Source: an uncultured Opitutia bacterium
GTDB taxonomy: Bacteria; Verrucomicrobiota; Verrucomicrobiia; Opitutales; Opitutaceae
NCBI GenBank assembly: GCA_903862955.1
Contig: CAIPAH010000024.1
Span: 310,001 to 374,000 of the forward strand
Direction: 5' to 3'
DNA length: 64,000 bases
The position numbers and the translations under genes are program-made. The notes under the pieces were generated by a model. That model was given only the letters and a program-made list of their open reading frames with translations. It did no database searches and was not told the origin of the DNA. Positions 1 to 64,000 of this stretch are shown one piece after another; the stretch's first letter is position 1, and every line of letters begins with the position of its first letter.

Positions 1-25
1 CGGTCAGGGGAACGGATTTTTTCAT
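1..25 (-). CDS. possible start of a gene running off the left edge (partial)
   Basis: A minus-strand ATG at 25 opens a frame reading MKKSVPLT before the window ends. A basic start followed by hydrophobic residues would fit a signal peptide. Only eight codons are visible and there is no clear ribosome binding site, so this is only a possible gene start. The 150 bases between it and the next gene show no feature I can name. Confidence 0.25.
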
Positions 26-175
26 GAGGTAAGCAAAATAGCGCAGCAAGGTTCAGCCGCAGGAACGCGGAATCAAACCCGGCCACTACCGGCTGACCAG
101 CAGGAAACGAAGCCTGCTCGGGAGTAAAGCGAGGACTGCCTCCTCCGTTTATCTTCCGTCCGCCAACCGCCCCGC

Positions 176-583
176 TCAGAGGCTCCTCAAAACATAAGCG
201 AGAGTACATTCAACGATCATTCCGACCGGGCGCTCATTCTTTCGCCGATTTACCACTTCGATGAACCGCCACTGTTTCACCGCCATCAAGGTGGGAGCCT
301 CAAACTCCTTGAACGTCGATTGGAGCACCGCAACGTCCTTCACACGCCCATCCTTGCCGACAATAATTTTGACGGTGCAGGTGCCTTGGAGTCCGGCTCG
401 GTTCATCTCGAGAGGATATAACGGCATAGGACCGGCTAAGGGGTAACCCCGGCCCGGCGAGTCACTCGTGACCGTCCAAGACTTTAACTCCGCCAACATC
501 TCATCGCTCCCCTGAGCGGATAAATCAGGCGAGATAGACACGAATGCGAAGACCGTCAGCACTACTGCAAGAAAGGTTTTCAT
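176..583 (-). CDS. secreted protein with TonB C-terminal-like domain
   Basis: A 135-residue protein. Residues 1 to about 23 form a signal peptide ending near SAQG. The rest matches the TonB C-terminal fold: a 'PLYPLEMNRAGLQGTCTVKI' strand, then 'GKDGRVKDVAVLQS', then a 'KQWRF' stretch. It has no N-terminal anchor plus proline-rich spacer, so it is not a full energy transducer. Such isolated TonB-C domains are common in Bacteroidota and Verrucomicrobiota. A related domain ends the large protein at 44536-47355. Its partner and role are unknown. Confidence 0.7.
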   Translation of the reverse strand: MKTFLAVVLTVFAFVSISPDLSAQGSDEMLAELKSWTVTSDSPGRGYPLAGPMPLYPLEMNRAGLQGTCTVKIIVGKDGRVKDVAVLQSTFKEFEAPTLMAVKQWRFIEVVNRRKNERPVGMIVECTLAYVLRSL

Positions 584-594
584 CGGGTTCCATC

Positions 595-1812
595 CTAATT
601 CCGCAACATCCGCACGCGCCGGTCCTTCCTCGGGAACTGCAGCGTCACCACCGTGCCGACGCCTTCCTTGCTCTCGATGCCGATCTGGCCGCCGTGTTCG
701 CGCATGATGCGCTGGACGATCGTCAGGCCGAGGCCATGGCCGCCGGGCTTCGTCGTGTGATAGGGCTCGAAGAGGCGGCCGAGATCCTCCTGCTTGATGC
801 CTGAGCCGCTGTCGCCGAAGAGCAAGAACACGTTGTCGTCGTCGGCGCGCGTGCGGATCCGCAACGTGCCGCCGGGCGCCATCGCCTCCACCGCATTCTT
901 GATCAGGTTGAAAAACACCTGCTTCAACTGGTTGCGGTCGGCCATCACCGGCGGCAGGTCCGCGGGCGTCTCCGCCTCGACCGTAATGCCGCGGTCAGCC
1001 AGCTCCCCCTGCTGGAAGCGCAACACCTCGGCCAGCACGTCCGCGGGGTTGACCTCGGCCAGGTCGGGCGGACGCGGCCGGATGGCCTCCAGGAAATTGC
1101 TAACGATGCCGTCGAGCCGCTTGACCTCCTCCTCACAGATGCGGATCGACTCGTCCAGCGAGTCAGCATCGGCCGCCTTCGCCAGTTTCAGCTTCTTCAG
1201 CTTCCGCTCGATGAGCTGGAGGTGGATCGTGAGCGAATTGAGCGGGTTGCCCAGCTCGTGGGCCACGCCGGCCGCCAGCAGCAAGATCGATGACGTGCGC
1301 TCGCTCTCGATGCGCGCGGCCGTGGTCTGCTTGTCCTGCGTGATGTCCGAGAGAATGACCGCAAAGCGGCGCGGCGCCGCCTTCCCCTCGCCCCGAAACG
1401 GCACCATGTAGAGTCGGACACTGCGCGCCTCTGGATAAGTCAGCTCGAACTCCCGCGTCACGACCGACGGCGTGACACCCTCCGCATCCAACGCCGCCTC
1501 AAGGGAGCCTCGCAGCCCCGGCACGAGCCGCCAGAGCGTCTCGCCGGCCAGCGCCTCGTCGCCCAACCCGACCAAGCGCTGCGCCGCAGTGTTCGCATAC
1601 TCGATGCGGCCGTCGGCGGTGATTACGAGCACGCCCTCCTGCAGCGTGTTGAAGATGTCCTCGAACAACCCCCGCTCGCGCGCCAGGCGCTGCACGAGGT
1701 TGGCCAGATTGACCGAGTCGAGCGTGTCGAGCCGCCCCAACACACGGTCGAGCGAGGAATTCTTCTTTCCGGACATCGGCCGACTATGGGCGGAAGCCCC
1801 GCCGTCGGTCAA
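595..1812 (-). CDS. PAS-domain sensor histidine kinase, NtrB-like, soluble
   Basis: A 405-residue two-component sensor kinase that should autophosphorylate on histidine and pass phosphate to an unseen response regulator. A coiled N-terminus (to about residue 45) leads into a PAS domain (about 50-165, 'TLQEGVLVITADGRIEYANTA'). The H-box is 'AAGVAHELGNPLNSL' near residue 182. The N-box is 'NLIKNAVEA', the G1 box 'DSGSGI' and the G2 box 'GGHGLGLTI'. There is no transmembrane segment and no receiver domain. Its ATG overlaps the stop of the upstream polysaccharide-lyase gene by four bases (ATGA), so the two are probably translated together. An alternative ATG lies at 1776. What it senses is unknown. 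Confidence 0.9.
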   Translation of the reverse strand: MTDGGASAHSRPMSGKKNSSLDRVLGRLDTLDSVNLANLVQRLARERGLFEDIFNTLQEGVLVITADGRIEYANTAAQRLVGLGDEALAGETLWRLVPGLRGSLEAALDAEGVTPSVVTREFELTYPEARSVRLYMVPFRGEGKAAPRRFAVILSDITQDKQTTAARIESERTSSILLLAAGVAHELGNPLNSLTIHLQLIERKLKKLKLAKAADADSLDESIRICEEEVKRLDGIVSNFLEAIRPRPPDLAEVNPADVLAEVLRFQQGELADRGITVEAETPADLPPVMADRNQLKQVFFNLIKNAVEAMAPGGTLRIRTRADDDNVFLLFGDSGSGIKQEDLGRLFEPYHTTKPGGHGLGLTIVQRIMREHGGQIGIESKEGVGTVVTLQFPRKDRRVRMLRN

Positions 1813-4800
1813 CGGTTCCGCTGCCAGGCAAAAACCGACGGCGCCTCCAGCCGGTCACCCGGGCCCACGCTGCTCAACCAGACATCGGTGCCCGCGAGCT
1901 CCTTTTCGCGCCCCGGCGGCGCCACCAGCTCGATGCGGTCCTGGTCGGCTTTCGCCACGAGTCCGATCGACTGGTAGGCGGCATCCAGCGCCGTTGTCCC
2001 GGCATAGGACGGAGCAAAAACGAGGCGCGTCGGCGTGAGCACGACCTTGCCCTTCACCTCGCCCACCCGCAACTGGCCCACGATCAGGTCGTCCTTCGGC
2101 GTCAGGATCAGCCCGTCGCGCGTCAGCTTCGCGGCCTGCACGGTGTGCGCGGTCGAACCGGCGGGTGACGCGAACCGCACGACGCGGCCGACGAGCGACC
2201 CCGTATCCGGCGCCACAAGGAAACTTTCGCGTTCATCATCGAGGTTGACGGTGATCTGACCCATCACGGGATCGACCTTCGTCACGCGCCCGCTGGCCCG
2301 AGGCGCGGCGCGATACATCTCGCCGTCGATCTCCACCTTCGGACCACCCGCAAAGAACAAGCGCTCCAGTTTTCCCTTCGGGTCGAAGGTGGCCACCATC
2401 GTCGTGGCGAGGATTTCGAGCTTGTGGCCCGCAGCGGTGAATTTCTTGGGCGACGCCGTCAGCGCGTGGATGACGAGGTCGGTCTTCCCGTCGCGCCGGA
2501 CCGCGATGACCCCCGCGCCTTGCGGAAAATTGAGCCGGCTCACGGACGCCAGCGGGGCCTCGCTCGCGTGGGGCTCGAGCACGCTCACGAAGGTGCTCGC
2601 GAGTTTTTCGCCCGCTTTCGCCGTGCGGCGCGCGATCAGGTATTTGAGGACCTGCGGATACTTGACCGGCGTGACGCGCGCGTCGGCCAGGATCATGGTC
2701 TGGCCGGGCTGGTCGAGCACGCGAATGCGCAGCCGGGCCTTGGCGTCCTTCTCGTGCGTGTAGTCCGCCACCCAATCCCCCGCCTCGTGCCGCTGCACAG
2801 CGGTGAAATGCTGGAAGCCCGACCCCCGGTAATCCATGTAGCCGCCCGTGTAACCCGGCGCCCCGAGCACGGGATCGTCGTAGATTTCGTCGAGCCCGAC
2901 ATTTTCGCCCGCCAGCGTCCCCTTGAGCTGGGGCGTCCAGTGCCCGCCCGTGAGCGTGAACGTGCCGGGCGGCCCGTGCAGGCTGTAATCGTGCTCCTGC
3001 CCGCCGATGACGTCGAAGAAGTCCACCGCGTAACTCTGGTGCGGGCCGACGTCGACGAGCACCACGGCGCGCCGGTAGGTTTCGCACTGCGGGTAAGTCC
3101 CGGGCGCGCTCACATCGAGCACCCGGGCGCCCGCGCCCTCGGCCATCAGCTGCACCTGACCGGGGAGATTGCCGGGTTGCGGCGTGGCATCGACCGTCAC
3201 CGTGTTGTGCGAAATGGTGTGCAGCGACCAGGTGAAGATGCCCGGCACGTATTCGTTCATCGCGTCGGGATAGCCCAGGTCCGGCGTCATCGGCTGGCCG
3301 TTCGCAAACAGGTCGAGCTCCATCCGGTCGTAGTGCGCGTGGTTCACGTGCTGCCCGAAATAGAGCGACACCGCCGTGTCGTCGGCGGCGTTGTTCAGCA
3401 GGCCCAAGCCGAAGCCCGAAAGCAGCCGCGAAGGCTGCGGCGCCACGCAGCGGCCTCCGTCCGGCGCTGCGACGGACGTGATCGGCGGATGCAGCAGCGA
3501 CGTGAAATCCTTGAATCCGTCCACGCCACCCGCCCCAAAACCGGCCAGAAACTGCGCGTACCGCGGGTCGCGGTAGGCGCGGAAGGCCTGCTCGTAAACC
3601 GACGCATCCTCGCCCACCACCCCGCCGTAGACGCCGGTGGTGTCGCCGATCGCCGGCGTGTGGCGGCCGATCGCGATGCTCGCGAGCGGCGCGTCGTAGA
3701 GGCGGCGCAGCCGCGGGAGCGTCGAGATGTCGACGCCCATCTTGGGCAGCAGCTCCGTCAGCGCGGTGATGTTCTGCACCCAGAGGATGTTGTAGCCCGG
3801 CGACTCGAACGGCTGGCCGTCGCGCCAGACAAAGCTGTTCAACGCCGTGCGCAGGCCGAGGTAAACCGTGCCGCCCGGCTGGTCGAGGACCGTGTCGAGG
3901 TAGCGGGCGTTGTCCGCGTGCTGCCGCACGATCGCCAGCACGAGCAACGCACGCTGGTGCATGCCGTAGTTGCCGCGGGCCCGCTTGCCGTAAACCGCGT
4001 CAATGCCCTCCTCGAGAATGCCGCCCTCGATGCGAGCGCAAAGCTGCGCCGCCGTCTGGCCGTAAAGTTTCTGCAGCGCGGCGTCACCCGCGATCGTCTC
4101 CCAGATCGCGTCGTAGGTCTCCGCGAATTGCGCAACGAGGTAGGTCTCCCAGATCGCGTTGACGATCTTGCCGGAATAGCGCGTCCCGTCCTTCTCCGCC
4201 ATGAGCTGCCCGTAGCGCGACTGGCTCTCGTGCTCCATGTTGGGATAAACCTCCGCAATGCGCGCCAGCAGGACGGCCGCCTTGTGCGCGTAGCGCGCCT
4301 CGCCAGTCAGCAGGTAGGCACGGCCCAGCGCGGCCAGGCCGCCCTGCAAATTCTGATGCGGCGCCACGGCGTGCATCACCCAGAGCCAGTGGTTCCAGCA
4401 GGCGACAAACCAGTAGCGCTGCCCGTTCGGGCCGACCCAGCCGCGGCCATCGTCCACATACGGGCCGTTGAAATCGCTGCGATCCTTGAACCCGCTGCGG
4501 TAGAACTTGCCGTAGTCGTTGCTCGGATAGGTCTCGCCTCCGATCGGGCACTTCACGCAAAACGGCTTCTTGGGGTCGATGATCCACGGGTAAATGACGC
4601 CCGTCACCTCGAAGATCTTCTTGCCGTGGATGGGACAGCCCTCTGGGCAGAGCTCGAACGACCGCGGCACTTCGGCGCTGGTGACAAGGTCGCGCAGGGA
4701 CTCGTCCGTCCACTCCGCCCAATAATCGGCCTCCTTGCGAATATCGTCCGCCACCTTCTTCGCCGCCGGATAGAGCGACACGTTCTTCCGCGCCTGGCTG

Positions 4801-5024
4801 ATCTCGGCATCGGTGAAAAGCGTCCGCCGATCCTTTGGCGGAAACTGCGGCGTGTGCACGCGCGGCGGCAGGATCTCGCCGACTTTCAGAATGGGGGGAG
4901 CCGCGCCGGTTGCGGCCCAGTCGTCGTTGGGGTTGGGCACTGGAACTGCAAAAACCAAATTACCCCACAACGCCAGCCCGCTCATGACCGGCAGACTCCG
5001 GAGAATTACGGATCGAGGGTCCAT
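1809..5024 (-). CDS. secreted heparinase II/III-family polysaccharide lyase
   Basis: A 1071-residue exported protein. A signal peptide covers about residues 1-27, up to 'LVFAVP'. An alpha-barrel region follows and then a heparinase II/III-type beta domain, recognisable by 'YFGQHVNHAHYDRMELDLFA' and the nearby 'HTISHNTVTVD'. These His, Tyr and Asn positions are typical of lyases acting on uronic-acid polysaccharides. An N-terminal insert carries paired cysteines ('CPEGCPIHG' and 'CVKCPIGG'), possibly a metal-binding knuckle. It is longer than typical family members (about 600-800 residues), with extra beta domains at the C-terminus. It overlaps the histidine kinase by four bases. The substrate cannot be told from sequence. 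Confidence 0.85.
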   Translation of the reverse strand: MDPRSVILRSLPVMSGLALWGNLVFAVPVPNPNDDWAATGAAPPILKVGEILPPRVHTPQFPPKDRRTLFTDAEISQARKNVSLYPAAKKVADDIRKEADYWAEWTDESLRDLVTSAEVPRSFELCPEGCPIHGKKIFEVTGVIYPWIIDPKKPFCVKCPIGGETYPSNDYGKFYRSGFKDRSDFNGPYVDDGRGWVGPNGQRYWFVACWNHWLWVMHAVAPHQNLQGGLAALGRAYLLTGEARYAHKAAVLLARIAEVYPNMEHESQSRYGQLMAEKDGTRYSGKIVNAIWETYLVAQFAETYDAIWETIAGDAALQKLYGQTAAQLCARIEGGILEEGIDAVYGKRARGNYGMHQRALLVLAIVRQHADNARYLDTVLDQPGGTVYLGLRTALNSFVWRDGQPFESPGYNILWVQNITALTELLPKMGVDISTLPRLRRLYDAPLASIAIGRHTPAIGDTTGVYGGVVGEDASVYEQAFRAYRDPRYAQFLAGFGAGGVDGFKDFTSLLHPPITSVAAPDGGRCVAPQPSRLLSGFGLGLLNNAADDTAVSLYFGQHVNHAHYDRMELDLFANGQPMTPDLGYPDAMNEYVPGIFTWSLHTISHNTVTVDATPQPGNLPGQVQLMAEGAGARVLDVSAPGTYPQCETYRRAVVLVDVGPHQSYAVDFFDVIGGQEHDYSLHGPPGTFTLTGGHWTPQLKGTLAGENVGLDEIYDDPVLGAPGYTGGYMDYRGSGFQHFTAVQRHEAGDWVADYTHEKDAKARLRIRVLDQPGQTMILADARVTPVKYPQVLKYLIARRTAKAGEKLASTFVSVLEPHASEAPLASVSRLNFPQGAGVIAVRRDGKTDLVIHALTASPKKFTAAGHKLEILATTMVATFDPKGKLERLFFAGGPKVEIDGEMYRAAPRASGRVTKVDPVMGQITVNLDDERESFLVAPDTGSLVGRVVRFASPAGSTAHTVQAAKLTRDGLILTPKDDLIVGQLRVGEVKGKVVLTPTRLVFAPSYAGTTALDAAYQSIGLVAKADQDRIELVAPPGREKELAGTDVWLSSVGPGDRLEAPSVFAWQRNR

Positions 5025-5092
5025 CGTGCGCAGGTTCGGGTCCGGGCAGCTCCAGGATGAATGTTCGCCGCGGTCGCGCCGGATCAGGTGCG

Positions 5093-5557
5093 CTAACGCC
5101 GGTGCTTCGCCAGCATGGCGGCGAGGAAGTCAGCCCACGTGCCCTTCGGCTCCCAGACGCCGCGCATGAGCTCAAACGCCTGCTCCTCCGGCCAGCCAAG
5201 CCGGATGGCCCGGTAGAGCCCGAGAAACGCCGTCACCCGCATGTTCGCCGCGCAGTGCACGAGGACCTTTTGGCCGTTGCTGGCGTCCATCGCGTCGAAG
5301 AAGGCCAGGAGGTCCGCCTCCGTGGGTGACTCGAATTGCACCGGGATGTGCACATAGCTCATCCCCAGCCCCGCAACCGTGCCGGGCTCGTCGGGCAGCG
5401 AGTAACGCGGCTGGTCGTGCAGCGCCAGGTTGATAACCGTCTGGAAACCCGCCTCCGCCAAACTCTGCAGCTGCGCCACCGACGGCTGGCCGCCGGTGAT
5501 CAACGACGCGTCCACCACGCGGAAATTCTTCATGCTGCTGTAGGCGGGCTCGGACAT
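5093..5557 (-). CDS. dual-specificity-phosphatase-like (DUF442-type) protein with shortened P-loop
   Basis: A 154-residue protein of the phosphatase-like family related to the beta-lactamase-hydrolase-like domain: 'ASLITGGQPSVAQLQSLAEA' near the start and 'VLVHCAANMRVTAFLGLYRA' at the signature loop. A phosphatase loop is Cys-X5-Arg. Here it reads C-A-A-N-M-R, four residues between Cys and Arg, which the DNA confirms. It may therefore be a binding protein or an altered enzyme. I chose the ATG at 5557 because residues upstream of it have no family match and overlap the methyltransferase gene at 5574. Confidence 0.75.
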   Translation of the reverse strand: MSEPAYSSMKNFRVVDASLITGGQPSVAQLQSLAEAGFQTVINLALHDQPRYSLPDEPGTVAGLGMSYVHIPVQFESPTEADLLAFFDAMDASNGQKVLVHCAANMRVTAFLGLYRAIRLGWPEEQAFELMRGVWEPKGTWADFLAAMLAKHRR

Positions 5558-5573
5558 GGCGGAACGAAGGCGT

Positions 5574-6398
5574 TCAGGGAATGCGGTCTTTGCGAACGTG
5601 CAGGATGAAATGGGAAACCATGCCTCCAGCATCTCGATTAAGCATGCGGATCATCGCATGGATCATGTCGCGTTTCCACACCGGCATTTCGCGCGGTGGT
5701 TGCTCCTCGACCAAAAAGCGCACCCGGTCTTCCCAGAATTCAACGCCGCGCGGATGCAGCGCCGCATGTAACACGGTCGCACTACGGGATTTCTCAAAGT
5801 GCCGGCGCCACCAACCCGGCGAATGCACGGCCAAGCAAGCGGGAAACTCCAGCAGGAGTTCCTCAGGCATATCCGGTGTGATTTCTTCACGATAGCACGG
5901 GCAGCCAATCACGATTTCTCCGCCTGGCTTCAGGTAGCTCATGATATAAGGCGGGTAAAGGTCGTCTGTGCCAAAGTAGAAGAACGCATTCAGCGAGAAA
6001 ATGGCATCGAAGGCTCCGGGGTCGAAAGGCAGCAGGCGCGCGTCCGCCCGGATGGAACGGACTTTGCCTCCCACACCTGCTGCAGCGGCCCGGTTCGCCA
6101 GATCCTCGGGGATTGTCGCATCGACCGCATCAACCGTGACCCCGTATTCACGCGCCAAAAAAATCGAGGTCACGCCCGCGCCGCAACCGAGGTCGAGCAC
6201 GCGCATCCCCGGACTCAAGGCCAGGCGCTTCGCCATGTCAGACGCCAGAAACAGACCGCCCTGCCCGGCCAAGGCCTCATGGATCCCAACTCGTCCGTAC
6301 CGAGCCAGTTCGGGATACGCGGCAAGCGGCACTTCGCGGAACGCCGTTCTCACCTTGTCCAAGTCCACGTCCGGCCAGTTGGTCAGGTCGTAATTCAC
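5574..6398 (-). CDS. class I SAM-dependent methyltransferase
   Basis: About 274 residues. Motif I is 'MRVLDLGCGAGVTSIFLA', followed by an acidic residue at the end of strand 2 ('VDAVDATIP') and 'ADARLLPFDPGAFDAIFSLN' at motif II/III. This is a class I Rossmann methyltransferase. The frame opens with a TTG at 6416 (MAEGGGVNYDL), but GAGGG placed seven bases before the GTG at 6398 favours the later start. The substrate is unknown; the arrangement is like the small-molecule methyltransferase group. It lies 17 bases upstream of the phosphatase-like gene on the same strand, so the two may be co-transcribed. Confidence 0.8.
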   Translation of the reverse strand: MNYDLTNWPDVDLDKVRTAFREVPLAAYPELARYGRVGIHEALAGQGGLFLASDMAKRLALSPGMRVLDLGCGAGVTSIFLAREYGVTVDAVDATIPEDLANRAAAAGVGGKVRSIRADARLLPFDPGAFDAIFSLNAFFYFGTDDLYPPYIMSYLKPGGEIVIGCPCYREEITPDMPEELLLEFPACLAVHSPGWWRRHFEKSRSATVLHAALHPRGVEFWEDRVRFLVEEQPPREMPVWKRDMIHAMIRMLNRDAGGMVSHFILHVRKDRIP

Positions 6399-6450
6399 TC
6401 CTCCACCCTCGGCCAACGTCGTCCCTGGAGCCAGTTCAGAGTGCGGCGGC

Positions 6451-7203
6451 TCAGAGAAACTCCATCTGCGCCGGGTCGACGTGGCCGGCGAAAAGTTTCC
6501 GCAGGAACAGGTCCCGGTGCTCCCGGCAGCGGCCGTGCTTCAGGACGGCTTCCCGGTGCTCCTCCGTGCCGTAGCCCTTGTGCTGCGCGAAACCGTAGAG
6601 CGGGTATTGCGCGTCGAGTTCGTTCATCAGCCGGTCCCGCGTGACCTTCGCCACGATGCTCGCCATCGCAATGCACAGCGACCGCGCGTCGCCGCTCACG
6701 ATCGCGGTGTGGGGATACGGGAAATTCCGCAGCGACAACCCGTCAATCAGGATACGAGCCGACACGGTGGGCACGAACGCTGCGACCTCCGCGGCCGACG
6801 CGAACAGGTCCGGCTCCGTCTTCCGCTCGAACGCGTCCGGCGGGTAAATTCCCTCCAGCGCGCGACGCATCGCCAGCTTCGTCGCGCCGAGGATGTTCAG
6901 CGCCTCGATTTCGCCGACGTCCGCCACCCCGAAATGCGCGTGAATCTGGCCTTGCACCGCCAGCCCCTCGAATTCCGCCCACAACTCCTCGCGCTCGGCA
7001 GCGGTGAGTTGCTTTGAGTCGTTGACGCGGCCCGACCGGCCGACGGCCCAGCGGCCCTCGAGAAATTCCTGCGTGACCAGCACCGCGCCCGCCACCACCG
7101 GGCCTGCCAGCGCCCCGCGGCCGGCCTCGTCGACCCCGATCAGGCTGGCGACGCCCTCGACCTGCTTCAGGTCAAACCCGCGGAGCTGGCGGCGTTTCGC
7201 CAT
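6451..7203 (-). CDS. rnhB: ribonuclease HII
   Basis: A 250-residue type 2 RNase H that cuts RNA in RNA/DNA hybrids and removes single misincorporated ribonucleotides. The signature 'LIGVDEAGRGALAGPVVAGA' contains the first two acidic catalytic residues. 'VNDSKQLTAAERE' and the later 'IVAKVTRDRLMNELD' complete the active site. Length fits the family, with a short basic N-terminal extension. It lies eight bases downstream of rnhC on the same strand, probably one transcript. Confidence 0.96.
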   Translation of the reverse strand: MAKRRQLRGFDLKQVEGVASLIGVDEAGRGALAGPVVAGAVLVTQEFLEGRWAVGRSGRVNDSKQLTAAEREELWAEFEGLAVQGQIHAHFGVADVGEIEALNILGATKLAMRRALEGIYPPDAFERKTEPDLFASAAEVAAFVPTVSARILIDGLSLRNFPYPHTAIVSGDARSLCIAMASIVAKVTRDRLMNELDAQYPLYGFAQHKGYGTEEHREAVLKHGRCREHRDLFLRKLFAGHVDPAQMEFL

Positions 7204-7210
7204 GATGCGG

Positions 7211-8224
7211 TCAGCGGCCCCACTCCATCTTCGGCGGGGGCGGCCGCAGGGGCAGTTCGCCCAGCTTGCCGGCGGCCGACACCACCTCGTAGGCGGTGCG
7301 GAAATGCAGCTTGGCGAACTCGCCCAGCGCCCGCGCGCCGAATTTCTCGATGATTTCGTTGGCCTGCTGCTTCACGAGCGGACCGGCGCCCTTCTGCAGC
7401 TTGGCGCCAAATTTCTTCGAGAGCGCGTGCATCTGCCGCACGAACTCCGCGCGCGCCACCACCGACGCCGCCGCGACCACCGGGTCTTCCTCGGCCTTCG
7501 TCCTCATCCGCAGCTCGAAGCCGGCCACGGGCTGCTTCGCCAGCTCATTCTGCACGAGCGGCTTTTCCGTGAACTGGTCCAGCAGGCCCCACGGCACGGG
7601 CTTGAGCGCCAGCGCCTCCTGCAACGCCCCCGCGTGCATCCACGCGAGCAGGTTGTTCAGGTTCGCCCGCGGGCGCGCCATCAGCTCGTTGTAGCGCGGC
7701 ATGCCGCAAAACCGCGTGCGCACCACAGCGCCCTTCGTCTCGCGGATCAGCTTGTCGAGCTTGATGATCTGCGACTCCGCGATCGCCTTGGAATCCTTCA
7801 CGCCCGCCTTGATCCACGCCTCGATCGCCGGCCGGTCGGCAATGACCGTCGCTGCGATCACCGGCCCGAAAAAGTCGCCCTTGCCGCTCTCGTCGAGCCC
7901 GGCGTGGGACTCGAACCAGTCCGGGTGGAGCACGTCGTCGTAGCCGAGCTTCGCCGCGCCGGTCACCTCGGGCTCGAGCGTCATCGTCACGAACTCCTCC
8001 GTGCCCTTGCCTGCGATCACCACCTTGCCGCTGGTGTAGGCGGCGACGTTGATGCGCGCCGGGTCGGATTTGTAGGCAAAGCGCGTGTAGGCGACCTCGA
8101 AGGGCTCAAAATGCCGCGCCTCGCAGATCGCGCGCAGCTTTTCCATCTGGGTGTCATCCAGCTTGGCCGTGTAGGAGGCGATCTTCTTGGGCGCCTCGTC
8201 ATCGGAGGCCGACTTCTTGGGCAT
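7211..8224 (-). CDS. rnhC: ribonuclease HIII
   Basis: A 337-residue RNase HIII. The N-terminal part (about 1-95) is the TBP-like substrate-binding domain of this family. The catalytic part begins 'HAGLDESGKGDFFGPVIAA', with the family's Asp-Glu pair. 'VKDSKAIAESQIIKLD' follows, and 'ASVVARAEFVRQM' marks the later acidic region. I chose the ATG at 8224 (MPKKSASDDE); the 12 upstream codons come from a repeat and look unrelated. It sits directly upstream of rnhB. HIII with HII is known in some phyla, but the tandem arrangement is notable. Confidence 0.95.
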   Translation of the reverse strand: MPKKSASDDEAPKKIASYTAKLDDTQMEKLRAICEARHFEPFEVAYTRFAYKSDPARINVAAYTSGKVVIAGKGTEEFVTMTLEPEVTGAAKLGYDDVLHPDWFESHAGLDESGKGDFFGPVIAATVIADRPAIEAWIKAGVKDSKAIAESQIIKLDKLIRETKGAVVRTRFCGMPRYNELMARPRANLNNLLAWMHAGALQEALALKPVPWGLLDQFTEKPLVQNELAKQPVAGFELRMRTKAEEDPVVAAASVVARAEFVRQMHALSKKFGAKLQKGAGPLVKQQANEIIEKFGARALGEFAKLHFRTAYEVVSAAGKLGELPLRPPPPKMEWGR

Positions 8225-8379
8225 CGAGGGATATGGCCACAAAAAGGCGCAAAAACACACGAAAATTTACCGTTCGCCCACGGATCACACGGAAACCACG
8301 GAAGGAAATCGGGATTCCGGGCGTTCCGGCGTGCTGCCAAACAGATAAATCTTGCGCCTTCTGTGCCTCCTCGCGGCCA
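8225..8379. repeat. divergent intergenic region holding a dispersed inverted repeat
   Basis: This stretch separates divergent rnhC and mutY. Its left part reads 'GGCCACAAAAAGGCGCAA'. The right part carries the approximate complement, 'TTGCGCCTTCTGTGCCTCC' then 'GCGGCC'. The whole is an imperfect palindrome of about 150 bases. It has the look of a mobile intergenic repeat, and both promoters must lie in or beside it. I see no clear -35/-10 pair. Confidence 0.5.
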
Positions 8380-8388
8380 ATGCCCGGG

Positions 8389-9441
8389 ATGCCGAGTCCG
8401 ATCCGCGCCCAGCTCCCCGCCGCCAAGGCCGGCTTCCAGCGCGCGCTGCTCGCCTGGTATCGCGCCAACGCCCGGCCCCTGCCGTGGCGGCTGAACCCGT
8501 CGCTCTACCAGACGGTCGTGAGCGAATTCATGCTGCAGCAGACCCAGGTGAAAACCGTCCTGCCCTATCTCGCGCGCTGGCTCATCGAACTGCCCGACTT
8601 CGCCGCGCTCGCCGCTGCCCCCGAAACCCGCGTGCTGAAACTCTGGGAAGGCCTCGGCTACTATTCCCGCGCCCGCAACCTGCACAAACTCGCGCAGGCC
8701 GTCGCCGCCCTCCCCGCGCCGCCGCGCACGCCCGCCGAGTGGCAGGAACTCCCCGGCGTCGGTCCCTACACCGCCGCCGCGATCACGAGCATTTCGTTCC
8801 ACGCGCCCGCCGCCTGCGTGGACGGCAACGTCGTGCGCATCCTCGCGCGCCTGACCGCCGACGCCACGCCCTACCGCGATTCCGCCAGCGCCGCCAAGGT
8901 GTTCGCCCCCCTCGCCGCCGCCCTGCTGCCCGCGAGCCATCCCGGCGACCACAACCAGGCGATGATGGAACTCGGGGCCACCGTCTGCTTCCGCCAAAAC
9001 CCGCTCTGCCTGACCTGCCCCGTGCTGAAATTCTGCGCCGCCGGCCAGCGCGGCGACCCGGAAAACTATCCGCAGCTCGCATCCAAAAAGATGGAGCAGG
9101 TCGCCGTCACCCGCGTCTGGATCGAGCGCCGCGGCTCGCTCCTGCTCCACCTCTCCGCCCAAAGCGCCCGCCGCCTGGCGAACCAGCACGAACTGCCGAC
9201 GGCGGCCCAAGCCGGCCTGACCGACGCAGCCGCGGCCGCCGGCGAACTCCTCGCCAAGAAACGCCGGGGCATCACCCGCTACCAAATCACCGAGTCCATC
9301 CACGCCGTCCCCGCCTCCGCCAAGCCTACGGCGGGCTGGCACGCTGGATTGGTCTGGGTGCCGCTGACCGCGCTCGACACGATCACCCTCTCCGGCCCGC
9401 ACCGGCGGTGGGTGAAGGAGATTCTGGCAGGAAAATCATAG
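8389..9441 (+). CDS. mutY: A/G-specific adenine DNA glycosylase
   Basis: About 350 residues. MutY removes adenine mispaired with 8-oxoguanine or guanine. The helix-hairpin-helix is 'ELPGVGPYTAAAITSI', with the catalytic Asp further on in 'ACVDGNVVRILARL'. A 4Fe-4S ligand set C-X6-C-X2-C-X5-C is visible in 'CFRQNPLCLTCPVLKFC'. The C-terminal third is the NUDIX-like 8-oxoG recognition domain. It includes the repeat-like segment 'PASAKPTAGWHAG', coded by a CCGCC/GGCGG palindrome near 9311-9340. The start is ATG 8389 or the in-frame ATG 8380; upstream codons fall in a repeat. Confidence 0.95.
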   Translation: MPSPIRAQLPAAKAGFQRALLAWYRANARPLPWRLNPSLYQTVVSEFMLQQTQVKTVLPYLARWLIELPDFAALAAAPETRVLKLWEGLGYYSRARNLHKLAQAVAALPAPPRTPAEWQELPGVGPYTAAAITSISFHAPAACVDGNVVRILARLTADATPYRDSASAAKVFAPLAAALLPASHPGDHNQAMMELGATVCFRQNPLCLTCPVLKFCAAGQRGDPENYPQLASKKMEQVAVTRVWIERRGSLLLHLSAQSARRLANQHELPTAAQAGLTDAAAAAGELLAKKRRGITRYQITESIHAVPASAKPTAGWHAGLVWVPLTALDTITLSGPHRRWVKEILAGKS

Positions 9442-9458
9442 CCGCGGCGCCTAAGCAC

Positions 9459-10172
9459 ATGAAACTCGAACAACACCTCGTCACAGGCAATTCCTACGCT
9501 CGCAACATTTGGTACCTTCCAGGTCCTGCTGACACTCCGCACCCGCTCTGCATCTTTCTGGATGGCGAGCACTACTGGCGCGACATGGAGGCATTGACGG
9601 CGCTGAAGGAACTGCTGACGGAACCGGCAATCCCGCCGCTCTCACTACTGTTTGTGTCGCACGTTGCGCCAGGCGAAGGTGCGCCGGAATATGCTGCCCG
9701 CCGTACCGCCGATTACACCTGCGACGAGCGATATGCCCAATTCATCGCACAAGATGTTGTGCACTGGGCGGTGACGCGAAATCGAGGGACCCGGACTCAC
9801 GGCAACGTAATCTGTGGGCTGAGCCTAAGCGGACTGCAATCCGCCTATATCACGCTCCTCTATCCGACGGTGTTCTCGTCATGCCTGAGCCAGTCCGGTT
9901 CGTTCTGGTGGCTGGAAGGCCGGGACCTGCGTCTGCCGGCGGCGCAGGCAAAATTCTGGCTGAGTGTAGGCGATCAGGAAACTGCGACAGGCGTGGCCCA
10001 CTCGAAAGAGCTCTTTCAAAAGGTCTCTCAAATCGCCGGAGTCGAAAAAACCGCGGACGAACTCCGTGGGCGCGGCGGCACGGTGCACTATCACAAATAT
10101 TCAGGAGGCCATGCCCCGGCTCCCTGGCGCGAGGAATTAGCCCCCGCCCTGCGCTGGCTCCTGACCACCTAA
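9459..10172 (+). CDS. alpha/beta-hydrolase of the putative esterase (Fes/esterase D-like) family
   Basis: A 237-residue protein with no signal peptide. 'LCIFLDGEHYWRDMEAL' opens the hydrolase fold. The nucleophile elbow is 'GNVICGLSLSGLQSAYI' (G-L-S-L-S-G). 'FWLSVGDQETATG' supplies the acid region and 'YSGGHAPAPWREELAPALRW' the catalytic His. This resembles enterochelin-esterase-like proteins. It starts 18 bases after mutY and may share its transcript. Its 3' end overlaps the convergent GNAT gene by four bases. The substrate is unknown. Confidence 0.8.
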   Translation: MKLEQHLVTGNSYARNIWYLPGPADTPHPLCIFLDGEHYWRDMEALTALKELLTEPAIPPLSLLFVSHVAPGEGAPEYAARRTADYTCDERYAQFIAQDVVHWAVTRNRGTRTHGNVICGLSLSGLQSAYITLLYPTVFSSCLSQSGSFWWLEGRDLRLPAAQAKFWLSVGDQETATGVAHSKELFQKVSQIAGVEKTADELRGRGGTVHYHKYSGGHAPAPWREELAPALRWLLTT

Positions 10173-10693
10173 CTTACGGGGATCCAGAACCGCTGCATCA
10201 CGTCGTGATAGCCGGGGAGCAGTTCCTCGGAATCGAACACGCCGCCATTCTTGAGGATCGTCTTGATCGACCCGATGTTGCCCTTCTCGGCCGTGACGAG
10301 GGCCCGCGTGATGCCTCGCTCCCGGGCCTTTCGCAGCGTCTCCTTGAGGATGAGCGTGGCGAGGCCGCGCCGCCGGGCGGACGGCCGGATGCCGTAGCCA
10401 ATGTGCCCGCCGTCCTTCCTCAGGTTGTCGTTCAGCTCGAGCCGCAAATTGGAAACGCCCACCACGTTCACCCCGTCTTCCACGAGCCAGAACGTTTCAT
10501 GGGGCGCGTAGCCCTGGGCGATTTCCGACCCGAGAGCGCATTGTTGGAGCCGCTCGAGGAACGCGGGAAAGTCATCCGTGGGAAACTTCAGCACAAACGG
10601 GATGGGCCAGTCGCCGCGCTGGCGAAACTCCTCCACGTGCGAAAGGTAGGAGTCCTTCAGCCTCAGGCTCGGGGATTCGAGTTGGGTGCTCAT
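10169..10693 (-). CDS. GNAT-family N-acetyltransferase
   Basis: A 174-residue GNAT. The acetyl-CoA binding motif appears as 'GYGIRPSARRRGLATLILKE' (the R/Q-x-x-G-x-G/A pattern is R-R-R-G-L-A). The fourth strand 'IGYGIRPS' precedes it, and 'NIGSIKTILKNGGVFDSEE' is the usual N-x-x-S-x-x-x-x-K-x-G-F-like segment. The acceptor is unknown. It lies downstream of the peptide-export island on the same strand, but 21 bases beyond the exporter stop there is no sign that it belongs to it. Confidence 0.85.
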   Translation of the reverse strand: MSTQLESPSLRLKDSYLSHVEEFRQRGDWPIPFVLKFPTDDFPAFLERLQQCALGSEIAQGYAPHETFWLVEDGVNVVGVSNLRLELNDNLRKDGGHIGYGIRPSARRRGLATLILKETLRKARERGITRALVTAEKGNIGSIKTILKNGGVFDSEELLPGYHDVMQRFWIPVS

Positions 10694-10714
10694 GCCAGAC
10701 GGAATCCGTCTTCT

Positions 10715-12928
10715 CTAGCTCACTCCCCGCACTGGGCCAGCCTCTTCTCCAAGAGCGCCCGTTCCGCCGGCAGGGTCGCTAACTCCAGCGCGTGGCGAAG
10801 GCGCTTGGGACAGCGCTGGCGTCGTCGCCACCGGGCCGGTCTGCGCCACGATGCGGCCGGCGTTCAGCTCGATGATGACATCGGCGGCGGCGAGGAGCCG
10901 CGGGTTGTGGGCGGCCACAACGATGGTCCTGCCCGCATCGCGAAGTTTTTGAAGCACGCGGATGAACGCTGCCTCAGCCTCGGCGTCGAGGGCGGACGTC
11001 GGTTCATCCAACAGCAGGATCGGGGCGTCGCGGTAAAGCGCCCGCACCAAGGCCAGCCGCTGTCGCTGGCCGCCGGAGAGGTTGGCGCCATTTTCATTGA
11101 GAAAAGTGAAAAATCCCTGCGGCAGCTGCTCGATGAACTCCAAGGCTCCCACTTCGCGCGCCAGTTGCACGACGCGCTGGAGATCGGGCTCGGCGTCGCC
11201 GGCGGTGAGGTTTTCCAGGATCGTCCCCGAGAGCAGGTGCGTCTGCTGGGGCACCACGGCCAGATGCCGGCGCAGGCTCGCGAGTTGGAAATAGTTGAGG
11301 TCCGTGTCGCCGAGGAGAATCCGCCCTTCATTCGGCAAATACAGCCGCTGCACGAGCGCCAGCAGCGTGCTCTTCCCGCAACCGGACGGGCCCGCCAGCA
11401 CCGTCAGCCGCCCGGCCGGCAGCGTCAGCGCGAGATTGTGCAGCGTGGGTTGCCGGCCGGCGTGTTTGAACGTGACACCCTCGAAGCGCAGGTCGGCCGT
11501 GCCGGCCGGATTGCAGGCGATCGTCCCCTGGTCTTTTTCCAGTTCCAGGTCCATGATTTCAAAGAGGCGGTCGGTGGCGATGAGGGTTTCCTGGATGGTG
11601 CCGTTGAGGCCGAGCAGCGACGTGAGCGGCCCGGTGAGATAGCCGGCGAGGGTGTAACACGACATGAGCGTCCCCGGCGTCAGGCTGGCATCGAGCACGA
11701 GCCCACCGCCAATCCACAGCAACGCCACGAGGTAGGCCGAGGTGACCAGCGTGCCGGCGGTGTTGGTGACGAGCGCGGCGATGGACGCGCGCCACACGGT
11801 TTTCAGCACTTGCACGAGGCGGATCTCGGATTTCAGGGCCTCGGACGTTTCCAGCTGGAAGCGGCGGATGCTGGGCTGGGCATGGAGCGACGTGACGAGT
11901 TGGGCGTCGAAGTCCGCACCTCGTTCCATCAGCAAGCGCTGGTAGGTGCGGTTGCGCCAGTTGATGAACCAGTACAGCGCGGCGTTCAGCGGCAGGAGCG
12001 CGAGTGAAAGCAGCGCGAGGGGCCACGAATAAAAGAACATCGCCGCCAGGGCGAAGAGCAGGATGAGGGGATTCAGGACGAGATTGAGCAGCGCGGTGTT
12101 GAGGAAATTCCGGATCTTCACGGCGTCGGCGACACGCGACGTGATCTCCCCCACCCGCATGGTGTCGAAGAACGGCTGCGGCAGGCGCAGGAGATGGCCG
12201 TAGTAGGCCAGGATGAGCGTCGCATCGATGGCCTGCGCCGTGCGGAGGGAGAGCAACGACTGGCCCACGCTGAGGACGAGCTTGAAGCCAAGCACCACCA
12301 GCATCGCGACGCCCAGCAGGTTGAGCAGCGGACGGTTTCCGTCGGGAATGACCACATCCACGATTTTCTGGACGTAGATGGAGGTGGTCAGCGCGAGCAC
12401 CGTGGACAGCACCGCGCCAACGAACGCCTGCGCAAATACGGAGCGATGGGGCCGGAGGAGGCTCCACAAGCGTCGCGCCGGCGAGGTCGAATGTTCTCCC
12501 GGCCGAAAACGCTCGCCTGGCGCCAGCAGGATCAGGATGCCGGTCCAGGCGGACTTGAATTTCTCGTGAGTCCACCTTTCCACCCGGCCCACGGCCGGGT
12601 CCATCACGTCGGCGTGCGCGGGCGTCCACGCAACCAGGACGACGTAGTGCAGGCGCCGCTGATCCATCAGGCAGTGGGCGATCGCCGGCAACGGCACGGT
12701 CCGGAGCGCTTCCGCGGGTCCCTTCACACCCTTGGCGGTGAAACCCAGCTGTTGCGCCGCCTCGACCAAGCCCAACGCAGTCGAACCGATGCGATTCGTG
12801 CCCGTCAGCTGCCGCAACCGGGCAATCGACAAAAACGCGTGGTAATGCGCGCCGACGAAACGGAGACACGCCGCCCCACAATCGGTAGCATCGCGCTGCC
12901 GAAAAGTTCCTCTGCCGAGCCTCGACAT
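10715..12928 (-). CDS. peptidase-containing ABC exporter (C39 peptidase, double-glycine peptide processing)
   Basis: A 737-residue exporter that should cut substrates after a double glycine and pump them across the inner membrane. N-terminal C39 peptidase: 'QRDATDCGAACLRFVGAHY' holds the catalytic Cys, 'RRLHYVVLVAW' the His and 'VMDPAVG' the Asp, so it looks active. A six-helix membrane domain (about 165-430) follows. The ATPase shows Walker A 'GPSGCGKST', signature 'LSGGQRQR', Walker B 'ILLLDEPTSALD' and switch His 'VVAAHN'. It lies downstream of two genes for small peptides with GG leaders and an HlyD-like adaptor. No outer-membrane TolC-type channel is in the window. Confidence 0.93.
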   Translation of the reverse strand: MSRLGRGTFRQRDATDCGAACLRFVGAHYHAFLSIARLRQLTGTNRIGSTALGLVEAAQQLGFTAKGVKGPAEALRTVPLPAIAHCLMDQRRLHYVVLVAWTPAHADVMDPAVGRVERWTHEKFKSAWTGILILLAPGERFRPGEHSTSPARRLWSLLRPHRSVFAQAFVGAVLSTVLALTTSIYVQKIVDVVIPDGNRPLLNLLGVAMLVVLGFKLVLSVGQSLLSLRTAQAIDATLILAYYGHLLRLPQPFFDTMRVGEITSRVADAVKIRNFLNTALLNLVLNPLILLFALAAMFFYSWPLALLSLALLPLNAALYWFINWRNRTYQRLLMERGADFDAQLVTSLHAQPSIRRFQLETSEALKSEIRLVQVLKTVWRASIAALVTNTAGTLVTSAYLVALLWIGGGLVLDASLTPGTLMSCYTLAGYLTGPLTSLLGLNGTIQETLIATDRLFEIMDLELEKDQGTIACNPAGTADLRFEGVTFKHAGRQPTLHNLALTLPAGRLTVLAGPSGCGKSTLLALVQRLYLPNEGRILLGDTDLNYFQLASLRRHLAVVPQQTHLLSGTILENLTAGDAEPDLQRVVQLAREVGALEFIEQLPQGFFTFLNENGANLSGGQRQRLALVRALYRDAPILLLDEPTSALDAEAEAAFIRVLQKLRDAGRTIVVAAHNPRLLAAADVIIELNAGRIVAQTGPVATTPALSQAPSPRAGVSDPAGGTGALGEEAGPVRGVS

Positions 12929-13030
12929 CCGCTCAGCCGCTCATTTGCCAGCGCAGCCATGAAGGGTCCAGCTGCGCATCCGAGGGGAAGGCGCGTGAGT
13001 CGGCCACGGCAGATTGCAGGTGAAAGGGGG

Positions 13031-13459
13031 CTACGGCTGCTCTCGATTCCCGTGGCGAAGCTTCTTCGCCAAGAGCGGCAGGATGATGGCCAGCAAGAGC
13101 CCCAAACCAACGCCGGCGCCGACATTCCTGAGCGCGAGGCCGACCGCCAAGCCAATCACCAAACCGGCGGGATGCAGGACATACGCCGCGGGCTGGGGCC
13201 CAATGAGCCGATCCTTGGCTTCCTGGTAGCCGATACGGTGGGCCTTCCCGTAACAGCGGATCGCCATATCCCGGTGACCCGCCGCCAGCAGCCGCTGCGC
13301 ATCCTCGTCCGTTTCGGTCCCGGGCTTGGGGTAGACGCCGGCCGCGACGAGGCGGCGTTGCTTGCGCGAAACCATGATCCTGTCCGCGGCCACGATAATC
13401 AATCCGCCCAGTACCGCCCAGGCCAGCACCCACTCCACAACAAAGGTCCAAGTGTTCAT
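13031..13459 (-). CDS. small membrane protein of the peptide-export island (possible immunity protein)
   Basis: A 142-residue protein I do not recognise. One hydrophobic helix lies at the N-terminus ('VVEWVLAWAVLGGLIIVAAD'), a soluble central part contains 'DAQRLLAAGHRDMAIRCYGK' (a short helical pair somewhat like a TPR/Sel1 turn), and a hydrophobic glycine-rich hairpin precedes a basic tail. A good ribosome binding site, GGAGG seven bases before the ATG, supports the start. It sits between the peptide genes and the exporter on the same strand, where immunity or accessory proteins are often found. That role is inference from position only. Confidence 0.65.
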   Translation of the reverse strand: MNTWTFVVEWVLAWAVLGGLIIVAADRIMVSRKQRRLVAAGVYPKPGTETDEDAQRLLAAGHRDMAIRCYGKAHRIGYQEAKDRLIGPQPAAYVLHPAGLVIGLAVGLALRNVGAGVGLGLLLAIILPLLAKKLRHGNREQP

Positions 13460-13506
13460 CTCTATTCCTCCGTTTGAATCTTCACTTACTTAATGTTCGA
13501 CACCGG

Positions 13507-13542
13507 TAAAAAGCGGGGCTCAGCGCTGTGCCCAAGCCCCGC
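13507..13542 (-). terminator. intrinsic terminator after the first double-glycine peptide gene
   Basis: Read on the minus strand, an eight-base arm GCGGGGCT, a 14-base loop and the exact complement AGCCCCGC are followed by TTTTT. It lies just after the stop of the 13553-13777 gene. It could limit read-through to the exporter so that peptide mRNA is made in excess. Confidence 0.75.
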
Positions 13543-13552
13543 CGGTTTTCAC

Positions 13553-13777
13553 TTACTGGGAAACGCTCAAGCCGTAGCCCACAAACGCGTCGCCGGCAAG
13601 TCCAACGGCACCCGCCGCGCAGCACATCAGGATCCCCGCGCCGACCGGCGCCAACAGGATGCAAAATGCGACGCCGATGGCGATTCCACCCACCGTGACC
13701 GCGTCGCTGCTGTTGAGTCCGCCCAGCGTCGCTTCGAGTTCCTTTTCCGAGAGCACTGTCATTGTATCAGTTTTCAT
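13553..13777 (-). CDS. double-glycine-leader peptide, bacteriocin-like, hydrophobic core
   Basis: A 74-residue precursor. The leader ends 'TVLSEKELEATLGG', matching the L-S-x-x-E-L-x-x-x-x-G-G pattern cut by C39 peptidases. The 54-residue core is strongly hydrophobic and glycine-rich ('VGGIAIGVAFCILLAPVGAG') with GxxxG-type spacing and three cysteines, two adjacent. Unlike most class II bacteriocins, the core has no Lys or Arg and carries two Asp, so it is acidic. It is followed by its own terminator. The exporter and adaptor encoded nearby are the expected processing and export machinery. Activity, whether bacteriocin or signal, is unproven. ATG 13777 is used; 13762 is an alternative. Confidence 0.8.
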   Translation of the reverse strand: MKTDTMTVLSEKELEATLGGLNSSDAVTVGGIAIGVAFCILLAPVGAGILMCCAAGAVGLAGDAFVGYGLSVSQ

Positions 13778-13852
13778 ATCTAGGGTTTGGTTAACACTTA
13801 CACAGGATTTCGGGTTATATCTTCGAGTCAGAGATTCGGTTCTTTTGCCTGG

Positions 13853-14011
13853 TCAGTCCGACACATGCGCCGTTCTCCGCGGCTCGAAGAGCGCGAGGAG
13901 CGAAGCGATGTAGTTTTCGTAGGAAAGGGGCATCAGGTAGCTCGGCGGCAAATCGCCGTAACCTTCCCCTCCTACAACAATGGCCAGCTCAGATTCGGCC
14001 AGTTTGTTCAT
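13853..14011 (-). CDS. second double-glycine-leader peptide, tyrosine/proline-rich core
   Basis: A 52-residue precursor. The leader is 'MNKLAESELAIVVGG', with the same L-x-x-x-E-L-x-x-x-x-G-G pattern as its neighbour. The 37-residue core begins 'EGYGDLPPSYLMPLSYENY' and is rich in Tyr, Pro and Leu, unlike the first peptide. ATG 14011 is preferred because AAGGA lies five bases upstream. An in-frame ATG at 14029 would add six residues (MNPRKN). It lies 44 bases after the HlyD-like gene. The two dissimilar cores may act together, as in two-peptide systems, or one may be a signal. I recognise no family. Confidence 0.78.
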   Translation of the reverse strand: MNKLAESELAIVVGGEGYGDLPPSYLMPLSYENYIASLLALFEPRRTAHVSD

Positions 14012-14055
14012 GTTTTTCCTTGGGTTCATCGCGGCGGGATTGCCGCGAAGGTGGG

Positions 14056-15333
14056 TTACGCGGACGCCGGTCCCTGCCGGGGATCGAGCCACTTCGACGC
14101 GTCCTCGTAGAAAATTTGCAGCAGGCTGCGGCGGGCGACGACGAAGCGCGCGGTCAGCGTCATGCCCTTGCGCAAGGCCCCGCGAACGCCGCTGGGCAGG
14201 CGCAAGTCGAGTGCCGCCGGCTGCACGACGACGCGGAACGCCGCCTGCGTCCCGCTCGTGGTCGCATCAGCGCCCACGCTCTCCACCCTGCCGTCCAACA
14301 GGCCCCACTCGGTGTAGGGATACGCATCGATCTGCAACCGCACCGCCTGTCCCACGCGGATCAGGCCGATGTCCTTGGGCGACACGAATGTCTCCACGCA
14401 CAGCGGATCGGCGGGTGAAACAAACCCCAGCGATTGACCTGCGCCAACGTAGGTTCCCGCGGCCAGCCCCACGAGGCCTTGCACCGTGCCAGCCGCTGGC
14501 GCGCGGATGACGGCCAGGCCGAGTTCCTCCCGCAAACGCTTTTCCTCGGACACCAGTTGGTCTCGCGCGCTCACCTCGTCGCGGAGCTGCGACTGCCAAG
14601 CCGCGAGGGTTTGATGAATGAGAACGTCCAGGTCCGACACGGCCCGGTCGCGCGCATAGCGGGCATCGTCGCATTCCTGGGCCGTGACGATGCCCTTGGA
14701 TGCCAGCGCCCTCGTCCGGTCGTAGCCGGCGGTCATCTTCCCGATGGTGAGGCGATTGGCGTCCAGCTGGGCGACAAATTGCGCGAAGACCCGGGAGAGC
14801 GCCGGAGTCTGCACCCTCCGCAGCAGTGGTTCCAGGTTTGCCGAGGAGGCCTCCGCCCGAGCGGCGTTGGCCAGGCTGCCGGTAATCAACTCAAGATCAC
14901 CCAACATTCCGGTTTTCTCCTGCTGGAGCGCACGATTGCGGGCCAGCCGTTCGGCCGCGTCGCGCGCCGTCAATTCCAGGAGAGGCTGGCCCGCCTCCAC
15001 CTGCTCGTTGTCGTGCGCCCAGACCCGCTCCACGTGTCCGCCCAGTGCGGACTTGATTTCCGCCCGCTCGCTGGCCGGCCTGACCATGCCCGCGGAACGC
15101 ACGGTCACATCCACTTGGAGCAGGGGCAGCACGCCCACGGCTGCTCCCACCGCCGTCAGGCTGATCCAGTAAATCCAGGGCCGCCGCCGACCGTGCATCG
15201 CGTAGAGGCTTTCCACGGTCTGGTCCGCCAACGCGGCGGAAAGAAGCGGCTGAGACGAAAGGGACATGTGGCCAGTGGGAAGAGTTGGGCGCCGACGCGA
15301 CAACGCGCGGCCGTGCTCCGTTCGTGAATCCAC
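14056..15333 (-). CDS. HlyD-like membrane-fusion (adaptor) protein
   Basis: A 425-residue periplasmic adaptor linking the ABC exporter to an outer-membrane channel. A cytoplasmic N-terminus precedes one membrane helix ('WIYWISLTAVGAAVGVLPLL'). A first half-lipoyl segment is 'IKSALGGHVERVWAHDNEQV', a long helical hairpin spans about 115-260, and the second half-lipoyl is 'AVIRAPAAGTVQGLVGLAAG', followed by the beta-barrel. The start is probably the GTG at 15333, since GGAGGG lies seven bases upstream; ATG 15267 is an alternative with no clear site. It is the first gene of the peptide-export island. Confidence 0.9.
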   Translation of the reverse strand: MDSRTEHGRALSRRRPTLPTGHMSLSSQPLLSAALADQTVESLYAMHGRRRPWIYWISLTAVGAAVGVLPLLQVDVTVRSAGMVRPASERAEIKSALGGHVERVWAHDNEQVEAGQPLLELTARDAAERLARNRALQQEKTGMLGDLELITGSLANAARAEASSANLEPLLRRVQTPALSRVFAQFVAQLDANRLTIGKMTAGYDRTRALASKGIVTAQECDDARYARDRAVSDLDVLIHQTLAAWQSQLRDEVSARDQLVSEEKRLREELGLAVIRAPAAGTVQGLVGLAAGTYVGAGQSLGFVSPADPLCVETFVSPKDIGLIRVGQAVRLQIDAYPYTEWGLLDGRVESVGADATTSGTQAAFRVVVQPAALDLRLPSGVRGALRKGMTLTARFVVARRSLLQIFYEDASKWLDPRQGPASA

Positions 15334-15446
15334 CCCAGCGTCCCTCCAACGCGGGCCTTGTTAGATATCTGTAAGCAGCTGCCGGAGCGGGCTGCTCCCC
15401 TCGTGCACGCGGGAGGAATCCCGGCGCGTTCCCTTAATCACTCCCG

Positions 15447-15818
15447 CTAACTCTTGAGCGCCTTCGCTGGCACGCGCTTCACGCCGGTGAATTTCGCGCG
15501 GAACAGTTCGTCGAGCGCTTCGCGCGCCGCGGGTGGGATGCGCTTCACCAATTCCTCCATCGCCGGAAGTCCCTTCGAGTCGATTTCCTCCGCAGCCTCG
15601 ATCACCGCCGTGGCCGGCACGTCAGGTTCGCCCCGCTCGCGCGCCTCGGCGCGAAACGCTGCCTCTGCCGTGTCGTCCGGCCAGCCGGTCGCTCCATTTT
15701 CGGCCGCCGCCTCGTCAACGGGCTCGGCCGCGGGCGTCTCACTCGCGCGGGCTGCTCCGGCGCCTCGCTGCAGGCCCAGCGCGGCACTCAGCCGCGCCTC
15801 CAGCCGGTCAATCAGTCC
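15447..15818 (-). other. dnaX: dnaX tau-specific extension reached by slippage
   Basis: After the A10 run, the -1 frame (the same as one extra A) stays open for 123 codons. It begins [11 protein letters not shown] and ends 'FTGVKRVPAKALKS' with TAG at 15447. It has an acidic Ala/Glu linker, then 'PAMEELVKRIPPAAREALDE', a plausible tau-type tail. The shifted product would be about 506 residues against 384 for the unshifted one. In other bacteria this tail binds DnaB and the polymerase. If the real A count differs from ten, this would be the normal end of one long gene. Confidence 0.72.
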
Positions 15819-15828
15819 TTTTTTTTTT
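15779..15828 (-). promoter_or_regulatory. dnaX slippery site with downstream hairpin
   Basis: On the coding strand ten consecutive A (15819-15828) follow a G and precede GG, read GAA-AAA-AAA-AAG in frame zero, with a TGA two codons later. About 21 bases downstream a perfect 7-bp hairpin forms, GCGCGGC-TGAGT-GCCGCGC (15779-15797). A long A run permits ribosomal -1 shifting or transcriptional slippage, as known for dnaX in E. coli and Thermus. The hairpin is further away than in E. coli, so its part is uncertain. Confidence 0.65.
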
Positions 15829-16966
15829 CGCTGTCAGCCGCCGCGGCGGGCGTCTCGTCGGCAAGCGAGGCGAGTTCCTTGATCAGGCTGTCGATCGCCC
15901 GGGCCCGGCTCGCCTCGACGGCTTTCAACAGCGTTACCTCGAAATTGATCTTCTCGGCCAGGCCCAGCTTCACCGCACCTTCGCCTTCGCGCAGGCCGTC
16001 CAATAGCCGCGTGATTTGCTCCGTCGTCATCGGTTCGCCGCCCAACGCGTTGCTCCGGCCACCCTGCGCAATCGCGTCCAGCAGCGCCGTGCGCACGTGC
16101 GCCTGCAGGTCCGACAGCAGGCGCACCAGATCGCGTCCGTCCGCGTCGCATTCGTCCACGATCGCAACGATCTTCTGGTGATCGCCCGCCGCCAGCGCGC
16201 CCGCCAACGCGGTGATCTTCTCCGCCGCCACGAGGCCGTAGACGTCGAGCACGTCCGGCTCGGAGATTTCCCCGCCGCAAAACGAGATCATCTGGTCGAG
16301 GATGGATTGCGCGTCGCGCATGCCGCCGTCGGCGAGTCGCGCGATGCACGCCAGCGCGGCGTCGGTGATCTTGATTTTCTCGGCCTTCGCGATTTTCGCC
16401 AGCCGCTCGACGATCAGCGCCGGCGGGATCGGGCGGAGGTCGAAGCGCTGGCAGCGCGACACGATCGTGGCCAAAACCTTCTGCGGCTCCGTCGTGGCGA
16501 ACACGAACTTCACGTGCTCCGGCGGCTCCTCCAGCGTCTTGAGCAGCGCGTTGAAGGCCTGCACCGAGAGCATGTGCACCTCGTCAATGATGTAGACCTT
16601 GAACTTCCCCTGCGCCGGCGCGTAGCGCACGGTGTCGCGCAGGTCACGCACCTGGTCCACGCCGTTGTTCGACGCACCGTCGATCTCGATCACGTCGAGG
16701 TGCGAACCCTCGGCGATCGCGAGGCAGGCCGGGTCGTTGACGTCAAAGTCCGCCTTCGGCCCGCCCGTGCAGTTCAGCGCCTTGGCAAAGAGCCGCGCGA
16801 GCGACGTCTTGCCGGTGCCGCGCGGGCCGACAAAGAGGTAGGCGTGCGCGATGCGGTTGCGGCTGATGGCGTTCTTCAGCGTCCGCACCACGTGGTCCTG
16901 CCCGACGACGTCGTCGAAGGTCTGCGACCGCCACTTGCGGGCGATGACTTGGTAGGCGGGAGGCAC
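15812..16966 (-). CDS. dnaX: DNA polymerase III subunit gamma (frame-zero dnaX product)
   Basis: A 384-residue clamp-loader ATPase. The N-terminal '[20 protein letters not shown]' is typical of DnaX. Walker A is '[20 protein letters not shown]', the DExH-type Walker B is '[10 protein letters not shown]', and the sensor-1 region reads '[12 protein letters not shown]'. The usual four-Cys zinc module is largely missing: only one Cys follows 'AKALN', and another sits in '[11 protein letters not shown]'. Frame zero stops at 15812 just after an A10 run, giving a protein with domains I-III only, the size expected for gamma. A longer tau arises by slippage (see the extension to 15447). The SRP RNA gene lies just upstream, a common neighbourhood. 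Confidence 0.93.
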
Positions 16967-17031
16967 TGAGCCAAGACCAAATCCGAAATCCCAAAGCGCA
17001 AATAAAAACGTCCGCCAACGGCAGCCGGAGG

Positions 17032-17248
17032 TTGAAGGGGAAGCCAGAAAGCCAGGTTCAAGGCAGATCGCGGAAGCGCGAAAACGCGGAAGCTGAGCAT
17101 GTCTCAGCCGGAAGCCAGAAAACCAGGAAAAGACCTCCTGGTTTCCAGGCTTCCGGCTAAACGACCTGACACTCCGCGCTTTTGCGCTTCCGCGATCCGG
17201 TATGAAGGTTCGTTCCTGGCTTCCTGCCTTCCCCCTTCAATCCAGCAA
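17032..17248. repeat. dispersed palindromic repeat, AGCCGGAAGCCAGGAA family
   Basis: A composite inverted repeat upstream of dnaX. An outer arm related to AGCCGGAAGCCAGGAAACC is paired with its complement, and an inner arm related to GATCGCGGAAGCGC recurs in inverted form. Copies or part copies lie at 18918, 20971, 31264, 32870, 40505, 53835 and 58815. No gene is visible between dnaX and the SRP RNA other than this and the short TCGAAATTCG repeat at 17290-17330. Confidence 0.8.
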
Positions 17249-17289
17249 CCGTCGCCCCGGCCGCTGATGTCCCGCGTTCGCGGGAGCCT

Positions 17290-17330
17290 CAAAAATCGAA
17301 ATTCGCCAATCGAAATTCGAAAATAAAAAA
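17290..17330. repeat. ATCGAAATTCG-family repeat (intergenic copy)
   Basis: AT-rich stretch with two ATCGAAATTCG units, directly after the SRP RNA 3' end. The same sequence family occurs inside sucB, lpdA and at the start of kdsC, where it is translated. Confidence 0.7.
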
Positions 17331-17437
17331 AAGGTGGCCAGGCACTCCACGGCACTGGAAGAACGTCGTTGCCGTTGCTGCCTTCCGGCCCTGGCGGAGT
17401 TCACGCGTCTGCCCATGCATGGCACCTGGCCGAGGCG
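17331..17437 (-). ncRNA. ffs: signal recognition particle RNA, small bacterial (4.5S) type
   Basis: On the minus strand the conserved SRP domain IV loop is present: 'CCAGGGCCGGAAGGCAGCAA', the site bound by Ffh. The 5' end (about 17437, CCTCGGCCAGG) pairs with the 3' end (GTGCCTGGCC), closing a single long hairpin of about 105 bases. A run of seven T follows and would terminate it. This is the short form lacking an Alu domain. Position next to dnaX is common in bacteria. The exact ends are inferred from the pairing. Confidence 0.93.
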
Positions 17438-17535
17438 GACGATGCCCCGCTTTCCCCGTCGCGCAACCTCCATTTTCCGCGGTTGCGCTGTCGCCTCGTG
17501 GGTCGGGGTTTACCGCCCGACACCCTGCCCCAACC

Positions 17536-17964
17536 TCACTGCGGCGGGGGCCCGGGCGGGTGGTCCTTCAGCCGGCGGGCGCGCTCCTCCATGAAATGGC
17601 GGATGCGCTCGCGCTGCCGGGTAACCTGTTCGTCAAACTTGGCCTTCTGCTCAGGCGTGAGCACCGCGGAAATCTCCCCCTGCATGCGCACCAGGACCGC
17701 CGCGGACGTCCGCTGCGTCGAGCGCCGCAGGTCGCGCAGCTCATCCGACGCCGCCGTCACGATCGGATCAATCTTCGCCTGCTGTTCCGGCGTGAGGGCG
17801 AGTTCAGTCACCAGGCGCTTCATCAGCTGCGGGCCGTATTGCTCGCCCATCGGCTGGCGCTGCATGAAATTCCGGCCCCAGCGCAGGCTGGAAAGTCCGC
17901 CAACCAGGATGCCGGCGAGGAAGATGCCGGTGAAGGCGAGGATCACTTTCCAGGGTTTGTCCAT
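17536..17964 (-). CDS. periplasmic heavy-metal-resistance/CpxP-like sensor protein
   Basis: A 142-residue protein with an N-terminal membrane anchor ('VILAFTGIFLAGILVGGLSS') and a long helical periplasmic part. 'ELALTPEQQAKIDPIVTAA' and 'EISAVLTPEQKAKFDEQV' are the two LTPEQ-type motifs of the Spy/CpxP/CnrX-like fold. It ends in a Pro-rich tail. It is the last of three genes with an ECF sigma factor and a small membrane protein. In known systems such sensors release an anti-sigma factor under envelope or metal stress; that is the likely role here. ATG 17964 is chosen because upstream codons belong to the previous gene's reverse frames. Confidence 0.8.
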   Translation of the reverse strand: MDKPWKVILAFTGIFLAGILVGGLSSLRWGRNFMQRQPMGEQYGPQLMKRLVTELALTPEQQAKIDPIVTAASDELRDLRRSTQRTSAAVLVRMQGEISAVLTPEQKAKFDEQVTRQRERIRHFMEERARRLKDHPPGPPPQ

Positions 17965-17968
17965 GGGC

Positions 17969-18268
17969 TCAGGAGGCGAGGTCGACGATCTCGGCCACGG
18001 GGTCGTCCGCGCCGGTGGCGACTTCGTCGCGGAATAGCCCGGCGAGGGTGGAATAATTCGCGGCGACGCAAACCACGGCAAGCAGCGCGGCCAGGCCGAG
18101 CGCGCGCAGCGAGAACCGTTCGAGCAGCGATGCCACGGCACGCTCCGGCACCATCGCCAGTGCCGCCACGCGGGTGCCAAAGCCATACGGCGCGGCCGTG
18201 TCGCGGTCATCCGGGGCCGAGCGGGCGGCTGCGGTAAGGCGCGGCCATTTCGAATCTGCGGGGTTCAT
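17969..18268 (-). CDS. small single-pass membrane protein, probable anti-sigma partner
   Basis: A 99-residue protein not assigned to a family. It has a soluble N-terminal half ('MNPADSKWPRLTAAARSAP'), one membrane helix ('LGLAALLAVVCVAANYSTLA') and a short acidic tail. Its ATG overlaps the sigma factor stop by four bases (ATGA), and the sensor gene begins four bases after its own stop. That tight coupling suggests an anti-sigma or accessory role, although no zinc anti-sigma motif is visible. Confidence 0.65.
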   Translation of the reverse strand: MNPADSKWPRLTAAARSAPDDRDTAAPYGFGTRVAALAMVPERAVASLLERFSLRALGLAALLAVVCVAANYSTLAGLFRDEVATGADDPVAEIVDLAS

Positions 18269-18855
18269 GAGCGTTCCTTTTGTTCTAGTTCCTGAAATAG
18301 TTTCTGCAACTTCCGTCTGGCGCGAAAGGCGCGGACCTTCACGAGCGACTGGCTCCAGCCGGTGAGGCCGCTGATCTCCGCGATGGTCTTCTGCTCCAGG
18401 TCGAGCAGCTGGATGACCATGCGGTCGTCGGGCTTGAGTTCGCCCAGCAGCTTGTGCACAAGCTCGCGCGCGGCGAGCGCGTCGCCCGCCTCCACGTCGT
18501 TCTCGTTCGTCATCACCGCGTCCAGCACATCGGCCTCGTTCTCCGACAGGTCCGCCCACCGGAACTCCGGCCGGCGCTTCTGCGCACGGAGCTGGTCAAT
18601 GCAGGTCGTCACCGCGATCCGCGACACCCAGTGCGGAAACGGCACGGCGCCTTTGTATTGTTCAAGTCGGGCAAACATTTTCAGAAAGATGTCCTGGGCC
18701 AGGTCTTCCTCGGCGACGCGACGCGGCAGGTGCGCGCGGACGATGCGAATGACAAGCGGGTAAAGATGGTCGACCAGCGCGCGCGCTGCCGCCTGGTCGC
18801 GCTCGCGCACCAGCGCCAGGCAGCCGGCCAAATCGAACGACTCGTCTTCAGGCAT
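18265..18855 (-). CDS. ECF-type RNA polymerase sigma factor
   Basis: A 196-residue sigma-70 family factor of group 4. Region 2 is seen as 'AEEDLAQDIFLKMFARLEQY' and 'VSRIAVTTCIDQLRAQKRRP'. Region 4 is seen as 'LLDLEQKTIAEISGLTGWSQ', ending in a basic helix ('VKVRAFRARRKLQKLF'). It heads a three-gene operon with a membrane protein and a CpxP/CnrX-like periplasmic protein, so it probably responds to an envelope or metal signal. Target promoters are unknown. Confidence 0.93.
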   Translation of the reverse strand: MPEDESFDLAGCLALVRERDQAAARALVDHLYPLVIRIVRAHLPRRVAEEDLAQDIFLKMFARLEQYKGAVPFPHWVSRIAVTTCIDQLRAQKRRPEFRWADLSENEADVLDAVMTNENDVEAGDALAARELVHKLLGELKPDDRMVIQLLDLEQKTIAEISGLTGWSQSLVKVRAFRARRKLQKLFQELEQKERS

Positions 18856-18917
18856 AGGTGAATGTGGGCAAACTCATGCACAACAGGCAAGACGGAGCGG
18901 GAAGCCCCAAGTTACAG

Positions 18918-19016
18918 GTTTTTAGCCGGAAGCCAGGAAACCAGGAACGAACCTTCAATCCCCATCGCGGAAGCGCAATTTGCCTTGTTCCTGGTTTCTT
19001 GGCTTCCGGCTAAAAG
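18918..19016. repeat. AGCCGGAAGCCAGGAA-family palindrome
   Basis: Outer arms TTTAGCCGGAAGCCAGGAAA and its complement near 19000-19015 flank an inner ATCGCGGAAGCGCAA segment. This fills most of the space between the divergent sigma-factor and leuA genes. Confidence 0.8.
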
Positions 19017-19105
19017 CATGCCGCACCCATCACCTCTCGCCCCTCACCCATGACCTGACCGGGCATTGACACCCCCCGGCGCTCGCCCCTAACTGCCCGC
19101 CGCTC

Positions 19106-19190
19106 ATGCGAAACCTGCCTCCGGCGCTTCGACTTACCGTCACGCACGATCTTTGAATCGCCGCGTCGCGGTCGATCGTGCGTCCTGCCG
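19106..19190 (+). promoter_or_regulatory. possible leucine-rich leader peptide and hairpin upstream of leuA
   Basis: A 16-codon frame at 19106-19156 reads MRNLPPALRLTVTHDL, with four Leu codons. Its end overlaps the left arm of a perfect 10-base inverted repeat, ACGCACGATC (19142-19151) with GATCGTGCGT (19174-19183). A TTGACA lies at 19066-19071, but no good -10 is seen. The layout resembles a leu attenuator, yet the Leu codons are not clustered and no T-run follows the hairpin. Tentative. Confidence 0.3.
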
Positions 19191-19260
19191 TCGGTTTTCC
19201 GCCGCCCCCGCGCGGTGTGTGGTCCAGCTTCCTCTCCTCTTTCCCGCCCGTTTCGCAGCC

Positions 19261-20928
19261 ATGCAACCCTCTCCCGTCACGAAATACCGCCCGTTCCCGC
19301 CCGTCGACTTGCCCAACCGCCAGTGGCCAACGCGCTCCCTCACCGCCGCGCCCATCTGGTGCAGCGTTGACCTCCGCGACGGCAACCAGGCCCTCGCCCA
19401 GCCCATGAGCGTCGAGGAGAAGCTCGAGTATTTCGACCTCCTCGTGAAGGTCGGCTTCAAGGAAATCGAGGTCGGCTTTCCCTCCGCTTCCCAGATCGAA
19501 TTCGATTTTTGCCGCCGGCTGATCGACGAGAAGCGCATCCCCGCCGACGTCACCATCCAAATCCTCTGCCAGTGCCGCGAGGACCTCATCACGCGGTCGC
19601 TCGAGGCGCTGCGCGGCGCGAAGCAGGCCATCTTCCATCTCTACAACTCCACGTCGCCCAAACAGCGGGAATACGTCTTCAACGCCAGCCGCGCCGACGT
19701 CACCGCCATCGCCACGCGCGCCGTCGCCTTCCTGAAAAGATCGATGGCGCCCCTCGTCGCCGCCGGCACGCACGTTCGCCTCGAGTACTCCCCCGAGAGC
19801 TTCACCAGCACCGAGCTAGAGTTCGCGCTCGAGATTTGCGAGGCCGTGACCGACGTCTGGCAGCCGACCGTCGCGGACAAGATCATCCTCAATCTCCCCG
19901 CCACCGTCGAATACGCCACGCCCAACGTCCACGCCGACCAGATCGAGTGGATGGCCACGCATCTCACGCGCCGCGACCGCACCATCATCTCGCTCCACAC
20001 GCACAACGACCGCGGCACCGGCATCGCCGCCACCGAGCTCGCGCTGCTCGCCGGCGCCGACCGCGTCGAGGGCACGCTCTTCGGCAACGGCGAGCGCACC
20101 GGCAACGTCGACCTCGTGACCGTTGCGCTGAACCTCTACACGCACGGCATCCACCCGGGCCTCGACTTCTCCGACATCAACGGCATCCGCGAGATCTACG
20201 AGCGCTGCACCAAGCTCGAGGTGCCCGTCCGCTCGCCCTACGCTGGCGAACTCGTCTTCACCGCCTTCAGCGGCTCGCACCAGGACGCCATCAAGAAGTC
20301 GCTCCCGCACCAGAAGCCCGGCCGCCCGTGGGACGTGCTCTACATCCCGATCGACCCCGCCGACGTGGGCCGCAGCTACAAGGCCATCATCCGCATCAAC
20401 AGCCAGTCCGGCAAGGGCGGCGTCGCCTACGTGCTTGAGCACGACTTCGGCTTCACCCTGCCGAAGCTCATGCACAAGGAGATCGGCAAGATCATCAACG
20501 ACCTCGCCGACACCACCGGCCGCGAACTCACGCCCGCGGAGATCCACGCCGCGTTCCAGCGCGAGTATCTCGCCCGCACCGCACCGCTCGCACTCGAGCA
20601 TTTCAAGACCACCGAGAAGGACAGCGCCGTGAAGTGCGAGGCGCGCCTCACCCTCGACGGCCAGAAAATTTCCCTCACCGGCTCCGGCAACGGCCCGATC
20701 GACGCATTCGTCCGCGCGCTCGCGACCACCACCCTGCCCAAGTTCGAGGTGCAGAGCTACTCCGAGCACTCCCTCGGCAAGGGCGCCGAGGCGCGCGCCG
20801 TCAGCTACATCCAGGTCAAGACCGACCGCGGCGCCACGCTCTTCGGCGCCGGCATCGACACCAACATCGAATTAGCCTCGATCAAGGCGATCGTGAGCGC
20901 GCTGAACCGCGCGCTGGCGAAACGCTGA
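19261..20928 (+). CDS. leuA: 2-isopropylmalate synthase
   Basis: A 555-residue enzyme joining acetyl-CoA and 2-oxoisovalerate in the first committed step of leucine synthesis. The HMGL-like TIM barrel opens with 'PIWCSVDLRDGNQALAQPMS' (metal-binding Asp and catalytic Arg). 'ISLHTHNDRGTGIAATELAL' carries the metal-binding H-x-H, and 'VEGTLFGNGERTGNVDLVT' is the second signature. The C-terminal regulatory domain includes 'LTGSGNGPIDAFVRALA'. Length and N-terminus fit the LeuA type 2 group (as in actinobacteria). ATG 19261 is chosen since family similarity begins there. Confidence 0.95.
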   Translation: MQPSPVTKYRPFPPVDLPNRQWPTRSLTAAPIWCSVDLRDGNQALAQPMSVEEKLEYFDLLVKVGFKEIEVGFPSASQIEFDFCRRLIDEKRIPADVTIQILCQCREDLITRSLEALRGAKQAIFHLYNSTSPKQREYVFNASRADVTAIATRAVAFLKRSMAPLVAAGTHVRLEYSPESFTSTELEFALEICEAVTDVWQPTVADKIILNLPATVEYATPNVHADQIEWMATHLTRRDRTIISLHTHNDRGTGIAATELALLAGADRVEGTLFGNGERTGNVDLVTVALNLYTHGIHPGLDFSDINGIREIYERCTKLEVPVRSPYAGELVFTAFSGSHQDAIKKSLPHQKPGRPWDVLYIPIDPADVGRSYKAIIRINSQSGKGGVAYVLEHDFGFTLPKLMHKEIGKIINDLADTTGRELTPAEIHAAFQREYLARTAPLALEHFKTTEKDSAVKCEARLTLDGQKISLTGSGNGPIDAFVRALATTTLPKFEVQSYSEHSLGKGAEARAVSYIQVKTDRGATLFGAGIDTNIELASIKAIVSALNRALAKR

Positions 20929-20945
20929 GCTGGCTAATCGCGAAA

Positions 20946-21215
20946 CCGTAGGTCGGGCTTTACGCCCGATAGGTTTTTAGCCGGAAGCCAGGAAAGATCG
21001 TCCAAACCGTATCGCGAAAGCGCGGAAGAGTGGAAACGCTGAATTACAAACCGCTTGGGAGCGGGTCACTGCCAGTCGCCCGCTCCCAAGCGTCTGCAGT
21101 TTCTGCGCTTTCGCCTCTTTGCGTTTCCGCGATCTGCCTTGTTCCTGGTTTCCTGGCTTCCGGCTAAAACCATTCCGTCTCTCCGCTTTTCCGTGCTTCC
21201 GCGATCCGGATCGAT
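20946..21215. repeat. compound repeat: GTAGGTCGGGCTTTACGCCC unit joined to AGCCGGAAGCCAGGAA palindrome
   Basis: This region fills the 336 bases between leuA and rlmN. It begins with one GTAGGTCGGGC-TTTAC-GCCCGAT hairpin (20949-20971). It continues with nested inverted arms: AGCCGGAAGCCAGGAAA, then ATCGCGAAAGCGCGGAA, then GCTTGGGAGCGGG, each mirrored to about 21170. A partial extra arm lies to 21215. No gene is seen here. Confidence 0.8.
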
Positions 21216-21264
21216 GGTTTCGCCTGCTTGCGCTCCCACGGCCGATCCCCAGCGTTGCCTCCGC

Positions 21265-22383
21265 ATGAAGTTCGCTCCGGCTAAACTCCCGCTCACCGGC
21301 GAGACACTCGACTCCCTCACCGCCGCCCTCGCGGCGCACGGCGAGCCGGCTTTCCGCGCAGGGCAGATCATGGAGTGGCTGTACAAGAAGCGTGTCACGT
21401 CCTGGGACGCCATGACCAACCTTTCCAAGCCGCTGCGCACGTGGCTCGCCGACACCTACGACCTCATGCCGGCCGAACTCGTGCTCAACAAGCACTCCGA
21501 GGACGTCACCGACAAGCTCCTGCTCGAGCTCCGCGACGGCTCCCTCATCGAGACGGTCATCATCCGCGCCCCGCAGGACGGCGTCGGGATCGACCACTCG
21601 CGCAAGACCATCTGCATCTCCACCCAGGTCGGCTGCGCCATGGGCTGCGTGTTCTGCGCCAGCGGGCTCGCCGGGCTCAAGCGCGACCTCTCCGCCGGCG
21701 AGATCGTCGCCCAGCTCCTGCAGGTCTGCCGCAGCGAGGACGCCCGCACGCCGCGCGCCCGCATGGAACTGGCCTCGTTCGACAACATCGTCGTCATGGG
21801 CATGGGTGAGCCGCTGGCCAACTACGACGCCCTCATCCGCGCCCTCACCATCGTCAACTCCGAGTGGGGTCTCGGCTTCGGCGCCCGCCGCATCACGATC
21901 TCCACCAGCGGCCTCGTCCCGAAGATCGAAAAACTCGCCGAGGAGCCGCTCGGTTTCCGCCTCGCCATCTCGCTCCACGGTGCCACCGACGCCGTCCGCG
22001 AGCAGATCATGCCCGTCAACAAGGCCTATCCGCTCGCGAAACTGCTCCCGGCCGTGAAGGCATTCTCCGAGAAGCACGGCCGCATGGTCACTCTGGAGTT
22101 CATCCTGATCGAGGACGTGAACGACTCGCTTGAGCAGGCGAAGCTCCTCCGCAACATCGCGCTCGACCTGCACGCCCACGTGAACCTGATCCCCTACAAC
22201 ACCGTCGAGGGCCTCCCGTGGAAGCGCCCCTCGATCACGCGCCAGGAACGCTTCGCCGACATCCTCCGCGCCGCCCAGATCTCCGTGACCCTCCGCCGCG
22301 AAAAAGGCCACGACATCAACGCCGCCTGCGGCCAGCTCCGCCTCAAAACCGAAAAATCCCGCGAGCTGTCGTCCGTCTCATAA
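21265..22383 (+). CDS. rlmN: 23S rRNA (adenine-2503-C2)/tRNA-A37 methyltransferase
   Basis: A 372-residue radical-SAM enzyme methylating C2 of A2503 in 23S rRNA and A37 in some tRNAs. The iron-sulfur motif CxxxCxxC is 'CAMGCVFCASGLAGLKRDL'. 'NIVVMGMGEPLANYD' binds SAM, and a C-terminal Cys lies in 'INAACGQLR', the methyl-carrying Cys of this family. The N-terminal accessory domain 'GQIMEWLYKKRVTSWDAMTN' is also typical. ATG 21265 is used; earlier in-frame ATGs fall in the repeat. Confidence 0.95.
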   Translation: MKFAPAKLPLTGETLDSLTAALAAHGEPAFRAGQIMEWLYKKRVTSWDAMTNLSKPLRTWLADTYDLMPAELVLNKHSEDVTDKLLLELRDGSLIETVIIRAPQDGVGIDHSRKTICISTQVGCAMGCVFCASGLAGLKRDLSAGEIVAQLLQVCRSEDARTPRARMELASFDNIVVMGMGEPLANYDALIRALTIVNSEWGLGFGARRITISTSGLVPKIEKLAEEPLGFRLAISLHGATDAVREQIMPVNKAYPLAKLLPAVKAFSEKHGRMVTLEFILIEDVNDSLEQAKLLRNIALDLHAHVNLIPYNTVEGLPWKRPSITRQERFADILRAAQISVTLRREKGHDINAACGQLRLKTEKSRELSSVS

Positions 22384-22430
22384 TTTCCGTTCCTGTCTTC
22401 CTGCCTTCCCCCTAAAAACCCACCCACCAC

Positions 22431-22820
22431 ATGACAATCCTCCGCACCCTCCTCTCCCTCTTCGCCCTCCTCGCGGCCACCGCCGCGTTCGCTGCCGATC
22501 CCACCGGCACTTGGCAATGGTCCACGCATTCGAAGGCCGGCGACATCCCCACCACCCTCACCCTCGCCTCCAAGGACGGCCACGTCAGCGGCGCCTACTC
22601 AAACCAGTTCGGCGACACCGCGATCAGCAACCCCACCCTCCAGGCCGACGTGATCACCTTCGACGTGGTGCGCACCATGGGCGGCAAGCCGTATATCGTC
22701 CACTACCACGGCAAGATCGAAGTCGACACGATCACGGGCACCATCGAAGCCCCCGGCCACGACGGCGGCCCGGGCGTGAAACTGCCTTGGACTGCGACTC
22801 GCGCGCCCAAGCACGGCTGA
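22431..22820 (+). CDS. small secreted protein of unknown function
   Basis: A 129-residue protein with a clear signal peptide ('TLLSLFALLAATAAFAADPTG', cut after AFA). The mature part is mostly beta: 'GTWQWSTHSKAGDIPTTLTL' and repeated short strands with a G-T-W opening, seen in lipocalin-like secreted proteins of this phylum. I do not recognise a named family. It lies 47 bases after rlmN and 12 before the next secreted protein, so it may be co-transcribed with that. Confidence 0.7.
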   Translation: MTILRTLLSLFALLAATAAFAADPTGTWQWSTHSKAGDIPTTLTLASKDGHVSGAYSNQFGDTAISNPTLQADVITFDVVRTMGGKPYIVHYHGKIEVDTITGTIEAPGHDGGPGVKLPWTATRAPKHG

Positions 22821-22832
22821 CCGTCGCTCGAA

Positions 22833-23756
22833 ATGTCCGCCCAATCCTCAAACCCTGCTTTGATCATTGGGCTTCGCCCTTTTCGCCTCGTTTCCCGGCT
22901 CCTCGCCTTCGCCTTGTTCGCGCTCGCGGGGCGGGCCGAGGTGACGTTTGACGTCGAGGTGGCGCGGCTGCCGCGGGAGACCTTCGACTATGCGGCCTTT
23001 CACCTCTGGCTGCCGGACCACGCCGGGCCGGTACGCGGGGTCGCGGTCGTGGCGGACGGCATCAACGTCGACGGGCGTACCATGGCCGGACGCCCGTGGC
23101 AGGACTTCGCGCGAGACCATTCGCTCGCGCTGGTGACGGTTTATTTCCGCACGGACGACCTGAGCGGGATGCTCACCTACAGCCAGGCGGAGCATGGCAG
23201 CGGCCGGGCGCTGCTCGCCGGCCTCGCCGCACTCGGCCGGGCCAGCGGGCATCCGGAAATGGAAACCGTGCCCCTGTTTCTCGAGGGCTTCTCCGCGGGC
23301 GGGCAGTTCAGCTACAGCTTCGCCTGCTACCAGCCGGACCGCGTCGCGGCCTTTTGCTCCAACAAGGGCGGCATTTACCTGACGCCCCCGACCGCGGCGG
23401 CGCGCGACGTCCCCGGCCTGTTCATCGCGGGGGAAAAGGACACGCCGTCCCGTCGCTCGGCGATCAAGCTCATCTACACGGAAAACCGGAAGTTGGGCGC
23501 GCGTTGGTGCATGGCGGTGGAGCCCGTCTTCGGTCACAACCACGGCAACCCCACGAACCTCGTGTTCCCCTTCTTCGAGGCCGTGATGCGCGCCCGTGAG
23601 CACCCGGCGTCCGAGCGCGCCGGCATCGTACTCGACCTGGACCATCACCAACTCATCGCCCCCGGCATCCCGCCCAAAACCGCCGGCCTGACCTTCTGGT
23701 TCCCCGACGAACCCACCCTCGCCGTCTGGACCAAGTTCATGGCGAAGGCCAAGTAG
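22833..23756 (+). CDS. secreted alpha/beta-hydrolase-fold protein
   Basis: A 307-residue protein with an N-terminal hydrophobic signal ('LLAFALFALAGRAEV'). The hydrolase core includes 'RGVAVVADGINVDG', a nucleophile elbow 'PLFLEGFSAGGQFSYSFACY' (G-F-S-A-G-G) and a possible His in 'VFGHNHGNPTN'. It resembles secreted esterases or feruloyl-esterase-like proteins, but the substrate cannot be told. It follows another secreted protein closely. Confidence 0.72.
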   Translation: MSAQSSNPALIIGLRPFRLVSRLLAFALFALAGRAEVTFDVEVARLPRETFDYAAFHLWLPDHAGPVRGVAVVADGINVDGRTMAGRPWQDFARDHSLALVTVYFRTDDLSGMLTYSQAEHGSGRALLAGLAALGRASGHPEMETVPLFLEGFSAGGQFSYSFACYQPDRVAAFCSNKGGIYLTPPTAAARDVPGLFIAGEKDTPSRRSAIKLIYTENRKLGARWCMAVEPVFGHNHGNPTNLVFPFFEAVMRAREHPASERAGIVLDLDHHQLIAPGIPPKTAGLTFWFPDEPTLAVWTKFMAKAK

Positions 23757-23796
23757 TCCGTCCGCTCCCCGTGGCCCAGCACCGCAAAAAGGGTAA

Positions 23797-23876
23797 CCGC
23801 GAATCCACGCGAATGGACGCCAATGACCGGGCAGATTCTGACCGTTCGCGTTCATTCGCGTCCATTCGCGGTTCAA
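23797..23876. repeat. CGCGAATGGACGC-family palindrome, partly translated
   Basis: Left arm CCGCGAATCCACGCGAATGG is mirrored by CGTTCATTCGCGTCCATTCG and the tail GCGGTT. It overlaps the start of the small phosphatase gene and supplies its first ATG codons. A related degenerate copy lies at 55731-55805. Confidence 0.75.
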
Positions 23877-24250
23877 CGTCATCACCCCGCCGTCCCCGCA
23901 TCCTGGTCGTCTGCGCCATGAACAAGCAGCGCAGCCTCACGGCGGAGCACCTCTACCGCAACGACGCCCGAATCGAAGTCCGTTCCGCCGGCGTCCGCAG
24001 CGAAGCCAAGCGCCGGGTCAGCGAAGCCGACCTCCGCTGGGCCGATGTCGTCTACGCGATGGAGCCCGACCACAAACGCTGGATCCAGACCCGGTTCGAA
24101 GAGCTCGCACTCCCGCCGATCGAGGTCCTGGATATCCCCGACGACTACGACTACATGGCCGCCGACCTTCAGGAAATCCTGCGCCTGACCCTCGACCCCG
24201 AGATTGCTTCGCTCGCTGCCGCTGGCTTGAAGCACAACCGCAAAGCCTGA
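23813..24250 (+). CDS. low-molecular-weight tyrosine-phosphatase-like protein
   Basis: About 145 residues. The phosphatase loop Cys-X5-Arg-Ser is intact: 'ILVVCAMNKQRSLTAEHLY'. 'RWADVVYAMEPDHKRWIQTR' and 'LDIPDDYDYM' follow, with an Asp pair placed as the general acid. It matches the small predicted-phosphatase group (COG4551-like) of about 110 residues. The extra N-terminus, starting MDANDRAD, is coded by a palindromic repeat. No start codon exists between the repeat and the catalytic Cys, so the repeat seems to supply the translation start (ATG 23813, or GTG 23771). Confidence 0.78.
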   Translation: MDANDRADSDRSRSFASIRGSTSSPRRPRILVVCAMNKQRSLTAEHLYRNDARIEVRSAGVRSEAKRRVSEADLRWADVVYAMEPDHKRWIQTRFEELALPPIEVLDIPDDYDYMAADLQEILRLTLDPEIASLAAAGLKHNRKA

Positions 24251-24288
24251 CCCCATCGGCCCGCCTCGCCAGAAAGAGGACCGTAGCG

Positions 24289-24948
24289 CTAGATCGACGA
24301 CGCCCGATTGAACTCGGTGGGCCGGTATTTGCTCAGTTCGTTCAGATCGTGCCGGCTGATGAGGTGCAGGGCGAACGCCCGGAAGGTTGCGGCTTCTAGG
24401 CTCACGCAATACGCCTGATAGAGCCGCCGGATGGTGGTGCGGACAAGCGTGTGATGGAATGCGTGCGTCTTGAGCCTCTTCTTCAAGTCGGCGTAATGCT
24501 TGTGGAACTGTTCGGAAAATTCGGCCTTCGGCATGAGGATTGCCCCGACCAAGTATTTCGCGTCTTTCTCCATGACTGCATACTCGTGGTCCGACATCTT
24601 CGCTACCGCATCCCGAATTTCTTCGGGCGTCGCCACGAGCTCGTTGTGGTCGCTCGGCATGTGGAGAATGGAGTGGACCACTTCCTCCAGCAGCGTGGAG
24701 AAATAGCGCGGCGAGGAAGCGTTCATTAGCTTCTCGTCCACAAAGATTCTGCGATTGGCACCGAGGTATGCCTCGATGCCGAATTCCTCACGAAGTCCTT
24801 CTACGGGATAAATCTGGAAGCCCTGTTGCTCTACGAAGCTCTCGATCCTGAACCTACAGCCGTCCAGACACCCCGGTCGTTTCCGAATATCAAGGGCGAT
24901 CTGTTCGAGCTCTGCTGGAGTGAAGGGTTCGTAGGGCAGCAGGTTCAT
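24289..24948 (-). CDS. ImmA/IrrE-family protein with altered metallopeptidase motif
   Basis: A 219-residue protein of the ImmA/IrrE (COG2856) type, usually zinc peptidases that cut a partner repressor. The second signature is present: 'YAVMEKDAKYLVGAILMP'. The first, normally H-E-x-x-H, reads E-E-V-V-H in 'YFSTLLEEVVHSILHMP', so the first zinc His is replaced by Glu. It may be inactive or use a different ligand. Its ATG overlaps the XRE regulator's stop by four bases, forming a regulator/peptidase pair as in phage and mobile-element control or toxin-antitoxin modules. Confidence 0.78.
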   Translation of the reverse strand: MNLLPYEPFTPAELEQIALDIRKRPGCLDGCRFRIESFVEQQGFQIYPVEGLREEFGIEAYLGANRRIFVDEKLMNASSPRYFSTLLEEVVHSILHMPSDHNELVATPEEIRDAVAKMSDHEYAVMEKDAKYLVGAILMPKAEFSEQFHKHYADLKKRLKTHAFHHTLVRTTIRRLYQAYCVSLEAATFRAFALHLISRHDLNELSKYRPTEFNRASSI

Positions 24949-25337
24949 TTACCGCGCACCAGTGCGACTATGCGCGCGATATCAGCTTTCTTGAGTCGTC
25001 GATTACCGATGGACCGAAGCATTATCGGCATGGCCTCGTTCTCGCTGATGATGTCTGCGATATCTACTGGAATTGAGCCGGTGGCCTTCGCGGCCTTGTC
25101 GAAGAAGTCGTTCGACTCGCCGGTGCCGCGCTTGAAACGCAAGGCTTCGGCCAAACTCTTGAGCCGATTGGGTTCTTGCGAAGGCAAAATGAGTCCGTGC
25201 TCCAGATTGCACAGGTTGGAAGGCTGGAGATCAGCGTTGGATGCTACTTCCCGCGCTGTGAGCTTCAGGCTCAGGCGGCGTTCACGAATGAACGCGCCGA
25301 AGGCTGCGGCAGCATTGGGTTGGACGTTGGTCGGCAT
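24945..25337 (-). CDS. XRE-family helix-turn-helix regulator
   Basis: A 130-residue protein. An N-terminal HTH_3 domain covers about residues 12-75 ('LKLTAREVASNADLQPSNLC' then 'LEHGLILPSQEPNRLKSLAE'). The C-terminal half is unassigned. It is coupled by a 4-base overlap to the ImmA-like gene. The upstream region is AT-rich compared with its neighbours and holds a GCACAAT/ATTGTGC inverted repeat that could be its operator. This suggests a horizontally acquired module. Confidence 0.85.
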   Translation of the reverse strand: MPTNVQPNAAAAFGAFIRERRLSLKLTAREVASNADLQPSNLCNLEHGLILPSQEPNRLKSLAEALRFKRGTGESNDFFDKAAKATGSIPVDIADIISENEAMPIMLRSIGNRRLKKADIARIVALVRGK

Positions 25338-25632
25338 GGGGATGGCGGGTATGGGTCGGAAGAGACGGGGGACAGAGTTATCAAGAATTATAATTTCAAC
25401 GTCTAGTCAAATTTCATCTGTGAATGTTCCGTAATCGGCACAATCAGCGAATTGTGCATCTGTTTGACGTTCAAGTGATGGTGTAGGTAACACCCGGTCA
25501 TTACGTAGCTAAGCGTGCGATCGCCCGCCGGGACCGGGGAGGCACTGGGCATCCCCTCTGCGCTGGGTGCCGCGGGGGGGGCGAGGTAAAGGGGTCAGGC
25601 TGCGTTTCTTGTTGTGCGGCTCGTTGGCGGCC
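25338..25632. other. AT-rich intergenic region upstream of the XRE gene
   Basis: About 295 bases without a gene. The part next to the XRE start (about 25380-25430) is AT-rich and contains TATAAT and TTGACT on the minus strand, but 12 bases apart, too close for a standard promoter. From about 25500 it returns to GC-rich sequence ending in a G8 run near 25573. No other feature is seen. Confidence 0.4.
25438..25457. promoter_or_regulatory. candidate operator, GCACAAT-N6-ATTGTGC
   Basis: A perfect 7-base inverted repeat with a 6-base spacer, 100 bases upstream of the XRE regulator start. Its size and symmetry suit a dimeric HTH protein. Its use by this regulator is inference. Confidence 0.4.
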
Positions 25633-26172
25633 TCACTTCCGGCCGGGCGTCTCGACTTGGGTCTTCAGGTTCACGAGTCCGCGTTCGAAGTCGCCGCCGA
25701 TCATTTTGTCCATGCTCATGAACAGGCACATGACCTTGGAAGCGTAATTCTTGTCGCCGGAGATGCTCCACGTGACGCTCGTGCCGGCGCCGGCGGGCTG
25801 GAGGTGAAACTCGGTGGTCGCGACTCCCGCCATCGGCTTGAGGAACTCCAGTTTCAGCCGGATCAGCTCGGTCGGCGTGCTGGCGATGATCGTCTCCCGT
25901 CCTTCGCCTACCGTGCTGTTGCCCGCCCACGAAAAGCCGGCACCCACGCCGCTCGCCGGGCCGTCGAAGGTCATCTTTGCGTTGGGATCCAGCTTCGCCC
26001 ACGGCGACCACACCTGCATCTGGTGAACATCGTTGATCTGCGGGAAGACGGCGGTGACCGGCGCGGCGATCGTGATTGAGCGCTCCACGCGGTAGGTGTT
26101 CGACTGAAACGCGCCGACGATGAGAATCACGGCGATGAGGGCCACGAGGCCGAGAAGGATTTTCTTGAGCAT
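25633..26172 (-). CDS. SRPBCC (polyketide-cyclase/START-like) protein with membrane anchor
   Basis: A 179-residue protein. The N-terminal helix 'ILLGLVALIAVILIVGAFQS' anchors it. 'YRVERSITIAAPVTAVFPQI' begins the SRPBCC fold, followed by 'VWSPWAKLDPNAKMTFDGP'. It ends in the long C-terminal helix. Such proteins bind hydrophobic ligands; the ligand is unknown. It has no clear operon partner. Confidence 0.85.
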   Translation of the reverse strand: MLKKILLGLVALIAVILIVGAFQSNTYRVERSITIAAPVTAVFPQINDVHQMQVWSPWAKLDPNAKMTFDGPASGVGAGFSWAGNSTVGEGRETIIASTPTELIRLKLEFLKPMAGVATTEFHLQPAGAGTSVTWSISGDKNYASKVMCLFMSMDKMIGGDFERGLVNLKTQVETPGRK

Positions 26173-26279
26173 GGAGGGAGCGGCGAGGCCGCGGGTTGGG
26201 GGTTACGTGTCAAATGATACGATGAACGGGTAGTGACACCGGGGACGCCTGGAGAGGCGGAAAAAGAAAGAAGACAGCT

Positions 26280-26672
26280 TTAGCCACCCGCCATTACCGG
26301 GCGGAATCCCGCTTCGCTCAAAATCTGCGCGATCTTCTCGCGCTGGTCGCCCTGGATTTCGATCGCGCCGTCCTTCACCGTGCCGCCGCAGCCGCAGGCG
26401 GCGCGCATTTTTTTGGCAAGTTGCTCCTTTTCCGGCAGCCCGATCCCGACGAAGCCGTCGATCACCGTCACCGTCTTGCCGCCGCGGTTGCCGGTCTCGC
26501 GCCGGACATCCACGCGACCACGATTTTTGCTTGGCGCTGCCGGCTGCGCAGCCGCGGTCTGAGCCGGCGCAACCCTTGGCTCGGTAGGCAAGCCCGCACC
26601 GCTCAACGCCCCAAACGGGTTCTGCCCCAGCCCGCCGCCTCCATCGGTCGGAATCTTGCCGCCGGCACTCAT
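26280..26672 (-). CDS. SUI1/eIF1-like translation factor (YciH family)
   Basis: A 130-residue protein. The C-terminal 80 residues are the SUI1 domain: 'RGGKTVTVIDGFVGIG', 'KKMRAACGCGGTVKDGAIEI' and 'QGDQREKIAQILSEAGF'. The N-terminal 50 residues are a low-complexity Ala/Pro/Gly stretch. In E. coli YciH affects start-codon fidelity. It lies two bases after the stop of the small gene upstream, likely one transcript. Confidence 0.93.
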   Translation of the reverse strand: MSAGGKIPTDGGGGLGQNPFGALSGAGLPTEPRVAPAQTAAAQPAAPSKNRGRVDVRRETGNRGGKTVTVIDGFVGIGLPEKEQLAKKMRAACGCGGTVKDGAIEIQGDQREKIAQILSEAGFRPVMAGG

Positions 26673-26674
26673 GG

Positions 26675-26965
26675 TCAGGATTGCGCGGGTTTCTCGCGGT
26701 GACTCGAACAGCCGCCAGGCGGCGTAGCCGCCTGCCCTCCGAAGCCTTGGCGAAGGAGGGCGGGGTCCCCGCCGAGGAACGCCAGGGCCTTGGCGTAGCT
26801 GCGGTTGCCCAAAAAGTGTTCCAGCCGGGGGTCCAGGCTGCCTTCGGCCCGGGCGCGGTCGAGATAGCCGTCCAGCTTCTCCATCTCGGTGGCCACGGTG
26901 GTGCCGTCGGAACGCTTGATGGCGTCCAGCAACGAGATAAGCGAGTCCTTGATCTGCGGTTCCAT
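26675..26965 (-). CDS. small hypothetical protein with repeat-derived C-terminus
   Basis: A 96-residue protein. The first 65 residues ('MEPQIKDSLISLLDAIKRSD', 'LDGYLDRARAEGSLDPRLEH', 'FLGNRSYAKALAFLGG') look like a conserved helical hypothetical of Opitutae. From 'LLRQGFGGQ' on, the coding sequence is a dispersed palindromic repeat (CCCTCCGAAGCCTTGGCGAAGGAGG type), so the C-terminus probably arose by insertion. ATG 26965 is used; a further in-frame ATG is at 27001. Function unknown. Confidence 0.65.
   Translation of the reverse strand: MEPQIKDSLISLLDAIKRSDGTTVATEMEKLDGYLDRARAEGSLDPRLEHFLGNRSYAKALAFLGGDPALLRQGFGGQAATPPGGCSSHREKPAQS
26712..26765. repeat. CCTCCGAAGCCTTGGCGAAGGAGG-type repeat inside a gene end
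   Basis: A short palindrome: CCCTCCGAAGCC mirrored by TTGGCGAAGGAGG, preceded by GGCGG/CCGCC arms. It codes for LRQGFGGQ in the small gene's frame. The same 14 bases TGCCCTCCGAAGCC recur at 62768-62781 inside another gene. Confidence 0.75.
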
Positions 26966-27146
26966 TGGGCCGATGGGGAATCTAATCCCGTCGTTACCCA
27001 CCTTAAGCCCGATTGCAATCCCCGAGCCAGCCGCCCGCGTGCTTGTCTATCCCACCCACGCGTGCTGACGTGTGGGCAACCATTTGCCTTCACCAAGCCC
27101 GCCGCCAACACTTTCGGGTGATTCCGCGGTCCCGGACGCCGCCACC

Positions 27147-29945
27147 ATGACTTCCCTCAACGTTCCCACCAGCGCCAACGCCTCCGTCATCGAGGCCAAC
27201 TACGAGGCATGGCGGCAAAATCCCGACTCGGTCGACCCCACCTGGCGCGCGTTTTTCCAGGGCTTCACCCTCGGCTCCGGCGGCGTCCCGCCCTCCGCCG
27301 CCCCCGCCGCGGCCGCCGGCGCGCCGATCATCGACAGCCTCAAGCAGTCGCACGTCCACTACCTCATCAGCACCTACCGCGCGATCGGGCACATGGAGGC
27401 GCATCTCGACCCGCTCAGCGACCCGCCGCCGCCCCACCCCAAGCTCTCGCTCGCGCACTTCCAGCTCGGCGAGGCCGACCTCGACACCTCCTTTGACGTC
27501 GGTTCCTACCTCGGCGGCGGCCAGATGAAGCTCGCCGACGTCCTCCTCGCGCTGCGCACGACCTACTGCGACCACATCGGCGTCGAATACACGCACATCC
27601 AGGACGTCGACGTGCGCCACTGGCTGCAGGAGCGGATGGAATCCTCCCGCAACCAGCCCAGCTTTTCCACCGCCGAGAAAATCCGCATCCTCCGCCGCAT
27701 CCACAAGGCCGAGCTCTTCGAGAAATTCCTCCACACGAAATACGTCGGCCAGAAGCGCTTCTCCCTCGAGGGCGGCGAGACGATGATCGCCGCGCTCGAT
27801 GCGATCATCGAGCACTGCCCACACGTCGCCGTTGAGGAGGTCGTCATGGGCATGGCCCACCGCGGCCGTCTCAACGTCCTCACCAGCGTGATGCGCAAAA
27901 ATTTCGACCTGCTGTTCGAGCAGTTCTCGGAGAATTACATCCCCGACGCCGTGGGCGGCGACGGTGACGTGAAATACCACCTCGGCTACGAGGCCATTCT
28001 CGACACTGCCGCCGGCAAGAAGGTCGAGGTCCGCCTCGCCGCCAACCCGTCGCACCTCGAGATCGTCAATCCCGTCGTCGAGGGTCGCGCCCGCGCCCGC
28101 CAGCGCATTCGCGGCGATACCGAGCGCAAGCGCGTGCTGCCGCTGCTGATCCACGGCGATGCCGCGTTCGCCGGGCAGGGCGTGGTGGCCGAGACGCTGA
28201 ATTTCTCCCAGCTCGCCGGCTACAAGACCGGCGGCACCCTGCACTTCATCGTCAACAACCAGATCGGCTTCACCACCGACCCGGAGGACTCCCGCTCCAC
28301 GCGCTACTGCACCGACGTCGCCAAGATGATCGAGGCGCCGGTTTTCCACGTGAACGGCGACGACCCCGAGGCGGTCTGCTTCGTGGCGCAGCTTGCGCTC
28401 GAGTTCCGCGAACAGTGGCAGCGCGACGTCGTCATCGACATGTATTGCTACCGGAAATTCGGCCACAACGAGACCGACGAGCCGGCGTTCACGCAGCCCC
28501 TGCTCTACCGCAAGATCGCCACCCACCCGCGCGTCTCGGAGGTGCTCAGCGCCAAGCTCGTCGCCGAAGGCACCATCACCGACGCCGAGTCCGAGGCCAT
28601 CAAGGCCGAGTATATTGCCTCGTTGGAGTCCAACCTCGAGAAGGCCAAGGCCAACGAGAGCGCCAAAACCGCCAAGCGCACCGCCGCGCTCGAGGCGCGG
28701 AAGTTCGCGGAGTCCACCGCCGCGTTCCAGCCCGACTACCATTTCAAGCGCGTCCCCACCGGCATCGAACCCGCCTTGCTGGAGCAGATCGTGCGCGGCC
28801 TCACGACCGTGCCGGAGGGCTTCAAGCTCAACGGCAAGCTCAAGCGCTTCCTCGAGTCGCGCGCGACGGCGGTGCGCGAGGGCGGCCCGATTGACTGGGG
28901 CCTGGGCGAGGCGCTCGCGTTCGGCAGCCTCCTCCTCGAGGGCATGCCCGTCCGCCTGAGCGGGCAGGACACCGAGCGCGGCACGTTCAGCCACCGGCAC
29001 TCCGTGCTGCATGACTCAGAGACCCAGGAGACTTACATTCCGCTGCGGCACCTCGACGAGAAGCAGGCGCGCTTCTGCGTCTACAATTCCCTGCTCTCCG
29101 AGGCCGCCGTGCTCGGCTTCGACTACGGCTACTCGCTCGACTACCCGACGATGCTCTGCATCTGGGAGGCGCAGTTCGGCGACTTTGCCAACGGCGCGCA
29201 GGTCGTGATCGACCAGTTCATCGCCAGCGGCGAATCGAAATGGCAGCGACCCAGCGGTATCGTGCTGCTGCTACCCCACGGCTACGAGGGCCAGGGCCCC
29301 GAGCACTCCTCGGCGCGCCTCGAGCGTTTCCTGCAGTCCTGCGCCGAGGACAACATGCAGGTCGCCAACATCACGACGCCGGCCAATTTCTTCCACGCGC
29401 TCCGGCGCCAGATGAAGCGCGACTTCCTGAAGCCGCTCATCGTGATGTCGCCGAAGTCCCTCCTGCGCCTGCCCGCCGCCACGTCGCGCGTCGAGGATTT
29501 CACGACCGGCTCGTTCAAGGAAATCATCGACGACCCGCTCTTCTCCGCCGCCGGCGGCGGCACGCGCGCGCCGTTCGCGCCCGGCGCCCAGGCCCCGGAG
29601 CGCGTCATCTTCTGCTCCGGCAAGGTCTACTACGACCTCGTCGAGCACCGCGACAAACACGCCCCCGGCGCCGCCGCGATCGTCCGCCTCGAGCAGCTCT
29701 ATCCCCTCCACAAGCGCCGCCTCGCGGAAATCGCGAAGAAATACGCCGGTGCCCGGCTCGTCTGGGCGCAGGAGGAATCGAAGAACATGGGCGCGTGGTC
29801 CTACATCGCGCCGCTGCTCACCGACGCGTTCGGCCTCGTGCCGCTCTACGCCGGCCGCAAGGCTTCCGCGTCCCCCGCGGTCGGTTCCCTGGCCTTGCAC
29901 CGCCACGAGTTGGCCGACTTGCTCAAGGAAGCCTTCAGCGTCTGA
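27147..29945 (+). CDS. sucA: 2-oxoglutarate dehydrogenase E1 component
   Basis: A 932-residue thiamine-diphosphate enzyme decarboxylating 2-oxoglutarate in the TCA cycle. The N-terminal E1o motif is 'IEANYEAWRQNPDSVDPTWR'. 'HCPHVAVEEVVMGMAHRGRL' and 'VNNQIGFTTDPEDSRSTRYC' are diagnostic for OGDH E1. The TPP-binding region includes 'LLIHGDAAFAGQGVVAETLN', and the C-terminal transketolase half has 'LLLPHGYEGQGPEHSSARLE'. ATG 27147 (MTSLNVPTS) is chosen. It is the first gene of sucA-sucB-lpdA, 63 bases before sucB. Confidence 0.97.
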   Translation: MTSLNVPTSANASVIEANYEAWRQNPDSVDPTWRAFFQGFTLGSGGVPPSAAPAAAAGAPIIDSLKQSHVHYLISTYRAIGHMEAHLDPLSDPPPPHPKLSLAHFQLGEADLDTSFDVGSYLGGGQMKLADVLLALRTTYCDHIGVEYTHIQDVDVRHWLQERMESSRNQPSFSTAEKIRILRRIHKAELFEKFLHTKYVGQKRFSLEGGETMIAALDAIIEHCPHVAVEEVVMGMAHRGRLNVLTSVMRKNFDLLFEQFSENYIPDAVGGDGDVKYHLGYEAILDTAAGKKVEVRLAANPSHLEIVNPVVEGRARARQRIRGDTERKRVLPLLIHGDAAFAGQGVVAETLNFSQLAGYKTGGTLHFIVNNQIGFTTDPEDSRSTRYCTDVAKMIEAPVFHVNGDDPEAVCFVAQLALEFREQWQRDVVIDMYCYRKFGHNETDEPAFTQPLLYRKIATHPRVSEVLSAKLVAEGTITDAESEAIKAEYIASLESNLEKAKANESAKTAKRTAALEARKFAESTAAFQPDYHFKRVPTGIEPALLEQIVRGLTTVPEGFKLNGKLKRFLESRATAVREGGPIDWGLGEALAFGSLLLEGMPVRLSGQDTERGTFSHRHSVLHDSETQETYIPLRHLDEKQARFCVYNSLLSEAAVLGFDYGYSLDYPTMLCIWEAQFGDFANGAQVVIDQFIASGESKWQRPSGIVLLLPHGYEGQGPEHSSARLERFLQSCAEDNMQVANITTPANFFHALRRQMKRDFLKPLIVMSPKSLLRLPAATSRVEDFTTGSFKEIIDDPLFSAAGGGTRAPFAPGAQAPERVIFCSGKVYYDLVEHRDKHAPGAAAIVRLEQLYPLHKRRLAEIAKKYAGARLVWAQEESKNMGAWSYIAPLLTDAFGLVPLYAGRKASASPAVGSLALHRHELADLLKEAFSV

Positions 29946-30008
29946 GTCACCTTGCCGCCGACTTCTTGTTACTTGGCCACCTGATACCTGTCCCTTTTCT
30001 CCTCCACC

Positions 30009-31265
30009 ATGCCTCTCGAAGTCAAAATTCCCGCGATGGGTGAATCCATCCTCTCCGGCGTGATCGCCAAGTGGTATGTGAAGGACGGCGACATCGTCAA
30101 GAAGGACCAGCCGCTCTTCGAACTCGAAACCGACAAGATCACCTCCGAGGGCACCGCCGAGTCCGCCGGAAAAATATCCCTGAAGGTCGCCGCCGGCACC
30201 GAAGTCAAAATCGGCCAGGTCGTCGCGACGATCGACGCCGCCGCGACTGCAGCGGCCCCGGCCGCTGCTGCCGCCACACCCGCTGAGGCCGCAAAGTCGG
30301 CCTCACCCACTCCGGCCAAAATCGAAAATCGAGAATCGAAATTCGAAAATTCGCCGGCCGTCCGCCGTCTCGCCGCCGAGACTGAGGTTGATCCCGCGAG
30401 TGTTGCCGGCACCGGCAAAGCCGGTCGCGTGACCAAAGGAGATATGCTCGCCGCCGCCGCCGGCGAGGGCACTAGGTCCGAGGCCAAGGGCGATAGCTCA
30501 ACCACCCCATCGCCCCCAGCCCCATCGCCCATCGCCTCCAGCCCCTCGCCCGGCGCGGGCACTGCCGAGCGCCAGACCCGCCGCAAACTTTCCCCGCTCC
30601 GCCAGAAGATCGCCCAGCGCCTCGTCGCCGCGCAGCACGAGGCCGCGATGCTCACCACGTTCAACGAGGTCGACCTCTCGGCCGTCATGGCGCTGCGCGC
30701 CAAATACCAGGACGACTTTGTGAAGAAGCATGGCGTGAAACTCGGCTTCATGTCGTTCTTCGTGAAAGCCGTCGTCCACGCGTTGAAGGAAGTGCCGGCC
30801 GTCAACGTCCAGCTCGACGGCGACACGCTTATCGAGAACCACTACTTCGACATCGGCGTGGCGGTCTCCACCGACCGCGGCCTCATGGTGCCGGTCGTGA
30901 AGGACTGCGACACGCTCGGCATGGCCGACATCGAGAAGCTGATCGCCGCCGCCGCCGCCAAGGCCCGCGATGGCAAGATCACGCTCGCCGACCTCGAAGG
31001 CGGCGTGTTCACGATCACCAACGGCGGCACGTTCGGCTCGCTGCTTTCCACGCCCATCATCAACCCGCCGCAGAGCGCCATCCTCGGCATGCACGCGATC
31101 AACGAGCGCCCCATCGCGCTCAACGGCCAGGTCGTCATCCGCCCGATGATGTTCGTCGCCCTGAGCTACGACCACCGCGTCGTCGACGGCAAACAGGCCG
31201 TCACCTTCCTCGTGAAAGTGAAGCAAGCCCTCGAGGACCCGGCGCGGCTCGTGATCGGAATTTGA
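30009..31265 (+). CDS. sucB: 2-oxoglutarate dehydrogenase E2, dihydrolipoyllysine succinyltransferase
   Basis: A 418-residue E2 core. The N-terminal lipoyl domain (1-78) has the lipoylated Lys in '[17 protein letters not shown]'. The E3/E1-binding domain is about 115-150 ('[18 protein letters not shown]'). The C-terminal catalytic domain ends with the active-site '[13 protein letters not shown]'. The linker before the binding domain contains '[12 protein letters not shown]', coded by the ATCGAAAATCGA-type repeat at 30318-30351. Linkers tolerate insertions, so the enzyme is presumably functional. Confidence 0.97.
30318..30351. repeat. AAAATCGA-family repeat translated inside sucB
   Basis: A 34-base AT-rich unit made of AAAATCGAAAATCGA followed by an ATTCGAAAATT end. 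Its composition contrasts sharply with the GC-rich gene around it. It keeps the frame and codes [11 protein letters not shown]. Related copies: 17290, 32163 and 49583. Confidence 0.8.
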
Positions 31266-31430
31266 CTTAGCCGGAAGCCAGGAACCAATCCCTCCGTTTC
31301 ATGGCTTCCTGGCTTCCCCTTTCAAATCCCATGCCGACTCATTGTGATTGGTATCTAATCTGAGCCGGAAACCAGAAACTCAGGATCCAATCCTTCTGTT
31401 TCATGGCTTCCTGGCTTCCGGCTTAAAACA
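31264..31430. repeat. two AGCCGGAAGCCAGGAA-family palindromes between sucB and lpdA
   Basis: Two related inverted repeats lie in tandem: AGCCGGAAGCCAGGAACC to TGGCTTCCTGGCTTCCCC (about 31268-31321), and AGCCGGAAACCAGAAACTCA to TGGCTTCCTGGCTTCCGGCT (about 31362-31425). They fill the gap between the two operon genes and may form hairpins in the mRNA. Confidence 0.8.
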
Positions 31431-31431
31431 C

Positions 31432-32862
31432 ATGTTCGATTCCACTTTCGATCTGATCATCCTCGGCGCCGGCCCCGGTGGCTACGTCTGCGCGTTCCGC
31501 GCGGCCCAGCTCGGGCTCAAGGTCGCCCTCGTCGACAAGCGCGCGACGCTCGGTGGCACCTGCCTCAACGTCGGCTGCATCCCGAGCAAGGCCCTGCTCC
31601 ATTCGAGCGAACAATTCGCCTTCGCCAAGAGTCACGCCGCCGCCCACGGCATCAAGGTCGGCTCCCTCGAGCTGGATCTGCCTACCTTCCTCAAGCGCAA
31701 GGACGAGGTCGTCGCCAAGAACGTCGGCGGACTCGCCCTCCTCGCCAAGGCCCGCAAGATCGCCGTCTTCACTGGCACCGCGTCGTTCCTCTCCGCCAAT
31801 ACCGTCGAGGTCACGGCGGCTGACTCCTCGAAACAACAGCTCACCGCCAAGAACATCGTCATCGCCACCGGCTCCGCTCCGGTCGAGCTGCCCTTCCTGA
31901 AATTCGACGGCACCACCGTCGTCTCCAGCGACCAAGCCATCGCGTTTCCCTCCGTTCCCAAAAAACTCGTCGTGGTCGGCGGCGGCGCCATCGGCCTCGA
32001 GCTCGGCTCCGTCTGGTCGCGGCTCGGCGCGGAGGTCACCGTGGTGGAGTTCCTGCCCAAGATTATCGCGACCTACGACGACGACATCGTCCGCAATTTC
32101 GCCCGGCTGCTCACCAAACAAGGCCTCAAGATCGAGACCGGCGCCAAGGTCACCGGGCTCCGATATTCGAAAATCGAAAATCGAGATTCGAAAATGTCCG
32201 CCGCGACTCTCCTGGCCGAGCGCGAGGGCAAACCGCTCGAATTCGCGGCGGACGTCGTCCTCGTCGCCGTCGGGCGCCGCCCGTTCACCGACGGCCTCGG
32301 CTTGGACAAGGCCGGCGTGCAGCTCGACGAGAAGAAACACGTCAAGGTCGACGCGCACCTCAAGACCACCGCCCCCGGCGTGTGGGCCATCGGCGATGTC
32401 GTCGCCGGTCCAATGCTCGCGCACAAGGCCGAGGAGGACGGCGCCGCCGTTGCGGAATGGATCGCCGGCAAGGCCGGGCACATCAACTGGGACCTCGTTC
32501 CCGCCATCGTCTACACCGACCCCGAGGTCGCCAGCGTCGGCCTGGGTGAGGACGCCGCGAAGGCTACGAGCCGCGCGATCAACGTCGGCAAATTCAACTT
32601 CGCCGCCAACGGCCGCGCCCTCGCCGCCGACGCGGTTGACGGTTTCGTGAAGATCATCGCCGACGCGAAGACCGACCGGATCCTCGGCGCGCAGATCCTC
32701 GGCCACGGCGCCGGCGAACTGATCAGCGAGGTCGTCACGCACATGGAATACGGCGGCAGCGCCGAGGACCTCGGCCGCACGATCCACGCCCACCCGACGA
32801 TGAGCGAAGCCGTCAAGGAAGCCGGCCTCGCCGTCAGCAAGAGCGCGATCCACGCACTCTGA
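31432..32862 (+). CDS. lpdA: dihydrolipoyl dehydrogenase (E3)
   Basis: A 476-residue flavoenzyme reoxidising dihydrolipoamide with NAD+. The FAD site is 'FDLIILGAGPGGYVCAFRAA'. The redox-active disulfide is 'GGTCLNVGCIPSKALLHSS'. The NAD site is 'KKLVVVGGGAIGLELGSVWS', and the C-terminal 'HAHPTMSEAVKEAGLA' has the catalytic His-Glu pair. Between 'VTGLRY' and 'MSAATLL' an extra stretch SKIENRDSK is coded by a translated repeat (32163-32196), inside a hairpin loop of the NAD domain. ATG 31432 is used. It is the third gene of the OGDH operon. Confidence 0.97.
   Translation: MFDSTFDLIILGAGPGGYVCAFRAAQLGLKVALVDKRATLGGTCLNVGCIPSKALLHSSEQFAFAKSHAAAHGIKVGSLELDLPTFLKRKDEVVAKNVGGLALLAKARKIAVFTGTASFLSANTVEVTAADSSKQQLTAKNIVIATGSAPVELPFLKFDGTTVVSSDQAIAFPSVPKKLVVVGGGAIGLELGSVWSRLGAEVTVVEFLPKIIATYDDDIVRNFARLLTKQGLKIETGAKVTGLRYSKIENRDSKMSAATLLAEREGKPLEFAADVVLVAVGRRPFTDGLGLDKAGVQLDEKKHVKVDAHLKTTAPGVWAIGDVVAGPMLAHKAEEDGAAVAEWIAGKAGHINWDLVPAIVYTDPEVASVGLGEDAAKATSRAINVGKFNFAANGRALAADAVDGFVKIIADAKTDRILGAQILGHGAGELISEVVTHMEYGGSAEDLGRTIHAHPTMSEAVKEAGLAVSKSAIHAL
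32163..32196. repeat. ATTCGAAAATCGA-family repeat translated inside lpdA
   Basis: A 34-base AT-rich unit, ATATTCGAAAATCGAAAA then TCGAGATTCGAAAATG, in phase with the gene. It codes YSKIENRDSKM. It belongs to the same family as the unit in sucB of the same operon. Confidence 0.8.
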
Positions 32863-32869
32863 GCGGATT

Positions 32870-32941
32870 TTTAAGGGGAAACCATGAAGCCAGGAACCTG
32901 AGCGGCGTTCCGTTTCGTGGCTTCCTGGCTTCCCCTTCAAA
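32870..32941. repeat. palindromic repeat after lpdA
   Basis: Imperfect inverted repeat with arms related to AAGGGGAAACCATGAAGCCA and TGGCTTCCTGGCTTCCCCTT, a variant of the AGCCGGAAGCCAGGAA family. Confidence 0.7.
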
Positions 32942-32984
32942 CCAGCCTTGCGCCAGCCCGCGCACCTCTTCACCGTTCCGCGCC

Positions 32985-33071
32985 ATGTCCAACTCCGTTC
33001 TCCTCCGTAAACGCTCGCTCTGGCGCGTCGCCCTGACGCTGCAGCGCGTTTGCGCAGGAACTCGGAACTAA
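32985..33071 (+). CDS. possible 28-residue small protein or leader peptide
   Basis: ATG 32985 opens a frame of 28 codons, MSNSVLLRKRSLWRVALTLQ..., a strongly basic peptide ending CAGTRN. It stops 24 bases before a strong intrinsic terminator and lies upstream of the DMT transporter gene. It could be a leader peptide, a small protein or chance. No ribosome binding site is clear. Confidence 0.3.
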   Translation: MSNSVLLRKRSLWRVALTLQRVCAGTRN

Positions 33072-33095
33072 CCCAACCCGATCCGTCCTCACCGC

Positions 33096-33124
33096 AACCG
33101 CGCCCCATCCGGCGCGGTTTTTTT
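33096..33124 (+). terminator. intrinsic terminator
   Basis: Perfect 9-base arms AACCGCGCC and GGCGCGGTT with a six-base loop, followed by a T-run (seven T in all, the first two paired). It probably ends the sucA-sucB-lpdA transcript, or acts as a leader terminator ahead of the transporter gene 36 bases downstream. Confidence 0.9.
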
Positions 33125-33159
33125 ATCTCCGCTCCGGACCGGCCTCCACCCTCACACCC

Positions 33160-34047
33160 GTGACCCATAACTCCTCATCCGTTTCCGCCATCCACGCCCG
33201 CGGCGTGCGCGCCATGCTGCTCTCCGCCGCGTGCTTCACGGCGAACGCGCTCATCATCCGCGCGCTCGGGACCGTGCAGGCGGTGGACGTCTGGTTGCTG
33301 GCCTGCGTGCGCTTTGTCGTGGGCCTGGGGTTGATCATGGCGGTCTTTCGCGTCGGCCCGGAGTCGTTCCAACCGCGCAACCTCTACCAGCACCGCCGGC
33401 TAATCTGGCGCGGCGTGGTCGGTGGACTCGGCGTTTACAGCTACTACCTGACCGTCGTCCACCTCGGCGCCGGACGCGCGACGTTCATCAACAACACCTA
33501 CGTCGTCATGGGTGCGCTCCTCGCCGTGGTCATGCTCCGCGAGCATTTCCGGCCGGTCCTGGCCATCGGCGGCCTCACCGCCCTCGCCGGACTCGCACTC
33601 ATCACCAACATCACCGGCACCGGCGTCGGCGTCAGCATCTACGACGGCATCGCAATCGCGTCCGCCTTGGCCTCGGCCTACGTCGTCGTCACCATCCGGC
33701 AGCTGCATGCCGAGGGCGAACACACCTCGACGATCTTCGCGGCGCAATGCGCCTACGGCCTGCTGATCTGCGCGGGCCCGGCCGCCGCCAGCTGGGCGCC
33801 GCACGCGCCACTGGCCTGGGCGCTAATGATCGTCGGCGCGCTCTGCGCCGGCAGCGGACAGATTTTCATGACCATCGGCTTCCGCGACCTGCCCGTGGGC
33901 GAAGGCTCGCTGCTGCAAATGCTCGTGCCGCTCGGCATCGCGGTCGGCGGCGCGGTGTTTTTCCGCGAACACTTCGCCCCGCACGAACTCGTCGGCGCCG
34001 TGTTGATCCTCGCCGGCAGTGCGCTGCCGGCGGTCACCAAGAAATAG
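33160..34047 (+). CDS. EamA/DMT-family membrane transporter
   Basis: A 295-residue protein with ten predicted membrane helices in two EamA repeats. The first repeat includes 'AMLLSAACFTANALIIRALG' and 'ATFINNTYVVMGALLAVVML'. The second includes 'PLAWALMIVGALCAGSGQIF' and ends 'FFREHFAPHELVGAVLILAG'. It is probably a metabolite exporter; the substrate is unknown. The start is GTG 33160 (MTHNSSS), directly after the terminator. A GGACCTATGGGTC palindrome overlaps its stop codon. Confidence 0.88.
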   Translation: MTHNSSSVSAIHARGVRAMLLSAACFTANALIIRALGTVQAVDVWLLACVRFVVGLGLIMAVFRVGPESFQPRNLYQHRRLIWRGVVGGLGVYSYYLTVVHLGAGRATFINNTYVVMGALLAVVMLREHFRPVLAIGGLTALAGLALITNITGTGVGVSIYDGIAIASALASAYVVVTIRQLHAEGEHTSTIFAAQCAYGLLICAGPAAASWAPHAPLAWALMIVGALCAGSGQIFMTIGFRDLPVGEGSLLQMLVPLGIAVGGAVFFREHFAPHELVGAVLILAGSALPAVTKK

Positions 34048-34085
34048 GACCTATGGGTCACAGAGGACCCATGGGACCTAGGACA
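34046..34085. repeat. GGACCTATGGGTC palindrome
   Basis: Arms AGGACCTATGGGTC and GACCCATGGGACCT enclose a short ACAGAG loop, beginning at the transporter's stop codon. A second copy is translated inside the GT39-type gene at 57663-57705. Confidence 0.75.
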
Positions 34086-34096
34086 TAAACCCGGTC

Positions 34097-34927
34097 TCAG
34101 GACTTCGCCGCCGCAGCTCGAGCCGCCGCCTGGCGCTCCTGCCAGGGGAACTTGCGCGGCGTCGCACGCGGGCGCTCGAAGAGCGTGCCGACCGCGATGT
34201 AGGCGCGGCGGTAGTCGTCCGACTGGTTCCGCGGCGTGTAGTGCAGCGTGCGCTCGAGATGGAAGGTCGCGCCGCCGGCCGGCAGCTCGCAGGCCACGGC
34301 CTTGCTCAGGTCAAACGAACCCGGCACGACCTCGAGGCCGGGCGTCAATGGATTGTCGCCGATCGGCTGGTGCGGGACCACCTCCTGGTTGTGCGACCCC
34401 GGCACGAAATACATGCAGCCGTTCAACTTCGTCGCGGGCTGCAGCGGCACCCAGATGCTCAGGCCGCGATACTCCTTCGCGGGATTCCAATACGCCTCGT
34501 CCTGATGCCACGGCGTGGCGGCGGTGTTGCGCGGCGGCTTGTTGATCGCGTGGTCGCCGACCATGTGCGTGCCCGGCCCGAGCAGCTGCACCATCATGGC
34601 CTTCAGGTTGGCCACGAGCTGCGTCTCGAGGAGCGCGGGCGCGTATTTGCCGGGCTGGAGGATCTGCGCGACGTCCTCCTTCTTGCCCTGCTGCTTCTGG
34701 CCGGTGAGGTTGTAGAGGTCGCCCTCGGTCTTGCTGCGGTCCTCGTTGAACAGCCGGTCGTAAATCTTGCGGACCATCGGGATCTCGTCGAGCGGCATGA
34801 CGTTGTCGACCGCGAGGTAGCCATTTTGGTTGAAAAATGCGATCTGCTCCGGGGTGAGCAGGCGGGTGGGCTTGAGCTTGGCGGGGGCGGCGTAATCCGG
34901 GACGGGCAAAGGGGCGGAAGCATTCAT
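34097..34927 (-). CDS. phytanoyl-CoA-dioxygenase-family protein
   Basis: A 276-residue Fe(II)/2-oxoglutarate-dependent oxygenase. The metal motif H-x-D is in 'AATPWHQDEAYWNPAKEYRG'. The distal His lies in 'GGATFHLERTLHYTPRNQSD', followed by the 2-oxoglutarate-binding Arg region 'RRAYIAVGTLFERPR'. The N-terminal 'LTPEQIAFFNQNGYLAVDNV' is typical. The substrate is unknown. It is divergent from an AraC-type regulator 43 bases away, which probably controls it. ATG 34927 is used. Confidence 0.9.
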   Translation of the reverse strand: MNASAPLPVPDYAAPAKLKPTRLLTPEQIAFFNQNGYLAVDNVMPLDEIPMVRKIYDRLFNEDRSKTEGDLYNLTGQKQQGKKEDVAQILQPGKYAPALLETQLVANLKAMMVQLLGPGTHMVGDHAINKPPRNTAATPWHQDEAYWNPAKEYRGLSIWVPLQPATKLNGCMYFVPGSHNQEVVPHQPIGDNPLTPGLEVVPGSFDLSKAVACELPAGGATFHLERTLHYTPRNQSDDYRRAYIAVGTLFERPRATPRKFPWQERQAAARAAAAKS

Positions 34928-34970
34928 CGCTCGACAGGATAACCCGCCCGGCAAAGGGTGGCGTCCGACA

Positions 34971-35891
34971 ATGTCGCGCAGTACTAAATCGAACACGCCC
35001 AAGTCGGCCCGGCTGCTGAATGCGCCCCATGTGATGACACCGGAACAGCAGGCGCGGCGGTTCGAGCGGTTCGAACGCGAGATCGGCATCCCCGGCCTCG
35101 CGGAGATCGGCCGCTACCGCTATGCCAGCGCGTATGGCGGACTGCGGCTGCGCGCACACCCGGATGGACTCGAGGTCTGCTTCCTCGCCCGCGGCCGGCA
35201 GACCTACCGCGTGAACAACCAGGTCTATCGCCTGCGCGGCGGCGACCAGTATCTCGTGTTTCCGGGCGAGCCGCATGACTCGGCCGGCATGCCCGAGGAA
35301 AAGGGCGTGCTCTTCTGGATCTTCCTCAAGCTCCAGCCGGCCGGCCGGTCCCTGCTCTTCCTCGACCCGACGGCCTCCCGGGCGCTGCGGCGCGCCCTGC
35401 TCGCGATGCCCTCGCGGCACTTCGCCGCCGAGCCGGGCACACGGGAGCTGCTGGACGAACTTTTCGCCGCACTCGAGCGGCGCGGCTCGCGCCTGGACCG
35501 CCTCGGCGCGGCCGCGTTGGTGTTGCGCTACCTCTTCGCCACCCTCCGCGCCTCGCACCGGAATCGCCGCGCCGGGCCCTCCGCCCGCATCCAGCGCAGC
35601 CTCGAACATATCGCGGCACAGGTCGGCGAGCTTCCCTCCGTGCCCCAGCTGGCGCGTCTCGTCCGCCTCTCGCCATCCCGGTTCAAGGCCCGCTTCCGGG
35701 AAGAGGTCGGCCTGCCCCCGCGCGAACACGTGTTGCGGCAAAAGCTCGCCGTCGCCCAAGGTTGGCTGCGCCGCCCCGGCGCGACGGTCACGGGCGTCGC
35801 GCACGATCTCGGATTCTCGAGTTCGCAGTATTTCGCGACGGTCTTCCGCCGCTTCACCGGCCAGACGCCGACGGAGTTTCAAGGCAGATAG
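34971..35891 (+). CDS. AraC-family transcriptional regulator
   Basis: A 306-residue regulator with an N-terminal cupin-like sensor ('GLEVCFLARGRQTYRVNNQV', 'YLVFPGEPHDSAGMPE'). The C-terminal double HTH reads 'LVRLSPSRFKARFREEVGLP', then 'VTGVAHDLGFSSSQYFATVF' and 'RRFTGQTPTEFQ'. It is divergent from the phytanoyl-CoA-dioxygenase-like gene, a pairing common in Verrucomicrobiota and Planctomycetota. The effector is unknown. Confidence 0.93.
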   Translation: MSRSTKSNTPKSARLLNAPHVMTPEQQARRFERFEREIGIPGLAEIGRYRYASAYGGLRLRAHPDGLEVCFLARGRQTYRVNNQVYRLRGGDQYLVFPGEPHDSAGMPEEKGVLFWIFLKLQPAGRSLLFLDPTASRALRRALLAMPSRHFAAEPGTRELLDELFAALERRGSRLDRLGAAALVLRYLFATLRASHRNRRAGPSARIQRSLEHIAAQVGELPSVPQLARLVRLSPSRFKARFREEVGLPPREHVLRQKLAVAQGWLRRPGATVTGVAHDLGFSSSQYFATVFRRFTGQTPTEFQGR

Positions 35892-35896
35892 GATGC

Positions 35897-35991
35897 AACG
35901 TAGGTCGGGCTTTACGCCCGATACGCTGCGGGTGACTCGCCCCGCGTCCGACCGCCAATCTATCGGGCGTAAAGCCCGACCTACGTTGCCC
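35897..35991. repeat. long GTAGGTCGGGCTTTACGCCC palindrome between convergent genes
   Basis: Nearly perfect inverted repeat: CAACGTAGGTCGGGCTTTAC (then GCCCGATA) is mirrored by TATCGGGCGTAAAGCCCGAC (then CTACGTTG) across a 38-base centre. Each arm also folds on itself (GGGC-TTTAC-GCCC). It lies between convergent genes and may serve as a two-way terminator. Confidence 0.85.
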
Positions 35992-35997
35992 GCGCGG

Positions 35998-36432
35998 TCA
36001 GCGCTTCTCGTTCTCGATCATCACGACCTTGCCGTCGTGAAAGACCACGCGAAAATGCTCGTGCTCGTGGCGCGTGGGATAAGCCAGGTAATACGGGTAA
36101 AACGGATCGCCCCAGCCGTAATAATACCGGTGATAGTAGCCACTGTAGAGGATCAGGCCGTCGTCGCCTTCGTAGGTGACGTAGCTCCAGATTTCGCTCG
36201 TGCCGTTGGCGTCGGTGCGTTCGCGAACGCGATCGGGATCGCCCAGGGCCAGCTTCACCATCGCCATGTCGAAACCGATGGCGATCTTGCCCTCCTTGAT
36301 CAGCTGCTGCTGGTCGGTGGTGAGCTTGGCGAAGGCCGCGGGATTGGCGTTGATCCGCGTCTGCGGGGTGGAACAGCCGGCGAGCAGGATCAGGCCGCCG
36401 GCGAGTGCGAGGACGGAGAGAAGGGTTTTCAT
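35998..36432 (-). CDS. outer-membrane lipoprotein, SmpA/BamE-like, paralogue A
   Basis: A 144-residue lipoprotein. The signal peptide ends in the lipobox 'GGLILLAGCSTPQ'. The mature part has 'KIAIGFDMAMVKLALGDPDR', 'GTSEIWSYVTYEGDDGLILY', an aromatic Tyr-rich stretch and 'FRVVFHDGKVVMIENEKR', the beta-alpha pattern of SmpA/OmlA-type small lipoproteins. A clear paralogue lies at 37354-37797 on the same strand, beyond a HAD gene on the other strand. Function unknown; likely envelope assembly. Confidence 0.78.
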   Translation of the reverse strand: MKTLLSVLALAGGLILLAGCSTPQTRINANPAAFAKLTTDQQQLIKEGKIAIGFDMAMVKLALGDPDRVRERTDANGTSEIWSYVTYEGDDGLILYSGYYHRYYYGWGDPFYPYYLAYPTRHEHEHFRVVFHDGKVVMIENEKR

Positions 36433-36539
36433 GGCGGTAAGAAGAGGCCTGATGCTGAGAACATAATGCGCCCGCCCGGTTCCGCAAATGCCGAAGTATC
36501 TTGCGCCCGCCGAACCGCCGGGATTCATCGCGGGCAGGC

Positions 36540-37223
36540 ATGAAAACCCTGCTCCTCTGGGACATTGACGGCACCCTGACGCTCTCCGGCGGCGCGGGCA
36601 TGCGGGCGCTCGAGGCAGCCCTGAGCCGGGAGTTTAAGCGGGATAATTCGCTCTCCAGTATCGATTTCGCGGGGCGCACCGACATCTGGATCATGCGGCA
36701 GATCTTCGCCCACGTCGGCCTGCCCGACGACGACGCCAATATCCAGCGCCTGATCAACGCCTACCTCGCCGAGCTGCCCACCGCCCTCCAAAACCCGGGC
36801 AATCGCGTCCTGCCCGGCGTCGCCGCCGCGCTCGCGGCCCTCGCGGCGCATGGCGGTTGCGTGCAGGCGCTGCTGACCGGCAACGTCGAGCGCGGCGCGC
36901 GCATCAAGCTCGGGCACCATAAACTCTCCCACTATTTCGCCTGGGGCGCGTTCGCGGACGACGGCGAGCGACGCAACGATCTCGGCCCCGTTGCGCTGCG
37001 GCGGGCCCGGGAAAAACACGGCATCGAGTTCGCGCCCGAACGCGTCTTCGTGATTGGCGACACGCCGCACGACATCGCCTGTGGCAAGGTCATCGGCGCC
37101 CAAACCATCGCGGTGGCCACCGGGCAGTATTCCGTGGACGAGTTGCGCGCTGCCAATCCCACGTTCGTGCTGGCCGACCTGAGCGACACTGCCTCCCTGT
37201 TGCGCGCGCTCGGCTTGGCGTAG
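36540..37223 (+). CDS. HAD-superfamily hydrolase (phosphatase)
   Basis: A 227-residue HAD protein. The nucleophile motif D-x-D is in 'MKTLLLWDIDGTLTLSGGAG', motif II in 'CVQALLTGNVERGARIKLG', and motif IV is 'ERVFVIGDTPHDIACGKVIG'. The helical cap after motif I fits the phosphoglycolate/haloacid group. The substrate is unknown. It is flanked by two lipoprotein genes on the opposite strand. Confidence 0.88.
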   Translation: MKTLLLWDIDGTLTLSGGAGMRALEAALSREFKRDNSLSSIDFAGRTDIWIMRQIFAHVGLPDDDANIQRLINAYLAELPTALQNPGNRVLPGVAAALAALAAHGGCVQALLTGNVERGARIKLGHHKLSHYFAWGAFADDGERRNDLGPVALRRAREKHGIEFAPERVFVIGDTPHDIACGKVIGAQTIAVATGQYSVDELRAANPTFVLADLSDTASLLRALGLA

Positions 37224-37311
37224 GTCGGGCTTTACGCCCGATATGCCTCGAAACCAGCGCTAGGTCGACGCGACCGATGCATATCGGGGATAAACCCCGA
37301 CTTACTCCGAT
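37220..37311. repeat. GTAGGTCGGGCTTTACGCCC palindrome, degenerate second arm
   Basis: The left arm GTAGGTCGGGCTTTACGCCC starts at the HAD stop codon. The right arm, near 37275-37310, is diverged (CATATCGGGGATAAACCCCG). It lies between convergent genes, as does the copy at 35897. Confidence 0.75.
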
Positions 37312-37353
37312 CCGAATGACAGCGGTGGAAAACCCAGATCCACGCGCCCGCCC

Positions 37354-37797
37354 CTACTTCGTCCGCGTTTCGATCCCAATCACCTTGCCGCCCATGAAGA
37401 CGACCCGGAGTTTTTCGTCGTTCTGAAAGGTGTCGTTGCCCGTCGACATGCCCACGCCCACGGCCGTCGAACTGCCGCCACGATAGGAACCACTCGAGCT
37501 GCCAACCCCGACGCCGATGGAGAATTTTGGTTTGTGGTCGCCATAGACCCAGACCTCGGACGCGCCCTGCGCCGTCAACCGTTCGTAAACCCGGTCAGCC
37601 GGGCCAAGCGCCACCTGCACCATCGCGGGTGTGAAGCCGACGTCCACCTGGCCCGCCCGCACCTTCTGTTGGACGTCCGCCGGCCAGGTATTGAACGCCG
37701 CCTGCTGCGCCTGGATGCGCGACTCGGGCGTCGCGCAGCCCGCGAACAAAAGTAGGAACGACACGGGCAAGATTAGCAGGGAGAGATACTTCTTCAT
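37354..37797 (-). CDS. outer-membrane lipoprotein, SmpA/BamE-like, paralogue B
   Basis: A 147-residue lipoprotein. The lipobox is 'FLLLFAGCATPE'. It shares the layout of the gene at 35998: 'QVDVGFTPAMVQVALGPADR', 'GASEVWVYGD' and 'LRVVFMGGKVIGIETRTK'. It differs by a Gly/Ser-rich insert ('SIGVGVGSSSGSYRGGSSTA') where the paralogue has its Tyr-rich stretch. Probably a local duplication. Function unknown. Confidence 0.75.
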   Translation of the reverse strand: MKKYLSLLILPVSFLLLFAGCATPESRIQAQQAAFNTWPADVQQKVRAGQVDVGFTPAMVQVALGPADRVYERLTAQGASEVWVYGDHKPKFSIGVGVGSSSGSYRGGSSTAVGVGMSTGNDTFQNDEKLRVVFMGGKVIGIETRTK

Positions 37798-37875
37798 GGG
37801 ACAGGAATTTGTTTGCTGGGCCCAGACTGGCACCCGCAAATGGACAGCGCAATCCTTTGACCGGATCGGCCTTTC

Positions 37876-38322
37876 ATGAACAAAACCTTCTCCATCGCCC
37901 TCGGCTCCGACCACGCTGGTTTCGCCTACAAGGAGGCCATCAAGGCCATGCTGCTGACCGAGGGGCACACCGTGCGCGACTTCGGCACGAACTCGACCGA
38001 GCGCTGCGATTACCCGGATTTCTGCTTCCCGGTCGCCCGGGCCGTCGCCGCCGACGAGGTTGAGCGTGGCATCGTGCTGGGCGGGTCGGGCAACGGCGAA
38101 GCCAACGCCGCCAACCGCGTGCGCGGCGTGCGCTGCGGGCTCTGCTGGAACGAGCAGACCGCGATCTGGAGCCGCGCCCACAACGATGCCAACTGCCTCT
38201 CGATCGGCGAACGCACCATCACGCTCGACGAGGCGCTCAAGATCGTCCGCGTCTGGCTCGCCACCGATTTCGAGGGCGGCCGCCACATCCCGCGCATCCA
38301 GAAGCTCGACAGCATGGCGTGA
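37876..38322 (+). CDS. rpiB: ribose-5-phosphate isomerase B (RpiB/LacAB family)
   Basis: A 148-residue sugar-phosphate isomerase. 'IALGSDHAGFAYKEAIKAML' is the N-terminal signature with the Asp-His pair. 'RGIVLGGSGNGEANAANRVR' is the anion-hole loop; it has Glu where E. coli-type enzymes use a Cys nearby, as in the actinobacterial type. 'WSRAHNDANCLSIGERTI' is the conserved His-Asn region. It interconverts ribose and ribulose 5-phosphate; other sugar phosphates are possible. Confidence 0.9.
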   Translation: MNKTFSIALGSDHAGFAYKEAIKAMLLTEGHTVRDFGTNSTERCDYPDFCFPVARAVAADEVERGIVLGGSGNGEANAANRVRGVRCGLCWNEQTAIWSRAHNDANCLSIGERTITLDEALKIVRVWLATDFEGGRHIPRIQKLDSMA

Positions 38323-38330
38323 CTGCGCGT

Positions 38331-38391
38331 CACGTAGCGCAGGCGACCCCGCCTGCCCCCAAAAAATGCAGGCGAGGCGCCTGCGCTACCC
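38331..38391. repeat. GTAGCGCAGGCG palindrome
   Basis: Inverted repeat with arms GTAGCGCAGGCGACCCCGCC and GGCGAGGCGCCTGCGCTAC around an A6 centre, between rpiB and the GNAT gene. Widespread repeats of this look carry the same GTAGCGCAGGC end. Confidence 0.8.
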
Positions 38392-38393
38392 CC

Positions 38394-38864
38394 ATGAACT
38401 TCCGCGAATTGACGGTGGCTGACGTGCCGGCGATGTTCCTGATCCGCGCCGCAGCGAAGGAAAATCCCATGCCGCTGATCTCCGGGCTGAAGTTCCTCGG
38501 CATCACCGTCGCAGGCGAAGCCGAGAAGTTGAAGACCACGCACAAGGGTTTCATTTGCGAGAACGATGGCGTGCCCATCGGCTTCGTCGTCGGCGACGGC
38601 AGCACCGGTGAACTCTGGGTCCTGTCGGTTTGGCCGGAGTATGAAGGCCAAGGCGTCGGCCGCAAACTCATGACCCTGGCGCAAGAGTGGCTCTTCACCA
38701 AAGGCTGGGATAAACTCTGGCTGACCACCGGCATCAAACCCTCGCGGGCTTTGACGCTCTACCAAAAGCTCGGCTGGAAAATCGTCGGCACCCTCGACCA
38801 CGGCGGCAGTTACCGGATGGAGTTGGACAAGCCGGCAGCGTCGACTGGTCCAATCCTCGGTTAG
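38394..38864 (+). CDS. GNAT-family N-acetyltransferase
   Basis: A 156-residue GNAT. 'LWVLSVWPEYEGQGVGRKLM' contains the acetyl-CoA loop Q-G-V-G-R. 'PSRALTLYQKLGWKIVGTLD' is the usual end motif with the Tyr and G-W. The acceptor is unknown. ATG 38394 lies directly after the GTAGCGCAGGCG repeat, which must contain or abut its translation start region. Confidence 0.88.
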   Translation: MNFRELTVADVPAMFLIRAAAKENPMPLISGLKFLGITVAGEAEKLKTTHKGFICENDGVPIGFVVGDGSTGELWVLSVWPEYEGQGVGRKLMTLAQEWLFTKGWDKLWLTTGIKPSRALTLYQKLGWKIVGTLDHGGSYRMELDKPAASTGPILG

Positions 38865-38952
38865 TTTGTAGCTGCGAGCGTTATCCATAAGATTCATAAT
38901 ACCATACGGTTAATATATATCCGGCTCAGATCATCTCACAACTTCCACCCCT

Positions 38953-38974
38953 ATTGATTTGACATTAAAGCAAT
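38953..38974. promoter_or_regulatory. candidate MarR operator upstream of the regulator gene
   Basis: An imperfect 22-base palindrome of the form ATTG-n-TTT...AAA-n-CAAT, 22 bases before the marR ATG in an AT-rich stretch. Its core TTTGA-n2-T-n-AAAGCA matches the operator-like site at 39484-39507, suggesting autoregulation. Confidence 0.5.
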
Positions 38975-38995
38975 AGCCGCTCTGATCGTTGGTTG

Positions 38996-39454
38996 ATGCC
39001 TAGCCGCTACCAAGGCCCCAAAGCTGAAATCGACGCGCTCAGCGCTTACATCAAACTGATGCGCGCGGCCGAATCCGTCACCACGCGTGCGCACGCCGTG
39101 CTGCCGAAGGACATCACGATCTCCCAATTCGGCGTGCTCGAGGTGCTGCTGCATTGCGGCCCGCTCTGCCAAACCGAACTCGCCGGCAAGCTCCTCAAGA
39201 GCGGTGGCAACATCACTCTCATCGTGGATAACCTCGAGAAAGCCGGCCACGTCGTCCGCGAACGCAGCCGGGAGGATCGGCGCTTCGTCACCGTTTCGCT
39301 CACCGATTCCGGCCGCGCCTTCATCACCGGCCTCTTCCCGAAAGTCGCCGCCAGCATCACCCGCGAGCTCTCCGCCCTCTCCTCCGCGGAGCAATTCACC
39401 CTCGGCTGGCTCTGCAAGAAAGCCGGCACCGGCGCCTCCGCTCCCGCCGCCTGA
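38996..39454 (+). CDS. MarR-family regulator, MhqR-like
   Basis: A 152-residue winged-helix regulator. The DNA-binding part is seen in 'ITISQFGVLEVLLHCGPLCQ', 'LLKSGGNITLIVDNLEKAGH' and the wing 'VRERSREDRRFVTVSLTDSG'. It fits the MhqR/OhrR-like group. It lies directly before a ring-cleaving dioxygenase and a carboxylesterase, the gene set MhqR controls in Bacillus. Two matching palindromes, one upstream and one downstream of this gene, fit control of itself and the cluster. ATG 38996 is used (a TTG precedes it). Confidence 0.88.
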   Translation: MPSRYQGPKAEIDALSAYIKLMRAAESVTTRAHAVLPKDITISQFGVLEVLLHCGPLCQTELAGKLLKSGGNITLIVDNLEKAGHVVRERSREDRRFVTVSLTDSGRAFITGLFPKVAASITRELSALSSAEQFTLGWLCKKAGTGASAPAA

Positions 39455-39483
39455 TCAGCCCCATTTGCTTTTTCGTTCGTTCC

Positions 39484-39507
39484 ATATACTTTGAGTTCAA
39501 AGCATAT
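39484..39507. promoter_or_regulatory. candidate MarR operator before the dioxygenase gene
   Basis: A near-perfect 24-base palindrome: half-site ATATxCTTTGA, a two-base GT centre, then TCAAAGxATAT. It lies in the AT-rich gap between marR and the dioxygenase and shares TTTGA-n2-T-n-AAAGCA with the site at 38953. It is a strong candidate for the repressor's main operator. Confidence 0.65.
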
Positions 39508-39564
39508 CGCCAATTTTCCTAACAACCTAATAAATAGCATATAACACCTAACTCGCCTTATCCC

Positions 39565-40500
39565 ATGAACCTCCTCGGCCTCCACCACATCACCGCCATG
39601 GCCTCCGATCCGCGCGCGAACTACGATTTCTACACCCGCGTGCTCGGACTCCGCTTCGTCAAAAAGTCCGTGAATCAGGACGACCCCGGCACCTATCATC
39701 TCTACTACGGTGACAACACCGGCTCGCCTGGTTCCGCAATCACGTTCTTCCCCTGGCCCGGCCTGCGCCCCGGCCGGCCCGGTCACGGCCAGGCTTACGC
39801 CACGGCGTTTTCCATTCCCGCCGCGTCCGTTGCATTTTGGTCCGATCGCCTCGCCAAGCTCGGCGCCAAGACCGAGCCCGTCACGACGCGCTTCGGTGAC
39901 CAAGTCCTCACCGTCTTCGATCCCGACGGCCTGCGGATCGAACTCGTCGCCACCGCCGAGCCCGATGCGCGTCAGCCCGCGCCATCACAGGACGTTCCGC
40001 CGGTCCATGCGATCCGCGGCTTCCACAGCAGCACGCTCGGTTTGACCGACGCCAAGGCCACGGCCGACGTCCTCACCCGCACAATGGGTTATCGTCTCGT
40101 CGCGGAAGAGGGCCCACGCACGCGTTACACCGTGGCCGCCGGCGGGCCCGGCAGCTACGTCGACCTGCTCACGGATCCTGCCCTGCCCCGCGGACTCAAC
40201 GGCGCCGGCACGATTCACCACGTGGCGTTCCGCACGCCGGACGACGCCAGTCAGGTCCAGGCGCACTCCGAGATTGTCCGCAGCGGACTGCACATCAGCC
40301 CGGTCATTGACCGCGCCTACTTCAAGTCCATCTACTACCGCGAGCCCGCGGGCATCCTGTTCGAGATCGCCACCGACCAGCCCGGCTTCGCCATCGACGA
40401 GCCCGTCGAGTCGCTCGGCACCAAACTCGGACTGCCCCCGCACCTTGAGCCCCACCGCGCCGAGATCGAAGCCGCCCTCCCGCCGCTTAGCGGATTCTAA
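39565..40500 (+). CDS. ring-cleaving dioxygenase, MhqO-like (VOC superfamily)
   Basis: A 311-residue protein with two tandem vicinal-oxygen-chelate modules. The first opens 'LLGLHHITAMASDPRANYDF', with metal-ligand candidates in HHIT and later 'DGLRIELVA'. The second opens 'HAIRGFHSSTLGLTDAKATA', with 'AGTIHHVAFRTPDD' and 'YREPAGILFEIATDQPGF' carrying the His and Glu ligands. MhqO-type enzymes are induced by quinones and hydroquinones. Next to a MarR regulator and a MhqD-like esterase, this fits an electrophile-detoxification cluster. Confidence 0.88.
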   Translation: MNLLGLHHITAMASDPRANYDFYTRVLGLRFVKKSVNQDDPGTYHLYYGDNTGSPGSAITFFPWPGLRPGRPGHGQAYATAFSIPAASVAFWSDRLAKLGAKTEPVTTRFGDQVLTVFDPDGLRIELVATAEPDARQPAPSQDVPPVHAIRGFHSSTLGLTDAKATADVLTRTMGYRLVAEEGPRTRYTVAAGGPGSYVDLLTDPALPRGLNGAGTIHHVAFRTPDDASQVQAHSEIVRSGLHISPVIDRAYFKSIYYREPAGILFEIATDQPGFAIDEPVESLGTKLGLPPHLEPHRAEIEAALPPLSGF

Positions 40501-40504
40501 ACCT

Positions 40505-40607
40505 CGTTTAAGCCGGAAGCCAGGAATCCAGGAACCCATCTCTCCGATTCCCGGCTTCCTGCTTGCCCGCCATAGGCTCTGCGACGGCGGGGCTTCCCCT
40601 TCAAAAA
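40505..40607. repeat. AGCCGGAAGCCAGGAA-family palindrome with an inserted CCCGCC/GGCGGGG unit
   Basis: The left arm AAGCCGGAAGCCAGGAATCC pairs with a right arm interrupted by a separate CCCGCCATAGGCTCTGCGA-type palindrome, before ending GGGGCTTCCCCTTC. One repeat family appears to be inserted in another. Confidence 0.7.
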
Positions 40608-40613
40608 AGTCCC

Positions 40614-41231
40614 ATGCCCACTCTCACCTACCACCACCTCTTCGAACCCGGCCCCAACCCCGGCTCCCCTCCGCTGCTGCTCCTGCACGGCACCGGTGGC
40701 GACGAGCACGATCTGCTCCCGCTCGGACGCGCCCTGTCGCCCGGTTCCGCCCTGCTCAGCCCACGCGGGAACGTGAGCGAGCACGGCGCCAACCGTTTCT
40801 TCGCGCGTCTCGCCGAGGGACGCTTCGATCCCGCCGAGGTCACGCGCCGCACGCACGAGCTGGCGGACTTCATCGCCGCAGCCGCCAAGCAATACGGCCT
40901 CGATCCGGCCAAGCTCGTCGCCGTCGGCTTGTCCAACGGCGCGAACATCGCCGCCGCTCTCCTGCAGCTCCGCCCCGAGTCGCTCGGCTCCGCCATCCTG
41001 CTCCGGCCCATGGTCGTCCTCGATCAACCCGCCACCGCCGGCACGCTCACCGGCAAGCGCGTGCTCATCGCCAGCGGCACCCACGACCCGATTGTGCCCA
41101 ACTCCCACCCGCCCCGCCTCGCCGCCCTCCTCCGCGCCGGCGGCGCCGACGTCACCGTCCACACCTCTCCCGCCGGCCACAACCTCACCTCCGCCGACAT
41201 CACCGTCGCCAAGGATTTCCTAGCCAACTAA
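40614..41231 (+). CDS. carboxylesterase/phospholipase, MhqD-like
   Basis: A 205-residue alpha/beta hydrolase: 'PPLLLLHGTGGDEHDLLPLG' (oxyanion region), nucleophile elbow 'LVAVGLSNGANIAAALLQLR' (G-L-S-N-G), Asp in 'IASGTHDPIVPN' and His in 'TSPAGHNLTSAD'. The size and motifs match MhqD/YtpA-type carboxylesterases. It sits downstream of the MhqO-like dioxygenase and is probably under the same MarR regulator. ATG 40614 is used. Confidence 0.88.
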   Translation: MPTLTYHHLFEPGPNPGSPPLLLLHGTGGDEHDLLPLGRALSPGSALLSPRGNVSEHGANRFFARLAEGRFDPAEVTRRTHELADFIAAAAKQYGLDPAKLVAVGLSNGANIAAALLQLRPESLGSAILLRPMVVLDQPATAGTLTGKRVLIASGTHDPIVPNSHPPRLAALLRAGGADVTVHTSPAGHNLTSADITVAKDFLAN

Positions 41232-41323
41232 TCGCGCCGCGCCCGTCGCGAGACCCCTTCGGTTTCATCTCCGTCAACGTTGGGCCCTAGACAAATCGCG
41301 AGACCAGCGGCATGGTGCCGCCC

Positions 41324-42313
41324 ATGAGCATGCTCTACCGCCGCCTCGGTTCCTCCGGTCTCAAGATCAGCGCGTTGTCGTTCGGCGCCTGGGTCACGTT
41401 CGGCAAGCAGATCAAGGACACCGTCGCCACCAAACTCATGCACACCGCCTACGACGCGGGCGTGAACTTCTTCGACAACGCCGAGACCTACGCCGACGGC
41501 GCCGCCGAGCGCGTCATGGGCGCCATCCTGAAAAAATCCCGCTGGCCGCGCGACACGTTCCTCGTCTCCAGCAAGGTCTTCTTCGGCGCGGAACGCGAAG
41601 GCCCCAACCAAACCGGCCTCTCGCGCAAGCACGTCCTCGAGGCGTGCGACGCCGCCCTGCTACGGCTCAAAGTCGATTACCTCGACCTCTACTACTGCCA
41701 CCGCCCCGACCCCGACACGCCCATCGAGGAAACCGCCCGCGCGATGCATGACCTCATCACGCAGGGCAAGGTGCTCTACTGGGGCACGAGCGAGTGGAGC
41801 GCCGCCGAGATCACCACCGCCTTCGACGTCTGCACGCGCCTCAATCTCCACCGGCCCGTCGTCGAACAGCCGCAATACAACCTGTTCCACCGCACACGCG
41901 TGGAAAAAGAATACGCCCCGTTCTACCGTTCGCCCGGCCTCGGCACCACCGTCTGGTCGCCGCTCGCGAGCGGCTTGCTCACCGGCAAATACCTCGGCGG
42001 CGTCCCCACCGGCTCACGCCTCGACACGCCCAGCATGGCCTGGCTGCGCGATCGCCTCACCAGCGACGCCTCCTATCCGGCCAAGATGCTCGCCGTCCAG
42101 AAGCTCGCGCCCATCGCCGTCGAGCTCGACACCAGCCTGCCCTGTCTCGCCCTTGCGTGGTGCCTGAAGAACCCGCACGTCAGCTCCGTCATCCTGGGCG
42201 CGTCGCACCCCGAGCAGCTCCGCGAAAACTTTGGCGCCCTCGCCGTCCTCGACCGGCTCACGCCCAGCCTCATGTCCCGCATCGACGCCATCTCGCGCCC
42301 GTTGGCGGAATAG
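41324..42313 (+). CDS. aldo/keto reductase, Kv-beta-like group
   Basis: A 329-residue NADPH-dependent TIM-barrel reductase. The catalytic tetrad is visible: Asp and Tyr in 'VNFFDNAETYADGAAERVMG', Lys in 'TFLVSSKVFFG' and His in 'DYLDLYYCHRPDPDTPIEET'. The C-terminal NADP loop includes 'VSSVILGASHPEQLRENF'. Many members reduce reactive aldehydes, in keeping with the electrophile-response cluster just upstream. ATG 41324 or 41330 are the likely starts. Confidence 0.92.
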   Translation: MSMLYRRLGSSGLKISALSFGAWVTFGKQIKDTVATKLMHTAYDAGVNFFDNAETYADGAAERVMGAILKKSRWPRDTFLVSSKVFFGAEREGPNQTGLSRKHVLEACDAALLRLKVDYLDLYYCHRPDPDTPIEETARAMHDLITQGKVLYWGTSEWSAAEITTAFDVCTRLNLHRPVVEQPQYNLFHRTRVEKEYAPFYRSPGLGTTVWSPLASGLLTGKYLGGVPTGSRLDTPSMAWLRDRLTSDASYPAKMLAVQKLAPIAVELDTSLPCLALAWCLKNPHVSSVILGASHPEQLRENFGALAVLDRLTPSLMSRIDAISRPLAE

Positions 42314-42318
42314 CCCAT

Positions 42319-42349
42319 AAAAAAGGCCGGCGCGGATTAGGCGCCGGCC
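42319..42349 (-). terminator. intrinsic terminator for the coiled-coil gene
   Basis: On the minus strand, arms GGCCGGCGC and GCGCCGGCC enclose a 7-base loop, followed by TTTTTT. It lies 25 bases past the stop of the 650-residue gene. On the plus strand no T-run follows, so it serves mainly the minus-strand gene, though the hairpin may also cap the aldo/keto reductase mRNA. Confidence 0.88.
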
Positions 42350-42373
42350 GAAAAATAACGAGGACGGGTGGGC

Positions 42374-44326
42374 TCAGCTCGCGAGCAGCTGCTTCATCTG
42401 CTCCTTGATCTGCTTCTGCTTCGACTCGAAGAGCCAGACGCGTTCGGCCAGCGCGGCGGTTTCCTGCTCCATCGCCTGCTTCAGCGCCTTGATGTTGGCG
42501 CGCTCCTGGTCGAGTTCGGCCTGGCGGACCATCGCCTGGTCCATCTGGTTCTGCATGAGCACCTCGGCCTGCTGCATCGCGGTTTCCCGCTCCGTCAGCG
42601 CCTTGGTCTGGTGCTGCAGGTCCTCCTTGAGCGCCTCGACTTCGTTCCGCGCGCTCGCAGCCTTCGCCAGGTTCTGTTTGGCGAGCGCGAGATCCGTTTC
42701 CAATTTCTCCCGCGCCTTGTCGAGTTCGGCGCGCTTGGCCGTCAATTCCTTCGTCGCCACCACTAGTTGCTCCTCGCGCCCGGCCAGCTCGTCCGCGGCC
42801 TTGCGCTGCTCGGCGGCCAGCGCCTCGCGCTGCGTCTTCAGCTGCTCGGCCTCGGCCAGGTGCGCGGCCGTGATTTTGTCCATCGCCGCGCGGTCGCGCG
42901 CGAACTTCGCCTGCACCTGCAGCGCCACCAGGCGCTCGGATTCCCACTTTTCCTGGTCGGTGGCCAGCTGCTCGACGGCTTCCGTGTGCGAGGCCTCCTT
43001 CATCGCCAGCGCCCGCTGCTGGTGCGCCAGCTCGCCCTCGCGCGCCGCGAGGCGGGCGGCGGCCTCGTCGTGGGCCTTCTTGGCCAGCGCTTCCTGCTCG
43101 GCCTGGGCATGGGCAAAAATCGTGCGCTCCCGCTCCAGCTTCGCCGTCGCCTGCTGCAGCAGCAGCTGCGCGGACTCAAATTTCTCCTGTTCGGCCGCCA
43201 GCGCGTCGGCTTCCTTCTGGATCGTGGCCAGCGCGGCCTCGCGCTTGGCCAACTCGGCCTGGGCCTTGGCCTGCTCGGCCTGCCACGCGGCGGTATCCCG
43301 CTCGAGCTGCGTCTTCGCCTTGGTCAGCGCGACCTGCTCGATGACGATCTGCTTCATTTTCACCTCAAGTTCCTTCTGGGCCGCGCGGGTCGCGCCGCTC
43401 GCCGTGCGTTCCTCCTCGAGCGCCGCCTTCGCCTCCTCCAGCGAGACGAGCTCGGTCTGCAGCTTCTCCTTCGCGATTTCGAGCGCGCGGGTCTTCTCGC
43501 CCAGGGCCGCCTCGCGCGCCTTGAGGTCGATCAGCCCTGAATTGGTCGCCGAGTCCGACGTCTTCCGCGCCGCCACCTCGGCCTCAAATTTCTTCTTCTG
43601 CTGCGCGAGCAGCAGGCCCTCGGTCTCCAGGCGCTCGCGCTCCGCCTCCAGCTCCTGCAGCTGCTTGGCGTCGGCCGCGGTCTTCTTGGCCTCGACCACC
43701 ACGGGCTTCGCGGTGCGGAGGCGGTTGACCTCGGTTTCGAGTTCGGCCTGCCGCGCCTTCGCCTGACTCATCGCTTCGCGGGTCGATTTGAGTTCCATCG
43801 CGAGACGATCGGATTCGCCGGGCGCCGGCAGCGACGTCATCGGCGCGGAGCTGCCCGGGAAGCCGGACCGCGAGCCGTGCACCGGCGGACGGGCGTCCGT
43901 GTCGGTGAGCTGCATCATCAGCTCGCTCCACTCATCGAGCCGCGCGGAGCGCGACGCGCCGAGTTCGGGCTTCAGCACGGAATAGATTCGCTCCACCATC
44001 GCGCCGAGGTCGATCGGGGGAGAAAACAGGTCCTTCACGCCGACGCGGATCGCGCGGATGACATTCTCGAGCGCGAGCTCCTCGCTCACGACAAGCACGG
44101 GCGTGTCCTTCTGCCAGCGACGCAGCGACTCGACGAACGCCAGCGGGTCATCCGCCATGTCGCGGTGGTCGACGATGATGAGCGAGAAGCGCTCGCCGCG
44201 CAGCTCCGTCAGCAGCTCGGCCTCGGCCGGCAGGTCGCGCCAATAGAAGCCCGTGTCGCCGACCAGGATCGAATGGGCGTGCGTTTCCTTGTTGATTTTG
44301 CGGGCCAGGAGAATTTTCGCGGACAT
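42374..44326 (-). CDS. receiver-like domain fused to a long coiled coil
   Basis: A 650-residue protein. Residues 1 to about 125 resemble a response-regulator receiver: 'RFSLIIVDHRDMADD' has the phospho-Asp position, 'DTPVLVVSEE' the Ser/Thr position and 'GVKDLFSPPID' the Lys and Pro. After a short linker, residues 165-650 are almost all charged heptad-like helix ('EAERERLETEGLLLAQQKKK' and similar), a very long coiled coil. No HTH, kinase or membrane segment is seen. It is divergent from the large PEGA/TonB-C gene. It could be a scaffold or filament-like protein controlled by phosphorylation; function is unknown. Confidence 0.75.
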   Translation of the reverse strand: MSAKILLARKINKETHAHSILVGDTGFYWRDLPAEAELLTELRGERFSLIIVDHRDMADDPLAFVESLRRWQKDTPVLVVSEELALENVIRAIRVGVKDLFSPPIDLGAMVERIYSVLKPELGASRSARLDEWSELMMQLTDTDARPPVHGSRSGFPGSSAPMTSLPAPGESDRLAMELKSTREAMSQAKARQAELETEVNRLRTAKPVVVEAKKTAADAKQLQELEAERERLETEGLLLAQQKKKFEAEVAARKTSDSATNSGLIDLKAREAALGEKTRALEIAKEKLQTELVSLEEAKAALEEERTASGATRAAQKELEVKMKQIVIEQVALTKAKTQLERDTAAWQAEQAKAQAELAKREAALATIQKEADALAAEQEKFESAQLLLQQATAKLERERTIFAHAQAEQEALAKKAHDEAAARLAAREGELAHQQRALAMKEASHTEAVEQLATDQEKWESERLVALQVQAKFARDRAAMDKITAAHLAEAEQLKTQREALAAEQRKAADELAGREEQLVVATKELTAKRAELDKAREKLETDLALAKQNLAKAASARNEVEALKEDLQHQTKALTERETAMQQAEVLMQNQMDQAMVRQAELDQERANIKALKQAMEQETAALAERVWLFESKQKQIKEQMKQLLAS

Positions 44327-44404
44327 AGGGGGAATTGGTTTCGCACCGGTGCGGAATTGCGGGGTCGAAGTTGTAGCCGCTCTCCTCTGGAAAACACCAG
44401 CGCG

Positions 44405-44456
44405 GGGTGGTCAATTTCCAGTAAATCCGGGTTGGTCAAATCCCTGTAAAAAATCC
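44405..44456. promoter_or_regulatory. tandem direct repeat in a divergent intergenic region
   Basis: Two imperfect copies stand head to tail: GGTGGTCAATTTCCAGTAAA (44405 on) and GGTTGGTCAAATCCCTGTAA (44429 on), each ending in AATCCG. They lie between the two large divergent genes and may be binding sites for a shared regulator. The rest of the 209-base gap shows no clear promoter. Confidence 0.45.
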
Positions 44457-44535
44457 GCGCATCGCCTTCTCTCTCGATTTTGTATCCACTGCGGCGTTTT
44501 CTCCCCGTCCCTTCGTCCGATCTCTTATCCCATCC

Positions 44536-47355
44536 ATGGCCAACGACTCCGTTTGCTTTCTCGAACAAACCGATTTCTCGCTGCGGCTTGCGCGAGTCGC
44601 GGCCGGTTCGCAGCCGCTGCGCCTTGAGGCCCTACAGGAAGTCCTGCTGACCGACACTGCCGCGCTAACCGCCGCGGTGGAATCCGTGTTTGCCGGCGGC
44701 GCCGGCTCGGTCGCGTGCGCGCTCCGGCCCAAGCCCCGCGCCCTGCACCTCGCGTTGGCCGATGAGGCGAAACTCCATCCCGGCCTCGGCGGCGCGCGCC
44801 AGTTGGCCACTTCCCTCGCCGGGCTCAGCAACTTGCCGGCCGCGTGGATCGCCGCCGTCACGGCCCGCGACGGCTCCGCCCCGGCGAACACTCCGTGGAT
44901 CGCCGCGTTCGCCGCCGCCGAGGGGCTCACCGCCACGCAGACGCTGCTCGACAACGTGCACGTCAAGTCCGCCACGCGCACGGCGGCGACGCTCGTCACC
45001 GCCGGCGCGCTCGCCCGCAGCGTCACCGCTCCGCTCTGGCTGCTTGAGGTGGGCGAGCTCGGTTCGACTGCGCTGCTCGTCAGCCGCGACGGCGTCCTCG
45101 CCGCCGGTCCGGTGTCACTCAATCTCGATCACATCGCCGAGGCGGTGCAGGCCGAGCTCGGGCTCAAGTTCCGCGGCTCCGCGGTGAAACTCTTTTTCAA
45201 CCCGGTCTATGACTACAACGAGGTTGGCCCCAAGATCGCCGCGCGCGTCGCCGCCCCGCTGAAGTCCGAACTCGCCGCCTTGCGCGGCGCCCATCCTGCG
45301 CCGATCGCGTTCGCCTGCGCCGGCCTGCCCGCCGGCCAGCAGTGGTTCGCCACGCAGCTGGCCATCGCGCTGGAGCTCGCCGAATTTTCGCCGGAGGCCA
45401 AGTCAGCCGGCCTCGCGTTCGCGTCACCCGAGGTCGAAGCCGCCGTCACGCCCGCTTGTTTTGGTTTTCTCGGATGGATTGCGTCTAGCCGCGCCGGCAC
45501 CGCCGCGTGGGACGCCGAATGGCTCAAGCTCGACACCATCGCACTGCCCGTCGCCCCCAAGCCGCCCGCGCCCGTCGCGGCTCCTGTCCCCGTCGTCGCC
45601 GCCACCCCGGCCCCCGTCGCTCAACCCGCGCCTGCACCCGTGCCCGTCGCCGTCGCTGCCGCACCGGCCGCCGCGCCCAAGGCCAATGCGCCCGTCGCCA
45701 AGCCCGCGACGCCCAAGCCTGCCGCACCCGTGCCGTTTCCGTTGCCCGATGCCGTGATCGCGCGTCCCGTGGCCGCGACCGCTGCGGCAGCATCGGCCCC
45801 CGCCGCCGTCGTCGCGCCCAAGCCCGCTCCCGTCAAAGCCGCCGTCGCTCCGGTCGCCCCGGCCCCTGCGGCTCCGGTCGCAGCCAAGCCGGCCGCCGCT
45901 GTTGCTCCCGTGGCCAAGCCCGCCGCTGCCGCTCCCGCCGCGAAACCCGTCGCCGCCAGCTCAGCCGTCAACTATTCCGTCAAACCCGGCACCCCGGAAA
46001 AACCGGCGACCCCCGCACCCAAGAAATCCGCGCCTCCGCCGGTCGTGGTGCCAGTGAACACACTGCCCATGGCGGAACTTCCGCCCTCCAAGCCTTTCTT
46101 CAAAAACCCCGTCGCACTCGGCATTGTCTTCCTGCTCCTCGTGCTCGGCGTCGGCGGCTACTTCTTTGTCCAATCGCAAAAAACCGCCCGCCTCCAGGAA
46201 GAGGAACGGGCCCGCACGGAACAGCGGCTCCAGGCTGAGATCGCCAAGAACCGGGCCGCCGAGCAGCGCGCGCAGGCCGAGACCGAGGCGCGGAAAAAGA
46301 TCGAGGCCGACGCCGCAAAAAAAGTCGCCGAGGCCGACGCCGCCCGCCAGCGCGCCGAGACCGATGCGCGCGCCCAAAACGCCGCCCGCCTCGCCAACGC
46401 CCGCGGCACGCTGATCGTTTCCTCCGATCCCGCCGGCGCCACCGTCACCGTGGGCAACCTGCCCCCGCGGCCGACTCCCGCCACCTACACCGATCTCAAG
46501 ATCGGCAAATACCCCGTCAGCATCGCGCTCAATCTCTACGACACCGCGCAGCTCGAACTCGAGGTCAAGGAAGACGCCACCACCGACAGCGGCGTCGTGA
46601 AGCTCGTCAAGATCCTCGGCGGCCTGGAACTCGTCACGGAGCCCGCCAGCGTCGCCTACGAGGTCAAGCCCGCCAACGCCCTGATCGTCCTGCCGGATGC
46701 GCGCCGCACCGGCCGCACGCCCGACACCCTCACCGACCTCACGCCCGGCGACTACACCGTCACGTTCGTCCGCGACGGCTGGATGCCGCAGGTCGAGAAC
46801 GTCACCATCACGCGCGACGTCACCGCCCACGTGAAGGGCATGTTCCCCAACGGCATCGTCAAGATCACGAGCACGCCCGCGGGCGCCACCGTCCTGCACA
46901 ACGGCACGAAGGTCGGCGTTACGCCGCTCACGCTCGCTGACCAGACGCCCGGCGACGTCAACTACACGCTCGTGCTTCCCGATTACGCCAACGACGTGCT
47001 CGCGGGCCGCATCGTCGGCGGCCAGACGCTCGAGCTGGGCTCGACCCTCGAACTTTACGATCACCTGTCGAAGCTGAGCGAACTCGACCAGCAGCCCCAG
47101 GTGATCTCCACCGTGGAGCCCAAGATCCCCTACGAGTTCCGTCTCGCGCGCCGCAGCGCGGACGTGCGCGTGGAACTCACGGTCACCCGCGATGGCAGCA
47201 CGAAGGACCTCGTCGTCCTGCCCGGCTCCGACCGCGTGATCGCTCCCGCCTGCCTCGCCGCCGCTGCGCAGTGGAAATTCCGCCCCGGCTCCCTGCACGG
47301 CAAGCCCGCGAACGTCCGCGTGATCGTGCCGTTCAACATTTCTCCGACCGAATAA
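44536..47355 (+). CDS. large membrane protein: unassigned N-domain, Pro/Ala linker, TM, coiled coil, PEGA-like repeats, TonB-C
   Basis: A 939-residue protein. Residues 1-330 are a folded domain I cannot assign; the layout recalls PilM-like actin-fold proteins, without clear motifs. Residues 335-510 are Ala/Pro/Val-rich. One membrane helix lies at about 519-546 ('ALGIVFLLLVLGVGGYFFVQ'). A charged helix follows, then PEGA-type repeats ('GTLIVSSDPAGATVTVGNLP', 'VKITSTPAGATVLHNGTKVG'). The end is TonB-C-like ('ADVRVELTVTRDGSTKDLVV', 'AAAQWKFRPG'). The N-terminal half should be cytoplasmic and the rest periplasmic. It is divergent from the receiver/coiled-coil gene and perhaps functionally tied to it. 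Confidence 0.75.
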   Translation: MANDSVCFLEQTDFSLRLARVAAGSQPLRLEALQEVLLTDTAALTAAVESVFAGGAGSVACALRPKPRALHLALADEAKLHPGLGGARQLATSLAGLSNLPAAWIAAVTARDGSAPANTPWIAAFAAAEGLTATQTLLDNVHVKSATRTAATLVTAGALARSVTAPLWLLEVGELGSTALLVSRDGVLAAGPVSLNLDHIAEAVQAELGLKFRGSAVKLFFNPVYDYNEVGPKIAARVAAPLKSELAALRGAHPAPIAFACAGLPAGQQWFATQLAIALELAEFSPEAKSAGLAFASPEVEAAVTPACFGFLGWIASSRAGTAAWDAEWLKLDTIALPVAPKPPAPVAAPVPVVAATPAPVAQPAPAPVPVAVAAAPAAAPKANAPVAKPATPKPAAPVPFPLPDAVIARPVAATAAAASAPAAVVAPKPAPVKAAVAPVAPAPAAPVAAKPAAAVAPVAKPAAAAPAAKPVAASSAVNYSVKPGTPEKPATPAPKKSAPPPVVVPVNTLPMAELPPSKPFFKNPVALGIVFLLLVLGVGGYFFVQSQKTARLQEEERARTEQRLQAEIAKNRAAEQRAQAETEARKKIEADAAKKVAEADAARQRAETDARAQNAARLANARGTLIVSSDPAGATVTVGNLPPRPTPATYTDLKIGKYPVSIALNLYDTAQLELEVKEDATTDSGVVKLVKILGGLELVTEPASVAYEVKPANALIVLPDARRTGRTPDTLTDLTPGDYTVTFVRDGWMPQVENVTITRDVTAHVKGMFPNGIVKITSTPAGATVLHNGTKVGVTPLTLADQTPGDVNYTLVLPDYANDVLAGRIVGGQTLELGSTLELYDHLSKLSELDQQPQVISTVEPKIPYEFRLARRSADVRVELTVTRDGSTKDLVVLPGSDRVIAPACLAAAAQWKFRPGSLHGKPANVRVIVPFNISPTE

Positions 47356-47550
47356 GCCCGCCGCGCCCGCTTTCCGGCGCGCGACTTTTTGAGGGAGCGT
47401 GCGTTTCCGGCGACACCCCGTCGCCTTCAGCGCATGGTGCGCGCGGACATGGCGCGGCGCGCACTCGCAATCCGTTCGCAACTTTTTCCGGCGGGCCGAG
47501 ACGCAGGCTTGCCCGCGCCGAATCCCGTCCCCAGCGTCGGGACTTTGGAC

Positions 47551-49581
47551 ATGGCTTTTCCTCTTCCTCCCGCCATCCTCGCGTCGCGCGATCTGCGCAG
47601 CGCCGAGCTCGAGAAGTCCCCCGCCGACGCCTGGCTGCGCATCTACGCCTGGATGCAACTCGCCCGCACCGGCGACAACCGCATTCTCGACCTCTTCCGG
47701 CAGGGCCTGATCAAGGGCACGGTCACCGGCGGCCAGGGCAACGAGGGCCTCGTCGTCCCGCTCGCGCTGCTCGCCGACAAGGCGATCGACGTCGTGTCGT
47801 TCTCCCACCGCGGGCTGGGCGGCCACCTGATCTGGAGCGGCCATCTCTGCGACCATCTCAACCAGTATTTCGCCAACGCCGGCAGCCCGACCCGGGGTCG
47901 CGAGGGCAACATCCACCACGGCGACCTCTCGTTCCGGTCGCTGCCGATGATTTCACACCTCGGCGCCATGCTGTCCAACGTCGCGGGCGCCACCGACTCG
48001 CAGCGCCGCTTCGGCCGGCCCGCCGTGGGCTTCACGTTCTTCGGCGACGGGGCGTCCAGCACGGGCGATGTCCATGAGACGCTCAACCTCGCCTCGCTGC
48101 TTTCCCTGCCCGTCATCTTCGTCATCGAGAACAACGGCTACGCCTACTCCACTCCGCTGAGCGAACAGTTCGCCGCCGGCACCGAACTCTGGCGGCGCGC
48201 CGCCGGCTACGGCATGGAGGGCCTGATGGTCGACGCCACCGACGTCGAGGCCTGCACCCGCACCCTCGCCGCCACGATCGAGCGCGTCCGCGCGACGTCG
48301 CGTCCCGTGCTGCTCGAGGCGCGAACCCTGCGGCTCCGCGGCCACGCGGCCTACGACACGTGCGACTACATGCTGCCCGGCGAAGCCGACGGTTACGCCG
48401 CGCGCGATTCGCTGCCCGCATTTCGCCGCCGTCTGGCCGCCGCCGGCCATGAGGCCAAGCTCGTCGCGATCGACGCCGAGATCTCCGCCTTCGTCGAAGC
48501 CTGCATCAAGGTCTCGCTCGCCACGCCCAAGCCCGATCCCGCCGGGATGGAAGACGGCCTGTTCGCGCCCCCGACGACGACCGCTTGGGAAGCGTCCCCC
48601 GCCACGCCCACGCCGCTCAACCTCGCCCAGGCGATCACCGCCGGCTTGCGCAAAATTCTCACCGAGCGCCCCGAGTCGATTGTGCTGGGCCAGGATATCG
48701 GCACCTACGGCGGCGCGTTCAAGGTCACCGACGGCCTGCTCAAGAAATTCGGCCGCTCGCGCGTGCTCAACACTCCCCTCGCCGAAAGCGCCTGCACTGG
48801 CTACGCCATCGGCCTCGCGATCAACGGCCACCGGCCCATCGAGGAGTTCCAGTTCGCGGACTTCTCGACCGAGGCCGTCACGCAAATCGTCCTCAACGCC
48901 GCGACCTACCACTTCCGGTCCGGCACCGCGTGCCCGCTCGTCCTGCGGCTGCCCTGCGGCGGCGGGCTCACGTTCGGCTCGTTTCACTCGCAGGAGCTCG
49001 AGTCCTTCTTCCTCTCCATGCCGGGTCTCAAAGCGCTTTATCCCAGCACCCCGCAGGATGCGTTCGACGCGATCCTCGCCGCCTTCGACGACAACAACCC
49101 AGTGATCCTGTTCGAGCACAAGGGCCTCTACCGCCGCGGCCGGGCGCCGGTCGCGTGGAACCCGCACTACCGCGAGGTCTGGACGCCGCGGCACCTGCGC
49201 ACCGGCGACTTCGCGACGTTCGTCACCTACGGCGAAATGGTGCACCTCGCCGAGGAGGCCTGCGATTACCTCGCTGCTGAATACGACACGAAGTTCGACC
49301 TCTTCGACCTGCGCGCGCTTTCCCCGCTCAAGCTCGACGCCATCGCTGCCTCGCTCGCTCGCACGGGCCGCCTCGTCGTGCTGCACGAGGGCCGCCGCAC
49401 CCACGGCTTCGGCGCGGAACTCGTCGCCCGGTTGACCGAGACGCAGTTCGCCTCGCTCAAGGCCGCGCCCATCCGCATCGGCGCCCTGGACCTCCCCGTG
49501 CCCTTCGCGCCCGAGCTGGAACACGTCTACCGCCCCAGCAAGGACGCGATCATCGAGCAACTCACTCCGTGGCTCGGGTAG
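47551..49581 (+). CDS. 2-oxo-acid dehydrogenase E1, alpha and beta subunits fused
   Basis: A 676-residue protein. The first half is an E1-alpha with the TPP motif 'GFTFFGDGASSTGDVHETLN' and 'VIENNGYAYSTPL'. From about residue 350 an E1-beta follows: 'LGQDIGTYGGAFKVTDGLLK', 'LNTPLAESACTGYAIGLAIN' and 'RPIEEFQFADFSTEAVTQIV'. It resembles branched-chain 2-oxoacid dehydrogenase E1. No dedicated E2/E3 lies beside it; lpdA of the OGDH operon could supply E3. ATG 47551 is chosen: 54 upstream codons (from 47389) look unlike the family. The 195-base gap before it shows nothing else. Confidence 0.9.
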   Translation: MAFPLPPAILASRDLRSAELEKSPADAWLRIYAWMQLARTGDNRILDLFRQGLIKGTVTGGQGNEGLVVPLALLADKAIDVVSFSHRGLGGHLIWSGHLCDHLNQYFANAGSPTRGREGNIHHGDLSFRSLPMISHLGAMLSNVAGATDSQRRFGRPAVGFTFFGDGASSTGDVHETLNLASLLSLPVIFVIENNGYAYSTPLSEQFAAGTELWRRAAGYGMEGLMVDATDVEACTRTLAATIERVRATSRPVLLEARTLRLRGHAAYDTCDYMLPGEADGYAARDSLPAFRRRLAAAGHEAKLVAIDAEISAFVEACIKVSLATPKPDPAGMEDGLFAPPTTTAWEASPATPTPLNLAQAITAGLRKILTERPESIVLGQDIGTYGGAFKVTDGLLKKFGRSRVLNTPLAESACTGYAIGLAINGHRPIEEFQFADFSTEAVTQIVLNAATYHFRSGTACPLVLRLPCGGGLTFGSFHSQELESFFLSMPGLKALYPSTPQDAFDAILAAFDDNNPVILFEHKGLYRRGRAPVAWNPHYREVWTPRHLRTGDFATFVTYGEMVHLAEEACDYLAAEYDTKFDLFDLRALSPLKLDAIAASLARTGRLVVLHEGRRTHGFGAELVARLTETQFASLKAAPIRIGALDLPVPFAPELEHVYRPSKDAIIEQLTPWLG

Positions 49582-49582
49582 C

Positions 49583-49654
49583 CAATTTTCGAATTTCGAA
49601 AATTCCCCATGCCCGCTAGAAAATCGAAAATCGAAAATCGAAAATCGAAAATTG
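49583..49654. repeat. AAAATCGA-family repeat overlapping the kdsC start
   Basis: The left part CAATTTTCGAATTTCGAAAA lies between the E1 stop and the kdsC ATG. The right part is four direct copies of AAAATCG followed by AAAATTG, translated as the first 20 or so residues of KdsC. It is the same family as the units inside sucB and lpdA. Confidence 0.85.
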
Positions 49655-50142
49655 CCCACGCCGCGTGGGCAAGGATTCGCCTATTCGCAATGGACGTGGA
49701 CGGCATCCTGACCGACGGCACCGTGCAGATTTCCTCCGACGGCACCGAGACCAAGGCGTTCTCCATCCTCGACGGGCTTGGGCTTGTCCGGCTGAATCGC
49801 GCCGGCCTCGCCGTCGCCTGGCTCAGCGGCCGGGCCTCCGGCGCGACGACCGTGCGCGCCAACGAACTCAAGATCCCGCACGTCGTCCAGGGGCGCACCG
49901 ACAAGCTCGCCGCGCTCCAGGAACTCGCCGCGCAGCTCGCATTCTCTGCCGCAGAGTGCGTTTACATGGGCGACGATGACATCGACGCGCCGGCCATCGC
50001 CTGGGCCGGCATCGGCGTCTCCGTGCCGGGAGCCATGCCCGCCGCCCAGCGCGCCGCCCGCCTCATCACCCGCCGCGCCGCCGGCCACGGCGCTGTCCGC
50101 GAGATTTGCGAACACCTGCTGACGGCTCGTGTCCCACGTTGA
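49609..50142 (+). CDS. kdsC: 3-deoxy-D-manno-octulosonate-8-phosphate phosphatase
   Basis: A 177-residue HAD-family tetrameric phosphatase making Kdo for lipopolysaccharide. The nucleophile motif is 'IRLFAMDVDGILTDGTVQIS', with 'GLAVAWLSGRAS' as motif II, 'VVQGRTDKLAAL' as motif III and 'CVYMGDDDIDAPAIAWAGIG' as motif IV. The N-terminal stretch 'MPARKSKIENRKSKIENR' is coded by a translated repeat. A trimmed start is hard to place, since no good start codon lies between the repeat and the catalytic Asp other than the in-motif ATG. It is followed by lptC, lptA and lptB, the usual LPS order. Confidence 0.92.
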   Translation: MPARKSKIENRKSKIAHAAWARIRLFAMDVDGILTDGTVQISSDGTETKAFSILDGLGLVRLNRAGLAVAWLSGRASGATTVRANELKIPHVVQGRTDKLAALQELAAQLAFSAAECVYMGDDDIDAPAIAWAGIGVSVPGAMPAAQRAARLITRRAAGHGAVREICEHLLTARVPR

Positions 50143-50147
50143 CCCCG

Positions 50148-50579
50148 GTGCGTCGCTTCCTCCTCCATTTCGGTCTGCTCAGCGTCTGCGGCTTCACCGC
50201 CGCACTGGGTGCGTCCGCCCTCGCGCCGGCCATCAACTGGGTCGCGCCGCTTTTCACGAAGGACAATTTCCACTCGATGACGCTGCGCGGGGCCAAGGCC
50301 AGCTTCCCGTCCAACACCGAAGTCGTGGTCGAGCAGTTGAGCATCACGGTCTTCTCCGGTGACGCCGCCAAAAAGGTCGAGACCACCATCCACAGCCCCG
50401 CGGCCACGTTCCTGCCCAAGCAGGAAATCGCGCGGGGCGAGACTGGCGTCCATGTAGTCCGCGACGACCTCCAGGCCGAGGGCGTCCACTGGGTTTACGA
50501 CCACCTCCAGAAAAAGGTGTCGCTGACGGGCCGCGTGCGGATAGTTTTCAACGCCGAGTTCAAGCATCTCCTGAAATGA
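50148..50579 (+). CDS. lptC: LptC-like periplasmic LPS-export protein
   Basis: About 143 residues. One N-terminal membrane helix ('LLHFGLLSVCGFTAALGASA') anchors a periplasmic beta-jellyroll part: 'LRGAKASFPSNTEVVVEQLS', 'VETTIHSPAATFLPKQEIAR' and 'DLQAEGVHWVYDHLQKKVSL'. Sequence similarity to LptC is weak, and the call rests on position between kdsC and lptA plus topology. The start is GTG 50148 or TTG 50139 (the latter overlapping the kdsC stop). The stop overlaps lptA by ATGA. Confidence 0.72.
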   Translation: MRRFLLHFGLLSVCGFTAALGASALAPAINWVAPLFTKDNFHSMTLRGAKASFPSNTEVVVEQLSITVFSGDAAKKVETTIHSPAATFLPKQEIARGETGVHVVRDDLQAEGVHWVYDHLQKKVSLTGRVRIVFNAEFKHLLK

Positions 50580-51124
50580 AAAACCTCCTCCTTCTCTGCG
50601 GCTGCGCCCTGGGCCTAGCCGTGTCCGCCCGCGCGGAAGCACCGGCGCAGAAGACCACGCTCGACTGCGACCACGCGGAGATGTGGAGCATCGGCAACGA
50701 AACCCGCGGCGTCTGCACGGGCTCCGTCACGCTCGTCGGCACCGACCTCAAGATCATCTGCGACCGCCTCGAATTCGTCGCCCTCGGCATCGGCGACAAG
50801 TCCGCCACGCTGCCCACGCTCGACAAGTTCAAGTATATGCTCGCCACCGGCCACGTCGTCATCACCCAAGCCGACCGCGAGGCCACCTGCGGCCGCGCCG
50901 AGGTTCTGCCCCACGAGGACAAGGTCGTGCTGACCGAGAATCCCGTGCTGATCGACCGCGCCACCGATTGGACCAGCGCCGGCGAGAAAATCACCCTGCT
51001 CCGCGGCGAGCGCCGCGTGATCGTCGACAAGTCCCGTGTCACCGGCCCCGCCATTCGCGATCTCGGCTACGAAAAGTCGCAGCCCCCCGCGCCCGCCACC
51101 GGCGCCGACAAGCCCGGCAAATGA
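50576..51124 (+). CDS. lptA: LptA/OstA-like periplasmic LPS-transport protein
   Basis: A 182-residue protein with a signal peptide ('LLLLCGCALGLAVSARAEA'). The mature part follows the OstA pattern: 'TTLDCDHAEMWSIGNETRGV', 'GSVTLVGTDLKIICDRLEFV', 'ATGHVVITQADREATCGRAE' and 'VLTENPVLID'. LptA forms the bridge carrying lipopolysaccharide across the periplasm. It overlaps lptC and lptB by four bases at each end. Confidence 0.85.
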   Translation: MKNLLLLCGCALGLAVSARAEAPAQKTTLDCDHAEMWSIGNETRGVCTGSVTLVGTDLKIICDRLEFVALGIGDKSATLPTLDKFKYMLATGHVVITQADREATCGRAEVLPHEDKVVLTENPVLIDRATDWTSAGEKITLLRGERRVIVDKSRVTGPAIRDLGYEKSQPPAPATGADKPGK

Positions 51125-51894
51125 GCGCCTCCGCCCCAGCCCCCGCGCCCACCGCCTTGTCCGAGATCCACACCCGGGATCTGGTCAAGACGTTCGGCGC
51201 CCGCACGGTGGTCGACGGCATCAACATCCGCTTCACCGCCGGCGAGGTTGTCGGCCTCCTCGGCCCCAACGGCGCCGGCAAGACGACCACGTTCTACATG
51301 ATCGTCGGCCTCGTGCCCGCCACCTCGGGCCACGTGACGCTCGACGGCATCGACATCACCAAGCTCCGCATGCACGAGCGCGCGCGCCACGGCATCGGTT
51401 ACCTGCCGCAGGAGCCCTCGATCTTCCGCAAGCTCACCGTCGCCGAAAACCTGCTCGCGATCGTCGAGGCCATCGGCGTCCCGCGCCCCGAGCGCGCCGG
51501 CCGCGTGCAGACACACCTCGCCGAGCTCAATCTCAGCCACGTCGCCACCCAGAAGGCCTACACGCTCTCCGGCGGCGAGCGCCGCCGACTCGAGATCGCC
51601 CGCGCGCTCGTGTCGCAGCCCAAGTTTCTCCTGATGGACGAGCCCTTCGCCGCCATCGACCCCATCTCCGTCACCGAGGTGCAGCGCATCATCCTCAAGC
51701 TCAAGGCCCGCGGCATCGGCGTCGTCGTCACGGATCACAACGTGCGCGAGACCCTCCGCATCGTCGACCGCGCCTACCTCATCCACAAGGGCAAGGTGCT
51801 CACCGAGGGCAGCGGCGATTTCCTGATCAAGGACGACCAGGCCCGGAAATTCTACCTCGGCGAGGACTTCGACCGCACCTTGCACCCGTGGTAA
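51121..51894 (+). CDS. lptB: LPS export ABC transporter ATPase LptB
   Basis: A 257-residue ATPase powering LPS extraction from the inner membrane. Walker A is 'GLLGPNGAGKTTTFYMIVGL', the Q-loop lies in 'GIGYLPQEPSIFRKLTVAEN', the signature is 'LSGGERRRLEIARAL', Walker B is 'FLLMDEPFAAIDP' and the switch His is 'VVVTDHNVRETLRI'. The Gln-Glu-Pro and 'SIFRKLTV' segments are diagnostic for LptB. ATGA overlap with lptA. LptF/G are not in the window. Confidence 0.96.
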   Translation: MSASAPAPAPTALSEIHTRDLVKTFGARTVVDGINIRFTAGEVVGLLGPNGAGKTTTFYMIVGLVPATSGHVTLDGIDITKLRMHERARHGIGYLPQEPSIFRKLTVAENLLAIVEAIGVPRPERAGRVQTHLAELNLSHVATQKAYTLSGGERRRLEIARALVSQPKFLLMDEPFAAIDPISVTEVQRIILKLKARGIGVVVTDHNVRETLRIVDRAYLIHKGKVLTEGSGDFLIKDDQARKFYLGEDFDRTLHPW

Positions 51895-51966
51895 ATCGCC
51901 CGCTTTAGGCTTCAATCCCGCCGCCCGGGCTTGCACAGTGCTGCGGTGACCCCCGCACCCTTTCCC

Positions 51967-52974
51967 ATGCAAAAAGCCATCCACGGCATCACGGTCGCGC
52001 ATTTCCTGGAGACCTACCGCGACAAGCTGAAGCTCGAAGTGGTCACCGGCGAGCCCGGCCTCCACCGGCTCATTCGCGAGGGCAGCATCAACCGCCCGTC
52101 ACTCGCGCTGACGGGGTTCTTCAAGTATTTTGCGAACAAGCGTATCCAGGTCCTCGGCGCCGCCGAGATGACCTACCTCAAGACCGTCCCGCAGGCGAAG
52201 CAGATCGAGATCTTCAAGGGCATGGTCGCGCGCCACATCCCCTGCCTCATCCTCACGCGCAATTACAACGCCACGCACCCGATGCTCGCGGTCGCGGCTG
52301 AGATGAACCTCCCGATTCTCCGCACGCCGATGATCACGATGAATTTCGTGAACCTCGCGACGCTCTGCATCGACAACGAGTTCGCCCCCAGCGCCACCGA
52401 GCACGCCACCACGTTGGACATCAAGGGCGTCGGCGTGATGCTCCGCGGCACCAGCGGCGTCGGCAAAAGCGAATGCGCCCTCGCCCTGATCGAGCGCGGC
52501 CACTCGCTGGTCGCCGACGATCTCACCGTCGTGAAGCTCCTCGACGAGCGCGAACTCATGGCCACCAGCCGCCCGCTCAACCGCGGCTGGATGGAGTGCC
52601 GCGGCATCGGCATCATCAACATCGCCGAGATGTTCGGCGTGAAATCCATCCGCTTGGAAAAGCGCATCGACCTCGTTGTGTCCCTCCAGGAATGGACGCC
52701 CGACGCCGTGGAGGAGCGCACGGGACTCGAGGAAAACTTCTACGCCATGCTCGGGCTCAAGGTCCCGCACATCGAGCTGTATGTCCGCCCCGGCCGCGAC
52801 ATGGCCCGCCTGGTCGAAGTCGCCGCCCTCACCCAGGCCCTGAAAAAGATGGGCCACGACCCCGCCAAGGATTTCAACGACCGGCTCATCTCCTTCATGG
52901 CGCGCTCGTCCAGCGAACAAGCCCTCAAGATCAAGCCCATCGAGCGCGAAGAGCGCCCGCTCGAGGAATCCTGA
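51967..52974 (+). CDS. hprK: HPr kinase/phosphorylase
   Basis: A 335-residue protein. N-terminal DRTGG-like half, then the C-terminal kinase with P-loop 'GVMLRGTSGVGKSECALALI', 'HSLVADDLTVVKLLDERELM' and the HprK signature 'RGWMECRGIGIINIAEMFGV'. The C-terminal 'KRIDLVVSLQEWTP' and 'PGRDMARLVEVAAL' complete the family pattern. It phosphorylates HPr on Ser in known systems. Proteobacteria often have kdsC-lptCAB-rpoN-hpf-ptsN-hprK; here hprK follows lptB directly, without rpoN, hpf or ptsN. ATG 51967 is used. Confidence 0.95.
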   Translation: MQKAIHGITVAHFLETYRDKLKLEVVTGEPGLHRLIREGSINRPSLALTGFFKYFANKRIQVLGAAEMTYLKTVPQAKQIEIFKGMVARHIPCLILTRNYNATHPMLAVAAEMNLPILRTPMITMNFVNLATLCIDNEFAPSATEHATTLDIKGVGVMLRGTSGVGKSECALALIERGHSLVADDLTVVKLLDERELMATSRPLNRGWMECRGIGIINIAEMFGVKSIRLEKRIDLVVSLQEWTPDAVEERTGLEENFYAMLGLKVPHIELYVRPGRDMARLVEVAALTQALKKMGHDPAKDFNDRLISFMARSSSEQALKIKPIEREERPLEES

Positions 52975-53078
52975 CTCGTCCGGCCCGCGACGGCGTGCGG
53001 ACTCCTTGACCGCACCGACCGACCGTCGGTTTCGCTTTCGCTCTCGCTGCCTCGTCCCTGCTCGTTCTCCCTTTTCCC

Positions 53079-53831
53079 ATGTCCGACTCCACCCTCCGCT
53101 CTGACGGCCGCACGCCGACCCAGCTCCGTCCCATCACGTTTCAGGCCGGCATCGCGCCGCACGCTACCGGCTCCGTCCTCGTGGCCTTCGGTTCCACGCG
53201 CGTGATCTGCTCCGCCATGATCGAGCCCAAGGTCCCGTCGTGGATGCGCCAGCAGGGCGTCAAGGGCGGCTGGCTCACCGCGGAATACTCGATGCTGCCC
53301 TACTCGACCCTCGAGCGGAAGCCGCGCGACATCTCGAAGGGCAAGCTCGACGGCCGCACCGTCGAAATCCAGCGCCTCATCGGCCGCTCCCTCCGCGCGG
53401 TCATTGACCTGCAGAAGCTCGGCGACAACACGCTCTGGATCGACTGCGACGTTCTCCAGGCCGACGGCGGCACCCGCACCGCGTCCATCACCGGCGCCTA
53501 CCTCGCCGCGCGCCTCGCGGTGCAAAAGCTCATCGATGAGAAGCGCCTCGCGGACAACCCGCTCGCCGACTCGGTCGCCGCTGTGAGCGTGGGCCTCTTC
53601 GGCGGACGCGAGCTGCTCGATCTCAATTACGTCGAGGACAAGGACGCCGAGGTGGACGCCAACGTCGTCATGACCGGCCGCGGGCAGTTCGTCGAAGTCC
53701 AGAGCAGCGGCGAGGAATCGACCTTCTCGCCCGAGCAATTGCAGAGCCTCCTCGCCCTCGCGCAGAAGGGCCTGAAGGAGCTCTCCGCCATCCAGACCGC
53801 GTTCCTCACGAAGCAGTTGCTGAAGCTGTAA
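53079..53831 (+). CDS. rph: ribonuclease PH
   Basis: A 250-residue phosphorolytic exonuclease that trims tRNA 3' ends. 'LRSDGRTPTQLRPITFQAGI' is the N-terminal signature. 'GSVLVAFGSTRVICSAMIEP', 'RQQGVKGGWLTAEYSMLPYS', 'RTVEIQRLIGRSLRAVIDLQ' and 'IDCDVLQADGGTRTASITGA' are the conserved core blocks with the phosphate-binding Arg residues. 'LDLNYVEDKDAEVDANVVMT' carries the catalytic Asp. A palindromic repeat follows the stop. Confidence 0.97.
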   Translation: MSDSTLRSDGRTPTQLRPITFQAGIAPHATGSVLVAFGSTRVICSAMIEPKVPSWMRQQGVKGGWLTAEYSMLPYSTLERKPRDISKGKLDGRTVEIQRLIGRSLRAVIDLQKLGDNTLWIDCDVLQADGGTRTASITGAYLAARLAVQKLIDEKRLADNPLADSVAAVSVGLFGGRELLDLNYVEDKDAEVDANVVMTGRGQFVEVQSSGEESTFSPEQLQSLLALAQKGLKELSAIQTAFLTKQLLKL

Positions 53832-53834
53832 CCG

Positions 53835-53908
53835 AGTTTAGCCGGAAGCCAGGAAACCAGGAGGAGAATCCGGTTCACTTCCTGGTTTCCTAGCTTCCGG
53901 CTAAAAAA
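53835..53908. repeat. AGCCGGAAGCCAGGAA-family palindrome (simple copy)
   Basis: The cleanest copy in the window: TTTAGCCGGAAGCCAGGAAA, then CCAGGA, is mirrored by TCCTGG and TTTCCTAGCTTCCGGCTAAA with one mismatch. It ends in A6 on the plus strand. Between convergent genes, it may act as a terminator. Confidence 0.88.
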
Positions 53909-53926
53909 ACTCCGGCGCGCCTGGCT

Positions 53927-54418
53927 TCAGCTCTTTTCCGGCTTCTTCGCCCCGTCCGCCGCGCGGTGCACGTCGCCGAAATTCCCACTCTCGCACGCGC
54001 GGACGAAGCTTTCCGTCACGCTCTTCAATTCCTCCCAGCGCGCCCGGATCTTCTTCGCCTCCTCGTGCGTGATTTTGTTGTCAGCGGCGGACGACGCGAT
54101 CGTCGCCAGCATGTCGGCGAACTCCTGCACGATGTCGTTCGTGAGCGGGATCAGCTGCCCGGTGTGGTGCAGGCTCGCCGGGTTGCGGATGAAAAAACCA
54201 CCGGTCTGCTCCGCCACCCACTGCGCGATGCGCGGATCGCGCGTGGCCTTGATCAGCTGGCCGACGCGGTCGAGCGGGTTGTTGGCGCCGCTGCCGGCAT
54301 CGTCGGAGGGCGGCTCGGCCCATTTGTAGATCAGGGACAGCGACAGCTGCAGGTCCGCGGCGATTTGTTTCGCGCTGGTCTTCTTGAATACTTCGCGGAG
54401 CACCTCGTGCGAGTCCAT
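53927..54418 (-). CDS. HTH-containing conserved hypothetical, phage-CII-like
   Basis: A 163-residue protein. The N-terminus has a HTH-like stretch 'TSAKQIAADLQLSLSLIYKW', followed by 'NPLDRVGQLIKATRDPRIAQ' and 'WVAEQTGGFFIRNP'. The C-terminal half is a charged helical region ('KITHEEAKKIRARWEELKSV'). The arrangement recalls phage regulatory CII-type proteins, but I cannot be sure. It is divergent from sucC, 123 bases away. ATG 54418 is used. DNA binding is inferred. Confidence 0.65.
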   Translation of the reverse strand: MDSHEVLREVFKKTSAKQIAADLQLSLSLIYKWAEPPSDDAGSGANNPLDRVGQLIKATRDPRIAQWVAEQTGGFFIRNPASLHHTGQLIPLTNDIVQEFADMLATIASSAADNKITHEEAKKIRARWEELKSVTESFVRACESGNFGDVHRAADGAKKPEKS

Positions 54419-54541
54419 GGCGCGCGAGTGTGGGACGGCATTAGCCGAACGCAATCCCCGCTGCACCTGCGCTACGAACCCCGTCCCGGCCGCTTTTTGG
54501 CGTGCCTACCCGGGTCGCTTTCTGGCTAACTATCATTTCCC

Positions 54542-55723
54542 ATGAATATCCACGAGTATCAGGCGAAGGCCTTGTTCGAGAAGTATGGCGTGCCCGTCCC
54601 CAAGGGGGCCCCAGCCAAGACGCCCGAGGACTTTATCAACGCGCTCGCCGAGCTGCCGGACGGCCCGACCATGGTGAAATCCCAGATCCACGCCGGCGGA
54701 CGCGGCAAGGGCACGTTCACCGACGGCTTCAAGGGCGGCGTCAAATTCTGCAAGACCAAGCAGGAAGCCAAGGAAATGGCCGGCAAGATGCTCGGCAACA
54801 CGCTCGTCACCCTCCAGACCGGCCCCGCCGGCCGCAAGGTCCAGACCGTCTACTTCACCGTCGCGAGCGACATCAAGAAGGAGTATTACCTCGCCATCCT
54901 CCTCGACCGCGCGACGTCGCGCCCCGTCATCGTCGCGTCCACCGAGGGCGGCGTCGAAATCGAGAAGGTCGCCCACCAGACGCCCGAGAAGATCCACAAG
55001 GTCTTCGTCGATCCCGCCTACGGCCTGGCCGACTTCCAGGTGCGCGACCTCATCTTCAAGCTCGGATTCGCCGGCGCCGAGGCCAAGAACGCCGCCAAGC
55101 TCATCCGCAACCTCTACGCGTGCTTCTGGGAAACCGACGCCGCCATGGTCGAGGTGAATCCCCTCATCACCACGCCGACCGGCGAGGTGCTCGCCCTCGA
55201 CGCCAAGGTGTCTTTCGACGACAACGCGCTCTTCCGTCACCCCGAGATCGTCTCCCTGCGGGACCTCAACGAGGAGGACCCGAAGGAGATCGAGGCGTCC
55301 AAATACGGCCTCAACTACATCGCCCTGGACGGCAACATCGCCTGCCTCGTCAACGGCGCCGGCCTCGCGATGAGCACGATGGACATCATCAAGCACTTCG
55401 GCGGCACGCCCGCCAACTTCCTCGACGTCGGCGGCGGCGCCTCGCGCGAGCAGGTCGTCGCCGCGTTCAAGATCATCCTCGGCGACAAGAACGTGAAGGG
55501 GATCCTGGTAAACATTTTCGGCGGCATCATGGACTGCAATGTGATCGCCCAGGGCATCGTCGACGCCGCGAAGGAAGTCGGCCTCAAACTCCCCCTCGTC
55601 GTCCGCCTCGAGGGCAACAATGCCGTCGCGGGCAAGGCCACCCTCGCCGCTTCCGGCCTCGCCCTCGTCAACGGCGACACGATGGCCGACTCCGCCCAGA
55701 AAATCGTCAAGCTCGTCGCCTGA
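54542..55723 (+). CDS. sucC: succinyl-CoA synthetase, beta subunit
   Basis: A 393-residue ATP-grasp subunit. '[20 protein letters not shown]' and '[20 protein letters not shown]' are the N-terminal nucleotide-binding signature. '[20 protein letters not shown]' has the Mg ligands, and '[20 protein letters not shown]' then '[20 protein letters not shown]' form the CoA-ligase domain. It works with SucD (56228) in the TCA cycle. A repeat and a VOC gene separate the two subunits. Confidence 0.97.
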
Positions 55724-55730
55724 GTTCCTG

Positions 55731-55805
55731 CCCGCGAATCACGCGAATCTCCACGAAGCCAAACTCAACCTTTCCGCATTCGCATTCATTCAGGTAATTC
55801 GCGGG
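55731..55805. repeat. CGCGAATC...GATTCGCG-like palindrome between sucC and the VOC gene
   Basis: CCCGCGAATCACGCGAATCT is partly mirrored by CATTCGCATTCATTCAGG and AATTCGCGGG. It is a diverged member of the family seen at 23797. It may mark the insertion edge of the VOC gene. Confidence 0.65.
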
Positions 55806-55815
55806 AAGAATCCCC

Positions 55816-56184
55816 ATGAGCATCCAAGTCAAGGAATTCGCCTTCGTTTTCTACCCGGTCACCGACATCGCGCGCGCCCGGAAATTTTATGAGGGGCTGC
55901 TCGGCCTGAAAGTGGGCTATCAAATCGAGTATAGCCCGGGCCGGTGGTGGATCGAATACGACGTCGCCGGCCAGGCTCTCGGGATTTCCAACGACATTCC
56001 CGGCAAGACCGCCTCCTCCCTCGCCCTCGAGGTCGTCGACCTCGACGCGGCGCTCACGGCCGCCAAGGCCAGTGGTTTCACCCTCTCTCGGGACGTCATG
56101 GAATTTCCCCCGTGCCGCATGTTCATCGTCAAGGATTCCGACGGGAACGAAATCACCCTCCACCAGCGCAAAGCAAAAACCTGA
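55816..56184 (+). CDS. VOC-superfamily (glyoxalase-like) protein
   Basis: A 122-residue single-module VOC protein: 'FAFVFYPVTDIARARKFYEG' and 'LLGLKVGYQIEYSPGRWWIE' form the first half, and 'ALEVVDLDAALTAAKASGFT' then 'FIVKDSDGNEITLHQRK' the second, with a Glu metal-ligand candidate in 'GNEITLH'. The usual N-terminal metal His is replaced by Phe/Tyr, so metal binding is uncertain. It lies inside the sucC-sucD pair, 44 bases before sucD. Function unknown. Confidence 0.82.
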   Translation: MSIQVKEFAFVFYPVTDIARARKFYEGLLGLKVGYQIEYSPGRWWIEYDVAGQALGISNDIPGKTASSLALEVVDLDAALTAAKASGFTLSRDVMEFPPCRMFIVKDSDGNEITLHQRKAKT

Positions 56185-56227
56185 TTTACCCGCCTTCTCG
56201 CATTTCGACGCCTCGACCCAATTTCCC

Positions 56228-57151
56228 ATGTCCATCCTCATCTCACCCGCCACGAAGATCCTCATCCAGGGCATCACCGGTGAATTCGGCGCCCGCCATA
56301 CGCGCCTTTCGCTCGACTACGGCACACAGGTCGTCGCCGGCGTCACGCCCGGCAAGGGCGGCCAGTTCTTCGAGCACGGCACCCACCGCGTGCCGATCTT
56401 CAATTCCGTCGCCGACGCCGCCAAGGCCACCGGCGCCACCGTCTCCGCCATCTTTGTGCCGCCGCCATTTGCCGCCGACGCGATCCTCGAGTGCTCCGAC
56501 GCGGGCCTCGACCTCGCCGTGGCCATCACCGAGGGCATTCCGATCCGCGACATGGTCCGCGTGAAGCGCGCCATGGCCGGCTCGAAAACCCGCCTTGTCG
56601 GCCCGAACTGCCCCGGCATGGTTGCCCCCGGTCCCGGCAAGGACTCGCACGGCGGCTGCCGCATCGGCATCGCCCCGGGCTATATCAACAAGCAGGGACA
56701 CGTCGGCGTCGTCTCGCGCTCGGGCACGCTGACCTACGAGGCCGTGTTCCAACTCACGACCAAGGGCATCGGTCAAAGCACCACCGTCGGCATCGGCGGC
56801 GACCCGGTCAACGGGACGTCGCACCTCGACGTGATCAAGCTCTTCGCCGCCGACCCCGACACCCACGGCATCATTCTCATCGGTGAAATCGGCGGCAACG
56901 CCGAGGTCGAGGCCGCCCGCTGGATCAAGGCCAACTGCCAGAAGCCCGTCGCCGGCTTCATCGCGGGCGCCACCGCCCCCGCCGGCCGCCGCATGGGCCA
57001 CGCCGGCGCCATCGTCGGCGGCACTGAGGACACCGCCGCCGCCAAGATCGCCGTTTTCAAGGAATGCGGCATCGAGGTCGCCGTCACGCCCTCCGACATG
57101 GCCGACGCCCTCCTCCGCTCCGCGAAAGCCCGCGGCGTGAAGCTGAGCTGA
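56228..57151 (+). CDS. sucD: succinyl-CoA synthetase, alpha subunit
   Basis: A 307-residue CoA-binding subunit. 'ILIQGITGEFGARHTRLSLD' is the CoA/Rossmann start. 'TRLVGPNCPGMVAPGPGKDS' and 'HVGVVSRSGTLTYEAVFQLT' are conserved. The phosphohistidine lies in 'RRMGHAGAIVGGTEDTAAAK'. It partners SucC. It ends before a GTCGGGCTTCACGCCCG repeat. ATG 56228 is used. Confidence 0.97.
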   Translation: MSILISPATKILIQGITGEFGARHTRLSLDYGTQVVAGVTPGKGGQFFEHGTHRVPIFNSVADAAKATGATVSAIFVPPPFAADAILECSDAGLDLAVAITEGIPIRDMVRVKRAMAGSKTRLVGPNCPGMVAPGPGKDSHGGCRIGIAPGYINKQGHVGVVSRSGTLTYEAVFQLTTKGIGQSTTVGIGGDPVNGTSHLDVIKLFAADPDTHGIILIGEIGGNAEVEAARWIKANCQKPVAGFIAGATAPAGRRMGHAGAIVGGTEDTAAAKIAVFKECGIEVAVTPSDMADALLRSAKARGVKLS

Positions 57152-57159
57152 GCCGCCAC

Positions 57160-57229
57160 ATGGGTCGGGCTTCACGCCCGGCAACAAGGTTGGACGCGTT
57201 GTCCCCAACGCGCCGTTCCGCTCGGCCGT
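57160..57229. repeat. GGTCGGGCTTCACGCCCGG hairpin and a second inverted repeat
   Basis: A variant of the GTAGGTCGGGC family at 57164-57182 is followed by GTTGGACGCGTTGTCCCCAA, a separate inverted repeat, filling the gap between the convergent sucD and GT39-type genes. Confidence 0.65.
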
Positions 57230-58747
57230 TCAGCGCGCAACCGGCTGAACCGCGCCGGTCTCGGCACGACTGTAAACATACCAGTCCCACCCCGACAGCG
57301 GGGCGTGGGGAAACGTGCGCTCGAGCCGATAGTGCCAGCTGCCTGCAATTTCCAATTCTGCTGGCGGCGGCGGAGTCGTCTCGTCGAGTCGGTGCAGGAA
57401 GATCCACTGCGGCCCGTCCGGCGGCAGCTGCGTGCCGGGAAAATACTGCAAGGTGTGCGCCGGTCCCACTGCCGCCCGGTAGTAATCCATCATGCCGTAA
57501 TTCCGGAAATCCGAGTCGCTCGTCACCGTGATCTCGTTCGTCGGCGTCCGCTGCGCAACGTAGCGCAGCGCCGCCTGATACTGGCCGCGGCCGTCGCGCA
57601 GCAGCCGCGCGGTGTGGAGGCCGTTGCCCGCCAGGAAAGCCGTCAAAAACACCGCGGCTGCCACACGTCCTATGGGTCTCATACGGCCCATGGGACCTAT
57701 CTGCCCCCAAAACCAGAGCCGCGCCAGGCCGTAGCTCCCCGCGAGCAAGGCCAGCGCCGCGCTCATGATGAAATACCGCGGGTAAAGCAGCATGAACCGG
57801 CTCGACACCACGCCCAGCGCAGGCGCGAGGAAAATTGCCGTGAGATAAAACGCCGCCAGCGCCCGGTCCCGCCGGAGGATGCACGCCAGCGCCACCCCGA
57901 GCGCGACCAGCGCCAGCGGCAGCGCCACCGCCGTGCCCACGCCTTCCGGCAGGCCCGCGGTGAACGCCGCCAGCGATCCGAGCACGTTCACCAGCGCGAG
58001 TTTCGGCCCGCCGCCAATCTCCACCTTCCGCACAAATCCAAAATAGTAGAGCCCGAGGAATGCCCAGGGCAGCCCATGCCAGCAGGCCAGGTGCACCGCG
58101 CGATCGCGCCACCGCGGCCAGGTCCGGAAGGCCATCACCGCCGACCACGCCACGCCACCCAGCATGACTTGGAAAGCCACCAGATGCGCCAACAGCCCGA
58201 CGATGCAGGCCAAACCGTAAAGCAGTGCCCACGCGCTGTCCGGCCGGTTCGAGGTCCGCACCAGCGCGAACATCGCCAGAAACCCGCCCGCCACCGCCGG
58301 CGCATAGCCGCGGGCCTCGGACGAGTAATGGATCAAAAGGTAGGACCCGCCCACGAGTGTCGCGCCGATCAGCCCCGCGACCTGTGCCCGACGCGGCTCC
58401 TCCGCCGGATGCAAGAGCTGGTATTGCCGCCGGGCAATCAGCCCCGCCAAGAACACCGTTGCGGTCCCCGCCGCCCACGACAGCAGCCGGTATTTCCAGG
58501 CAGGCTGTTCGGGTCCGACGAGATACAGCCACAGCGAGTTGAGCGGATGATTGTTGTCGTGCCACAGCCGCGTCACGATCTCCGCCGCCGAATGGACCTG
58601 CTGTACGAGTCGCAGCGACCACACCTCATCGAGCCAGAGGTCGTTGCATGCCGCCGCGAACCGCACTGCCGCACAAACCGTCACGATCCCGCCCAGCGCC
58701 CAATAAATTGCGCGGGATACGGGCGGAGTGGGCGTCGTCGATTCCAT
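57230..58747 (-). CDS. multi-pass membrane glycosyltransferase, ArnT/PMT (GT39)-like
   Basis: A 505-residue integral membrane protein with about ten to twelve helices. The first periplasmic loop has the catalytic-type acidic pair in 'ACNDLWLDEVWSLRLVQQVH', and 'SSEARGYAPAVAGGFLAMFA' is a second typical segment. Such proteins move sugars from polyprenyl phosphate to proteins or lipids. Near residue 350 the stretch 'GQIGPMGRMRPIGRVA' is coded by a dispersed palindrome, in a loop between helices. The C-terminal 120 residues are soluble. ATG 58747 is used. Donor and acceptor are unknown. Confidence 0.82.
   Translation of the reverse strand: MESTTPTPPVSRAIYWALGGIVTVCAAVRFAAACNDLWLDEVWSLRLVQQVHSAAEIVTRLWHDNNHPLNSLWLYLVGPEQPAWKYRLLSWAAGTATVFLAGLIARRQYQLLHPAEEPRRAQVAGLIGATLVGGSYLLIHYSSEARGYAPAVAGGFLAMFALVRTSNRPDSAWALLYGLACIVGLLAHLVAFQVMLGGVAWSAVMAFRTWPRWRDRAVHLACWHGLPWAFLGLYYFGFVRKVEIGGGPKLALVNVLGSLAAFTAGLPEGVGTAVALPLALVALGVALACILRRDRALAAFYLTAIFLAPALGVVSSRFMLLYPRYFIMSAALALLAGSYGLARLWFWGQIGPMGRMRPIGRVAAAVFLTAFLAGNGLHTARLLRDGRGQYQAALRYVAQRTPTNEITVTSDSDFRNYGMMDYYRAAVGPAHTLQYFPGTQLPPDGPQWIFLHRLDETTPPPPAELEIAGSWHYRLERTFPHAPLSGWDWYVYSRAETGAVQPVAR
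57663..57705. repeat. GGACCTATGGGTC palindrome translated inside the GT39-type gene
   Basis: CGTCCTATGGGTCTCATACG and GGCCCATGGGACCTAT form an inverted repeat like that at 34046. It keeps the gene in frame. Confidence 0.75.
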
Positions 58748-58814
58748 GGGCCGTGGCCACCGATTCAGCCGCAATCGCTGAAGCTTGGAAACACAAACTG
58801 AGATTCGGGAGCCG

Positions 58815-59075
58815 GAGATATTTAGCCTAAAGCCAGGAAACCAGGAACCAGGCGGATCGCGGAAGGGCGAAAGCGCGGAAACGGCAGCCGCCTGGGAGTT
58901 GGCCACCATCGGTGACCACACCCAGGAGGTGGCTCGAAATTTCGCGTTTTCGCCCTTTCGTGCTTCCGCGATCCGGTTTGGGCGTTCGTTCCTGGTTTCC
59001 TGGCTTCCGGCTAAAAAAAGATTTCCCCCTTTCGCTCTTCCGCGCCTCCGCGATGCGGTCTTGCGCGTCCCGGCC
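58815..59075. repeat. long AGCCGGAAGCCAGGAA-family palindrome, compound copy
   Basis: Fills the 368 bases between the divergent GT39-type gene and mtnA. Outer arms TTTAGCCTAAAGCCAGGAAA and its complement near 59000, middle arms GATCGCGGAAGGGCGAAAGC, and an inner CCTGGGAGTTGGCCACCATC segment are all mirrored. A partial extra arm runs to about 59075. No gene is seen in this gap. Confidence 0.82.
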
Positions 59076-59115
59076 CGCTCCGGCTTAACCGGCCCATGCG
59101 CCCCGCGCTGCCCGC

Positions 59116-60213
59116 ATGAACGTCTCTGGCCGACCTTTCCGCACCATCTGGCCTTCCGCCGACGGCGCTGCGATTGAGATCATTGACCAGACCCGCCTGC
59201 CGCACGCGTTCGTCATCGCCCGCCTCGCCACGCTCAACGACGCCGCCGAGGCGATCCGCGCGATGCTCGTGCGGGGCGCCCCGCTCATCGGCGCCACGGC
59301 GGCGTGGGGCCTCTGGCTCGCGCTCCGCGCCGATGCGTCCAATGCCGCCCTCGACCACGCGCACGCCACCCTGCTCGCCACGCGTCCCACGGCCGTCAAC
59401 CTGCGCTGGGCCCTTGATCGCGTTCGCGCCGAACTCGTGGCACTCGCTCCGGCCGCCCGCGCGGATGCCGCGCGGCGTATGGCCATGGAAATCTGCGACG
59501 AGGACGTCGCGCTTAACCGCGGCCTGGCCGCCGCCGGGCTTCCGCTTATCCAAGCCATCGCGGCCCGAAAAAAATCCGGCGAGCGCGTCAACGTCCTCAC
59601 GCATTGCAACGCCGGCTGGCTCGCCACCGTCGACGTGGGCACCGCCACCGCGCCGCTCTACGCCGCTCACGCCGCCGGCATTCCGCTCCATGTCTGGGTC
59701 GATGAAACGCGCCCGCGCAACCAGGGCGCCAGCCTCACGGCGTGGGAGCTGCTGAACCAGGGCGTGTCGCACACCGTGATCGTCGACAACGCCGGCGGAC
59801 ACCTCATGCAGCACGACCAGGTTGACCTCGTCATCGTCGGCACCGACCGCACCGCCGCGAACGGCGACGTGTGCAACAAGATCGGCACCTACCTGAAAGC
59901 GCTCGCCGCGCACGACAACGGCGTGCCGTTCTACGTCGCCGTGCCCTCACCGAGCATCGATTGGTCGCTGCAGGACGGCCGGAAAATTCCCATCGAGGAA
60001 AGGTCAGCCGCGGAAGTCTCCCATCTCACGGGCCGCCGCTCCGACGGCACCGTAACGACCGTCGCGCTCACGCCCGAAGGCAGCCCGGTCGCAAACCCCG
60101 CCTTCGACGTCACCCCCGCCCGCTTGGTCACCGGCCTGATCACCGAACGAGGCGTGACCGAGGCCTCAGCCGCCGGTCTGCGCCGTTTATTTCCCGAGCA
60201 CCGAGTTGGTTAG
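59116..60213 (+). CDS. mtnA: methylthioribose-1-phosphate isomerase
   Basis: A 365-residue enzyme of the methionine salvage pathway, converting methylthioribose 1-phosphate to methylthioribulose 1-phosphate. 'AMLVRGAPLIGATAAWGLWL' is the N-terminal signature. The catalytic Cys is in 'VLTHCNAGWLATVDVGTATA' and the catalytic Asp in 'LVIVGTDRTAANGDVCNKIG'. 'ETRPRNQGASLTAWELLNQG' is also conserved. It is homologous to eIF2B subunits, but the active-site residues mark it as MtnA. No other mtn gene is nearby. Confidence 0.95.
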   Translation: MNVSGRPFRTIWPSADGAAIEIIDQTRLPHAFVIARLATLNDAAEAIRAMLVRGAPLIGATAAWGLWLALRADASNAALDHAHATLLATRPTAVNLRWALDRVRAELVALAPAARADAARRMAMEICDEDVALNRGLAAAGLPLIQAIAARKKSGERVNVLTHCNAGWLATVDVGTATAPLYAAHAAGIPLHVWVDETRPRNQGASLTAWELLNQGVSHTVIVDNAGGHLMQHDQVDLVIVGTDRTAANGDVCNKIGTYLKALAAHDNGVPFYVAVPSPSIDWSLQDGRKIPIEERSAAEVSHLTGRRSDGTVTTVALTPEGSPVANPAFDVTPARLVTGLITERGVTEASAAGLRRLFPEHRVG

Positions 60214-60347
60214 GCCACGCCAAGATGGGCATGCGCTGTTGGTCGGGTGCCTTCCCTGCGTCGCCAATGCACCGCTTCGCCGGATACTGCATCCAAACTG
60301 CGTTTCGCGTCTTGCGCCCGGCAGCGCGCGGTCCCAATCATTTTCCC

Positions 60348-61040
60348 ATGAGATCCGCGCCCGCGATCTTGGCTGTTGCGCTCTGCGCTTGGGGCGCAGC
60401 TGTAGCATCCGCGCAGGTCGTGACGACGAATCTCCTCACGAATCCCGGTGCGGAATCCGGGAACCTCTCCGGCTGGACCGTGATCAGCGGCAACCCGATG
60501 GTGGACTCCGGAACGTTCAACCCGGGCATCAATCCTTTCAACGGCACCTTCGATTTCACCGGAGGCAGCGCCAATCCGCTGGGCCAGGTCAGCCAGACCA
60601 TCGACTTGATCGCCACGGGCCAGGTGACCGCGCTGGATCTCGACGCGGGGACGACCACCGCCAACGTCAGTTTCTGGGAGCAGGGCCTCAACCAGGGCTC
60701 CCCGAGCGACAATGCCGCCATCAAGATCACTTTCCTCGACTTCGCAGGCTCGTTCATCAGCAGCCAAAACACGGCTACGGTGGATTCGCATTTGGGGAGT
60801 TGGACCAGCGGAGGCCTGAATTCCATCGCCGTCCCCGTCGGCACGCGCTACATCACTTACACGATGCTCTTCCAGCGCAACGCCGGGTCCGACAACGATT
60901 CCTACATCGACGACAACCTGCTCACGTTGACCATCGCCGTGCCCGAACCGGCTGCCTATGCGCTGCTTCTGGGAGGGTTGCCGCTACTGGGGCTGGGTTT
61001 GCGCCGGCGGCTCAATCGCCGGCCGGCCGGCCGAGGTTGA
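60348..61040 (+). CDS. PEP-CTERM sorted exported protein
   Basis: A 230-residue exported protein. The signal peptide ends near 'WGAAVASAQVV'. The middle is a beta-rich domain ('NPGAESGNLSGWTVISGNPM', then carbohydrate-binding-like strands). The C-terminus is a PEP-CTERM tag: 'AVPEPAAYALLLGGLPLLGL' followed by basic 'GLRRRLNRR', recognised by an exosortase. Such proteins are linked to exopolysaccharide production. ATG 60348 is used; upstream codons belong to the mtnA shadow. Confidence 0.85.
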   Translation: MRSAPAILAVALCAWGAAVASAQVVTTNLLTNPGAESGNLSGWTVISGNPMVDSGTFNPGINPFNGTFDFTGGSANPLGQVSQTIDLIATGQVTALDLDAGTTTANVSFWEQGLNQGSPSDNAAIKITFLDFAGSFISSQNTATVDSHLGSWTSGGLNSIAVPVGTRYITYTMLFQRNAGSDNDSYIDDNLLTLTIAVPEPAAYALLLGGLPLLGLGLRRRLNRRPAGRG

Positions 61041-61104
61041 AATTTCAGCGACATAACGGCGCAAAACGGCCGTTTATGACAAATTACGCCTAGAAAAGAC
61101 TCGA

Positions 61105-61297
61105 CGGCACGCTCAGTGCTGGCACGGTCTTCTCCGCATCAGGAACGAATCGGCCCTCCACAAGCCGGTTCTGCCAACCGGGCCGGGAGCGGCCACGGTG
61201 GATCGAGGGAGACCTCGGATGTGCGGAACCCGCAAGGGCTCCGAACCAAAAGCGCTCCCGAAGACGAAGCCGATCTGATGCCTCAGATCGGTTTTTT
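61105..61297 (+). ncRNA. candidate structured small RNA of unknown family
   Basis: A gene-free stretch ending in a strong terminator, with several perfect local hairpins: GCAC-GCTCA-GTGC, CCGGTT-CTGCC-AACCGG, CGAGG-GAGA-CCTCG (GNRA-type loop) and CGGA-x-CCC-GCAA-GGG-x-TCCG. A longer pairing (GTCTTC with GAAGAC, then CCGC with GCGG) could close them into one long rod. A 6S-like RNA is possible, but I could not match the family's conserved core. The exact 5' end is unknown. Confidence 0.45.
61270..61297 (+). terminator. intrinsic terminator of the candidate RNA
   Basis: Perfect 9-base arms CCGATCTGA and TCAGATCGG with a TGCC loop, followed by TTTTTT. It ends the upstream RNA or transcript 50 bases before the next small gene. 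Confidence 0.9.
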
Positions 61298-61347
61298 GTT
61301 TTCACCCCCTGATGCGCGAACCTGCCAACCACAGATCCTCACGCATC

Positions 61348-61602
61348 ATGTCCAACCTAACCAAGCTCCCCGGAATCCGCGTCGACGCGGAAAATCCCAA
61401 CCATCACTTGTGGGACAACCACGGCACGTGGTTTCTGCACTACACCGTGCATCCCACCGCCTTCACCAAGGAGCGCATCCGCCGCTCCCTCGGCACGAAG
61501 GACGTCAAGATCGCCCGCGAGCGCCGCGACACCTTCTTCGCCCACCTCGCGTCGGAGGCCGCCAAGGCCGTCACCCCGGTCCGCAAGGAAGCCGCCGCCT
61601 GA
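61348..61602 (+). CDS. small protein resembling an integrase arm-binding domain
   Basis: An 84-residue protein. 'GIRVDAENPNHHLWDNHGTW', 'FLHYTVHPTAFTKERIRRSL' and 'GTKDVKIARERRDTFFAHLA' have the strand-strand-helix pattern and the R-x-R-R-S-L-G-T-K-D signature of the N-terminal arm domain of tyrosine recombinases. The catalytic domain is absent and no remnant of it follows. It may be a free-standing DNA-binding protein or the remains of an integrase. The start is ATG 61348; ATG 61312 is possible. The 150 bases after it show nothing I can name. Confidence 0.65.
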   Translation: MSNLTKLPGIRVDAENPNHHLWDNHGTWFLHYTVHPTAFTKERIRRSLGTKDVKIARERRDTFFAHLASEAAKAVTPVRKEAAA

Positions 61603-61754
61603 TTTGGTTCCGCGGTGGGCGTCGGTTTCCACGCCGACGCCTTCCTCTGCCATTTCCGTCCGTTCCGGCCGGGACTTGTCGCCGATATGGAAATCGGCGA
61701 CCACCAGCTAACGGCCGAATGTCCACTCGCTCACGCCCGTAGCTAAAGCCTGAT

Positions 61755-63227
61755 TCAACCCGTCACCACCGACGGCAGCAGCGCGGCGTCCTGCATGCCG
61801 TGGATGATCTTCTTGTCCGGCGGGCAGAACGTCGCGAGCGCGCCGGATAATTTCACTTTGCCGCCGGTGACGAAATAATACGGGCACAGCCGCAGCCGGC
61901 CATCGACGTCGTGCGCGGCGTGCGGCGCCTCGCGGCCGTAGACGCGATGCCGAACCCGGCGGGGTTTCTTGTAAACCTGGAGCACGTGAAGGTTCGTCGG
62001 TGCCAGCTCGACCGCGTGGTTGATGCCTTCCTGCCATTCCTCGCGCGAACAATCGCTGCCGAGGATGACGCTCCGCGCGCCCCAAGCCGTCTCGTGGTAG
62101 CCGGAAATCTTGAGGATGAGCTCGCGTTCCTTCTGTGTCGCGCCGGCCAGTTCACGCCAGTCGCTCAGCGAGCGCCCTCCGGCCGATGGGCCGTCGAGGA
62201 TCGCCCCCGGCGGCAGCGGCGCCGGGTCCATCACCCACGATGGCGGGATCAGCGCGCGCAGGAGCTTGAGCGCGCGGCCCGACAGGGCTTCGGCCCAGAA
62301 TTCCTGCAGCAGGTGATGATGAAACAGCGCAAGCGTGAGTTTCTCCTCCTGGAACGGCCGCATCGGCGGCGTGATCGCCACCTCGCCCGCCGACCACGCC
62401 TCGAAGATGAACTTCGCGGTGCGGATGTTTGCCAGATCGAAGAGCTCAAAAAAACGGTAGATGATGTCGATCTTCTCCGGGTTGCCGTCCGCATCGAAGC
62501 AGAGCTGCGAACCAAGTGGGAAGATGTCCTCCGGCCGCATGCAGAACACGCGCTTGCCCTGCAGCTGGAACTGCGCCGCGAGCCACTGCATCTCGGGCCG
62601 GTAGGTCGCCGCCTCGTCGCTCACCACCAGCGCGATGAACGGATTCCGCGCATCCGGCCGCAGTGCCGCCAAGGCGGCATAGAAATTCGTGATCATCGCG
62701 TCGTTTTCACCCAGGATGGCTCCACCGGAGTCGCGAGCTGCGCCATGCGCACCCGCCGAGCCATCCTTGCCCTCCGAAGCCCGCAGAGCGCCGGAGGCCC
62801 CCGCATACAGCCGGTTCAGAAACGCTGTCAGCCCGATGCCGCCGGGCACGGAATCCAATTCGGTCAACGCCCACCCGTCGTCCGTCAGCAGCAGGTCGGG
62901 CCGCAGCACCGCCGGAAACGCGCCGCGGTTCTTCGGATCCCGCGCGTGGGCGATGAGCTCGGCGGGTTTGCCGCGGTCGAGATAATCCGCCACCCAGGGC
63001 GCGAGCAGCGGCTTGTTGCGGAGCAGGTTTTTGCCCGCGGCAGACCGAAGATAGAGCGTTTCCAGCGCCTGGTGAAACTCCAAGCAGGCTCCGCCGATCG
63101 CCTCGAGCTGCGCCAGTTGGTCCTTCGACACTGGCCAGGCCGTGGGCGAAAGTTGCCACGTCTTGTCCTCAAACAACGACTGTCCGCTCAGCGCGGCGCG
63201 AATCTGGTCGTGTGGCAGGTCGGACAT
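61755..63227 (-). CDS. ATP-grasp-like hypothetical protein
   Basis: A 490-residue protein I cannot name. 'AVLRPDLLLTDDGWALTELD' and 'SVPGGIGLTAFLNRLYAG' resemble the metal-binding end of ATP-grasp ligases, as in glutathionylspermidine-synthase-like proteins, with the order of domains perhaps circularly permuted. The C-terminal 'YKKPRRVRHRVYGREAPHAA' region is basic. Residues about 142-171 ('SGALRASEGKDGSAGAHGAA') are low-complexity and coded by a repeat-like insertion (62714-62800). No neighbours suggest a pathway. Confidence 0.6.
   Translation of the reverse strand: MSDLPHDQIRAALSGQSLFEDKTWQLSPTAWPVSKDQLAQLEAIGGACLEFHQALETLYLRSAAGKNLLRNKPLLAPWVADYLDRGKPAELIAHARDPKNRGAFPAVLRPDLLLTDDGWALTELDSVPGGIGLTAFLNRLYAGASGALRASEGKDGSAGAHGAARDSGGAILGENDAMITNFYAALAALRPDARNPFIALVVSDEAATYRPEMQWLAAQFQLQGKRVFCMRPEDIFPLGSQLCFDADGNPEKIDIIYRFFELFDLANIRTAKFIFEAWSAGEVAITPPMRPFQEEKLTLALFHHHLLQEFWAEALSGRALKLLRALIPPSWVMDPAPLPPGAILDGPSAGGRSLSDWRELAGATQKERELILKISGYHETAWGARSVILGSDCSREEWQEGINHAVELAPTNLHVLQVYKKPRRVRHRVYGREAPHAAHDVDGRLRLCPYYFVTGGKVKLSGALATFCPPDKKIIHGMQDAALLPSVVTG
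62714..62800. repeat. translated repeat-like insertion in the ATP-grasp-like gene
   Basis: It contains TGCCCTCCGAAGCC (62768-62781), identical to 14 bases of the repeat at 26733, with flanking GCC/GGC arms. It is in frame and codes a Gly/Ala/Ser-rich insert. Confidence 0.6.
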
Positions 63228-63237
63228 GGGGAGAAAT

Positions 63238-63345
63238 GATGAAATGACTAATGACTAATGTCTAATGACCAATGATGAAACCCTCACGTCCAATGGTCGG
63301 ATTCCGTCCCATTTGTCATTAGGCATTGGACATTGGTCATTACGC
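63238..63345. repeat. TAATGACTAATGTCTAATGAC-type inverted repeat
   Basis: The left arm GACTAATGACTAATGTCTAA, then TGACCAATG, is mirrored by CATTAGGCATTGGACATTGG and TCATTAC. It fills the gap between prfB and the ATP-grasp-like gene. It is AT-rich compared with its surroundings and has internal tandem TAATGnC units. Confidence 0.8.
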
Positions 63346-63357
63346 GGCTCCGCCGCG

Positions 63358-64000
<643 letters not shown>

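Follow-up and report, generated by a model that had tools for sequence, protein, structure and literature searches.

Peptidase-containing ABC transporters (PCATs) export the core of a precursor peptide that their C39 domain cleaves behind a double glycine (GG). PCAT1 and ComA (4ry2, 8hf4) are Gram-positive exporters with a C39-TM-NBD architecture and no HlyD protein. Class IIb bacteriocins of the lactobin A/cerein 7B type (TIGR03949) combine a GG leader and short hydrophobic Gly/Ala-rich cores with a C39 exporter. In cyanobacteria, GG peptides are clustered with a C39 ABC exporter and HlyD, and the Gram-negative double-glycine leader consensus is M(R/K)EL-x3-E(I/L)-x2-(I/V)-x-G(G/A) (PMC3140520). 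Bacteroidetocin regions, also small and Gram-negative, comprise a GG-leader peptide, a peptidase/ABC exporter and a TM protein, and toxicity was shown experimentally (PMC6671954).

Here we describe a cassette of this already known type in an uncultured Opitutia bacterium of the Opitutaceae (Verrucomicrobiota), located in a 64-kb stretch of its genome, hereafter the window. Unlike the Bacteroidetocins, it is known from its genes alone. Our search of the open-access literature (subscription papers lay outside it) found no description of GG-leader peptides or loci in Verrucomicrobiota, in keeping with the view of the initial annotation that such systems are poorly described in this phylum.

Layout and export machinery of the cassette

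Every part named by the initial annotation was found where it had been placed, all on the minus strand:

10715..12928, minus strand: C39 peptidase-containing ABC exporter, 737 aa, with the Pfam domains C39, ABC_membrane and ABC_tran
13031..13459, minus strand: 142-aa membrane protein, candidate immunity protein by position only
13513..13542, minus strand: terminator-like hairpin between pepG and the membrane protein gene
13553..13762, minus strand: pepG, GG-leader precursor with leader MTVLSEKELEATLGG and core LNSSDAVTVGGIAIGVAFCILLAPVGAGILMCCAAGAVGLAGDAFVGYGLSVSQ; alternative start ATG 13777
13853..14011, minus strand: pepY, GG-leader precursor with leader MNKLAESELAIVVGG and core EGYGDLPPSYLMPLSYENYIASLLALFEPRRTAHVSD
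14056..15267, minus strand: HlyD-family periplasmic adaptor, 403 aa from ATG 15267; alternative start GTG 15333

Read from 15267 down to 10715, the order is HlyD adaptor, pepY, pepG, hairpin, membrane protein and C39 ABC exporter, so that pepY precedes pepG in transcription order. A dnaX-like gene lies before HlyD, and a GNAT acetyltransferase gene follows the exporter. Compared with the cyanobacterial clusters, the cassette lacks a modifying enzyme, SurA and a second ABC protein.

The exporter matches Peptidase_C39 with 98.4 bits (E 3.8e-28) and aligns with PCAT1 over nearly its full length (residues 9-695, E 6.7e-120), with the catalytic Cys17 and the His and Asp positions kept; it also aligns with ComA. 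It thus carries the N-terminal C39 domain, with Cys, His and Asp, fused to TM and ATPase domains that defines PCATs. With the NCBIfam bacteriocin_ABC model TIGR01193 it scores 393.2 bits, below the cut-off of 523.85. Its sequence places it in a divergent PCAT subgroup. It is the sole full-length C39 exporter of the genome, as other ABC matches begin at query residue 143 or later.

In contrast to the Gram-positive PCAT1, ComA and class IIb systems, the cassette includes a Gram-negative HlyD-type export route. The adaptor matches Pfam HlyD_3 (57.1 bits, E 3.6e-15, cut-off 22.2) and HlyD_D23 (43.5 bits, cut-off 30), and several candidate TolC-like proteins are encoded elsewhere in the genome.

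The hairpin has a G+C-rich stem of 11 bp and a TTTTT tail. Its fold energy is just moderately better than that of shuffled sequences (z -1.74), making it a likely, unproven terminator. As a conserved feature of such cassettes a terminator was discarded: one lies right behind the peptide genes in just two loci, those of the window and L149 (L numbers denote related loci).

Leaders and cores of the two peptides

The leaders of pepY (from 14011 downwards) and pepG (from 13762 downwards) are canonical, 15 residues each, with the short N-terminal L-x3-E-L-x4-GG form next to a C39 exporter, and they agree well with the Gram-negative consensus (PMC3140520). They are not a chance occurrence. The pattern M-x2-L/F-x3-E-hydrophobic-x4-GG has exactly two matches in the whole 3.6-Mb genome, pepY and pepG, and the window holds two ORFs of leader form where Markov-shuffled windows predict 0.15. 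An out-of-frame control on the same genome gave three chance matches. The two tiny leader-bearing genes of the initial annotation were thereby borne out. Comparison with homologues speaks for the internal ATG starts (14011 and 13762) rather than the longest frames.

Both cores are new. That of pepY has 37 residues, among them 4 Tyr and 4 Pro, and was rightly called Tyr/Pro-rich; it contains no Cys, a difference from the Bacteroidetocins. That of pepG has 54 residues and is hydrophobic, with 10 Gly, 3 Cys and no Lys or Arg, as first described. The further description as GxxxG-rich was wrong, since pepG has a single GxxxG motif, below the shuffle mean of 1.55, and pepY has none; enrichment in this trait of two-peptide bacteriocins was ruled out. 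The predicted structure of pepG is of low confidence (pLDDT 63.5) and gives a mere hint of two hydrophobic helices. Neither peptide matched any bacteriocin model, TIGR03949 (cut-off 21.5 bits) included, and neither core matched an NCBIfam precursor family, which also sets the cassette apart from the cyanobacterial clusters. Typical class II bacteriocins are cationic, and the uncharged or acidic nature of pepG counts against a bacteriocin.

The peptides might instead be secreted signals, i.e., quorum-sensing pheromones that share the processing and export route but are not toxins. PCAT-exported GG peptides also act in cell-to-cell communication (PMC7018657), and the pepY leader matches ComC weakly (E 0.2). 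However, the cassette in the window includes neither a histidine kinase nor a response regulator gene, the cores are long for pheromones (and one is very hydrophobic), and relatives have peptides in this slot that score as class IIb bacteriocins (see below). We regard signaling as unlikely; it ranks second, behind a bacteriocin cassette.

The two peptides differ in their conservation. pepY has a homologue in a sister species of the same genus (L144, 9067-9222), identical at 24 of ~52 positions, leader included, with the common frame GDLP...YIA..LAL..P.R..H..D and a core z of 9.9 against shuffles; a profile search found pepY in these two genomes only. For pepG, a sequence search of 200 family genomes returned only weak, chance-like matches (best E 0.002). 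Hydrophobic Gly/Ala-rich peptides resembling pepG are present in L146, L092, L147 and L155; Lys and Arg are likewise missing from those of L146 and L092, which occupy the same slot, the likeness being distant. Conservation of the small frames beside the exporter, on which the initial annotation staked its proposal, is seen for pepY; pepG has distant look-alikes only.

This separate evolution would fit a single active peptide with an accessory one, e.g., pepY as inducer and pepG as toxin, rather than a two-peptide bacteriocin, as would the three or more GG peptides found in each of L093 and L144. Against this, L144, L146, L092, L147, L148 and L153 each have at least two dissimilar GG peptides next to one another, and we consider such a division of roles improbable.

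Related cassettes and turnover of the slot

A related exporter is present in 27 of 252 family genomes and, in a wider sample of 286 genomes of the class (E 1e-100), in members of the Opitutaceae only. A tree of 63 exporters places the close Opitutaceae copies in a single group with good support (99/97) and separates them from the exporters of Bacteroidota and other phyla. The succession of HlyD, at least one GG peptide and exporter is kept in 12 close loci (L144, L146, L092, L093 and L147-L154), with one HlyD cut short at a contig start; HlyD proteins in this place are 43-65% identical to that of the window. L155 has a GG peptide after the exporter, and L094 has one before it and no HlyD match. 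The cores thus change fast while the exporter and the slot stay.

Elsewhere, other peptides occupy the slot; two of them, from L144 and L093, pass TIGR03949 with 24.9 and 22.9 bits. L144, L093 and L151 share a recurring trio made up of an 'NWxxFKxGL'-type peptide, a peptide of 'DIG/DLG' type and a short protein with a single membrane span. The end of this last protein is a similar W-x-x-[FI]-K motif, which raises the possibility of a likeness between the peptide and the putative immunity protein.

Immunity genes are usually located just before the exporter. In that position, many relatives encode small membrane proteins of ~40-70 aa (L144, L151, L153, L154 and L092) or larger multi-span proteins (L093 and L148). 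The L093 protein is borderline Rce1/CPBP-like (22.3 bits against a Pfam cut-off of 22.4), and Rce1/CPBP-like proteins are linked to bacteriocin immunity. The 142-aa protein of the window is unlike all of these, was not found in any other cassette and matches no known immunity family. Its predicted helices, of moderate confidence, comprise an N-terminal TM, a bL12-C-terminal-like helical segment and a C-terminal hydrophobic pair. It belongs to a family of small membrane proteins with such a segment in scattered Opitutaceae genomes (window 13031-13459, L160, L161 and L162), whose L161 member passes the L7/L12 C-terminal model PF00542 (Ribosomal_L12). None of its relatives in other genomes adjoins an exporter; their location elsewhere rules it out as a conserved cassette part and is a point against a bacteriocin. 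Because it differs from the proteins of the related cassettes and its kin lie outside them, position is what suggests that it may protect the producer. Likewise, the expected recurrence of the layout was confirmed in 12 relatives for HlyD, GG peptide(s) and exporter; one fixed five-gene layout is unsupported, as the membrane protein of the window was found in no other cassette.

Within the genus, the exporter is present in 3 of 12 members examined (the window's genome, L144 and L145), in each case near mutY. The other nine have kept mutY and have no exporter at the threshold used. An ancestral dnaX-mutY site into which the cassette was inserted was not supported, mutY being near dnaX in 0 of 5 other genus members examined. 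At L145 (L145/L016), a lone exporter stands by mutY with its C39 part gone and HlyD and peptides absent, a sign of decay; in sister species, the cassette is decayed or absent. The cassette of the window could by analogy be a remnant in decay that no longer functions. Its frames are all intact, however, its exporter has kept the C39 catalytic positions and both leaders are canonical, which makes a remnant highly improbable.

L093 (G261:C11:93000-107000) is rearranged: pieces of HlyD and of the exporter C39 part are repeated, with a new GG peptide after each HlyD end. This looks like duplication of the slot adding new peptides. Patchy presence, decay and this partial duplication are consistent with a locus that is often gained and lost.

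Two further observations concern other loci. Several related cassettes encode, between the peptide genes, a large protein (~365-650 aa) that seems to carry a signal sequence (L092 4018-6297; L146 1813-2910; L093 2367-3485 and 5258-7015; L017 2713-4665). The copies have motifs in common and match no Pfam family beyond weak TPR, possibly representing an unrecognized cassette-linked family. In Dyadobacter (L019 126-947), five near-identical GG peptides are encoded in tandem upstream of an exporter.

Proposed function

Of the secreted antimicrobial or signaling pair initially proposed, secretion by the C39 ABC/HlyD system is well supported by the unique leaders, the single cognate exporter and the layout conserved in 12 relatives. 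Between the two roles, the genomic evidence favors the antimicrobial one: same-slot peptides of two relatives pass the class IIb model, the exporter is conserved amid turnover of the cores, and the usual immunity-gene position is taken by a small membrane protein of variable type. The TIGR03949 matches are the strongest of these arguments, an indirect one for pepY and pepG, which pass no model; pepG further departs from that class in its three Cys and lack of Lys and Arg. Taken together, the cassette is probably a bacteriocin cassette of class II type (GG leader) whose cores change fast.

Two unmodified precursor peptides would be made. The C39 domain of the exporter would bind the LxxxELxxxxGG leader and cleave after GG, the ABC part would pump the core outward, and the HlyD adaptor would link the exporter to a TolC-like channel of the outer membrane, encoded at another genomic site. 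The hydrophobic core of pepG would probably insert into a competitor's membrane, either by itself or together with the Tyr/Pro-rich one, and the small membrane protein may shield the producer. More speculatively, and in what we consider an unlikely reading, these could be Opitutaceae-specific two-peptide bacteriocins, pairing a Pro-rich acidic peptide with an uncharged, Cys-bearing, Gly/Ala-rich membrane peptide, with immunity conferred by a recruited membrane protein with a bL12-C-like segment.

Peptide-based competition is little described in Verrucomicrobiota. With some twelve natural variants, in which the cargo varies beside a stable exporter, this compact locus is open to experiment; it lends itself to studying the tolerance of C39 exporters for new cargo and the diversification of bacteriocin cores.
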